DNA of 43,786 bases from assembly GCA_024683675.1 (NCBI GenBank), contig JAIKYB010000243.1, positions 1 through 43,786 on the forward strand, read 5' to 3'. The DNA is from Treponema sp. Its GTDB lineage: Bacteria > Spirochaetota > Spirochaetia > Treponematales > Treponemataceae. Below the pieces are notes generated by a model. That model worked only from the letters and a program-made list of their open reading frames with translations. It was not told the DNA's origin and ran no database searches. Position numbers and translations under genes: made by a program. This document shows positions 1 to 43,786 of this stretch, in pieces; position 1 is the stretch's first letter, and each line of letters opens with the position of its first letter.

Positions 1-1
1 A

Positions 2-292
2 CAAAGACAAGCAATTGATTCTTTTTTTAAGGAGTATGAGGTTTTTGTTACAAAAGCTGAAAAAGCTGCTGATTCAGGAAAACTTAGTGATTTAACAAAG
101 CTTTCTCTTGAGGCTGTAAAATTCACAGAAAAAATTGAAGAATTGGAAGATGTAGATGAATGGACTCTCGCAGATTCAAAAAAATATCTTGATCTATCAA
201 ACAGATATTCAAAGGCTGCGTTAAAGTTATCAGAATCGTCATCAAATATGCTTGATGACTATTCAAGTCTTTTAGACTCTTACGATTTTTAG
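2..292 (+). CDS. C-terminal part of a hypothetical protein, truncated by window edge
   Basis: Open frame from base 2 (QRQAIDSFFKEYEVFVTKAEKAADSGKL...SSLLDSYDF*) ending TAG at 290-292, followed by a terminator hairpin. Confidence 0.7.
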   Translation, partial: QRQAIDSFFKEYEVFVTKAEKAADSGKLSDLTKLSLEAVKFTEKIEELEDVDEWTLADSKKYLDLSNRYSKAALKLSESSSNMLDDYSSLLDSYDF

Positions 293-319
293 ATTCTTTA
301 TAAAAAGTTAGTAAGCAAG

Positions 320-353
320 AGGACTGTTCAAAAACAAAGAACAGTCCTTTTTT
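320..353. terminator. Bidirectional intrinsic terminator between convergent genes
   Basis: aggactgttc...gaacagtcct stem with T-run on the right and A-rich left flank. Confidence 0.85.
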
Positions 354-1114
354 TAGTTATTCTCACTACTTGAATCTATTGTAACAGAACCCAGGTAAAG
401 AATATTACTTGGATAACTTGTATAAAGGTAATCTACTCCGACAGCTACAGCAAACATTGCTACATACCATTTGTTTGTTTCAGATACAGTTGTGTAATTT
501 ACATCTTCATCATCACTTTTAGGAACTGCATCATTATCTCCAGTACGGCCAAAATTAAAAGTTTTTTTCTCAGATATATTTCTTACAGGAACAGTCTTAC
601 TTTCTGAATCATATAAATATTCATCATCAGCAAGTATTTTTGCAGAAAACTCTTCCATATCTAAATAATCAGTAAGTCTAATATAAACTCTTTGATTAGT
701 TCCCTTATATGGGATTAAAGGAGATTCTGTAGAATCTTTAACAGCTAAAGGTTTATAAGTATAAGTTGTAATAAGCCTTGTAGAAGCTGTTGTACTGGTA
801 TCATCACTGCTTGCTAAAGATTGAAGTGTTGATACCTGACTTGTCATGGTAGAATAGCTGCTATAAATCTTATAATAAACTTCAGTTCCCTGGAATTTAA
901 GGCCACCATCATTCTCAAAGCCTGATTCGTTTGTAAAAAATTCAAAATAACTTTCACCGTAGTTTGAATTATAATTTGGCTCATGATTAGTATCATAAGG
1001 CGAAGGCAGCACATAATAAACATCCAGACCGCAACCTGAAGTTAAAAATAAAAGGCATAGTCCAACATAAAGAATGATATTTCTTCTTAATGTTCGATAT
1101 GCCTTTAACTTCAT
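353..1114 (-). CDS. Putative lipoprotein, function unknown
   Basis: Hydrophobic N-terminus with lipobox-like LTSGC. Confidence 0.75.
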   Translation of the reverse strand: MKLKAYRTLRRNIILYVGLCLLFLTSGCGLDVYYVLPSPYDTNHEPNYNSNYGESYFEFFTNESGFENDGGLKFQGTEVYYKIYSSYSTMTSQVSTLQSLASSDDTSTTASTRLITTYTYKPLAVKDSTESPLIPYKGTNQRVYIRLTDYLDMEEFSAKILADDEYLYDSESKTVPVRNISEKKTFNFGRTGDNDAVPKSDDEDVNYTTVSETNKWYVAMFAVAVGVDYLYTSYPSNILYLGSVTIDSSSENN

Positions 1115-1143
1115 ACTTATAAAACTATGCAGAATAGTAAAGG

Positions 1144-1821
1144 TTACTCTGCTTTTCCTTCAATCTGCAAAGTAAGCATTCTTGTTTTTGCAAGCTTAGC
1201 CCAAGAATCATCAGGATTTGAACCATAAAGATCTGAATAAGCTGTAAATGCTTCTGCATATTTGCCTGCACTTTCAAGAGCACGTCCATAGCTGAAAGCA
1301 GCATGTGTTTTCAAAATGAAATCCTTATTATCTGCAGCAAGCTTATAATTAGCAATTGCTTCTTCATTCTGACCAAGTTCTTCATTACATACAGCAAGAT
1401 TATAATAAGCAATAGGTTCAATGTAAGTTTTTGCAGCCTTAGAAGCTGTAGCCTTCCATGCTTCTGCAGATTCAGCATAATTTTTCTGCTGATAAAGCAA
1501 ATCTGCTTTTAACATATTAGCACGAGCACCTACAATTCCACCCTTTGAAGTGTATGCTTCAAGCTTTTCTACTGCATCAATACGTCTTGCTGTAAGCTCA
1601 CTTTCTTCCAAAGAAGCAGAGCTTTCTGTAAGAGTATAAGAAATGTCATCAAGAGCAGTAAGATTTGCAACCTTTGCATTATTGATAACAACTGCAGCAA
1701 TAATATATCCAACAATAGCACAAAGCAAAATGATTAGACATGTAATAAAAATCTTTTTCTTTGATTCAATAAAGCTGTTCAATTTAGAACTTGCTGTCTG
1801 TTTTTCAGTATTTTCAGCCAT
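1144..1821 (-). CDS. Membrane-anchored TPR protein (YfgM-like architecture)
   Basis: N-terminal TM segment, TPR-like repeats (AIANYKLAADNKDFILKTHAAFSYGRALESAGKYAEA), SD GAGGT upstream. Confidence 0.75.
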   Translation of the reverse strand: MAENTEKQTASSKLNSFIESKKKIFITCLIILLCAIVGYIIAAVVINNAKVANLTALDDISYTLTESSASLEESELTARRIDAVEKLEAYTSKGGIVGARANMLKADLLYQQKNYAESAEAWKATASKAAKTYIEPIAYYNLAVCNEELGQNEEAIANYKLAADNKDFILKTHAAFSYGRALESAGKYAEAFTAYSDLYGSNPDDSWAKLAKTRMLTLQIEGKAE

Positions 1822-1837
1822 TTTTTTTACCTCATTT

Positions 1838-2740
1838 CTATTTTCTGCGGATCTGTAATTCGTTCATCAATCTTATCACATAAGTCCGCTGAATTCCTAG
1901 TACTCGGGCAGTTTTAGTCTGGTTCCACCCATTTTCCTCAAGAATCTTTATTAAATACTCCTTCTTAAAAGTATCTAATGCATTCTTTAAGGATTTATCC
2001 TGCAAATCTACTTCAGTAACATTTTTTATAGCGGAATCTGCTGCACTAAATCCTAAATCTGAAGATTTAATAACAGGAGGATTTCCTACAATAAATGCCC
2101 TCTGTATTGCATTAAAAAGTTCATCTACATTTCCCTGCCAGAAATTATTTTCTAGAGCAGCTAATGCAGAATCTGAGAACTGAGTAAAGCCATAACCTGA
2201 TTTCTTACAGAAGGCTTCTCTACAGCTCTGTGCAATAGGAATTATATCTTCTTTTCTTTGTCTTAAGGGTATAACATTTAGAACAACCGCATTAAGTCTG
2301 TAATATAATTCAGAAGAAAATTCCCCTGCAGCAACCTTGGCATCCAAGGAAGTTTCGGTTGAAGTTATAAGCTTTATTTGAGCATTTTTTTGAGCAAAAT
2401 CCTTTATAAGTTTTAAAAGCCTTTCCTGAGCTTCAGCAGATAATTGATCTACAAAACTTATAAATAAAGTAACCTTTTGATTATAAGAAGAAAGCTTTTC
2501 TACAGTTTCAAAAGATTCCAGAATCTGAAAGTATGTGAAAGCCTTGCAATTTATTTCAAAAAAGTATCCGAAATTTTTAACTGCCTCAAAATGAATATGC
2601 TGGGCAATTAATCTTTTTCCAGTTCCCCTTTCTCCAACAAGTAATACAGAAGCATTATTTGAAGAAAGTGTTGGCAACAAGGATTTAATTTCTTTTACAA
2701 AGTTACTGTTTCCTACAAAAGGAGCTAAATTCTTACTCAT
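1838..2740 (-). CDS. Sigma54-activator-like AAA+ domain plus Fis-type HTH transcriptional regulator (degenerate ATPase motifs)
   Basis: GERGTGKRLIAQHIHFEAV Walker A-like; C-terminal NGWNQTKTARVLGIQRTYVIRLM Fis-type HTH. Start placed at MSKNLAP (2740) because the track's N-terminal extension runs through a terminator hairpin. Confidence 0.75.
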   Translation of the reverse strand: MSKNLAPFVGNSNFVKEIKSLLPTLSSNNASVLLVGERGTGKRLIAQHIHFEAVKNFGYFFEINCKAFTYFQILESFETVEKLSSYNQKVTLFISFVDQLSAEAQERLLKLIKDFAQKNAQIKLITSTETSLDAKVAAGEFSSELYYRLNAVVLNVIPLRQRKEDIIPIAQSCREAFCKKSGYGFTQFSDSALAALENNFWQGNVDELFNAIQRAFIVGNPPVIKSSDLGFSAADSAIKNVTEVDLQDKSLKNALDTFKKEYLIKILEENGWNQTKTARVLGIQRTYVIRLMNELQIRRK

Positions 2741-2751
2741 CCAACCTAAAT

Positions 2752-2830
2752 AAAACGCATTGCCTGCCCTTTCAAACATGCAATGCGTTTTTAAGAAAAA
2801 TAGTATAACAATCTGGTGGAAAACCACCAG
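2752..2830 (-). terminator. Tandem hairpins downstream of rpsA
   Basis: aaaacgcattg...caatgcgttttt (about 2752-2795) and ctggtggaaaaccaccag (about 2812-2830). Confidence 0.65.
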
Positions 2831-2837
2831 AAGTCAA

Positions 2838-4547
2838 TTAGTCATTTTTCTGCGACTTAATCATATCACCAAGAGTGTATGCTCCATCGCTATCATCATT
2901 TGCGCTTGACATGTACTGAGAGATTTCATCGCGCTGCTGCTTTCTCTTATACTCACGTACAGAGAATGCAACCTGCTCTTTCTCTACTTTTACATCAACT
3001 ACAAACACATTGATTTTATCTCCAACCTTATACTTTGCAACTGCTTCCTCAAAAGGAACTTCCTTGTCATCGCTAAGATTAGATTTATTTACAAGTCCTT
3101 CAATTCCGTTTGGTGCCTTTACAAAGATACCAAAATCAGTAATTGAAGTAATTTCTCCTTCAAGAGTTGAACCTGGCTTATATTCTTCTGCAAATGCCTT
3201 CCAAGGATCGTCAGTAAGCTGCTTCATACCAATCTTGATACGACGAGCTTCTGTATCACATTCAAGGATTACAGCTTCAATTTCCTGATCTACAGAAAGT
3301 TCACTACCTGGGTGCTTAACCTTCTTTGTCCAAGAAATGTCATCAGCATGAAGGAATCCATCAATTCCATCTTCAAGTGAAACAAATGCACCAATATTTG
3401 TGATTTTTACAACTTTTCCAGAAACTTTCTTTCCTACAGGGTACTTTTCAGCAATTGTATCCCAAGGATTATCTGTAGCCTGTTTGAATCCAAGAGAAAC
3501 ACGACCAGCCTGGATATCATATCCAAGAATCATTGCTTCTACTTCCTGTCCAACAGAAACCATATCAGATGGCTTGTTTACTTTCTTTGTCCAAGAGAAC
3601 TCAGAAATATGTACAAGACCTTCAATTCCTTCTTCGAGTTCAACAAAAGCTCCAAATTCTGTAAGCTTTGTTACCTTACCCTTTACAATATCATTTACAT
3701 GATACTTTTCTTCAAAGTGAATCCAAGGATCCTCAGAGAAGTGCTTAAGAGAAAGATTAATTCTCTTTTCTGCTGGGTCAAGGCGGATAACCTTAAGCTC
3801 AATTTCCTGTCCTTTCTTTACGAAATCTTTAGGACGAGCTACGTGTCCCCAGCTCATATCATTAATATGAAGAAGACCATCAAATCCACCCAAATCGATG
3901 AATGCACCGAAACTTGTGAAAGATTTTACAGTTCCTTTTACAGTGTCACCAATCTGAACTGAATTGAAGAAAGCATCACGCTTTGTGTCAATCTGCTCTT
4001 CAAGATATTTGCGGCGGTTAACAACCGGGTTGAGCTTGCTGTCTGAATAAAGACGCTCAATATAGAACTTAGACTTAAGTCCAAGAAGTTCTTCTGGCTT
4101 TTCGATTTTTTCTGCATCAGCCTGACTAATAGGAAGGAATGCGGCACGTTCGATTCCTAAATCAACTTCGTATCCGCTCTTCACAAGCTTAGTAATCTTT
4201 CCGTCTACTGGAGTCTTATCTTTCCAGGCTGACTGAATCTCTTTCAAATAGCGCTTTGAATCAGCTTTTCTCTTTGAAAGTACAGGTCCGTTAGGATTAT
4301 GACCTGTCAACAATGACTGAACCTTATCCCCTATCTTTGGCAGTTCATCTGCAAACTCCTCTACAGGGATTAAACCTTCTGACTTATCACCGATATCAAC
4401 ATAAACGTAGTCATCTGTAACCTGAACAACTGTTCCTTCTACCAACTGACCAGCCTGTGGTGCGGCAAAGTCGTATGCGTCTAACTGTGTCTCGAAATTG
4501 CTCATGGAGTTCTGAGCTTCTTCCTTTTCCACTTCCATTTCTTCCAT
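2838..4547 (-). CDS. rpsA: 30S ribosomal protein S1 (multiple S1 repeats)
   Basis: Repeated S1 motifs (GTVKSFTSFGAFIDLGGFDGLLHINDMSW; GKVTKLTEFGAFVELEEGIEGLVHISEFSW), downstream of cmk. Confidence 0.95.
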   Translation of the reverse strand: MEEMEVEKEEAQNSMSNFETQLDAYDFAAPQAGQLVEGTVVQVTDDYVYVDIGDKSEGLIPVEEFADELPKIGDKVQSLLTGHNPNGPVLSKRKADSKRYLKEIQSAWKDKTPVDGKITKLVKSGYEVDLGIERAAFLPISQADAEKIEKPEELLGLKSKFYIERLYSDSKLNPVVNRRKYLEEQIDTKRDAFFNSVQIGDTVKGTVKSFTSFGAFIDLGGFDGLLHINDMSWGHVARPKDFVKKGQEIELKVIRLDPAEKRINLSLKHFSEDPWIHFEEKYHVNDIVKGKVTKLTEFGAFVELEEGIEGLVHISEFSWTKKVNKPSDMVSVGQEVEAMILGYDIQAGRVSLGFKQATDNPWDTIAEKYPVGKKVSGKVVKITNIGAFVSLEDGIDGFLHADDISWTKKVKHPGSELSVDQEIEAVILECDTEARRIKIGMKQLTDDPWKAFAEEYKPGSTLEGEITSITDFGIFVKAPNGIEGLVNKSNLSDDKEVPFEEAVAKYKVGDKINVFVVDVKVEKEQVAFSVREYKRKQQRDEISQYMSSANDDSDGAYTLGDMIKSQKND

Positions 4548-4562
4548 TCTGAAACCTTTTAA

Positions 4563-5195
4563 TTATGAAATTTGTTTTAATATTATCTCACAAACATTGT
4601 CTATCGTCAAGTTAGAAGTATCAATATATAAGGCATCAGGTGCAATTTTCAAGGCTCCTTCCTTCTTATTTTTATCAATTTCATCCCTTTCTTCTATCGA
4701 ACGTTTGATTTCTTCCAATGTCATATTACTAACACCCTGGTCAAAGCGTCTTTTAGCTCTAACTTCAGCACTAGCATCCAGATAAACCTTGTATTCCGCA
4801 TTTGGGAATACAACCGTTGTCATATCTCTTCCTTCACATACAATACTAAGAGATTTAGTGATTTCCCGCATAAGTTCGTTTACATAATGTCTCAAAGGAA
4901 TTACAGCACTAACCTGAGCGACATTTTTTGCTACCCTGTCGTCATGAAGGTGCTGGGTAATATCACTACCATTTAAAATAAAATGACTGTCCTTAGTATA
5001 TTCAAGCTTCTGCTGACGACAAAAGTCCACAACCTTTGCTTCATCAGAATAATCAATTCCGGCATCAAGCAGGGCTATAGTAAAACTTCTGTAAAAACCG
5101 CCACTATTCAAAAAAGTAATCTTAAGTTTTTCAGCTAAAATTGAAGCTATAGTGCTCTTTCCTGTGCCTGCTGGTCCATCTATTGCAATTATCAT
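4563..5195 (-). CDS. cmk: Cytidylate kinase
   Basis: MIIAIDGPAGTGKSTIA P-loop, CEGRDMTTVVFPNAEYKVYLDAS, adjacent to rpsA. Confidence 0.93.
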   Translation of the reverse strand: MIIAIDGPAGTGKSTIASILAEKLKITFLNSGGFYRSFTIALLDAGIDYSDEAKVVDFCRQQKLEYTKDSHFILNGSDITQHLHDDRVAKNVAQVSAVIPLRHYVNELMREITKSLSIVCEGRDMTTVVFPNAEYKVYLDASAEVRAKRRFDQGVSNMTLEEIKRSIEERDEIDKNKKEGALKIAPDALYIDTSNLTIDNVCEIILKQIS

Positions 5196-5214
5196 ATTTA
5201 CCCCTTTAATAGCC

Positions 5215-5958
5215 TTATTGTTTACAAAGCTGTAATAAGCCCTGCACTTCTCTTTCTGTAAGATCCCTGAATTGACCGGGTTTTAAATCATCAAGACGAA
5301 GATTTCCTATACGAACGCGAACAAGAGATTTTGTTCCTATGTTTTCACTTTCCAAAACAGTTCTGATTTCACGGTTTTTACCTTCAATCAAAACAATTTT
5401 TACTTTTCTTGCTTTAAGAATTTCGCATCGCTTACATTTATAGAAGCTTTCGTCTACACGAATACCTTTTTCAAATTTTGCAGGAAAATCCTCTGGAATA
5501 TCCTGACTAGTTTCTACTATATATTCTTTTTCTAATTGGCTGGAAGGATGAGAAAGGATTTTTGCAAAAGAACCATCATTTGTAAATAAAATCATTCCTT
5601 TGCTGTACATATCCAGGCGGCCTACATTATATAAACGTTCTTTGTAGGCATCCTTTAATAAATCTGCAGCAACCTGTCGTCCCTTTTCATCCGAAGAAGA
5701 ACAGACAAAGCCTGCAGGCTTATTTAACAATACATATCGTTTTTTTTCTTCAAGAAAAACCTGATTTCCATCAACTGTAACAGTATCTTTTTCAGTTACC
5801 TTTGTACCTAATGCAGTTACAACATTTCCATTTACAGCAACACGTCCATCTAAAATTATCTGTTCACTGGCACGTCTGCTAGCAACACCGCAATGTGCAA
5901 GAAATGCCTGAAGACGTATTTCTTCTTTATCGGGCAAGTTCGAACCTCTCTTGTTCAT
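5215..5958 (-). CDS. rRNA pseudouridine synthase, RluB/RsuA family
   Basis: S4 domain then LLNKPAGFVCSSSD and YNVGRLDMYSKGMILFTNDG. MNKRG start (5958) preferred over the longer track start. Confidence 0.9.
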   Translation of the reverse strand: MNKRGSNLPDKEEIRLQAFLAHCGVASRRASEQIILDGRVAVNGNVVTALGTKVTEKDTVTVDGNQVFLEEKKRYVLLNKPAGFVCSSSDEKGRQVAADLLKDAYKERLYNVGRLDMYSKGMILFTNDGSFAKILSHPSSQLEKEYIVETSQDIPEDFPAKFEKGIRVDESFYKCKRCEILKARKVKIVLIEGKNREIRTVLESENIGTKSLVRVRIGNLRLDDLKPGQFRDLTEREVQGLLQLCKQ

Positions 5959-6466
5959 CTTCATCAAGTTTAGGCAATTCTGCAATAGAATTCAAGCGGA
6001 AGAGCTTAAGAAATTCCTTTGTTGTACCAAATAAGGTTGGTCGTCCAGGAGCTTCCTTTTTGCCAACTTCCTTGATGAGATTTCTTTCAACAAGAAGACG
6101 AATCATATTATCAACACCAACCCCGCGAATCTGTTCAATTTCGGCACGAGTAATTGGCTGTGAATAGGCAATAATTGCAAGAGTTTCCATAGCAGATTTT
6201 GAAAGACGCCCTTCTCTCTTAGAACCATAAAATTCCTTCAAAACCTCCCAGTATTCTTTTTTAGGAGTAAGACACCAGCCTCCGGTAATCATTGAAAGTT
6301 CTATGCCACTATCTTCCTGATTATATTTTTCTTTTAAATTATCAAGACATTTAGCAACAACTTCTTCTGATAACTGGGCCTTATTTGAGAGAACTTTTTC
6401 GGTCAGAGGTTCACTTTCCAAAAACAAAATGGCCTCTACAAGTGCAGTTTCTTTATTAAAATCCAT
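5927..6466 (-). CDS. scpB: Segregation and condensation protein B
   Basis: ETLAIIAYSQPITRAEIEQIRGV...ERNLIKEVGKKEAPGRPTLFGTT signature. Confidence 0.95.
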   Translation of the reverse strand: MDFNKETALVEAILFLESEPLTEKVLSNKAQLSEEVVAKCLDNLKEKYNQEDSGIELSMITGGWCLTPKKEYWEVLKEFYGSKREGRLSKSAMETLAIIAYSQPITRAEIEQIRGVGVDNMIRLLVERNLIKEVGKKEAPGRPTLFGTTKEFLKLFRLNSIAELPKLDEDEQERFELAR

Positions 6467-6486
6467 AAATCTACAAATCCTCTTTT

Positions 6487-7281
6487 TTAATTACTGGTTA
6501 AATCTTCCTCTGAAGGAACATAACCGTCACTATCTTCTCTGCTACAGATTTTTATATCTCCAAAAAGTTTATTCTGAAGAATTCTAATCATTCTAAACTT
6601 TACAGCCTCAAGAATTGCCATAAATGCGCAAATTACATCCATTTCATTTCCGGGCCTTGTAAGCAAATCTGTAAACATACATTCTTTTTTATCTTCCAGA
6701 AGCTCATTCATGAGGGTAATTTTTTCATTTACCGAAATTTCCTCATACATGTTCAAAATCTTTTCATTTGAATACTGACTCATTATAGATTTGAACATGC
6801 TTTGCATTTGCTGCAAAAGCTCCCAGGTATCAACTTCTTCCCACATATTTTCGGAATCATCAAAAGGAAGCACTCTCTGAATCTTTTTGCGTTCAAAATT
6901 CCATTCAGAATTGTCTTCCTGATCTTCCATAAGGGAAGTCAGCTTCTTAAATTTCTGGTATTCAATAAGTTTATCTACAAGCTCACGTCGAGGGTCTTCT
7001 TCATCGTCGTCATCATAGGCAACCTCGACAGGCAAGAGCATTCTACTTTTTATATAAATTAATTTGGCAGCCCAACTATAAAATTCAGAAAGATCGCCTA
7101 AATCTGTCTGTACTGCATAATCTAGATATTCAAGATACTGCTCTGTAATCTGGGCGATTGGAATATCGTAAATATTTACTTTACTTTCACGAATAAGAGC
7201 CCAAAGTAAATCTAGAGGTCCTTCAAATTCACCCGCTTTATAAGCATGTTTTGTTGCTACAGTTGTCTGTTCCATTTCCAT
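6487..7281 (-). CDS. scpA: Segregation and condensation protein A
   Basis: GEFEGPLDLLWALIRESKVNIYDIPIAQITEQYLEYL; next to scpB. ATG at 7281 or 7275 preferred over the GTG at 7293. Confidence 0.95.
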   Translation of the reverse strand: MEMEQTTVATKHAYKAGEFEGPLDLLWALIRESKVNIYDIPIAQITEQYLEYLDYAVQTDLGDLSEFYSWAAKLIYIKSRMLLPVEVAYDDDDEEDPRRELVDKLIEYQKFKKLTSLMEDQEDNSEWNFERKKIQRVLPFDDSENMWEEVDTWELLQQMQSMFKSIMSQYSNEKILNMYEEISVNEKITLMNELLEDKKECMFTDLLTRPGNEMDVICAFMAILEAVKFRMIRILQNKLFGDIKICSREDSDGYVPSEEDLTSN

Positions 7282-7801
7282 CCTGGCACCCACCTACTTT
7301 TACAATTCCGTCTGCACCGCCCTCTGCGGTAATTTTATCAAGACAGGATATGTATTTTCTTCTTATTAAAACATCGGCAGAATTTGTCAAAATCTCAAGA
7401 GCTGGAATAAGAACAAATGCTCTTTCTTGCATTCTAGGATGTGGAATTTGCAGTTGAGGATGATTTATACTTTCATCCCCAAAAAGTTCTATATCAATAT
7501 CCAGACTTCTAGGCCCAAAACGGATTTCTTTTGAACGGTCGCGGCCATATTTGGCTTCAATTTGATTTATGGTTTTCAAAAAAAGAAAGGGATCCGAATC
7601 ATCGGCTACATAACCAAGGGCCGCCATATTGTAAAAGTCTTCCTGATCTTCTACATACATTGCCTTAGTTTTGTAGACCGATGAAAATGAAGGGTCAACT
7701 AAATGTCTGGTTAATTCCTGCTGAGCACAGGAAAGAATTTCCAAAGGTGTTTTATCATTAAACGCTCTGTTTGAACCTAAACCTAATAAAACACGCTTCA
7801 T
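7238..7801 (-). CDS. folK: 2-amino-4-hydroxy-6-hydroxymethyldihydropteridine pyrophosphokinase
   Basis: LGLGSN..., FGPRSLDIDIELFGDE, IPHPRMQERAFVLIPALEI. Confidence 0.95.
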   Translation of the reverse strand: MKRVLLGLGSNRAFNDKTPLEILSCAQQELTRHLVDPSFSSVYKTKAMYVEDQEDFYNMAALGYVADDSDPFLFLKTINQIEAKYGRDRSKEIRFGPRSLDIDIELFGDESINHPQLQIPHPRMQERAFVLIPALEILTNSADVLIRRKYISCLDKITAEGGADGIVKVGGCQDGNGTDNCSNKTCL

Positions 7802-7812
7802 ACAATTACATC

Positions 7813-8952
7813 CTAGAACAAAGCATCGCCTGTTGCAGGCGCATCAGCTGGGGTAGACTTTTCTTCGGATTTAGCTTTCGCTGTCTTTTTCTTATCTACA
7901 GCATTTCCAGCCTTATCTTTAAGCACCTGTCCTGGGAAAACAATTTCTCTTACCTTAGCTTCAACATCAGCTGCCAATTCAGGATTGTCTTCAAGGAACT
8001 TTACAACATTTTCCTTACCCTGACCAATTTTTTCTTCGCCCATGTTATACCAGGCACCACGTTTATCGATGATACCATGTTTAACAGCGGAATCCAAAAG
8101 ACTGGCTGCAGAAGAAATACCTTTTCCGAAATAAATATCAAGTTCACACTTTCTGAATGGAGGCGCAACCTTATTCTTAACAATCTTAACTCGAACTCTA
8201 TTTCCAAGTGCGTCTTCATCACCCTTTCCATCAATTGTTTCAATTCTTCGGATTTCAAGACGAACAGATGAGTAGAATTTCAATGCCTGTCCACCAGTAG
8301 TTGTTTCTGGATTACCGAACATAACACCAATTTTCATTCGAATCTGATTAATAAAAATAACAATACAATTTGACTTACCAATAATTGCAGTAAGTTTTCT
8401 GAGTGCCTGACTCATCAAACGAGCCTGCATACCCATAACAGCATCACCCATTTCACCTTCAATTTCCTTTTCAGGAGTCAAAGCAGCAACAGAGTCAACT
8501 ACGATAATATCTACAGCACCACTTCTTACAAGATTTTCTGTGATTTCAAGAGCCTGCTCACCTGTATCAGGTTGGGAAACCCAAAGCTCATCAATATTTA
8601 CACCAAGATTCTTTGCATAAACAGGATCAAGAGCATGTTCAGCATCAACAAAAGCCGCAACGCCGCCTAACTTCTGAGATTCAGCAATAGCATGCAAAGC
8701 CAAAGTAGTTTTTCCGGAACTTTCAGGACCGTACATTTCAATTACACGTCCCTTAGGATAACCACCAATTCCAAGTGCCTCATCAAGCAAAATAGAACCA
8801 GAAGGAATAACCTCAATTCCAGCAGCATCGGCCTTATCACCGAGCTTCATAATAGCGCCCTGTCCAAACTGCTTTTCAATTTGTAGACGAGCCGCCTCCA
8901 ACGCTTTCATTTTTTCCGACATATCCATCGGAGCAGAACCAACATTCGACAT
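7813..8952 (-). CDS. recA: Recombinase RecA
   Basis: [41 protein letters not shown]. Start at MSNVGSAP (8952) supported by SD GGAGGAAGG. Confidence 0.98.
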
Positions 8953-9034
8953 ATAGCCACCTTCCTCCCATATATAATATGGCCTTAGTTTGTTCATTTT
9001 TACCATTTTTTTGGAAAAAAAATTGGAATTTTTA

Positions 9035-10126
9035 CTATTTTTTTACTTTTTGGTAGACAGAACGGCCTTTTAAGTACCATTTTCCGCCTTCATAAGCAAT
9101 TTGTCCTAGAATCTGTACATAAGAGCTGCCATCAAAATCTCTTGGAGAATCAAAATGAACTGAAACAGAACCGTCATAATTAGACAGAGTTTCATCTCCA
9201 ACAAGTAAATCGCAGGTAAAGGTTCCATTATCATAAGTAACGGCATTTGAAATTTTTCCGCCCCAATCAACCCAACAGTCTATATAAAGAGGAGTTTCTG
9301 CTGTTACATCTGCATAAGAAGGAACATCTGTAATTGTATCAAAATCCGGGATTTCAAGATAGCCTGCAAGTATTCTAGCCTTTTGTTTAATTGCTAAAGA
9401 AGCATCAGAATTCAAGATTCTGTTTATTTCAATCTGAGAAGCATTATCCCTATGAAGCTGGAAATATTTAAGAGCATCATTGTACTTTCGGACAATATCC
9501 TTATTAGAAAGAATATATTTATAAGTCTGATTTGTTAAATCACTTTCCTTGGCATCAGAACGTTCATCAGATGAAAGCTCTAACTGACTAAGATCTTCTC
9601 TATAAGCCGGATATTTTTGACCTCTATGGAATGCAAAGAGAACAACTGCAACTCCCAAAATTGCAGCAATTAGAGGGGCCACAATAAGAGCTACCTTATC
9701 CGGATTAAAGCCTAAAGGAGGATAAAACTGTTCTATTCTGCCAGTGTCTACCCAGCGGCAAATTGTATCATAATCACCATGAACTCTTATAAAGGCAAGA
9801 GCCGCATCTGCTGTTTTATTTCCAGGATCATTTTCTTTTATTTCAAGATAATACTGAATTGCACGGGCAGAATCCCCTCTTCTAAGAAAAATGGCAGCCT
9901 GAGCAAGCAGCAATCTTGTATCCGTCAGTCGGATTCTTCTAGCCATCTGTAAATATGAAGAAGCTGCCCCTATGTCTCCGACATAAAGGCAGGCTATACC
10001 GAGAATTAAATAATATTCAAAATTGTCTTCATAAACCTCAGACTTGGATTCAAGACGCTTAATTGCCGTTGCAAAATGACGGCGGCGCATATCATTCCAA
10101 GCCAGAGTGATAGCATCTTTTGCCAT
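9035..10126 (-). CDS. Membrane TPR protein, hypothetical
   Basis: TPR-like N-terminus, TM segment [23 protein letters not shown]-terminal domain of unknown function. Confidence 0.7.
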
Positions 10127-10129
10127 AAA

Positions 10130-11362
10130 CTATTGTTGCCTCAAAATCGAAAGAATGGCATCCAATTCTGCATTCAACTGGAGTATTTCTTTACGATTAA
10201 CAGATGAACTATTTTCTTCCAAAGCTGAAATTCTGTCAATCAGATTCTGAACATATTCCAAAGTAAGCTGTTCTTTTGAAAGATTATTTACATTAAAAGG
10301 AACATCCCTTCTAACTGCAAATTCATCAATTAAGTCAGGCTTTTTGCTATTTAAGTCAATTTTTTCTTCTATAGGCTGTGGAACAAGCTTTTCTACAACT
10401 TCAACAGGCTCTGGTTCAGGTTCAGCAGGCTTTTCCGGAACTTTTCCACCTACATAAAGAGCTCCCTGTGGCACATTACCATCCGCTGCCAGGGCAAGAC
10501 AGAAAACATAAGAAACAGACTGATTTGGTTTAAGTCTTGCAGAAGGCCAGTTTATTCCAATTGCCGAATTTTTATATGAAAGGACAGTGTCAAAGGTTCT
10601 GTAAACAGCCATGTCTGGTTCCCAGGCAGTTTTTTCCATAGTAGCATAATTTGCAAGTGCAACAAGTTCAGGCTGAGAAATATCTGCGCCATCCAAAAGG
10701 AGCTGCATAACAGCATTTGAATTGCGTGAATAAATCCATCTCTGATCTTTTACAGAACGGTATAAAACTTCACTCTTTATAGGAGAATTATCCATTCCGT
10801 AGAAATGGTAACTGTCAGATTCTCCAAGAATTGTATCAAGCACAGCACGAAGGGCAAAATCATCAGATTTCTGTCCTACATTTTTTACAGTTGCAGTAAC
10901 TTTTACCATATCAACATCATTCTCAGAATAAGATCTGATGCTTTCAAGTTCAACTACAACTTCTGCAGCTTTAGCAACCTTATAGTATATATTAAATCCG
11001 GCCTCATTCTTTGAAACTGAAGTCTGAACATTTTTATCTGACAGCAATCTGTAGCGTTTTTTACCAGCCTTAAGGAAAAATCCGGAAGAAGTGTACTCGT
11101 TTACAGTAGAAAGAACAGGAATATATTTATCGTTATCATTAAGAACCAGGAAATTAAAGGTTCCAAGAGTTGGTTTTACACGAAGCTGAACAATTCCATC
11201 CTTAAAATTTAATTCTTTTGCAGAAGTATCAACCCAACCAGTGTAATTCTTTTTTTCTTCAGCAATTTCTTCCTCTGCGCTAAGAGGCATAAGACATAAA
11301 ACAGAGAAAAGGAGCCCTACTGCTCCTAAGATTTTTTTCTTCATAATAAACCCTCCTTCCAT
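10130..11362 (-). CDS. Hypothetical exported protein
   Basis: Signal peptide (MKKKILGAVGLLFSVLCLMPLSA), Pro/Glu linker, coiled C-terminus. Confidence 0.7.
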   Translation of the reverse strand: MEGGFIMKKKILGAVGLLFSVLCLMPLSAEEEIAEEKKNYTGWVDTSAKELNFKDGIVQLRVKPTLGTFNFLVLNDNDKYIPVLSTVNEYTSSGFFLKAGKKRYRLLSDKNVQTSVSKNEAGFNIYYKVAKAAEVVVELESIRSYSENDVDMVKVTATVKNVGQKSDDFALRAVLDTILGESDSYHFYGMDNSPIKSEVLYRSVKDQRWIYSRNSNAVMQLLLDGADISQPELVALANYATMEKTAWEPDMAVYRTFDTVLSYKNSAIGINWPSARLKPNQSVSYVFCLALAADGNVPQGALYVGGKVPEKPAEPEPEPVEVVEKLVPQPIEEKIDLNSKKPDLIDEFAVRRDVPFNVNNLSKEQLTLEYVQNLIDRISALEENSSSVNRKEILQLNAELDAILSILRQQ

Positions 11363-12288
11363 TATTCCTGATCTTCAAGAATCTTCTGAGCTTCAAGAGC
11401 CTTCTGCTTCAAAAGCTTAATCTGTTCTTTAGTTTCATCATATGGCTCAGCATTTGGAACATCTATGTCATCAGTGTATTTTACTGCATTTGAACTGATA
11501 TAAGTGTAAGCTTCCTCAGTTTTTACTGCCGAAAGCTGGTGTTCAAGGTCTAAAATCTGACGTTCAAGCTCTTCATTTCTTGAAGTTGCTTCAGCAAGCT
11601 TCTGTCGGGTTGTATTTACAGAATCGGAATTATACATTTTAAGCTGCTTTTCATATTCTTCCTTAGCAGAAAGGTATTCTTCACCGGTCTGCTTCAGCAA
11701 ATAAAGAAGCTTTTCTTCTCTGGCCCGCTGCAAAATTGATTCAATTCTATATTGAGCAGCAGGAGCCTTTGGTGCATCCGGATATTCAGAAACAATTCTT
11801 TCAAAAATTGCAGAAGCTTCATCATACTGGTAAGAAGCAAATAAGGCTTCACCAATATAGAACAAGGCAGAAGAATATAAATCACTATTTTCAAATTGAT
11901 GACAAAAATCACTTAGAGCGATTATGGATTTTTCATATTCTCCCATATTGTAAAGGGCGAAGCCCTTTTGGAAACTAACATTAGAGGTATAAAGAGAATC
12001 AGGGAAGCTATCAAGGTAAACATTACAATCATCCAGAGCTGCTTTATAATCTCCATCATAAATTTCCGCAGAGATCAGCATATAATACACATCTGGAGTT
12101 AGATTTTCAGGATAGGCAACAGCTTTTTTCAAGAGCATTTTTGCTGAAGACCACTGCCCTTCTGAATAAAAACGACAGCCCTCCACAAATGCAGTGCTTG
12201 CAGTTTCTGATGCCCAGCTTCCAAAAGAAAGACATCCTGCAGCTAATAAAATCGCCAGAATTTTCTTCATACTAACTTTCTTCTCCAA
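11362..12288 (-). CDS. Exported TPR protein (BamD/YbgF-like outer-membrane-lipoprotein repeats)
   Basis: Signal peptide; SDLYSSALFYIGEALFASYQYDEASAIFERIVSEYPDAPKAPAAQYRI repeat; C-terminal coiled coil. ATG 4-bp-scale coupling with next ORF. Confidence 0.7.
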   Translation of the reverse strand: MEKKVSMKKILAILLAAGCLSFGSWASETASTAFVEGCRFYSEGQWSSAKMLLKKAVAYPENLTPDVYYMLISAEIYDGDYKAALDDCNVYLDSFPDSLYTSNVSFQKGFALYNMGEYEKSIIALSDFCHQFENSDLYSSALFYIGEALFASYQYDEASAIFERIVSEYPDAPKAPAAQYRIESILQRAREEKLLYLLKQTGEEYLSAKEEYEKQLKMYNSDSVNTTRQKLAEATSRNEELERQILDLEHQLSAVKTEEAYTYISSNAVKYTDDIDVPNAEPYDETKEQIKLLKQKALEAQKILEDQE

Positions 12289-12292
12289 TAAA

Positions 12293-12922
12293 TCAATTCC
12301 ACTTCAAACTGCCGTTAAAGAAAGCAGAACCAGAAACAACAACATCGGTTCCAGCTTTAACAACAGAATCCACTGTATTCTGATTCACTCCGCCATCTAC
12401 AGAAATAAGGTATGAATATCCATTCTCCTCACGTAATTTCTTGAGTTCTAAAACCTTATCTACACAAGACGGAATGAGTTTTTGTCCTCCCCAACCGGGA
12501 TTGACAGTCATCACCAATATAATATCGGCAGATTTTGCGATTTCCGACAGTGTAGAAATAGGAGTTCCTGGACAAATTGCAACTCCAGCCTTCTTTCCAC
12601 GCTCATGAATCATCTGAATAAGCCTGTGAGCGTGAGCTGTTGCTTCGATATGGAAGGTAACCCAATCGGCACCAGCATCAATAAAGCTGTTAATCTGATT
12701 TTCAGGTTTTTCAACCATAAGGTGAACGTCAAAAGGAAGCTTAGTAAGCTTTCTGATTGAACGAATTACAGGATGTCCATAAGTAATTTCTGGAACAAAC
12801 TGTCCATCCATTACATCAATATGAACCACAGAACCATTGTTATTTTCAATTTGTCTTACCGCAGCTTCAAGATTAGCAAAATCAGCAGAAAGAAGCGACG
12901 GTGCTAAAATAGGAGTTTTCAT
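12293..12922 (-). CDS. rpe: Ribulose-phosphate 3-epimerase
   Basis: APSLLSADFANL, VHIDVMDGQFVPEITYGHPVI, VMTVNPGWGGQKLIP, VDGGVN. Confidence 0.97.
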   Translation of the reverse strand: MKTPILAPSLLSADFANLEAAVRQIENNNGSVVHIDVMDGQFVPEITYGHPVIRSIRKLTKLPFDVHLMVEKPENQINSFIDAGADWVTFHIEATAHAHRLIQMIHERGKKAGVAICPGTPISTLSEIAKSADIILVMTVNPGWGGQKLIPSCVDKVLELKKLREENGYSYLISVDGGVNQNTVDSVVKAGTDVVVSGSAFFNGSLKWN

Positions 12923-12938
12923 TTACTATATATAGTAA
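12923..12938. promoter_or_regulatory. 16-bp perfect palindrome TTACTATATATAGTAA abutting rpe start codon
   Basis: Sequence equals its reverse complement; immediately upstream of ATG at 12922. Confidence 0.55.
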
Positions 12939-12996
12939 CAAAAAGGCATTTATTAGACAATCAAAAACGTATAAGAAATTTTATTAAAAAAAATGC

Positions 12997-13025
12997 TTGA
13001 CATATCATTACTTTCGCTGTATAAA
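12997..13025 (+). promoter_or_regulatory. Sigma70-like promoter P1
   Basis: TTGACA-N17-TATAAA. Confidence 0.7.
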
Positions 13026-13061
13026 TCTTGTCTCATTTTTCCTAAATTTAAACAATCTTTA

Positions 13062-13089
13062 TTGACTAAGTCCCCGAACTTTGTATAAA
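13062..13089 (+). promoter_or_regulatory. Sigma70-like promoter P2
   Basis: TTGACT-N16-TATAAA, 16 nt before ATG at 13106. Confidence 0.65.
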
Positions 13090-13105
13090 ATCAAAATTAG
13101 ACATT

Positions 13106-14038
13106 ATGGAAATTCAAACAGAAGCAAAGATGAAGGAAGTCCTGAACTTTTTGCAGCAGGGGAATCCTTTTGAAGCACAAAAGATTATAAGTACTCTTTT
13201 TGAATCCGACTTGGACAGCAAAGAACTTATATTCACAAATAAGTGCTGCATTTTCTGGATTGAATCCATAAAGCGTCTCAGAAATACAGAAGACAGCTAC
13301 GAGCAAAATGAAGGTCTTTTACAGGAATGGAAAACTTTTCAGTCTTATATTTCTAGAGACACAAACACATACGAACCGGCTTTAGATGCTGTTCAACATG
13401 GCTTTTTTACAAAGGCTCTGGAAAGATTTACAGAGTTGCTTGAAGAAAAGGAACCATATCAGAGGGCAGAAATCTATAAAAGAGCCGGCATATGCCACAA
13501 GAAGCTGGGAAACTTTGATATGGCCCGCTCCTTTCTTATGGAAGCGAACAGTATCTACCCTAACCTTTCTTCTGTTCTGGCAGAACTGGCTGACTGCTGT
13601 TCTTTATGTGGAGAAGACAAATACGGAAAGCTGCTTTTTAGAGAGGCTTTCTATATTGACCCGGAGTCAATAGACTTAAGTTTTCTAGATTCAGAGCTTA
13701 TTAAGTGTCTGATTAAGATTACAAAAGAAAAGAAGCATTCCGGACAGGCATTACAATATTGGATTCCAGTATATGGAGTTCTAAACGGAGTGCTTAATAT
13801 AAAAAAGGAGCTTATACCACAGGAAGTGGTGAAGCTCAAGAAAGAAATTTATGCGAAAGAAAGCGAATACAAGGATCCTTCATGTAATGCAGAGATTCTG
13901 GTTCCTCGCCTTCTGAACTGTTATTTCAGACTTATGGATCATTACACGCTTGTTCATGAGAGTAGTACGAAGTGTAATGAGATATTGTTAAAAATTAAAA
14001 TTCTAGATTCAACAGTGTATCAGGCATACATCAGTTGA
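13106..14038 (+). CDS. TPR-like protein upstream of greA, hypothetical
   Basis: TPR-like repeats (RAEIYKRAGICHKKLGNFDMARSFLMEANSIYPNLSSVLAELADCCSLCG). Confidence 0.75.
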   Translation: MEIQTEAKMKEVLNFLQQGNPFEAQKIISTLFESDLDSKELIFTNKCCIFWIESIKRLRNTEDSYEQNEGLLQEWKTFQSYISRDTNTYEPALDAVQHGFFTKALERFTELLEEKEPYQRAEIYKRAGICHKKLGNFDMARSFLMEANSIYPNLSSVLAELADCCSLCGEDKYGKLLFREAFYIDPESIDLSFLDSELIKCLIKITKEKKHSGQALQYWIPVYGVLNGVLNIKKELIPQEVVKLKKEIYAKESEYKDPSCNAEILVPRLLNCYFRLMDHYTLVHESSTKCNEILLKIKILDSTVYQAYIS

Positions 14039-14072
14039 TGAGAATTTGTGTTAGCAAACACAGGAGTAAAGA

Positions 14073-16766
14073 ATGGCAGATTTAATTCAGTCCATCCAGG
14101 ACAAACTTAAGGAAGAGACTTGGACACGTGCAACAATCAGTAACTACACACAGAATGATTTGAAAGAACTTTCAAAAATTGTAGAAGAAGCACGAAATGA
14201 AAACTGTGAAACAGAAATTCATGATATTTGTGAAGAGCATCTTTCACATACAAAGGACAGTATTATAGCCCTTTACATCTGTGGAATTCTTGACTTACAG
14301 AAAGGCGCTCTTGACAACTCGGCACTTGTAAATCTGGTTGATATCTTCCAGAAAAATCACAAGGAAGCTATTGTTACTTACCTTTGTGAAAGCATTCTTG
14401 AAGATGATCCAAACAATAAGTTTGCACTTCGCACCTTAGCAGACGGCTACCTTGCAGAAAATAACGAAAAAGTTTGGGAGCTTTATGCAAAGCTTGTAAA
14501 GATTGACTTTGAAGAAGCTGACCTTGCAAAAGCCCTTGCAGAACACTATGACGCAATTGGCGATAAGGAAAATTCAATCAGTTACTACAAAAAAGCAATC
14601 CTTCGCTATATCAATCAGAATAACTACAATGCCTGTAAAGAAATCTGGTCTAAGCTTGTACAGACAATCCCAGAAGAATTCGACTTCTTCCAGATGCTGC
14701 GTCGCAAGATTTCAAAGACAATGGGTGAAATCAGAACTTCTACCCTCATGAGAGAACTTTACACCTGGTATAAAGACAATAAGAAATGGGATACTGCAAT
14801 CCTTATTCTTAAACAGAATCTTGAAATTGACCAGAAGGATCCTTGGGAACGTAAAGAAATTACAGAATGTTTCCGTGGAAAATATGCAGAACACAGCCAT
14901 CTTGAAGACTATATCCGTACATCTAACCTTACTCAGTCTTACAGAAACGTATTCGAAGCTATTAATGACTTTGAAAAACACATTGCTTTTGATAAAAAGA
15001 GCTTTGTATTCCATAGAAACTGGGGTGTTGGTATTATCACAAAGCTTGAAAAAGACACTCTTACAATCAACTTTGGAAAGGTTGCCGGCGTACGCGAAAT
15101 GAAGCTTTCTATGGCAGTTACAGCCCTTAAACCACTTTCAAGAGACCATATCTGGGTTCTTAAAGCTACAAAACAGCCAAAAGAACTTGCTGAAATGATT
15201 AAAAAAGATAAGGAATGGGCCCTTGAAACAATCATCAAGAGTCATGACAACAACTGTGACTTTAAGAAAATTAAAGCAGAGCTGGTTCCAAGTATTCTTA
15301 CTCCAGGTGAATGGACTTCATGGAACAGTGCAGCAAAGAAGATTCTTGAATCTAATTCTAAATTTGGCGTAAATCCAAATGATATTTCTATGTACACCGT
15401 ACGCGATGGAAATATCAGTATTGAAGAAAAGCTTTCTAACGAATTTAAGGCACAGAAGCAGTTCTTTGCACGTGCTGACATTCTTATGAAGTTCTTTGAA
15501 AGTGATGAAACAGACAAGTCAAGCGAACTTTTTGCAGAAATGTTTGCTTACTTTACAGGCTTCCTCAAGAGCATCAACCGTGTAGACGAGCATGTTCTTG
15601 CTTCTTACCTTATTGTTAAATACATCAGCGGAGTAGACAAGCAGTTTACAACTCCTGTTCATGAAACTTTCGCAGAAATCTACAAAAAAATTGAAAATCC
15701 TCGTGATATTTATACAAAGCTCAAGGATTCAAAGAATACACACCTTCGTGCAGACTTCCTCTTAGACATCAAAATGCTTCCAGACTGGAATAAGCAGTAC
15801 ATTTTGCTCTTCCCTACAGTTCTTGATATGAAGCTTTTGAACGACCTTATTGAAAAGGGCTTTGTTGCAGATATTCAGGATTTGGTACGTGAAAGCTTTG
15901 AAAAGTACAAGGATTACCGTGAAACAGCAATCTTCTTCTTCCGTGACTGCCAGGATGAAGATTGGTTCAAGGAAGCTGGAGTTTCTTACGAAAAGCAGTT
16001 GATTGCACTTATCAATATTATTGAATTGACCTTCCGTGAAATCAACAACCACGTAAATACAACAGAAAATAAGAAAATCAATAAGAATGCAACTGAACTT
16101 CTCTTCAAGAATGATGCAATCTTTAATTTCATGTTTGAAAACGGAGAAGCCTGCGTAAAGAAGATGTATACACTCATCGACGATATTGCAGACATTGATC
16201 CTTCATACAAGCAGCTTGCCCGTAACAAGATTCTTGAGAAATATCCTGAATTCAAGTTCCGTGTATCTGAAGAAAAGGCAACTCAGCCTAAGGGTATGAT
16301 TGTTACTGCTAAGAAGCTTGAAGAAAAGAGGGCAGAAGCAGAAAAGATTCAGAATGTTGACCTGCCGGCAAATGCAAAGGATGTTGCAGACGCTCGTGCA
16401 AAGGGAGACTTGAAGGAAAACGCAGAATACAAGGCAGCCCGCGAACAGCAGCACTACCTGCAGCTTACACTTGCAAAGCTTCAGGAAGAACTTTCACGCG
16501 CAGTTGTATTCGATCCAACAACAAGTACAACAGCAGTTGTTTCATTCGCAACAGAAGTTACACTTGTAAACCTTGATTCTGGAAAAGATGAAACATACAC
16601 AATTCTTGGTCCATGGGAATCTGACCCAGATAACAACATTATTTCTTATATGTCTCCATTCGGAAATGCCATTATGGATAAGAAGGTTGGCGCTCAGGTA
16701 TCATTTACAATCAATGATCACAAGTACAACTATGAAATTAAGAATATAAAGAAAGCCAAGAACTAA
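14073..16766 (+). CDS. greA: Transcription elongation factor GreA with long TPR-like N-terminal extension
   Basis: C-terminal GDLKENAEYKAAREQQHYLQ GreA signature; about 700-aa N-terminal extension; SD AGGAG. Confidence 0.9.
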   Translation: MADLIQSIQDKLKEETWTRATISNYTQNDLKELSKIVEEARNENCETEIHDICEEHLSHTKDSIIALYICGILDLQKGALDNSALVNLVDIFQKNHKEAIVTYLCESILEDDPNNKFALRTLADGYLAENNEKVWELYAKLVKIDFEEADLAKALAEHYDAIGDKENSISYYKKAILRYINQNNYNACKEIWSKLVQTIPEEFDFFQMLRRKISKTMGEIRTSTLMRELYTWYKDNKKWDTAILILKQNLEIDQKDPWERKEITECFRGKYAEHSHLEDYIRTSNLTQSYRNVFEAINDFEKHIAFDKKSFVFHRNWGVGIITKLEKDTLTINFGKVAGVREMKLSMAVTALKPLSRDHIWVLKATKQPKELAEMIKKDKEWALETIIKSHDNNCDFKKIKAELVPSILTPGEWTSWNSAAKKILESNSKFGVNPNDISMYTVRDGNISIEEKLSNEFKAQKQFFARADILMKFFESDETDKSSELFAEMFAYFTGFLKSINRVDEHVLASYLIVKYISGVDKQFTTPVHETFAEIYKKIENPRDIYTKLKDSKNTHLRADFLLDIKMLPDWNKQYILLFPTVLDMKLLNDLIEKGFVADIQDLVRESFEKYKDYRETAIFFFRDCQDEDWFKEAGVSYEKQLIALINIIELTFREINNHVNTTENKKINKNATELLFKNDAIFNFMFENGEACVKKMYTLIDDIADIDPSYKQLARNKILEKYPEFKFRVSEEKATQPKGMIVTAKKLEEKRAEAEKIQNVDLPANAKDVADARAKGDLKENAEYKAAREQQHYLQLTLAKLQEELSRAVVFDPTTSTTAVVSFATEVTLVNLDSGKDETYTILGPWESDPDNNIISYMSPFGNAIMDKKVGAQVSFTINDHKYNYEIKNIKKAKN

Positions 16767-16778
16767 CACTTAGCAAAA

Positions 16779-16810
16779 GAGGTTGTCTTGCGACAACCTC
16801 TTTTTTTTTA
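16779..16810 (+). terminator. Intrinsic terminator of greA
   Basis: gaggttgtc-ttgc-gacaacctc followed by T-run. Confidence 0.92.
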
Positions 16811-16833
16811 GTCTTTAAGTTTTAAGGTAAATT

Positions 16834-17772
16834 ATGAGCGAAAAATTGATTGAACTAATACCTGATGTCTTTTACATACCAAATTCCACAAATGTAGGAC
16901 TTATTGCTGTAAAGGATAATGGAAGTCCCCTCCTCTATCTTATAGATTCCGGCCCAAGTGAGCTGGAGGGAGAATATGTACTTGATGTACTTAATGAATA
17001 TTACGGGGATTATAAGCTTAGGGCTATCATTTCAACTCACGGGCATCCAGACCACACTGGTGGACATAAATTCATAAAAGATAGTACAGGCTGTGAAATC
17101 TGGATTTCAAAAAAAGAAAGAGCCTTTGTAGAAAACCAAAACCTTCACGGCTCTGTTTTATGGGGTGCTTATCCTCCAAAAGAATTGCGAACTCTTTTTT
17201 TTAACCCGGAATCTGTTGATGCAGACCGTATTATTGATGAAAAAGATATAATTGCCCTGGAAGATGGACGCAAACTTTCTTTTATAAACTTTGAAGGTCA
17301 CAGTCCTCAGAGCATAGGTATTATAATAGAAAACCCTGACGGTCAAAAAGTTTTATTTTCAGGAGACGCAATTTTTCCAAGAAAAGAACTTGGTCAGCAT
17401 TGGATTTCTTTAATTACAAATCCACTGCTCTTTATGTCTTCTTTGGATAAATTAGAAGAATTAGAAGATATTAAATACTTTGTTCCAGGACACGGAGATA
17501 TTATTTCTGATGATTTAGCTGAAAACATAGAAATGAATAAAATTGCTGTTCTTTCTACAAAACAGTGTATTCTAAATGCCCTGAAAAAAAATCAGAAGAA
17601 AACAACAGAAGAGCTTGTAAAATATGTTGCAGACTATCACGGCTTATGTATGAAAATCCCGCAATATGCACTTATTACAAGCACAGTAAAATCATATCTG
17701 TCTGAATTACAAAACGAAAGACAGATTCAGATGATTATAGAAGATAATATTCTTTATTATTGCTTAAAATAA
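16834..17772 (+). CDS. MBL-fold metallohydrolase
   Basis: STHGHPDHTGG, LFSGDAIFP, FVPGHGD motifs. Confidence 0.88.
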   Translation: MSEKLIELIPDVFYIPNSTNVGLIAVKDNGSPLLYLIDSGPSELEGEYVLDVLNEYYGDYKLRAIISTHGHPDHTGGHKFIKDSTGCEIWISKKERAFVENQNLHGSVLWGAYPPKELRTLFFNPESVDADRIIDEKDIIALEDGRKLSFINFEGHSPQSIGIIIENPDGQKVLFSGDAIFPRKELGQHWISLITNPLLFMSSLDKLEELEDIKYFVPGHGDIISDDLAENIEMNKIAVLSTKQCILNALKKNQKKTTEELVKYVADYHGLCMKIPQYALITSTVKSYLSELQNERQIQMIIEDNILYYCLK

Positions 17773-18510
17773 TTAGTAATTTGCACGAACTCTAGCAGAT
17801 TCGTCCCAGTTTTCCATTAAGGCAACTCCGCTTGAAGTTCCTATTCTACTGGCACCGGCTTCAAGCATGGTAATTGCAGTCCTTACAGAACGGATTCCAC
17901 CAGAAGCCTTTACACCAAGAGCGTCTCCTACGGTTTTTCTCATAAGCTTTACATGATATTCACTGGCACCATTTGGCAGAGAATTACCGTCCAGACTCTT
18001 GGGATTTGCAAAGCCTGTTGAAGTTTTTACAAAGTCTGCGCCGGCCTTTATAGCGCACTGGCATGAAGTTATAACTTCTGTATCAGATAAAAGGCAGGTT
18101 TCAAGAATTACTTTTACAAGAATGTCTTTTCCCAACTTTTGTCCTTCACTTTTACAAGCCGATACAACTGCGGCAATATCTGCACCTAACTCAGAAAAAC
18201 GACCATCTTTAGCAGCCCCTATATCCAAAACCATGTCAATTTCATCAGCGCCATTATTTATGGCATTGCTGGCCTCAAAAACCTTTACTGCTGTAGTGGA
18301 AGCACCAAGAGGGAATCCAATAACAGTGCAAACTTTAACAGGAGTATCGGCTAGCTTTGAAGCGGCCAGGCCTACATAAACAGGGTTTACACAAACAGAG
18401 GCAAAGCCGTAAGAAAGGGCCTCCTGACATAACTGGGAAATCTGTTTTACAGTAGCATTTGGAGCTAGTAAGGTATGGTCTATATACGATGCAAATTTTG
18501 TTTTAGTCAT
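17773..18510 (-). CDS. deoC: Deoxyribose-phosphate aldolase
   Basis: YIDHTLLAPNAT, CTVIGFPLGASTTAVK, VKTSTGF, VKASGGIRS. Confidence 0.96.
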   Translation of the reverse strand: MTKTKFASYIDHTLLAPNATVKQISQLCQEALSYGFASVCVNPVYVGLAASKLADTPVKVCTVIGFPLGASTTAVKVFEASNAINNGADEIDMVLDIGAAKDGRFSELGADIAAVVSACKSEGQKLGKDILVKVILETCLLSDTEVITSCQCAIKAGADFVKTSTGFANPKSLDGNSLPNGASEYHVKLMRKTVGDALGVKASGGIRSVRTAITMLEAGASRIGTSSGVALMENWDESARVRANY

Positions 18511-18519
18511 AGTCTTAAT

Positions 18520-18548
18520 ATTATAAAATGTATACTATTTTTTTTCAA
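18520..18548 (-). promoter_or_regulatory. Sigma70-like promoter of deoC
   Basis: Minus strand TTGAAA-N17-TATAAT, -10 only 9 nt from ATG. Confidence 0.7.
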
Positions 18549-18622
18549 ATATTTCTTGCGAAATAAAGACTTATAATATATATTTAAGATAGTTTGAATT
18601 TTGATTTTATAGGAGCAATAAA

Positions 18623-18793
18623 ATGGCATTCAAAATTAATGATCAGTGTGTAAACTGTGGAACTTGCGAGCCAGATTGTCCAGTTGGAGCAATCTCTGAA
18701 CAGAATGACAAGCGCGTAATTGATGCTGAAAAATGCATTAGCTGCGGAACTTGTGCTGCAGAGTGCCCTGCAGAAGCAATCTCAGAAGAGTAA
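18623..18793 (+). CDS. 2[4Fe-4S] ferredoxin, 56 aa (absent from the supplied ORF track)
   Basis: MAFKINDQCVNCGTCEPDCPVGAISEQNDKRVIDAEKCISCGTCAAECPAEAISEE*: two CxxCxxCxxxCP motifs; SD AGGAG. Confidence 0.95.
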   Translation: MAFKINDQCVNCGTCEPDCPVGAISEQNDKRVIDAEKCISCGTCAAECPAEAISEE

Positions 18794-18810
18794 GCTTTTA
18801 CTTATGCAAA

Positions 18811-18850
18811 AAACAGGTTCCTTTTAACAAAGGAACCTGTTTTTTTTTGT
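18811..18850 (+). terminator. Intrinsic terminator after ferredoxin
   Basis: aacaggttcctttt-aac-aaaggaacctgtt followed by T-run. Confidence 0.92.
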
Positions 18851-18858
18851 AATAATTA

Positions 18859-19809
18859 ATGAAAATGAAGTATAAGTTTTTCTTATTAACAGTTTTTATT
18901 TTTTTATCCTCTCAAATTATTGCTCAAAGCCAGGACACAAGTATTCTTCTAAATAAAGAAACTCTTCCGGTAATAGAAAGTTTAAAGCCGTCAAGAAGTA
19001 ACCTTCTTTATAAACAATACAGTCAAATGATAGAAGAAAATAATATGGCTATTAAAGCAGGCCAGGAACCTGACTATCTTTTCTTTCAATATAAAAATAC
19101 AGAAAACTTTTCCTTCCAGGCACTTGCTTCCCGCTGCTGTATAAGACAGGAAACGCTGGCTACATTAAACAAAATAGAAAATGCCCAGGAAGATATAAAT
19201 GGCAAAACCTTAATTCTTCCTACAGTAGACGGGCTTTTTATAGCGGTAGATAAGGGAATAAACTCTATCGAAGTACTTTTACAGGAAAATTACGCCGGCC
19301 AAACCTTAACAAAAAATGTTATATGGTATAAAATTGATGATAGAGATTATGTTTTTCTTCCAGGAGGAAAACTAAAGGGTACAGAAAGATATTACTTTCT
19401 GGATTCAGCATTAAGACTGCCTTTAGAGACTGGAACATTCTGGGTTTCTTCAGAATTTGGAAAAAGAAAGAATCCATTTTCTGGCCAAATGAAAGACCAT
19501 AATGGAATAGATTTAGCGGCAGAAGAAGGCACTCCTGTTTATGCAATTAAAGACGGAGCTGTTTTTTCAAGTGTTGAAAATGACCCTACTTTCGGGAACT
19601 ATCTGATTCTTACCCATGATTTAGGAAAAATGACAAGCGTGTATGCTCATCTTTCAAAAATCTGTGTAGAACAATATCAAAATGTACGCAAGGGCGATTT
19701 AATTGGTTATGTGGGACAAACAGGGATGGCCACAGGTCCTCATCTGCATTTTGAAATCAGACAGGGTAGCAAAGCGGAAAATCCGCGGAACAAATTAAAT
19801 TTTGAGTAA
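18859..19809 (+). CDS. Exported M23-family peptidase (with LysM-like region)
   Basis: Signal peptide; HNGIDLAAEEGTPVYAIKDG...GPHLHFEIRQG (M23 motifs). Confidence 0.88.
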   Translation: MKMKYKFFLLTVFIFLSSQIIAQSQDTSILLNKETLPVIESLKPSRSNLLYKQYSQMIEENNMAIKAGQEPDYLFFQYKNTENFSFQALASRCCIRQETLATLNKIENAQEDINGKTLILPTVDGLFIAVDKGINSIEVLLQENYAGQTLTKNVIWYKIDDRDYVFLPGGKLKGTERYYFLDSALRLPLETGTFWVSSEFGKRKNPFSGQMKDHNGIDLAAEEGTPVYAIKDGAVFSSVENDPTFGNYLILTHDLGKMTSVYAHLSKICVEQYQNVRKGDLIGYVGQTGMATGPHLHFEIRQGSKAENPRNKLNFE

Positions 19810-19810
19810 A

Positions 19811-20809
19811 ATGAAAAAAGCGAATAAAAACTCTTGTATCAGACATGCGATTCTTACTCTTGCTTTTATGGCCATCTCATCTACTCTTAATGCAGAATCA
19901 TTTAGAGTAAGTAAAGTTCACATAGCCTCTGTAAGTCAAGAAACTGGCTCTGAAGCTTCTGTAAAGCTTGGAATAAACGATGCTCTTTCTATTCAGCTTC
20001 CTGAAGATAAAATCTTTATTGAAGGGCTTGAATTAAAATTTGAGATTCCTGAAGCAGTTGCTTATTGGATGGATTCTGTTGCCTGTTCTGTTTATGCAAA
20101 TATTAAGCCAAAACCAACTGAAAGCCAGATTGATTATTCGGGAACCCGTTCCTATGTAAGCACTCTGCCAGGAAAGCTTTCCTGGGTATTACAGGTTCCT
20201 CTAAGTAAAGAAAACACTATTAAATCAAATAATTACACAACAAAGGTAGATACAGTTCTTACTCCAGAAGAAAATGTACTTTTTGTAAGACTTCAACCTG
20301 TAATGAAAGGTGTTCCGGAAGAAACTCTAAACTCAAAAATTCCTATTACAGTAAAACCAATTCTTGCAAACAAGGGTTTATTAAAGCTGGACATTAAATC
20401 ACCAGAAAATGAAAAGGCTGAATGTTCTGTTTTTATTGATGATAAAATTGCAAATCTTAAAAACGGAAAGATAATGCTTGAAACAGGCATTCATAACATC
20501 TCAATTATTTCTGAAAAATATAGAAATGAATTAAGAACAGTAAGAATAGACCAGGCAAAACAGACTGAACTTTCTGTTGAAATGAAAAGCATTGAGCCTA
20601 CCCTTCTTGTAACTGCTCCAGATGGAACAAAAATACTTTTGGATGGAGAAGAATTTAATAATCCGGGAACAGAAGTCGTAATTACAGAAGGAGAACATAA
20701 GCTAAGCTTTTCTATCGGGGACTATGAACTGGTTCGAACTATAAGTGCAACAAAGGGAAAAACCTACAAAGCATCCTTTTCACTGGATTTAGAAGTTACT
20801 GAAGAATAG
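19811..20809 (+). CDS. Exported protein with PEGA-like C-terminal repeats
   Basis: Signal peptide; SVFIDDKIANLKNGKIMLETGIHNISII and KILLDGEEFNNPGTEVVITEGEHKLSFS. ATG start at 19811; track uses TTG 19802. Confidence 0.65.
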   Translation: MKKANKNSCIRHAILTLAFMAISSTLNAESFRVSKVHIASVSQETGSEASVKLGINDALSIQLPEDKIFIEGLELKFEIPEAVAYWMDSVACSVYANIKPKPTESQIDYSGTRSYVSTLPGKLSWVLQVPLSKENTIKSNNYTTKVDTVLTPEENVLFVRLQPVMKGVPEETLNSKIPITVKPILANKGLLKLDIKSPENEKAECSVFIDDKIANLKNGKIMLETGIHNISIISEKYRNELRTVRIDQAKQTELSVEMKSIEPTLLVTAPDGTKILLDGEEFNNPGTEVVITEGEHKLSFSIGDYELVRTISATKGKTYKASFSLDLEVTEE

Positions 20810-20832
20810 TAAAATTTTCTTTTTTAAATTAA

Positions 20833-20944
20833 AGAAATCGGGGGTGGCGGTCGATAATATAAATATCGGGGGCATTTTCCCCTCCCACCCATGCTCCCGA
20901 TTGCCTGATGGGCATGGCGCGGACTCGTTCCGCGCCTTTTTTTT
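20833..20944 (+). ncRNA. Candidate structured RNA (3' UTR or sRNA) ending in an intrinsic terminator
   Basis: GC-rich non-coding block with competing helices and GGCGCGG-ACTCGTT-CCGCGCC-TTTTTTTT. Confidence 0.5.
20916..20944 (+). terminator. Intrinsic terminator
   Basis: ggcgcgg...ccgcgcc stem (20916-20936) plus T8. Confidence 0.93.
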
Positions 20945-20999
20945 CCCTTTTATTTTAACCTCTCAAAGCAAACATAAAAAACACAATAAAAGTCTTTAA

Positions 21000-21028
21000 T
21001 TGAAACAATGCATTACATTCGTTATAAT
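21000..21028 (+). promoter_or_regulatory. Sigma70-like promoter of PBP gene
   Basis: TTGAAA-N17-TATAAT; 9 nt before ATG 21038. Confidence 0.75.
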
Positions 21029-21037
21029 AAGAAGAAT

Positions 21038-23587
21038 ATGACAAAGGTAAAAAAATCGGGCGTTGTATTTCTGTTGCTGCTTTTCCTCAGTTCCATTTTA
21101 ATAGGAATGAGTTTCGGCTGGCTGATTTCAGAAACCGTAAATATAAAAAATTCAGAGTATATAACAGAATTTGATACTGCACTTCCAACAAAGCTTTTGG
21201 ATATAAACGGCGAAGTTATTACAGAATTTGCCTCGGATGAAAAGCGCGAAATTATTGCTTATCAAGATTTACCTCAAAAGATGATTGATGCCCTTATCAC
21301 TCGAGAAGACCGTGTTTTCTTTTCACATAATGGTTTTAACCTAAAAGCTATTATGCGTGGTGTTGTTGGTATTTTAACAGGACGTTCCCTTGGTGGTGGT
21401 TCTACCCTAACCCAGCAGATTGCGGGAACCCTTTACTGCGACCGAACAGATAAATCTATTACCAGAAAATTAAAGGAATTGTGGTGGGCTGTTCAAATGG
21501 AACGCCGTTATTCCAAAAATGAAATTCTTGAGCTTTATTTAAATAAGATTTACTTTGGTGGCGGAACCTACGGTGTAAATGCGGCCTCTAAATACTACTT
21601 TGGACATGGAGCTACAGAAATTACACCAGCGGAAGCAGCAATTCTTGTAATACAGCTTTCTAACCCGGCTTTTTATAATCCTTTTGACCATCCAAACCGA
21701 GCCATGGACCGTCAGCAAAATGTACTTACAGCCATGGTTGATGCAGGCTTTTTAACAAAAGAAGAAGCAGACCAGTCCTTTGAAGATTATTGGGCTACCT
21801 TTGATTATACAAGAACCTCAACTTCTGCATATCTTATGAGAGATGACAAGGCTCCTTGGTTTAGTGAATATGTAAGACGTGAATTAGGTGATATGATTTA
21901 CGGTTCTGATGATATTTACACTTCTGGCTTTACAGTAAACACAAGTCTTAATCTTGCTCATCAGCAGATTGCTCAGAATGTAATGGAAAAATGGATTGAA
22001 ACTGCAAATATCAGATATCAAAATGAACACAGCTCTAAAGCAGACCTGGCCTATAATATTTATGTTCCTATGACTGAGCTTCTTGCACTTTTATTCGATA
22101 TTCCAAGTCTTAAAGTTAGTGAACAGAGAGCAGAATTTGTTGCAAATGCCACTTATATAAACAGTATAAATCCTGTACTGGATGTTGTTTCCCTTATGTG
22201 CGGAACAGATAAGCTTAAGGTAAACATTGTAAACAGAGCATCTGCCATTTCTAAACAGGCAAACGAAAAAAACACGATTGAAGGAACTATGGTTTCTCTT
22301 GATCATGAAAACGGCTATATTGATGCCCTTGTAGGTGGAAGTAAGTTTGACTCAGACAATCAGTTTATTAGAGCGACTCAGGCAAAAATACAGCCTGGTT
22401 CTACCTTTAAGCCTTTGTATTATTCTGCCGCAATTGATTCCAGACGCTTTACTCCAACAACTCAGATTTCAGATACTCCAGTTGTATTCCATACAGCAGA
22501 CGGCAAACCTTATATTCCATTAAACTTCCGTGGAGAATGGGAAGGAAATGTTTCCCTCTGGTATGCTCTGACACGTTCTATGAATGTACCTTCTCTTAAG
22601 GTTTTGGACGGCATTGGTTTTGAAGCTGCAATTGACAGAGCGGTTGATCTTCTGGGTATTCCTAAAAATGAAATTGACTCCAGAGGTTTTGTACCTGGAT
22701 ATCCAATTGGACTTGGTGTTTGTTCTGTTCGTCCTATTGAAATGGCAAGAGCCTATGCAATTTTTGCAAATGGTGGAAAGGAAATTACACCTATAGCAAT
22801 CCGTACAGTAGAAGATAAAAACGGAAACGTTATGTTGAATCCAGAGCTTGATATTAGAAAGGCTCAGGCCGCTAAGGGAAATGATATTCAGGTTATTTCT
22901 GAGCAGACAGCCTTTGTAATGACAAAATTACTGGAGCAGACTGTAAATCATGGTGGTACTCTTGCTGCTCAGGAATGGCACTTCCACTATCGTGATGAAA
23001 ATGGAAATCGTTACATTATGCCAGCGGGTGGTAAAACCGGTACAACACAGAACTGGGCTGATGCCTGGACCTGCGGTATTACACCTTACTATGCAGCTGC
23101 CTTCTGGTTCGGCTTTGATAAGCCAGGACAGTCACTTGGTACAAGAATTACAGGAGCTACCCTTGCTGGTTTTGCCTGGGGTGAATATTTTGACAAGATT
23201 CATGCAGACTTACCACTAAAGAATTGGAAAAAGCCATTAGATGGAGTAATAGAGCTTTCTGTATGTGCTGAAACAGGTATGATTCCAACTGAAGGCTGTG
23301 GAGACCATCTTACAACCCAATGGTATCTAGAAGGTACACAGCCTACAGAAATCTGCCCTGTACATTCCGGCAGTGCAACCTCTACTCTCCTCATTTATCG
23401 TCTTCAAAAAGAAATGTATAAATCAGGACAGAGATTCAATATGACTGTAGATACAAGTCCTTTAACCTTTAATCTTGATTTCTCTGCGAGCCCTTCAGCT
23501 TCTTCTTATGATGATAAAGATGATGATTTTGAACAGATTAAACTTGAAAATCCAGAGGATTACGATTATAACTATTTAATGGAATAG
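21038..23587 (+). CDS. Class A penicillin-binding protein (transglycosylase/transpeptidase, PBP1A family)
   Basis: REDRVFFSHNGFNLKAIMRG, GGSTLTQQIAGTLYC, PGSTFKPLYYSAAID, GGKTGTTQNWADAW. Start 21038 preferred because track start 21008 lies inside the promoter. Confidence 0.93.
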   Translation: MTKVKKSGVVFLLLLFLSSILIGMSFGWLISETVNIKNSEYITEFDTALPTKLLDINGEVITEFASDEKREIIAYQDLPQKMIDALITREDRVFFSHNGFNLKAIMRGVVGILTGRSLGGGSTLTQQIAGTLYCDRTDKSITRKLKELWWAVQMERRYSKNEILELYLNKIYFGGGTYGVNAASKYYFGHGATEITPAEAAILVIQLSNPAFYNPFDHPNRAMDRQQNVLTAMVDAGFLTKEEADQSFEDYWATFDYTRTSTSAYLMRDDKAPWFSEYVRRELGDMIYGSDDIYTSGFTVNTSLNLAHQQIAQNVMEKWIETANIRYQNEHSSKADLAYNIYVPMTELLALLFDIPSLKVSEQRAEFVANATYINSINPVLDVVSLMCGTDKLKVNIVNRASAISKQANEKNTIEGTMVSLDHENGYIDALVGGSKFDSDNQFIRATQAKIQPGSTFKPLYYSAAIDSRRFTPTTQISDTPVVFHTADGKPYIPLNFRGEWEGNVSLWYALTRSMNVPSLKVLDGIGFEAAIDRAVDLLGIPKNEIDSRGFVPGYPIGLGVCSVRPIEMARAYAIFANGGKEITPIAIRTVEDKNGNVMLNPELDIRKAQAAKGNDIQVISEQTAFVMTKLLEQTVNHGGTLAAQEWHFHYRDENGNRYIMPAGGKTGTTQNWADAWTCGITPYYAAAFWFGFDKPGQSLGTRITGATLAGFAWGEYFDKIHADLPLKNWKKPLDGVIELSVCAETGMIPTEGCGDHLTTQWYLEGTQPTEICPVHSGSATSTLLIYRLQKEMYKSGQRFNMTVDTSPLTFNLDFSASPSASSYDDKDDDFEQIKLENPEDYDYNYLME

Positions 23588-23594
23588 GAGAGTT

Positions 23595-24008
23595 ATGTTA
23601 GTCCAAATCAAAGACATAAAAATTAAAAGAAGAGTTCGCAAGGATTTAGGAAATCTTGAAGACCTTAAAGACAGTCTTAAGCTTTATGGCCTTATGAATC
23701 CTATTACTTTGAACAGAAAATATGAGCTGATTGCAGGAGAAAGAAGACTTCAGGCCGCAATGCAATTGGGTTGGACTAGCATTAATGCAAATATAATCGA
23801 TAACATTTCAGAAATTGAACAACTTGAAATGGAACTTGAAGAAAATAATCAAAGAAAAGAATTCACAGAAACAGAACTCATGGAAGGCTATAAAAGACTT
23901 CAACGCCTTAAAAATCCTAATATATTTTACAGAATCTATTTATTTTTTAAGCATCTATTTGAAAAAATTGTTGATTTCTTTTCAGATCGCTCAAAAGGGA
24001 AAAAATGA
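23595..24008 (+). CDS. ParB/sulfiredoxin-like N-terminal domain protein lacking HTH
   Basis: LKDSLKLYGLMNPITLNRKYELIAGERRLQAAMQLGWTSINANII; C-terminus IFYRIYLFFKHLFEKIVDFF. Confidence 0.75.
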   Translation: MLVQIKDIKIKRRVRKDLGNLEDLKDSLKLYGLMNPITLNRKYELIAGERRLQAAMQLGWTSINANIIDNISEIEQLEMELEENNQRKEFTETELMEGYKRLQRLKNPNIFYRIYLFFKHLFEKIVDFFSDRSKGKK

Positions 24009-24538
24009 AGCATTTAAAACGAAGCATCGCAAGTCTTGTTATATTCTGCACTATATTTATTTCATCTTATGCTACAGGCGCTGGTGCACAACTTGGTATT
24101 TTTCCGGCAGCAATTATAAATCAAGATATCTGTAAGGCTGATACCTTTGAAGTAAATGCCACGGGTACAGTCAGATGCTCCAGCATTCCTTTGGTATTTG
24201 GCCTGGGGCTTACCTTCGGTTCTGTAGCTTCAAATGAAGAATTAGGACTTTCTGCTTTTGCAGACTGGTGGATTATTGATTCACAGATAAAAAACACCTG
24301 GAATATCTATTCTGGCTTTGGAGTTTCAGCAGGCCTTAAGCTTGATTTTAACAATTCCTTTTACCTGACTACCGGACCTAGATTTTTTCTTGGAACAAAT
24401 CTTCTTTTTCTTGACCACTTCATTGAAGTATATGCTCAGCAGAACCTAGTTCCCAGCCTTTGTATGACTATGGGTAGTTCTGACAAGCTTTTCAGACTTT
24501 ATCTTCCTTTTGAGGCTGGACTGCGATTACACTTTTAA
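24005..24538 (+). CDS. Exported, possibly outer-membrane beta-barrel protein
   Basis: Signal peptide, alternating aromatic/hydrophobic strands, terminal LRLHF; ATGA overlap with upstream ORF. Confidence 0.6.
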   Translation: MKHLKRSIASLVIFCTIFISSYATGAGAQLGIFPAAIINQDICKADTFEVNATGTVRCSSIPLVFGLGLTFGSVASNEELGLSAFADWWIIDSQIKNTWNIYSGFGVSAGLKLDFNNSFYLTTGPRFFLGTNLLFLDHFIEVYAQQNLVPSLCMTMGSSDKLFRLYLPFEAGLRLHF

Positions 24539-25352
24539 TAAAGGAAATTGCGGCCTTACTTTCTTCTTGTAAATGCCAGGGACTATTCAAAACCAGCATT
24601 CCACTGCCATAGAGTCTTGGTAAGTCTTTTTCCTCTTTTCCATAAACACATAATCTTAAATCAGATATTTCTATATGAGGATTCTGCTTACCTGCAAAAG
24701 ATGTAATTTCATTTATCATTCCTTCTATATCTGACTCTCTGTGAGCTAAAAGTGGATACCAGAGCATTATTATGCCATTACTCCATTTTTTGTGAACTGC
24801 AGTAATTGTTTTAGCCGCATCAATATAATCAGCATTTTCTTCATAACTTGGGTCAATTAAGACAGCCCCCCTCTTTGTTGCAGGAGGAGTAAGGGCCTTT
24901 AGCATTTCCCAGCCATTTCTATTATGAATCTCTATTTTAGGAGAGCCCTGCTGCATTTTTATATTTTTTTTGAGGTTTTCAATTTCCTGGGGATGAAGTT
25001 CTGAAAGCAGCAAAAAGTCCTGAGAACGCATTAATTTCTTTTCAACTTCAGGAGAACCCGGATATAGATTTTTTTTAGTATAGTTCTGAATAAAATTTAT
25101 ATAATCCTTAAAAATCTGACTTTGAGATGAAAAATCACTGTTATTTAAAAGCTGAACAATTCCTTTTCCAGCCTCGCTGGTTTTTAAGCTGCGACCATCC
25201 AGTAAATCATAAAGTCCGCTTCCGCTATGGGTGTCATAAAAGGTATAGGCTTTTTCTTTTTTATTAAGAGACTGTAAAACCTGAAAAAGAACAAAATGTT
25301 TTAAAATATCGGCATGGTTGCCTGCGTGAAAAACGTGCTGATAAGAAAGCAT
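24492..25352 (-). CDS. rlmJ: 23S rRNA (adenine2030-N6)-methyltransferase
   Basis: MLSYQHVFHAGNHADILKHFVL, DTHSGSGLYDL, VLIDPSYE. Confidence 0.92.
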   Translation of the reverse strand: MLSYQHVFHAGNHADILKHFVLFQVLQSLNKKEKAYTFYDTHSGSGLYDLLDGRSLKTSEAGKGIVQLLNNSDFSSQSQIFKDYINFIQNYTKKNLYPGSPEVEKKLMRSQDFLLLSELHPQEIENLKKNIKMQQGSPKIEIHNRNGWEMLKALTPPATKRGAVLIDPSYEENADYIDAAKTITAVHKKWSNGIIMLWYPLLAHRESDIEGMINEITSFAGKQNPHIEISDLRLCVYGKEEKDLPRLYGSGMLVLNSPWHLQEESKAAISFIKSVIAVQPQKEDKV

Positions 25353-25442
25353 AGGCTTATACTAGCATAATTATTGAGAAAAAAGAAGAGAAGTTTTATA
25401 ATCCTAAAATATACCGGCTGAAAAATTCCGGAAGGACTTGAG

Positions 25443-26336
25443 ATGCTTATAAAAATTGAAAACGCTCTTTTTAGCGCAGAAATAGACACAAAAGGTGCTG
25501 AACTTCAGAATTTTATCCGCAAAAGTGATAAAAAAGACATTATCTGGCATGGTGATAAAAGTGTATGGGGAAATCACGCACCAATCCTCTTTCCTTTTGT
25601 TGCACGCTGTTTGGGCGGATATTTTATGATTGACGGAAAAAAATGCGAATATTCCAGAAACCATGGTTTTGCAAGAGATCTGGAACATAAGCTGATTTCT
25701 AACACTGAAGACTCTGCTATTTTTGAATTAAGCGAAAGTAAGGATACAGATTATCGTTTTCCTTATGCTTTTTGCCTTAGAACAGAATACAAGCTTACAG
25801 AAAAAGGCCTGGAATGGAAAATTACAGTAAAGAACACTGACCAGAAGGATTTCTATTTTGGTGTTGGAACCCACGCTGCCTTTGATTTGAATGGAGGAGC
25901 TGCAGAAGATTTCCTTGTAGAATTTGAAAAACATGAAGGCCTATGCGCTGTTGAATGCAATCCTGACGGATATTTAGCTGCAGGAGCTGATGCAAAGAGC
26001 CTGATTACAAAAGAATATGGAGAAAAGGAAAAGGGCTTTATTCCTGTTACAGACGCAGGCTTTGGTAACGGCCACTTATTTACAAATTTCACTTCCAGCT
26101 GGGTTGGACTTAGAAACAAAAAGGACGGCTCAATTGTAAAGATTTCTACAGAAGGCTTCCCATACTGCATGATTTGGCAGAACACCTCTGGAAAGCCTCA
26201 GTTTGTTTGTATTGAACCATGGCATGGACTTCCGGATTCTGAAAAGACAGACCATATTTGGGAAAATAAAATAGGAATGAACCTCTTAAAGGCCGGACAA
26301 AGCTTTGTAAGCAGACAAGATATTACAGTAGAATAA
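25443..26336 (+). CDS. Aldose 1-epimerase family protein (LacX-like)
   Basis: NHAPILFPFVARC, HGFARDLEH, IEPWHGLPD; SD GGAAGG. Confidence 0.85.
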   Translation: MLIKIENALFSAEIDTKGAELQNFIRKSDKKDIIWHGDKSVWGNHAPILFPFVARCLGGYFMIDGKKCEYSRNHGFARDLEHKLISNTEDSAIFELSESKDTDYRFPYAFCLRTEYKLTEKGLEWKITVKNTDQKDFYFGVGTHAAFDLNGGAAEDFLVEFEKHEGLCAVECNPDGYLAAGADAKSLITKEYGEKEKGFIPVTDAGFGNGHLFTNFTSSWVGLRNKKDGSIVKISTEGFPYCMIWQNTSGKPQFVCIEPWHGLPDSEKTDHIWENKIGMNLLKAGQSFVSRQDITVE

Positions 26337-26338
26337 AG

Positions 26339-26376
26339 AAAAAGGGGTGCCCTTCAAAATGAATGACACCCTTTTT
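26339..26376. terminator. Bidirectional terminator between convergent genes
   Basis: aaaaaggggtg...cacccttttt imperfect stem with one bulged G. Confidence 0.8.
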
Positions 26377-26377
26377 C

Positions 26378-28966
26378 TTATTTACTAAAAATCAACTTTC
26401 CATTTTCGGAGCGAACCTTTACAGTATCGCCATCCATAATAGAAGCACTTAAAAGCTCCCGGGCCAAAGTATTTTCAACATAATTTTGAATTGCCCTCTT
26501 TACCGGACGAGCTCCCATTGAAGGGTCATAGCCCTTTTCACACAGGAAATCCAAAGCAGTATTGTCAAAATCTAGTTTTATTTTTCGGTCTGCAAGTCTT
26601 TTTTCTACCCTTTCAAGCTGAAGCTTTATAATCGAAGAAATATGTTCTTTTCCTAATTGCTGGAACATAACAATTTCATCAATTCGGTTTAAGAATTCAG
26701 GCCGGAAGGTTTGACGTAAAAGAAGATTTAATTTTTCCTTTACTTCACTTATTCCCTGTTGACTTTGTTCTGCTTCAAGAATTAAATCACTACCAAGATT
26801 GCTAGTCATAATGATTATTGTATTCTTAAAGTCAACTACCCTTCCCTGACCATCTGTAAGTCTTCCATCATCAAGCACCTGAAGAAGTACATTAAAAACA
26901 TCAGGATGAGCCTTTTCAACTTCATCAAAAAGAATTACAGAATAAGGACGTCTGCGCACAGCTTCTGTAAGCTGTCCCCCTTCATCATAACCTACATATC
27001 CAGGAGGTGCTCCAATAAGTCTGGTGACACTAAACTTTTCCATATACTCGCTCATATCAATACGAGTCAAAGCCTTTTCATCATTAAAGAGGAAATCCGC
27101 AAGAGTTTTGGCCAGTTCAGTTTTACCAACTCCTGTAGGACCTATAAACATAAAGCTTCCAAGAGGCCTGTTAGGGTCATTCAAACCACTGCGATTACGT
27201 CTTATTGCATCACTGACAACTGTAACTGCTTCGTCCTGACCAACAACTCTTTTATGCAGAACATTTTCCAGCTCAAGATATTTCTGCTTTTCCCCTGCCA
27301 TCATCTTTGAAAGAGGAATTCCATTCCAGCTTGAAACAACCTTTGCTATATCCTCCTCTGTAACAGACTGTCTTAAAAGAGAATCTCTTCCATCTTCCTT
27401 CTTTTCTTTTTCAGCAGCTAAAGCGGCATCTAGTTCTTTTTGCATTGAAGGAATGATGCTGTACTTAAACTCTGCAGCCTTTTCCAGATTTCCTTCTCTG
27501 GTATATTTTTCTTCTTCAAAGCGGGCCTGCTCTAAGTTTTCCTTCAATTTTCTGGACTTATCAATACTTTCCTTTTCATTCTGCCACTGAAGCTTCATGG
27601 CATCCCGTTTAGAGGTTATTTCTGATAATTCCTTTTCAAGCTTATCAAGACGTTCCTTGCTGGCTGCATCGCTTTCCTTGCTTAAAGACTGCTTTTCAAT
27701 CTGCAGCTGAAGCATCTTTCTTTCTACCTGATCCAGTTCTGTAGGCTGACTTTCAATTTCCATCTTAAGGCGGCTAGCAGCTTCATCAACTAAATCTATA
27801 GCCTTATCCGGCAGAAAACGGCTTGTAATATACCTGTTTGAAAGAGTGGCAGCTGCTACCAGAGCTTCATCTTCAATTCTAACTCCATGGTGTATTTCAT
27901 ACTTTTCACGAAGCCCTCTTAAAATTGCAATAGTATCTTCTACACTTGGCTCTGCACAGTAAACCTGCTGAAAACGTCTTTCCAGAGCAGCATCTTTTTC
28001 AATATATTTTCTATATTCATCAAGTGTTGTAGCACCAATAGCACGAAGCTCTCCACGGGCAAGAGCTGGTTTTAAGAGGTTGCTGGCATCCATGCTGCCT
28101 TCGCTGGCACCTGCCCCCACAAGAGTATGAAGCTCGTCTATAAAGAGAATTATCTGTCCTTCACTCTTACTTACTTCTGTTATAAGGGCCTTTAATCTTT
28201 CTTCAAATTCACCACGGAATTTGGCACCGGCAACAAGACTTCCAAGGTCTAGAGCGAGAAGTCTTTTATTTTTAAGAGATTCAGGTACATCACCACTTGC
28301 TATTCGGCGGGCGAGTCCTTCTACTATTGCAGTTTTTCCAACCCCAGGTTCACCAATTATAACCGGATTATTTTTAGTACGGCGGCACAATACCTGCATT
28401 ACCCTACGAATTTCTTCATCTCGTCCAATTACAGGATCAATTTTATCCATACGGGCCGCAGCAGTTAAATCTCGGCAGTATTTTTCAAGTGCACGGCTTT
28501 TTGCTTCAGGATCATTAGAATCTACAGTTTGGTTTCCTCTAACTGATTTTAATGCCTCTAAAACAGCCTTATGATTAATGCCACTTTTTTTCAAAAGCTC
28601 TGCAGTACGGTCATCTGCTTCTGTCATTGCAAGCAGAATATGTTCTGTCGAAAGATACTGATCATGCAGGGCTGACATTTCATTTTCTGCCTTTGCAAGA
28701 ACCTTTTGCATAGCAGATGAAAAATATAGCTGAGCTGCCCCAGAAACCTTAGGATTAGAAAGGATAATATCTTTAACCTTATTTATAAGCTGGCCGGCAG
28801 GAATGCCAATTCTTTCAACAAGGGGAGCAATAAGTCCATCCTGCTGTTCTAGCAGAGCCTGTAAAACATGTTCTGTTCCAATTTCTGAATTATCGTTCTT
28901 ATTTGCGATTGAGGAAGCCTCTTGTATAGCTTCCTGAGTTTTTATTGTAAAGTTTTCGTAATTCAT
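26378..28966 (-). CDS. clpB: ATP-dependent chaperone ClpB
   Basis: [30 protein letters not shown], middle coiled-coil; SD GAGGTGG. Confidence 0.97.
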
Positions 28967-29024
28967 ATTACCACCTCACATAATCAAAGATAGTAATATT
29001 TTACGAAATAGACAAATTTTTATT

Positions 29025-30200
29025 TTAGAATTGTCCCTGTTCTATATGACCAAATTCACAAACAACTTTTACAAGATTTGCATGTTCAATCTGTTCAAGG
29101 GTACTTCCAACCCTTTTATAAAGCTTTACCTCGCCGGTTCCTGTACCACCTTCCAGAAGATTCATGATTCTTCTGGAATTATCAGGAAGCTCTATAGAAC
29201 GATTAAAGAGTTCTCTGATTTTACAGTAAACATCTATATCAATTACCCAGATTTTATTGTGTAAACTTACAGACCAGTGTAAAAGATTTTCATCAATATC
29301 TTCAGCTTCTGGCATCTGAATACAATCCCAAACCGCAGAATAGGATTTCTGCCGGCTGTCTGCTGCAAAGATAATTTCTACATCTTCAAATTTGCCAAGA
29401 AAAGATACCTTTTCATTAAAGCTACCCTTAATAGCAAAAGAAGAATTAAAGAGTGTTTTTCCTGTAATTTCACTTGTAAGATTTTCTGCAGTGATGTGGA
29501 ACCAAGGTTCAGGCATTGTTTTACCCCAGAACCTTTCTATATAACCACAGCATTTTCTTGGATCTACTATATAATCAACACCATCAAAATTAAGCTTTCC
29601 GGTAAATACAGTTTTTAAGCCAAAAGGAAACCAGCGCATTTCCGGGCTCTTATAACCTTCTTTATATTCGTTATCAATTTCGTAATTAAGCTCCCAGGTT
29701 ACACTTCCGCTGTCACACAAATATTCCGGATGTTCAGCAACTTCTTCTTTAGAAAGATTCAAAAAGCCTGAAATACGATTTTCTGAAAAGAATTTGTTTC
29801 CAATCTGGATTTCAAAAGGCTTTGAATGAAAATTCATTTCTCTTACAGAAAAATAAGAACAGATTTGCTTTGCCCTTCCGCCAATTTTACCAACACGAAT
29901 TGCACAATAAGAAGGAAGCTTTAACTCTTCTGTTTCAAGATTATGGGCTGATTGGGTTCCTGCAAGAGCGTATTGTAAATCTTCTGCAGTGATAGAAACT
30001 CTAGACTTATAACTTAAATATGGCTCAGAAGGATTTAACCATGGATTCAGCATCTCAAGCTCAATGAAAAACATCTGTTCTGAGCCTGAAATTGAATTTA
30101 TTCCGTAAAAGAAAAATCTCCAATAATTTATTCCAAATTTTCGTCTTTTTCCGGTAAAACCAAAGCGGAGATCTTTTATTTTCTTATTATTCTTTGTCAT
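29025..30200 (-). CDS. Tocopherol cyclase-like/lipocalin-like domain protein
   Basis: Beta-rich protein with GINYWRFFFYGINSISGSEQMFFIELEMLNPWL and GYIERFWGKTMPEPWFHI; family assignment tentative. Confidence 0.5.
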   Translation of the reverse strand: MTKNNKKIKDLRFGFTGKRRKFGINYWRFFFYGINSISGSEQMFFIELEMLNPWLNPSEPYLSYKSRVSITAEDLQYALAGTQSAHNLETEELKLPSYCAIRVGKIGGRAKQICSYFSVREMNFHSKPFEIQIGNKFFSENRISGFLNLSKEEVAEHPEYLCDSGSVTWELNYEIDNEYKEGYKSPEMRWFPFGLKTVFTGKLNFDGVDYIVDPRKCCGYIERFWGKTMPEPWFHITAENLTSEITGKTLFNSSFAIKGSFNEKVSFLGKFEDVEIIFAADSRQKSYSAVWDCIQMPEAEDIDENLLHWSVSLHNKIWVIDIDVYCKIRELFNRSIELPDNSRRIMNLLEGGTGTGEVKLYKRVGSTLEQIEHANLVKVVCEFGHIEQGQF

Positions 30201-30263
30201 TTTATAAAGCCTTATACAGATTTATTTTCGGCAAATAATAAGAAAACCTTAATAATTCACTTT

Positions 30264-30293
30264 GTATAAAAAAAAGACGCCTTAACAGGCGTC
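30264..30293 (-). terminator. Intrinsic terminator
   Basis: gacgcct-taac-aggcgtc with minus-strand T8. Confidence 0.88.
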
Positions 30294-30302
30294 CTTTATA
30301 AC

Positions 30303-30521
30303 TTACTTAAAAAGCTTGTCAATTGTTTTTGTTACATCCTTTTGCTCTTCAGGAAAGTTATCATTAAGATACTCAAAACACTGAACTGCTGATCTCTGCG
30401 CATGTTCATACCAAATCTCGTAGAGTTCTAGTTTAAGTTCAGACCCTGGGAAGGGAGCCCCCTGAACATCAGAAACCAAGTCACGAAGCATCTGAATACA
30501 CTGTTTTGTTTTCTTATCCAT
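30303..30521 (-). CDS. Small conserved hypothetical protein (72 aa)
   Basis: Complete ORF with terminator immediately downstream. Confidence 0.65.
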   Translation of the reverse strand: MDKKTKQCIQMLRDLVSDVQGAPFPGSELKLELYEIWYEHAQRSAVQCFEYLNDNFPEEQKDVTKTIDKLFK

Positions 30522-30570
30522 ATTTTTCGTCCTTTTTATATAACCCTCTTTTTTAAGACTGTTTTTACTA

Positions 30571-33500
30571 TTATAAAGGAAGATTTATAATATTTCCAGA
30601 AAAACTTTTAGATTTATCACAGAAAACTGCACTTTTATATTCTTTTTCTACATTCTCTGCAATTCTCTTAGCAGCAGCCTTTACATCTTCCTCTTTAATT
30701 GAAAGTATGTTGTCTACTCTCTTCTGTCGCAATTCAGATGGATTTGCAAATAAAAGCCCTTCAAAGCTTCTTGCAGCCTTATCTCTTGGAGAACTTGGCT
30801 GTATTAAATCAGAATAACTTGTTACGACTGTACGCTCAACATCTTCTGAAGGGATTCCACTTTTAGCAAGTTCTTTCATGGAATCTGCAAAAACCTTAAT
30901 TGAACGTTCAGGTGTTGGATCCCTATAGGTTGTAAAATAAACTGAATTTTGAATGGAATCAATCCACATTCCAGCCCCGTATGCACCACCTGTTGTACGA
31001 AGCTTATCCCAGAAGGTATGAGTAGAAACCCAGTTTGCAAATATTCCTTCTGCTGTAGATTCTTTTGTAAGATATGTTGAAGCTGAAGAAGTAGCTGCAG
31101 CATAACCAGTTTGAGAATCAACCTTAATAAGCTGAGGCAAATTGTTTTCTATAGCTTCCTTTTGGTAGATTAACTTCTGATATTCTTCAAGCGGATATTT
31201 TATTCCAGGAAGCAACTTAGTTATTTTTGCAGACTTGGCAAAATCCTTTAGCATTGGAAGAAGTTTATCTAAAGAAGCTTTATCAGCTGTTATATGGATA
31301 ATACCACCAGAAGCAAGACAAGAATCATAAATACGCTTCAACTCTTTTAAATTTTCAGCAGCAGAATGCTTTTTATAATCAAGGGCAAAAATCAGCTGGG
31401 AAATACCCCACATAATTTCATTCAGGGCATGATTTTCTTTTTTCATACAATTAGTACGTCTTAAAGAATATTCACGTCCAGAAGAAATAAAGGATGCTTT
31501 TTTATCAGCCTCCATTTCACCAAGCAAATTTTCAAAGCGTTTTTCGTCATCAAAGCTCATGCTTGTAATGATTTTTGCAAGCAAGTCTAAGCTTTCTTTA
31601 GACATGGAAGTAAGTGCCTTACAGCTTATGCCAAGCCACTTGCGGCCAATTATATTTAAGTCCTTGTATTTTTCAGCAATTTCTTTACAGGCTTCACAAT
31701 CACTGACAACACCAGTGCTTACCCTGCCCCATACATCCCCCATCACACAAGAGGATTCTGTAATACATTGATCCCAGTCTTTGCCATCCCAACCCATATT
31801 TGTAATTGCACCAGAGAGGAAAGGAATATAGCGGTAATCAGAAGGAGCAAGACGATCAAATGGGAACATTACATCAATATAAAAAATTCCATTTGTTGCT
31901 TCTTCATTTATAAATAAAGGAACCTTTGAACCGTCAAAACCTTCTACAAAATCTATTTTTGTATTTGTTATTTCTACCTTTGGGTCCAGTTCTGCAAGCT
32001 TTACAGTTGGCATACATTCAGTTTCTTCCGGACTTTCTACATGCTGCTGGTAGGCATGAAGCTTATCCAAATCCTTCTTTAGTTTGTCCTTGTCGGCAGC
32101 AGCATCCAGTTTTTTAATAAGCTGGGCTTCAGCTTCATTACGCTTCTGAAGGAATTCTGCTGAAGGTTCTGCTACATACTTTATTACAACATCCTTATCT
32201 AAGAAATATTTTTTAATAAGTTTTCGTGGTAAGTCTTTATCTGCACGTAAACGTTCCTTAAATTCTTCAAAAGATGTAATTGGAGTAAGCTGATCTGAAC
32301 AAGTCTTTCCGTAATTCCAACCCTTAAGAACCTTTTCCATGATTACAAGAGAATATGGTCCCCAATAGCGGGTTACTTCTCGCAGATTAAAGTCTATTCC
32401 CATTACAGCAGAATCAACATCTTCCTGTGAAATTCCTTCATCATAAATTTCCTGAATAGACTTAGTGATAAGCTGATAAACCTTTTCTTCATCACCTTTT
32501 TTTACACCACTAAGACCATAACAGAAAAATTCTTCCTGAAGCTGTCCGAAATTGTTCCAGAGAGGGCTTAAGTCATCACCAAGGCCGCTTTCCTTAAGCT
32601 TATATGAAAGAGGTGCACTATCATTTCCGCAGAGAACTTCAGAAAGGAAGTATTTTTCTATATTAGAAGAGCCGGAATACCAGTTCATTGTGACAATAAG
32701 ACCTGTGCTTCCAGTTTCAGGAGCCAACTGTCTGATTTCGCAGGATTCCCTTCGATTTTTAAGCTGCTGAAGCTCCTGAACCTCTTTTTTTACCAGAGGA
32801 AGCTTTGAAGTATAGTTTTCAATATCTTTATTACAATTATATTTCCTTTCTATACGAGACATGAAACGTTCGTTTAAGAAATCAATCTGATCTGAGGTTG
32901 GTATATTTCCATGCAAATAAAGAAGACAGTTATCCGGGCTATAAAATTTCTGATGGAAGTCTAAAAACTCCTGGTAAGTAAGACTTGGGATTACCTCTGG
33001 GTCTCCACCAGAATCATAAGCAACAAAAGAGTTAGGGAACATTGAACTTATTTGACGGTCTACAGCTACATCGCGGAAAGCTGAATAGTTTCCCTTCATT
33101 TCATTATAAACAACCCCCTGGATGCTGGTTTTACCATTTTCATCCATTTCCAGTCGGTGTCCTTCCTGTATAAAGGTTTCATAATCCAGCTTTGGAAAAA
33201 ATACAGCATCGGCATATACGTCCATCATATTAAAATAATCAGCACGTACAACCGATGCTCCAGGATATACTGTTTTATCCGGATAAGTCATTGCATTTAA
33301 GAAAGAACTAAGGCTTGTACTCGCAAGTGTTATAAAAGGCTCTTTAAGGGGATACTTTTCCGAACCACAAAGAACGGAATGTTCCATTATATGTGCACAG
33401 CCTTTAGAATCTTTAGCGAAGGTTCTGAAGGCAAATGCAAAGGTGTTTTCCCTGTCATCATTTACAACATGATACAACTCAAGTCCTGTGCGTTTATGAC

Positions 33501-33606
33501 GCATAAAAACACCCTTGGACTTATAGTCTTTCAAATCATCAATTGCAATTAATACAAAGCCGCCATATTCTTTACCAATGTTTTCCTCATCCAGGAAATC
33601 GAACAT
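30571..33606 (-). CDS. M16C-family metallopeptidase (presequence-protease-like)
   Basis: CAHIMEHSVLCGSEKYPLKEPF with inverted HxxEH zinc motif; about 1,000 aa; SD GAGGTT. Confidence 0.92.
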   Translation of the reverse strand: MFDFLDEENIGKEYGGFVLIAIDDLKDYKSKGVFMRHKRTGLELYHVVNDDRENTFAFAFRTFAKDSKGCAHIMEHSVLCGSEKYPLKEPFITLASTSLSSFLNAMTYPDKTVYPGASVVRADYFNMMDVYADAVFFPKLDYETFIQEGHRLEMDENGKTSIQGVVYNEMKGNYSAFRDVAVDRQISSMFPNSFVAYDSGGDPEVIPSLTYQEFLDFHQKFYSPDNCLLYLHGNIPTSDQIDFLNERFMSRIERKYNCNKDIENYTSKLPLVKKEVQELQQLKNRRESCEIRQLAPETGSTGLIVTMNWYSGSSNIEKYFLSEVLCGNDSAPLSYKLKESGLGDDLSPLWNNFGQLQEEFFCYGLSGVKKGDEEKVYQLITKSIQEIYDEGISQEDVDSAVMGIDFNLREVTRYWGPYSLVIMEKVLKGWNYGKTCSDQLTPITSFEEFKERLRADKDLPRKLIKKYFLDKDVVIKYVAEPSAEFLQKRNEAEAQLIKKLDAAADKDKLKKDLDKLHAYQQHVESPEETECMPTVKLAELDPKVEITNTKIDFVEGFDGSKVPLFINEEATNGIFYIDVMFPFDRLAPSDYRYIPFLSGAITNMGWDGKDWDQCITESSCVMGDVWGRVSTGVVSDCEACKEIAEKYKDLNIIGRKWLGISCKALTSMSKESLDLLAKIITSMSFDDEKRFENLLGEMEADKKASFISSGREYSLRRTNCMKKENHALNEIMWGISQLIFALDYKKHSAAENLKELKRIYDSCLASGGIIHITADKASLDKLLPMLKDFAKSAKITKLLPGIKYPLEEYQKLIYQKEAIENNLPQLIKVDSQTGYAAATSSASTYLTKESTAEGIFANWVSTHTFWDKLRTTGGAYGAGMWIDSIQNSVYFTTYRDPTPERSIKVFADSMKELAKSGIPSEDVERTVVTSYSDLIQPSSPRDKAARSFEGLLFANPSELRQKRVDNILSIKEEDVKAAAKRIAENVEKEYKSAVFCDKSKSFSGNIINLPL

Positions 33607-33659
33607 AATAACCTCACTCAGATGGTAAAGTTATAATATTACCCTTTACCACCGGTCCC

Positions 33660-35465
33660 CTAAGACCTTACACATTTGAAGAATTGGAAGTCACCAGGTA
33701 TAAGCCTTGTATGGAATACAGATTCTTCTTCTGAGGCATTAAATTCTATTTTTCTTGTATATAGAGGCTTAATCTCCGCAGGTCGCCATTTTGAAGGCTC
33801 TTTGGGTGCTGGAATAAACTCCAGAGCATAAGCTCCCTTTACATGAATATTAAAATCTACCGGTGCACAACCATCATTAGTATAACAATAAAGGCCGAAA
33901 GTGTCATTATCATAAGTAAAGAGAGAAACTCCATATCCGCTGTCTATCCAAACCTTGCCATCCAAAAGCTCGTAACGAATATTAGTCAGAACTTCTGCCG
34001 GCAAATCGCGGATTTTAGAAGGCATATCAGGAAGATTTATTACTTCAAATATCCCCTGACCATAAGTATCGAACATTATTATGCTTTCGTGATATTCTCC
34101 GTGGCCTGCATTACTTTTAGACCAGGTAGAATTATTACGATGCTCCAGCAATGGGAAGCTTATAGGTTCAGCAGATTTAATATAGTTTCTGCCATACAAG
34201 CCGGAAACAGTTACCTGAAATTCATCAGCATCTAAACGTCGGTCTGTGTAGCGAATTGAAGTATATTCTGACAAAGGAGGATTAAAGCTGCCTGCTTCAG
34301 AAGCCTTTTGAGCTCCGATTACAAAGCCCGCAGTCGCAATTACAGAACCACCATCCAGCATAAAGTCCCTGATTTTTTCAGAAATATCCTTATCCTCTAA
34401 AGAAGAAGCGGTCACTAAAACTTTATCTGCAGTTTTTTTACCATTTTCCAAAGGGAAATATGGGCTAGGTTCCATTGGAACTCCAACCATACCAAGGAAA
34501 TCTTCAAGATGATCTTCTCCCTGAGAATTAAAAGGAATATAAACCTTTGTTCCGCAAGGATTTCCACACTTATCTAAAACTTCATCAATTTTTTCATACT
34601 GGAAGCCAAGAGGAGTTGCCCTCTTATTATTATAAATGGCACTCCAGCAGAACATCATAATTTCTTTTGATTTAGAAAAGGCTGTAAGATATGCCTGTTC
34701 AAGGTAAGTATCAATTCTGTCACATTCAAATGGGTCAAACCAGCCTCCTCCATTACGATTTGGAGAGGCATTTTCCATATAACGAGGAAGAGAATAACTT
34801 AGATAGCGTGGAAGATGCTGGTCCTGCTGAGCTCCATGACGGGTTTCTGTTCCTGTGTAAATACCATCAAAGATATCCTTCTGCTCTTCAGGATTGTAGC
34901 CTGTTTCATGGTAACTTTCTCTCCAGTTTGGATATTTTATGATGATTTTTATCTTAGGATTTACAGCCTTTGCAGGTTTTATTATGAGATTTTCAGAAAC
35001 CTCTTTCATTTTTGACAGGCGGAATTCCTTCCAGCTGCGGTTCCCCTTTTCGCGACGGCAGTCTTCGCACATACACTGGGTAAAAAAGAAATCATCAATA
35101 ATAAATTCGTCAAAAAGACCTGCTGTATATTCGCTAACCTCTTTAAGACGAGCTCTCATTGGCTCATTACAATAACAGAAGGTATCAAAAAGGCGATGAC
35201 GTTTTTTGTCTGACTCGTTTAAGTCTGGAGTAACGGTAGTAATACCACCTGAAACTTCAATTCCATATTCTGAAAGTACCTTTTTAATCATCTTTATCTG
35301 CTTTTCTGATGCAAAGCTTCCGCGGTAAGTCTCCAGATAAACCTTATCAATTCCTACATACTTTTGAAGCCAGTCAGCCTCTTTGCGAAGTTCTTCTTCG
35401 CTTACTCTTTCTGCCCACTGGGCTACACAATAGGTTACTGATTTAAAATTTCTAAACAAAGACAT
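33660..35465 (-). CDS. Putative glycoside hydrolase-like TIM-barrel protein with a GATase1-like middle domain
   Basis: FDEFIIDDFFFTQCMCEDCRREKG, KIIIKYPNWRESYHETGY, VLVTASSLEDKDISEKIRDFMLDGGSVIATAGFV. Start placed at MSLFRN (35465). Confidence 0.5.
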   Translation of the reverse strand: MSLFRNFKSVTYCVAQWAERVSEEELRKEADWLQKYVGIDKVYLETYRGSFASEKQIKMIKKVLSEYGIEVSGGITTVTPDLNESDKKRHRLFDTFCYCNEPMRARLKEVSEYTAGLFDEFIIDDFFFTQCMCEDCRREKGNRSWKEFRLSKMKEVSENLIIKPAKAVNPKIKIIIKYPNWRESYHETGYNPEEQKDIFDGIYTGTETRHGAQQDQHLPRYLSYSLPRYMENASPNRNGGGWFDPFECDRIDTYLEQAYLTAFSKSKEIMMFCWSAIYNNKRATPLGFQYEKIDEVLDKCGNPCGTKVYIPFNSQGEDHLEDFLGMVGVPMEPSPYFPLENGKKTADKVLVTASSLEDKDISEKIRDFMLDGGSVIATAGFVIGAQKASEAGSFNPPLSEYTSIRYTDRRLDADEFQVTVSGLYGRNYIKSAEPISFPLLEHRNNSTWSKSNAGHGEYHESIIMFDTYGQGIFEVINLPDMPSKIRDLPAEVLTNIRYELLDGKVWIDSGYGVSLFTYDNDTFGLYCYTNDGCAPVDFNIHVKGAYALEFIPAPKEPSKWRPAEIKPLYTRKIEFNASEEESVFHTRLIPGDFQFFKCVRS

Positions 35466-35556
35466 AGTTTTCCTCACTGATTTAAGTATACCTTTACTTA
35501 TTACTTTTTCAGTAAGGAATATCTTTTTGAATTGAATAAATCTCTAATTTTTTTAA

Positions 35557-36894
35557 TTAAATATATTGTTCGTCGTTACGATTTTTTACGTAAAGCGAGC
35601 CCTGCTCATAAGCCTGACGCAATTTTGCCATAAAAGTGCTTGTAATAGCTTCGCAGTCAGAACGGCGCATTGGTTTTAAAATATCTTCCTGTTCCCGAAC
35701 CTCTGCTCTACGTCCGGCAGAAATATTTGAAAGGATTTTTTCACGAAAGTCTTCTGGTTTTGCTGCTATCAGATAGGCAATTTCACTTTCTTTCATTTCT
35801 GCAAGTCGCTTTTGCAGATACTGATCATCAGCATTTACAACATCATCAAGAGTAAAGAGTCTGCTTTTAAGATCCTTACCAAGATCCGGATCATCATCAG
35901 ATAGATAAGAGAGAATATCTTTTTCAGCAGATGAATCCATTTTTTTAAGAATCTGAGCAAGAGCATTTCTTCCATCTATATTTTCAGAATCATCAATTTC
36001 TAAATGCAGAGATTTTTCATGAATTGCCTGATCTATTCGGCGGATTATATCAGGAGAAACAGCTTCCATTTTTGCAAGTCTTAATACAACTTCCTTTTTT
36101 TCATCTGCAGCCATTGAATTAATAATACCTGCCGCTTTTTTGGGGTCCAGATGAGATAAAACAATGGATTGAACGCCTACATTTTCTCCCTTTATAAGCT
36201 GGTAAATTCTATCATTTTCCATATCCTCAAGATAACGGAAAGGGACTTCTCCCTGCAAAGGCATGGATTTCTTTATAAGTTCTTCTGCACGGGCTTTACC
36301 ATAGGCCTTTTCAAGCATTTCACGGGCGGTTTCTACTCCACCTTCGGTTTTAGCCTGCTTAACAAGAGCATTGAACTCTTCTAATATAACAGCTTCTTCT
36401 TCCTTGCTGACACTTCTTATTGAAGCAATTTCAGGAATAATTTTTTCAATCTGCTTTTCGCTTAAATGTGGTAAAACTTTTGCAGCTTCATCTTCTCCAA
36501 TAATAAGAAGAAATTTTGCTACACGGCGATATACAGAATCTTTACCATCTGCCTGAGACTGACCTTCCGGAACTTTTATGAGTCCGCCGCTTTTTAAGAA
36601 ATCCGTTGCATTATTAAGTCGTCTTTTACTTTCTGCAATTGAGGCTGCCGCCTGCATTTTTTCTTCTGTTTTCTTTTGCATTTTTGCAAGAGTTACAGAT
36701 TGTGGCTGAGTATTTATAGTTTGAGCATTTTCTTTAACAGGCTCAGAAGTTACAGTTTCCTTTGTAAAATGCTGAAGGCCTGAAGTCCAGTCAGCACTTG
36801 TATTTTTTTGATTTTTTGATTCACTATTTTCTTTTTTATCATTTGAAGCAGCATTTTTCATATAAGCAGCTGCACGGAAATCTTTTACATCCAT
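35557..36894 (-). CDS. fliG: Flagellar motor switch protein FliG (paralogue with extended N-terminus)
   Basis: SVYRRVAKFLLIIGEDEAAKVLPHLSEKQIEKIIPEIA, SIVLSHLDPKKAAGIINSM; C-terminal FliG-like domain. Confidence 0.85.
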   Translation of the reverse strand: MDVKDFRAAAYMKNAASNDKKENSESKNQKNTSADWTSGLQHFTKETVTSEPVKENAQTINTQPQSVTLAKMQKKTEEKMQAAASIAESKRRLNNATDFLKSGGLIKVPEGQSQADGKDSVYRRVAKFLLIIGEDEAAKVLPHLSEKQIEKIIPEIASIRSVSKEEEAVILEEFNALVKQAKTEGGVETAREMLEKAYGKARAEELIKKSMPLQGEVPFRYLEDMENDRIYQLIKGENVGVQSIVLSHLDPKKAAGIINSMAADEKKEVVLRLAKMEAVSPDIIRRIDQAIHEKSLHLEIDDSENIDGRNALAQILKKMDSSAEKDILSYLSDDDPDLGKDLKSRLFTLDDVVNADDQYLQKRLAEMKESEIAYLIAAKPEDFREKILSNISAGRRAEVREQEDILKPMRRSDCEAITSTFMAKLRQAYEQGSLYVKNRNDEQYI

Positions 36895-36937
36895 ACTTTA
36901 ATAATAACAAAGTTTCGTGGAAAAGTCTTGTAAAAAT

Positions 36938-37240
36938 GCTCCGCACTGCTCGCTCTTCGCAAAAAACGCTCCGCACTGCTCGCCTTTTTTGCGCGGGGGC
37001 TCCGGTTCGAATCCTGTCGGCGGCTTGCGTGAAATACCCCTAAAAAAAAGACTTCCTGCTCTTTACAGGAAGTCCTTTATGCTGGGCCGACAGGATTCGG
37101 CGCGACGGTCGCCAACCTCCTGTTGGCTCCCTCTGCGCCGCCTCCGCGCCCTGTCGCTCGCATCCTTGCTCGCTTTTCAAAAAAATTGCTCCGCACTGCT
37201 CGCAATTTTTTTGCGGGCGCTCCGGTTCGAATCCTGCCGG
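36938..37240. repeat. GC-rich structured repeat cluster: 16-mer gctccgcactgctcgc x3, tRNA-Gln 3'-end copies in both orientations
   Basis: Copies of 16-mer at 36938-36953, 36968-36983, 37188-37203; gctccggttcgaatcctg[t/c]cgg at 36999-37020 and 37219-37240; ctgggccgacaggattcg at 37082-37099. Confidence 0.85.
37043..37080 (-). terminator. Intrinsic-terminator hairpin inside repeat cluster
   Basis: gacttcctg...caggaagtc with minus-strand T8. Confidence 0.85.
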
Positions 37241-37266
37241 CTTCTTCCTTCAAATGCCGTTAAAAC

Positions 37267-37302
37267 AAAAAACTCTCCGCGTTTTACGGAGAGCTCTTTT
37301 TT
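37267..37302 (-). terminator. Terminator downstream of tRNA-Gln
   Basis: ctctccg...cggagag stem, T-rich both sides. Confidence 0.85.
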
Positions 37303-37304
37303 AT

Positions 37305-37377
37305 CTGGGCCGACAGGATTCGAACCTGTGGAATGCGGGCACCAAAAGCCCGTGTCTTACCGCTTGACGACGGCCCA
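37305..37377 (-). tRNA. tRNA-Gln(TTG)
   Basis: Minus strand TGGGCCGTCGTCAAGCGGTAAGACACGGGCTTTTGGTGCCCGCATTCCACAGGTTCGAATCCTGTCGGCCCAG: intact arms, anticodon loop TTTTGGT, CCA not encoded. Confidence 0.96.
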
Positions 37378-37395
37378 ATTTATCATTAGAAGTTG

Positions 37396-37674
37396 TTAGT
37401 CTTCTGAGCTACCAACTTCAACGTGACCAGCTTCATACTCAGCCAGGATTTTGTCTTGAATTTCATTTCTGAATTCAGGACTTATTGGATGAGCAACATC
37501 TTTATATTCACCGTTTGCTGTTTTTCTACTTGGCATAGCGATGAACAAGCCAGTTTTTCCTTCAATAATCTTCACATTGTGAACAACGAAGCAATCATCA
37601 AAAGTAACAGTTACATAAGCGCGTAATTTTCCTTCGTCCTCTACTTTTCTAATACGCAATTCAGTTATCTGCAT
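37396..37674 (-). CDS. spoVG: SpoVG family RNA/DNA-binding regulator
   Basis: [60 protein letters not shown]. Confidence 0.96.
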
Positions 37675-37705
37675 TTTTTTTCCACCTTATTAACTAAATA
37701 CAACT

Positions 37706-38575
37706 CTAGACAGTCTGTACAAGTTTAGAATCAAAAACACCAGCAAGCTTTCTTTGAACTTCTTCAGCCTGCTGCTGCAATGTAAATACACCATAAACTG
37801 TGGATCCAGACCCCGACATTTCAGCAAAAGGGGCCCCGTTCTGCTTTAGTAGATCCAATGCATCACGGACTTTTGGATAAGTCTCCGTAATAACCGGTGT
37901 AAAGGTATTTACAAAGTTCCACTCCTCTACAGACCTGTTGTAAACAGATTCTAAGTTAGAAAAAGCAGTCCCTGTTACCATTTTTCTTGCAGCAAGATAG
38001 TCATCTACAAGAGAATAAGCTTCCTTTGTAGAAGAACTAACATTTGGAAAAACCAGCAACAAAAACAAATCATGCCGAGGTTTTATCCTTCTTACAATTT
38101 CACCACGCCCAGAAACAACAGCACAAGCCTTTCCTTCCTCATCAGAATGCATGAAGAAGAAAACATCACTTCCAGTTTTAGAAGCAATGTAATCGAACTG
38201 GCTTTCAGAAAGCAACACATCGCATGATTTTTCAAGCACTCGTACTAATGCAGCGGCATCCGAAGAACCACCACCAAGGCCTCCCCCAGAGGGGATTCCC
38301 TTTACAAGCTCCACATCAACTCCTGGAACAGAGCAATTTGAAACTTCTACAAATGCTTTATAAGCTTTTACTAAAGTATTATCTTCAGGCAAGGACATTG
38401 AATTGCAAGTCACTCTGCATTCATTAGTTGGCAGAAGAGCTACATTCAACTGATCATATAAATCGACTGTCTGAAATATACTTTCTATATTATGAAATCC
38501 ATCTTGGCGCTTTGGCAAAACTTTTAATCCGAAATTAACTTTTGCATAGGCTTTGACTGAAAAATCATAATTCAT
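37706..38575 (-). CDS. ispE: 4-diphosphocytidyl-2-C-methyl-D-erythritol kinase
   Basis: AYAKVNFGLKVLPKRQDGFHNIESIFQ, KGIPSGGGLGGGSSDAAALV (GHMP kinase). Confidence 0.95.
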   Translation of the reverse strand: MNYDFSVKAYAKVNFGLKVLPKRQDGFHNIESIFQTVDLYDQLNVALLPTNECRVTCNSMSLPEDNTLVKAYKAFVEVSNCSVPGVDVELVKGIPSGGGLGGGSSDAAALVRVLEKSCDVLLSESQFDYIASKTGSDVFFFMHSDEEGKACAVVSGRGEIVRRIKPRHDLFLLLVFPNVSSSTKEAYSLVDDYLAARKMVTGTAFSNLESVYNRSVEEWNFVNTFTPVITETYPKVRDALDLLKQNGAPFAEMSGSGSTVYGVFTLQQQAEEVQRKLAGVFDSKLVQTV

Positions 38576-38587
38576 CTTATTTTTCTT

Positions 38588-38615
38588 ATTATATCTATTT
38601 TTTGATTCTTGTCAA
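38588..38615 (-). promoter_or_regulatory. Sigma70-like promoter of ispE
   Basis: Minus strand TTGACA-N16-TATAAT; -10 is 12 nt from ATG. Confidence 0.8.
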
Positions 38616-38693
38616 ACCACTTACTAAAATATAACAAATTCATAACAAATATTTTTAACAAAAAATAAAAAATAAAATTATACTTCTGACTAG

Positions 38694-38722
38694 TTGACAA
38701 TTCATGCTCTCTGATTTACATT
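38694..38722 (+). promoter_or_regulatory. Sigma70-like promoter of acidic-protein gene
   Basis: TTGACA-N17-TACATT. Confidence 0.72.
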
Positions 38723-38751
38723 TTAGAAAAAGTACAAATATTGAGGTATTT

Positions 38752-39009
38752 ATGTCTGCTGATTCCGATTTCGAAGAGATGACTATGTCTTTTTCCTATG
38801 ATGATGATTTCGATGACTTTGATGAAGATTTCGACGATGATTTTGACGACTACGAAGAAGACGACGAAGCATTGGACGAATTTGATGATGAAGAAGACCT
38901 TTACTTTGACGATGTCTTTAAAGAAGAAGATGTAGATGAACCCTACGATGACGTTGAAGAAGAAGATGGCTACGGAAGCTATAGAAGCGGCTTCGACGAC
39001 GAAGAATAA
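38752..39009 (+). CDS. Hyper-acidic Asp/Glu-rich small protein
   Basis: MSADSDFEEMTMSFSYDDDFDDFDEDFDDDFDDYEEDDEA...; SD-like GAGG upstream; track start 38704 lies within promoter. Confidence 0.75.
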   Translation: MSADSDFEEMTMSFSYDDDFDDFDEDFDDDFDDYEEDDEALDEFDDEEDLYFDDVFKEEDVDEPYDDVEEEDGYGSYRSGFDDEE

Positions 39010-39020
39010 TTAAGCACAAA

Positions 39021-39054
39021 AAAATGCCGGATTTAAATCCGGCATTAAATTTTT
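39021..39054. terminator. Bidirectional intrinsic terminator
   Basis: aatgccggattt-aaatccggcatt with flanking A/T runs. Confidence 0.88.
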
Positions 39055-39061
39055 CCCCAAT

Positions 39062-39412
39062 TTACTCTAGTGGAATAAGACGGCCTGCATGCCATAATTT
39101 TTCCAAATCATAGAAATTACGTGCAGATTCTGACATAAGATGAACCACAACAGAACCTAAATCAATAAGATTCCAGTCATCTCCATCAGGACTCTTTTTA
39201 TTTGTAAGATGGATTTCCATATCATTATTCTTGATATAATCCTTAATCTGTTTATACAAGCCCTGCCAATGCACAGAACTGTTTACAGTTACAATTACAA
39301 AATAATCAGTCCAGCTGTTAAGTCCACTGATATCAAGAAGAACAACATCATTTCCCTTTCCGTCAATCATAAGCTTTGCAATTTCTATTGCCTTTTCTTC
39401 TGTTGTTTTCAT
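39062..39412 (-). CDS. rsfS: Ribosomal silencing factor RsfS
   Basis: KKSPDGDDWNLIDLGSVVVHLMSESARNFYDLEKLW. Confidence 0.93.
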   Translation of the reverse strand: MKTTEEKAIEIAKLMIDGKGNDVVLLDISGLNSWTDYFVIVTVNSSVHWQGLYKQIKDYIKNNDMEIHLTNKKSPDGDDWNLIDLGSVVVHLMSESARNFYDLEKLWHAGRLIPLE

Positions 39413-39424
39413 AAAGTGCTCCTT

Positions 39425-40630
39425 TTATCGAACATATCGACCATCAAAATCCTTTCCAAGGATAATAGTAAAGTCTACATTTGCTTCAGATGATGATTCC
39501 GCAGCTTCTTCTTCAGGCTCCGGATCTCTAATATTTGTACAATGGATAAACTCACCAACCAGCTTTGCTACAGTTTCATTTCCAATATGATTTATAATCA
39601 CGGTCTCTTCATAATCATTACGACTTGCATTAACCGGGCTAAGTACATCATAGCTGGCATTCTGGAAGAGAATTGCTGTATTTCTGGCAAGGCCCTGCAC
39701 TGTAGTTCCATTTTGAATCTCTATAACATATACACGACTGGTCATAGAATCTGCTGTAGAATTCAAGATTGCTACATTCTGACGTACTGCTTCCTTAATA
39801 AATTCACCATTATTATCAGGGAAGAGTAATAACTGATCATCAACACGACGCAAAGAACCTGTAATTGTCTGACGCAGAATTGACTCCGAATCAACATCCG
39901 CAATCAGTTTTATAAGCGTTTTTTCCTCTTCCTTAGTAAGATTTGAAGTAACACAATCAGAATAAATCTTAAAGTTATCATCATTAAGGAAGATTTCGTA
40001 CTTCTTATCATGAATACCGCTTAAGAATGCCGCCATACAATTCTGATATCTTTCCTGTACATCATACTCAGTTTCTTCAGGAAGTCTATAACGCAAATAA
40101 ACCGCAATTTTATCACCATCAAGATTGATAGCTCCAGATGGAAGAAGCCAGCGCTCCCCTTCTTCAGAAACACAATCTACCGGCTCAGAAATAAAGACTC
40201 TCATACCACCAAGATAATCTGATATTTTAATAAAATCGTCAAAATCAAGAATGATATAAAATGGAACCTTTATTCCTAATAATTTTTCAACTTCTGTTTT
40301 ATATGCTTCAACTCCCGCTTCTGAATAAACCCTTTTTAGCATATCTACTCGGTTTAAAGACTGCCAGATAGCACCTGTATAACCTGGAAGATTAATAAGG
40401 GCAGCCTTATAGGATTCCGGATAATAAATCATTACGCTGGAAAAAAGAACTTCGGAGTCTTCATCTTCTATAATAAAGAGCGTTTTAACATTGGAATCTC
40501 TTGTGACAACTTCATTTACAGTATTTGTCTTTAGGGCAAGAGAAAAAACAAGTACAAGGATAGCTGCTAAAGCAAGAATAAAAGCTATGAACAATATACC
40601 TTTCTGTTCATTTCTAATTTTTTTCTTCAT
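39425..40630 (-). CDS. LytR-CpsA-Psr (LCP) family protein with LytR_C domain
   Basis: YIILDFDDFIKISDYLGGMRVFI, LDGDKIAVYLRYR; C-terminal VIEIQNGTTVQGLARNTAILF. Confidence 0.82.
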   Translation of the reverse strand: MKKKIRNEQKGILFIAFILALAAILVLVFSLALKTNTVNEVVTRDSNVKTLFIIEDEDSEVLFSSVMIYYPESYKAALINLPGYTGAIWQSLNRVDMLKRVYSEAGVEAYKTEVEKLLGIKVPFYIILDFDDFIKISDYLGGMRVFISEPVDCVSEEGERWLLPSGAINLDGDKIAVYLRYRLPEETEYDVQERYQNCMAAFLSGIHDKKYEIFLNDDNFKIYSDCVTSNLTKEEEKTLIKLIADVDSESILRQTITGSLRRVDDQLLLFPDNNGEFIKEAVRQNVAILNSTADSMTSRVYVIEIQNGTTVQGLARNTAILFQNASYDVLSPVNASRNDYEETVIINHIGNETVAKLVGEFIHCTNIRDPEPEEEAAESSSEANVDFTIILGKDFDGRYVR

Positions 40631-41214
40631 TTTTTACTGCCCACCTTGTTTTTATAATATTCCAGAAGCTTAAGAGTATCAGGATAAAGAGTATACCCCT
40701 TTTTAGTAACATACTCATAATTTTCATAAAAGACTGTAGAAAACATATCTTCCAATGAAAGTTTATATAAAGCTTCCCTATATTCATCTGTTGACTGAGG
40801 ACGACCAGGTTCTATTTTATCTGCTATAAAGAGACATTTTCCCAGATCGGATAATCCAATTTTTGCAGAGGTATGATACGCAACTGCCTCCAGAATTTCC
40901 TTGTCCTTAATGCCAAATTTTTCATTCATCAATACAGAAGCGGCCCTTCCATGTAATAAAGATGGATTTTTTAGTTCAAAATCCATAATAGGATCTCCAT
41001 CCTTTTGGGCAAGAGCTATCTGCTGTTCAGCTGGAAAATCCTTACACATATCATGTCCAATACCAGAAAGATAACCTTTTGTTTCATCTAAAGAATAAAG
41101 ACGGCATAATCTGGCTGTCATTTCAGCAACTCTGACAGAATGCTCAAAGCGTGATTTTTTTACATTTGCTTTTGTAAATTCACGAATGTCATCAATAAGT
41201 GCAAGATAGTCCAT
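40627..41214 (-). CDS. yqeK: HD-domain hydrolase YqeK (bis(5'-nucleosyl)-tetraphosphatase type)
   Basis: RFEHSVRVAEMTARLCRLY, GIGHDMCKDFP, AVAYHTSAKIGLSDLGKCLFIADKIEPGR. Confidence 0.92.
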   Translation of the reverse strand: MDYLALIDDIREFTKANVKKSRFEHSVRVAEMTARLCRLYSLDETKGYLSGIGHDMCKDFPAEQQIALAQKDGDPIMDFELKNPSLLHGRAASVLMNEKFGIKDKEILEAVAYHTSAKIGLSDLGKCLFIADKIEPGRPQSTDEYREALYKLSLEDMFSTVFYENYEYVTKKGYTLYPDTLKLLEYYKNKVGSKK

Positions 41215-41270
41215 AAGATTTTTAATCCCTTTTAAATATACTCAAAATAGGCAGTTAAAACAAGTTAGCT

Positions 41271-42398
41271 TTAGGATTCACTACCAGGATACTGTATATC
41301 TTCCATATCATCCTCATCCATAATGGCTCGGGATGCAAGAAAATCACTTCCAAAGCTTTTTGCTTCTGCTCCCTGATTTTCTGTTTTACTTTCCTGACTA
41401 TTTACCAGCTTCATAATTTCCTGACGGGCTTCCTTCATTCCTCGACCAGCCATTACAGAAACAGGAATTACACTTGTTTCAGGCTCTTCTGCACGGATTT
41501 TTTCTGCAAGCTCTACGGCATGTTCATAAGCGCCTTCAAGGTCAATCTTATTACATAAAACAAGTCTAGGCTTTTCCATAAGCTCGTCAGAATACTTTTC
41601 CAGCTCACTACAAAGTGTAGAATAAGCAGTAAGGTAATTTTCATCTGAACAGTCAATCATAAAAATAAGGCAGGAGGTTCTTGTTATATGCTTAAGGAAG
41701 GTATCTCCAAGGCCAAGTCCTTCTGAAGCTCCTTCAATAATTCCAGGAATATCAGCAATAATGATATCACTGTCATCATCTACACGAAGAACTCCAAGGT
41801 TTGGAATAATTGTCGTAAATGGATATGGAGCAATTTTTGGTCTTGCATTAGTAAAGAAGGTAAGCAGAGAAGATTTTCCTGCATTTGGGAAGCCTACAAG
41901 ACCAGCATCAGCCATAATAGACAGTTCAAGCATAAGCTTACGGGTTTCACCAGGCTGCCCCGGATTAGCATGACGAGGAGCCTGATTTGTTGAGGTCTTA
42001 AAATGTACGTTACCCCAACCACCGTTTCCTCCTGTAAGGAAAGTAAAGCTTTCATCACCACTTGCGGTAGAAAAATCATAAATAATTTCACCAGTTTCGG
42101 CATCTCTGATAGTAGTTCCAGGTGGAACCGGAATTACACAATCTTCACCGTCTGCACCAAAGCGATTCCAGCCTTGACCATCACCACCGTTTTTAGCCTT
42201 AAAAAAATGTCTGTGACGCAGCTTTGCCAGGGTACGCATATTACGCTTTACAGTAAAGATTACATCTCCACCCTTTCCACCGTCACCGCCGTTTGGTCCA
42301 CCATGAGGAATATACTTTTCTCTGCGGAAGGCTACACAACCATTTCCACCGTTACCAGAGCGAACTTCAATAGTTGCTTCGTCTGCAAAACCAATCAT
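41271..42398 (-). CDS. obgE: GTPase ObgE/CgtA
   Basis: GNGGNGCVAFRREKYIPHGGPNGGDGGKGGDV, GFPNAGKSSLLTFFTNARPKIAPYPFTTI. Start at MIGFADEA (42398), SD GGAG. Confidence 0.97.
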   Translation of the reverse strand: MIGFADEATIEVRSGNGGNGCVAFRREKYIPHGGPNGGDGGKGGDVIFTVKRNMRTLAKLRHRHFFKAKNGGDGQGWNRFGADGEDCVIPVPPGTTIRDAETGEIIYDFSTASGDESFTFLTGGNGGWGNVHFKTSTNQAPRHANPGQPGETRKLMLELSIMADAGLVGFPNAGKSSLLTFFTNARPKIAPYPFTTIIPNLGVLRVDDDSDIIIADIPGIIEGASEGLGLGDTFLKHITRTSCLIFMIDCSDENYLTAYSTLCSELEKYSDELMEKPRLVLCNKIDLEGAYEHAVELAEKIRAEEPETSVIPVSVMAGRGMKEARQEIMKLVNSQESKTENQGAEAKSFGSDFLASRAIMDEDDMEDIQYPGSES

Positions 42399-42410
42399 AA
42401 AAAACTCCAA

Positions 42411-42445
42411 AAAAAATACCCGGCTGATTTACGTCACGCCGGGCA
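42411..42445 (-). terminator. Terminator-like hairpin between rpmA and obgE
   Basis: Minus strand cccggc...gccggg followed by T-run. Confidence 0.75.
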
Positions 42446-42468
42446 CTTCATTAAATAAATACTGAAAC

Positions 42469-42723
42469 TTATTTAGCTGCTTCTACAGAAATGTATTTGT
42501 GATTCATACGTTCGCTGTAAACAACTTTTCCGTCAGCAGTTGCGAACAAGCTGTCATCTCCGGCTTTCATTACATTTTCACCAGGATAGAATTTTGTTCC
42601 ACGCTGTCTAACAAGAATTGAACCTGCAGTAACAGTTTCACCAGCATATTTTTTTATACCCAGATTTTTTGGATTTGAATCGCGGCCGTTTTTTGCACCG
42701 CTTCCACCTCTAGTTCTTCCCAT
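42469..42723 (-). CDS. rpmA: 50S ribosomal protein L27
   Basis: [46 protein letters not shown]. Confidence 0.97.
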
Positions 42724-42752
42724 AGTAGTCTCCTATATAAAGATTAAAGCAA

Positions 42753-43067
42753 TTATGCAAGTGTGATAGAATCAACACGAACTTTTGTATACTGCTGTCT
42801 GTGTCCGATTACACGATGATAATCTTTCTTTGACTTGTACTTGAATACAAGTACCTTCTTGTCTTTGAAAGTCTCTTCAACCACTACAGTTACTTTAGCA
42901 CCCTTAACATAAGGAGTACCAACACTGATTTTATCTCCATCACTTACTAAAAGAACTGTGTCGATGTCGATTTTTGTGCCGTTTTCAGCATCAAGCTTAT
43001 CTACAGTAAGGACAAGGTCTTTTTCTGCTTTATACTGCTTGCCCTTGAATTCAATTGTAGCGTACAT
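42753..43067 (-). CDS. rplU: 50S ribosomal protein L21
   Basis: MYATIEFKGKQYKAEKDLVLTVDKL...VLVFKYKSKKDYHRVIGHRQQYTKVRVDSI; SD GAGGT. Confidence 0.97.
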   Translation of the reverse strand: MYATIEFKGKQYKAEKDLVLTVDKLDAENGTKIDIDTVLLVSDGDKISVGTPYVKGAKVTVVVEETFKDKKVLVFKYKSKKDYHRVIGHRQQYTKVRVDSITLA

Positions 43068-43214
43068 ACAATACCTCTTATAATTTATAAGCGCCCTGAG
43101 CAGTGGAAAAAAGGAAACGTAATCCAATCTGCAGAAGACTGATGCCAGACCCGACTAGAAGTGTAAAACGGGGATTAAACACCAATAATCCTAAAGTCTA
43201 AACACGTATCAAAG

Positions 43215-43243
43215 AATATATCAGAAAGGGGATTTTTATGCAA
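43215..43243 (-). promoter_or_regulatory. Sigma70-like promoter for rplU, leaving a long 5' leader
   Basis: Minus strand TTGCAT-N17-TATATT. Confidence 0.6.
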
Positions 43244-43268
43244 TAGGAGAACATAAGAGAATATAAAG

Positions 43269-43298
43269 AAAGGGCAGACTAAAATCAGCCTGCCCTTC
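43269..43298 (-). terminator. Intrinsic terminator of GH94 gene
   Basis: aagggcag...ctgccctt stem. Confidence 0.75.
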
Positions 43299-43320
43299 TA
43301 TGCTTTCTAAAGACTAACGC

Positions 43321-43786
43321 TTAAACACGCTCTACAGGATAAGCTTTTGCATCTTTTCCCATGTAAGCAACAATCTTAGAGCCGTCTTTAATCATATCTA
43401 CAGGAATAAAGGCAGCATCAATGCGTTTTCCATCTACTTCGATGTATTCAACACCCTTACATACATGCTGTGGGTTCTTTACTTCGATGTGGAGGTTCAT
43501 CTTGCGCCAGCGGCGTTCTACAGTGTAGCCGTCCCAATCATGTTTGATACATGGATCGATTAAGAGACCTTCGTACTGTGGTTTAATACCAAGCATGTAC
43601 TGAGTGATTGCGTAGTATGACCAGGTACCTGCACCAGAAAGCCAGGAAGTTCTTGTATTTCCAGGGCGTTTAGAGAAGGTAGAGTAAGTTGTCTGTCCTA
43701 CTACATAAGGTTCACTCTGGCGGATTTCTGCCTTGTCGTTATATGCAGCTGGAATAGAAGCCTTACAATATTCGTAAGCACGGTCT
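43321..43786 (-). CDS. C-terminus of GH94-type phosphorylase (cellobiose phosphorylase-like), truncated at window edge
   Basis: Frame stays open to the edge: DRAYEYCKASIPAAYNDKAEIRQSEPYVVGQTTYSTFSKRPGNTRTSWLSGAGTWSYYAITQYMLGIKPQYEGLLIDPCIKHDWDGYTVERRWR. Confidence 0.88.
   Translation of the reverse strand, partial: DRAYEYCKASIPAAYNDKAEIRQSEPYVVGQTTYSTFSKRPGNTRTSWLSGAGTWSYYAITQYMLGIKPQYEGLLIDPCIKHDWDGYTVERRWRKMNLHIEVKNPQHVCKGVEYIEVDGKRIDAAFIPVDMIKDGSKIVAYMGKDAKAYPVERV

Follow-up and report, generated by a model that had tools for sequence, protein, structure and literature searches.

The 43,786-nucleotide stretch of Treponema sp. DNA analysed here (the window; contig JAIKYB010000243.1) carries, downstream of its tRNA-Gln gene, one complete and one truncated unit of a structured repeat family, spread across the phylum, whose members sit on the 3′ ends of tRNA and tmRNA genes. 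The units are bracketed by copies of the 3′ end of the adjoining tRNA, one inverted (INV) and one direct (DIR, from C56 to N73). Such tRNA-end-bracketed elements are a known kind, represented by the RtT RNA (Rfam RF00391), the 178-bp tyrT/tyrV repeats of Escherichia coli and its relatives. The spirochaete family itself is new, because significant cross-matches between the two are lacking and their folds differ. It is absent from Rfam, and no description of it was found in the literature.

On the minus strand of positions 36912-37378, the order after tRNA-Gln(ttg) is terminator-like hairpin, INV, G+C-rich body and DIR; the series then starts again with another hairpin and another INV, but its body breaks off beyond the first hairpin. 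The host tRNA gene (37304-37378, ARAGORN and Rfam RF00005) has C56 at 37322 and N73 at 37305. Immediately 3′ of it lies T1 (37262-37303), a hairpin (37273-37293) with A- and T-tracts on its flanks, which the terminator scan lists on the plus strand and whose stem is followed by T6 on the minus strand too. The INV of unit 1 (37224-37241), which forms the 5′ strand of helix P1, is 94% complementary to 37309-37326 of the tRNA region. The complete structured element of unit 1 (37094-37233; 131.1 bits, E = 2e-28 with the covariance model R1) comprises P1, a three-way junction, P2 with tandem G-A, the hairpins PA and PB, and P3; compared with shuffled sequences, unit 1 folds with z = -6.6 as RNA and -6.5 as DNA. 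An exact copy of the 16-mer GCGAGCAGTGCGGAGC (37188-37203) makes up the apical part of its PA. The DIR of unit 1 (37082-37099), which supplies the 3′ strand of P1 and an acceptor 3′ strand, is identical to 37305-37322 at 18 of 18 positions, and T2 (37041-37081), a terminator-like hairpin (37050-37074) supported by the sequence and by the terminator scan, comes after it. Unit 2 has an INV (37004-37021) that is 100% complementary to 37309-37326 and a 3′-truncated body (36912-37013; R1 36.7 bits, E = 8.8e-7), which contains two more exact 16-mers (36938-36953 and 36968-36983) and ends after the second copy of the 16-mer hairpin, just past the start of fliG. All these features lie on the minus strand. 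The neighbours of the array are ordinary genes, fliG downstream and spoVG and a GHMP kinase (ispE-like) upstream. A coding function was rejected, as the 160-aa ORF overlapping the array has no Pfam match, and the Rfam search of the window gave no match to RtT (RF00391).

A first-pass annotation of this DNA had described two similar units built from tRNA-Gln 3′-end pieces and had suggested an undescribed non-autonomous repeat that carries or targets tRNA 3′ ends. That observation is confirmed and proves larger than described, and the suggestion is supported, all four of the predictions attached to it (many copies, enrichment at tRNA genes, matching ends, occupied and empty sites) having held. 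All the sequence pieces it listed are in place, including the orphan 18-mer that is the DIR of unit 1 and the inverted T-arm copies that are the two INVs; the window holds the 16-mer three times without a mismatch, where 0.06 occurrences would be expected if up to 3 mismatches are allowed, and the two units align as a 103-nt direct repeat (36947-37049 and 37167-37269; 81% identity, spacing 220). The proposed layout needs turning round, since the natural reading of its pieces, real as they are, is on the minus strand and places the units downstream of the tRNA; of the two similar units, one is complete but the other is cut off. The hairpins that it called intrinsic terminators are indeed terminator-like, but terminators alone are not significant (two, against a shuffle mean of 1.1). 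Its statement that no known family fits holds for sequence and fold, neither of which has an Rfam match, but not for the arrangement, which is of the kind seen in the RtT/tyrT repeats of E. coli. A single-copy or chance repeat is ruled out by further copies in the same genome, by those in the genus and by the 16-mer statistics, and decayed full-length tRNA duplications do not account for the copies either.

The genome of the window (G000, 2.4 Mb) is a metagenome-assembled genome about 80% complete. A genome search found relatives behind its tRNA-Arg(tcg), with the ends TCTGAGAGGATTCGAA ... CGAATCCTCT, and behind its tRNA-Asn, with the ends CTGCAGGTTTTGAACC ... CAAAACCTGCAGCAGCC, each pair matching the respective tRNA rather than tRNA-Gln; most other tRNAs of this roughly 80% complete genome are without the element. 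As the annotation had anticipated, copies are numerous. With unit 1 as a blastn query, matches were obtained in 99 of 146 same-genus genomes, and at sampled loci the INV-body-DIR pattern lay behind Gln, Arg, Asn, Thr, Met and Pro tRNAs. R1, built from an alignment of 23 elements and giving rough E-values, detected the element at E ≤ 1e-5 in 102 of the 146 genomes and, across the phylum, in 80 of 393 Spirochaetota genomes, representing 36 of 167 genera. An exact body pattern was also scanned against 84,980 species genomes, which sets a lower bound on the range: among the matches listed, all loci but one are from spirochaetes, with Treponema bryantii B25, Breznakiella homolactica and Gracilinema caldarium among the carriers, and the one non-spirochaete locus is from a termite-gut 'Tannerella' bin. 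Carriage by phages was rejected, the exact body pattern occurring in 0 of 2.9 million viral contigs (IMG/VR). The genomes are mostly metagenome bins in which contig edges cut arrays, and all of the evidence is sequence.

The expected enrichment beside tRNA genes holds. Among 119 R1 matches with context, a sample of the top-scoring matches rather than a random draw, 105 are preceded on their own strand by an intact tRNA or tmRNA gene, covering 26 anticodon types plus tmRNA (the latter at L147 and L169). The distance to it is at most 250 nt for 86 of the 105, the rest being mostly later units of arrays, and some units are found inside tRNA operons (e.g., L183 and L168). R1 holds only about 6 nt of tRNA sequence per end, and blastn matches to the body alone show the same adjacency. 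Fourteen matches are without an intact tRNA, six of them near a contig edge and eight away from the ends; most of these eight stand behind tRNA 3′ fragments that start in the anticodon loop or the T-arm. Two of the eight, both at L131, lie behind a tRNA-Asn cut by the end of the stretch. Fragments of this type before element arrays are most simply the footprint of islands that displaced a tRNA 3′ half together with its array.

Orphan 3′ halves of tRNA-Met or tRNA-Arg, beginning in the anticodon loop and accompanied by element arrays, were observed at L095, L133, L121 and L154 (genomes G077, G073, G004 and G463) and are likely the distal borders of integrated islands. At L245 (G136:C6:12500-21500), a second copy of tRNA-fMet and its element lies at a distance of about 3.8 kb, behind a tRNA 3′ half that begins near the anticodon loop; the stretch separating the copies encodes an AAA-type ATPase and a phosphoesterase-like gene, so that tRNA end and array have been displaced jointly by an island. 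Five tandem, near-identical AAA-ATPase-like genes of about 527 aa lie between two tRNA-Met arrays at L250 (G494:C1:2768000-2787900, about 6779-14613).

The body of the element measures about 115-145 nt and folds around a junction of P1, formed by INV and DIR, P2, which carries one tandem G-A and leads on to PA and PB, and P3, which carries a second tandem G-A. Covariation was counted as cells with double changes and amounted to 170 vs. 49 (sd 5) in the model set A1, 551 vs. 159 (sd 12) in A2 (55 elements, distant loci outside the model) and 910 vs. 250 (sd 20) in A3, with compensatory change in nearly every helix in all three sets. A2 and A3 were aligned by R1 and thus lean towards the model, yet the contrast with displaced versions is large, as the signal collapses when the structures are slid by 1-3 columns. 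Unpaired positions are about 80% purine. G-U pairs occupy 1.4-2.7% of cells, compared with 8.9% in the tRNA stems of the same loci; under one common folding method the values are 3.1-3.3%, compared with 6.9% in terminators, a gap of about twofold. This scarcity hints that pairing may be kept at the DNA level, and it could partly reflect composition. A CsrA-sponge RNA was considered on account of AGGA loops, with a weak rsmX match (26 bits, cut-off 56), and rejected, as the loops also read ACGA.

The ends of the copies follow the adjoining tRNA, as the annotation had predicted. In 90 of 141 distinct elements the DIR equals the adjoining tRNA over all 18 nt, and in 120 of them the own tRNA is the best DIR match among 56 distinct tRNA 3′ ends. 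The exact run of the INV is mostly 8-11 nt, from C56 to about position 65; it reaches at least 15 nt in 19 of the 141 elements, only 5 of which have a long DIR too. A Gln copy in one genome (G105) and an Asn copy in another (G416) have bodies that are 92% identical and ends that differ, each matched to its own tRNA, and within a single genome (G063) the bodies of a Pro and an Ala copy are 91% identical. Of all single observations, these near-identical bodies with different ends argue most strongly for a remaking of the ends on the target tRNA. In 44 of 92 comparisons, nearest-neighbour bodies share the same tRNA across species, which vertical inheritance would give as well and which counts against an insertion reading. 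A retroviral-type primer-binding site was rejected, as no complement of CCA precedes the INV.

Both occupied and empty sites, which the annotation had proposed to look for, were found, together with truncated ones. At the tRNA-Gln site preceding rplY, many genomes have no element, others have one and some keep a remnant (a solo INV at L196, a tiny body at L190), and Pro-cgg and Asn loci are likewise polymorphic. In several single units the sequence running from C56 into the flank recurs after the DIR, exactly over 84 of 84 nt up to the INV at L262 and over 43 of 44 nt at L326; the left border of this duplication is C56 and its right border varies. Likeness between the post-DIR and the post-tRNA flank exceeds the 99% level of control pairs in 22 of 67 single units, i.e., in just a third, and recombination between direct repeats could homogenise flanks. 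Arrays often end in 3′-truncated units (the window, L145, L170, L181 and L183), and 5′-truncated ends occur too (the second Asn unit of G000 and the Pro-cgg copy of G063). Minimal derivatives with intact INV and DIR and a body reduced to about 11 and 40 nt were seen at L320 (tRNA-Ser-gct) and L190 (tRNA-Gln), respectively.

We hypothesize, with about even confidence, that the family is an RtT-like repeat put in at the tRNA T-loop by a copying process for which the target is the template. The body would insert as a copy behind a tRNA, its 3′ end joined at C56, the sequence from C56 to a variable point some 25-90 nt downstream would be duplicated, and the 5′ end of the body would be closed with about 9-10 nt copied back from the tRNA sequence just attached to the body, where the fold, with P1 closing the junction, would place it; both ends would thus fit whichever tRNA is hit. 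Recombination of the DIR with the tRNA 3′ end would then lengthen and shorten tandem arrays, the tRNA always staying intact. The likeliest agent would be template switching during replication or repair, helped by the fold, or a recombinase, because reverse transcriptases and Y1 transposases are mostly absent and no linked integrase was recognised around five arrays. RVT_1 (PF00078) occurs in 5 of 21 mostly complete genomes, most of them element carriers, and was not found in G000 (about 80% complete), G044, G120, G077, G133, G105, G015, G018, G338, G349 or G333. Y1_Tnp (PF01797) likewise occurs in 5 of the 21 and was not found in the element-bearing single-contig G044, nor in G000, G077, G133 or G105. 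Both enzymes are disfavoured as agents, and a dedicated one of either type appears not to be needed. The ORFs around five arrays, read by eye, included no recognisable integrase, recombinase or cargo gene. The label of a non-autonomous mobile repeat is well supported as far as spread and retargeting are concerned. On a broader view, which we offer only tentatively, the family would belong to a class of non-coding mobile elements that at every insertion make their termini anew from the host tRNA gene, as a direct copy and a snap-back inverted one starting at C56, so that any tRNA is open to one element without damage; they would be moved by DNA folding and host replication or repair with no enzyme of their own, and E. 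coli RtT would belong to this class either independently or as a very distant relative.

A functional RNA of tRNA operons would likewise agree with the sense-only orientation and the purine-rich unpaired positions. Like RtT, it would be co-transcribed with the tRNA and freed by tRNA 3′-end processing, the DIR mimicking a tRNA 3′ end, and would act as a small RNA or as a processing or termination module, its ends being held by selection on P1 and by repeat recombination. The units inside tRNA operons and the strong structural covariation point the same way, and RtT has been reported as an expressed RNA released from tRNA-operon transcripts, with a suggested role in the stringent response and two RtT RNAs on Northern blots in A. 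pleuropneumoniae (PMC4986893). We nevertheless think this reading rather unlikely, given that occupancy is patchy (about 30% of same-genus genomes have no copy at the R1 threshold), that the occupied tRNAs differ between genomes with no conserved host set, that truncated and nearly bodyless remnants persist and that G-U content is low. The low G-U content would suit an integron-like cassette, in which the folded single strand, with P1 as the core site, recombines with the T-arm via a tyrosine recombinase and adds the segment C56-N73-terminator-INV-body beside the tRNA; the T-loop junction, the 18-bp direct repeats, the decay of arrays at the far end and the strong folding as single-stranded DNA agree with it. 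However, the five arrays inspected lack a recognisable recombinase or cargo gene beside their units, the DIR begins at C56 without T54-T55, and such a cassette alone would leave the near-identical bodies with different tRNA-matched ends unexplained; we hold it to be improbable.

Target-primed reverse transcription of a body RNA at a nick at C56 would account for the fixed 3′ end of the body, the variable-length target duplications starting at C56 and the 5′-truncated copies, but it is very improbable in view of the absence of RVT_1 from most element-bearing genomes tested, including the single-contig genomes G044 and G120 with 7 copies each, and of 3′-truncated copies being common too. Decayed tRNA duplications or scars of ordinary integrative elements, with which direct repeats of tRNA 3′ ends are typical and for which some arrays do lie at island ends beside displaced tRNA 3′ halves, are scarcely credible as a general explanation and are already refuted as such by a specific conserved folded body with an inverted copy at many tRNA types.

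The closest comparison is with RtT. Downstream of E. coli tyrV, tRNA-Tyr, INV GGGGAAGGAT, a body and DIR AATCCTTCCCCCACCACCA follow each other repeatedly, the unit that Rfam names RtT. As in the spirochaetes, the unit has an end helix made with an inverted partner (e.g., GGGGAAGGAT / ATCCTTCCCC), the DIR is the own tRNA 3′ end over 18-19 nt, units stand directly downstream of the tRNA on the sense strand, tandem arrays end in a truncated unit, and tandem G-A motifs recur (tandem GA in RtT: PMC7657543). RtT relatives also follow the Pro-cgg, Lys-ttt and Arg-acg tRNAs of E. coli, Klebsiella and Providencia, with a DIR that fits each tRNA; the Arg copies were recognised by arrangement only, below the Rfam cut-off. 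In contrast to the spirochaete DIR, which starts from C56 and has no encoded CCA, that of E. coli starts from 58/59 and includes CCA; RtT is a chain of hairpins rather than a three-way junction of P1, P2 and P3 (MFE folds differ), and the spirochaete family occurs in another phylum at far more tRNA types. RtT scored below the Rfam cut-off on the spirochaete loci L153, L169, L146, L183 and L173, compared with 133-137 bits for E. coli RtT in the same run, and a permissive search of six other element loci gave no RtT. Homology with RtT was also sought through R1, and the match was not significant (at most 12.6 bits, E = 0.07, P1 and ends not aligned). At the Enterobacterales loci L404-L410, RtT lies behind tRNA-Pro-cgg, and the second unit next to it breaks off soon after its first hairpin; at the E. 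coli locus (L405) the break is followed by a naRNA4/BIME-type repeat.

Other known systems share fewer features. Integron attC sites and cassette arrays also consist of short units bounded by imperfect inverted repeats foldable as single-stranded DNA and decay distally, but the spirochaete core is a tRNA T-loop rather than GTTRRRY and the ends match each host tRNA. Phages, ICEs and islands that target tRNAs share the T-arm junction, the direct tRNA 3′-end repeats and the intact tRNA, whereas the spirochaete units are non-coding, about 200 bp long, carry an additional inverted copy and share a single body family among many different tRNAs, to which their ends are matched. REP/BIME palindromes (RAYT, Y1 transposases) are likewise short non-coding palindromic repeats with a GGAG-like motif; unlike them, the spirochaete family is tRNA-bracketed and tRNA-restricted, and most tested carriers are without Y1_Tnp.

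For decades the E. coli tyrT repeat was a curiosity of a few tRNA operons, long unexplained. A structurally unrelated family with an RtT-type bracket, present phylum-wide at 26 tRNA types and tmRNA, turns this curiosity into a class, whose signature, the own tRNA 3′ end copied once inverted and once direct, is searchable anywhere. The near-identical bodies with tRNA-matched ends pose the question of how a short non-coding sequence copies its target into its own termini, and the family accounts for many orphan pieces of tRNA and short repeats next to tRNA genes in spirochaete genomes.

The genome of the window also contains arrays at tRNA-Val-tac (L048, G000:C208) and tRNA-Leu-caa (L054, G000:C204) with INV and DIR from their own tRNA and a different body, whose hairpin reads ATCCTAAAAAATTGC..GCAATTTTTT..AACGGAT; judged by sequence, these are a second tRNA-bracketed family. 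The same hairpin (AATTGCGAGCAGTCGCGCAGCAATT, with ATCCGTT/AGGAT flanks) occurs away from detected tRNAs at L026 (G000:C96:15981) and L030 (G000:C213:1272) as a dispersed REP-like repeat, and hairpin PA of the main element resembles this dispersed hairpin.
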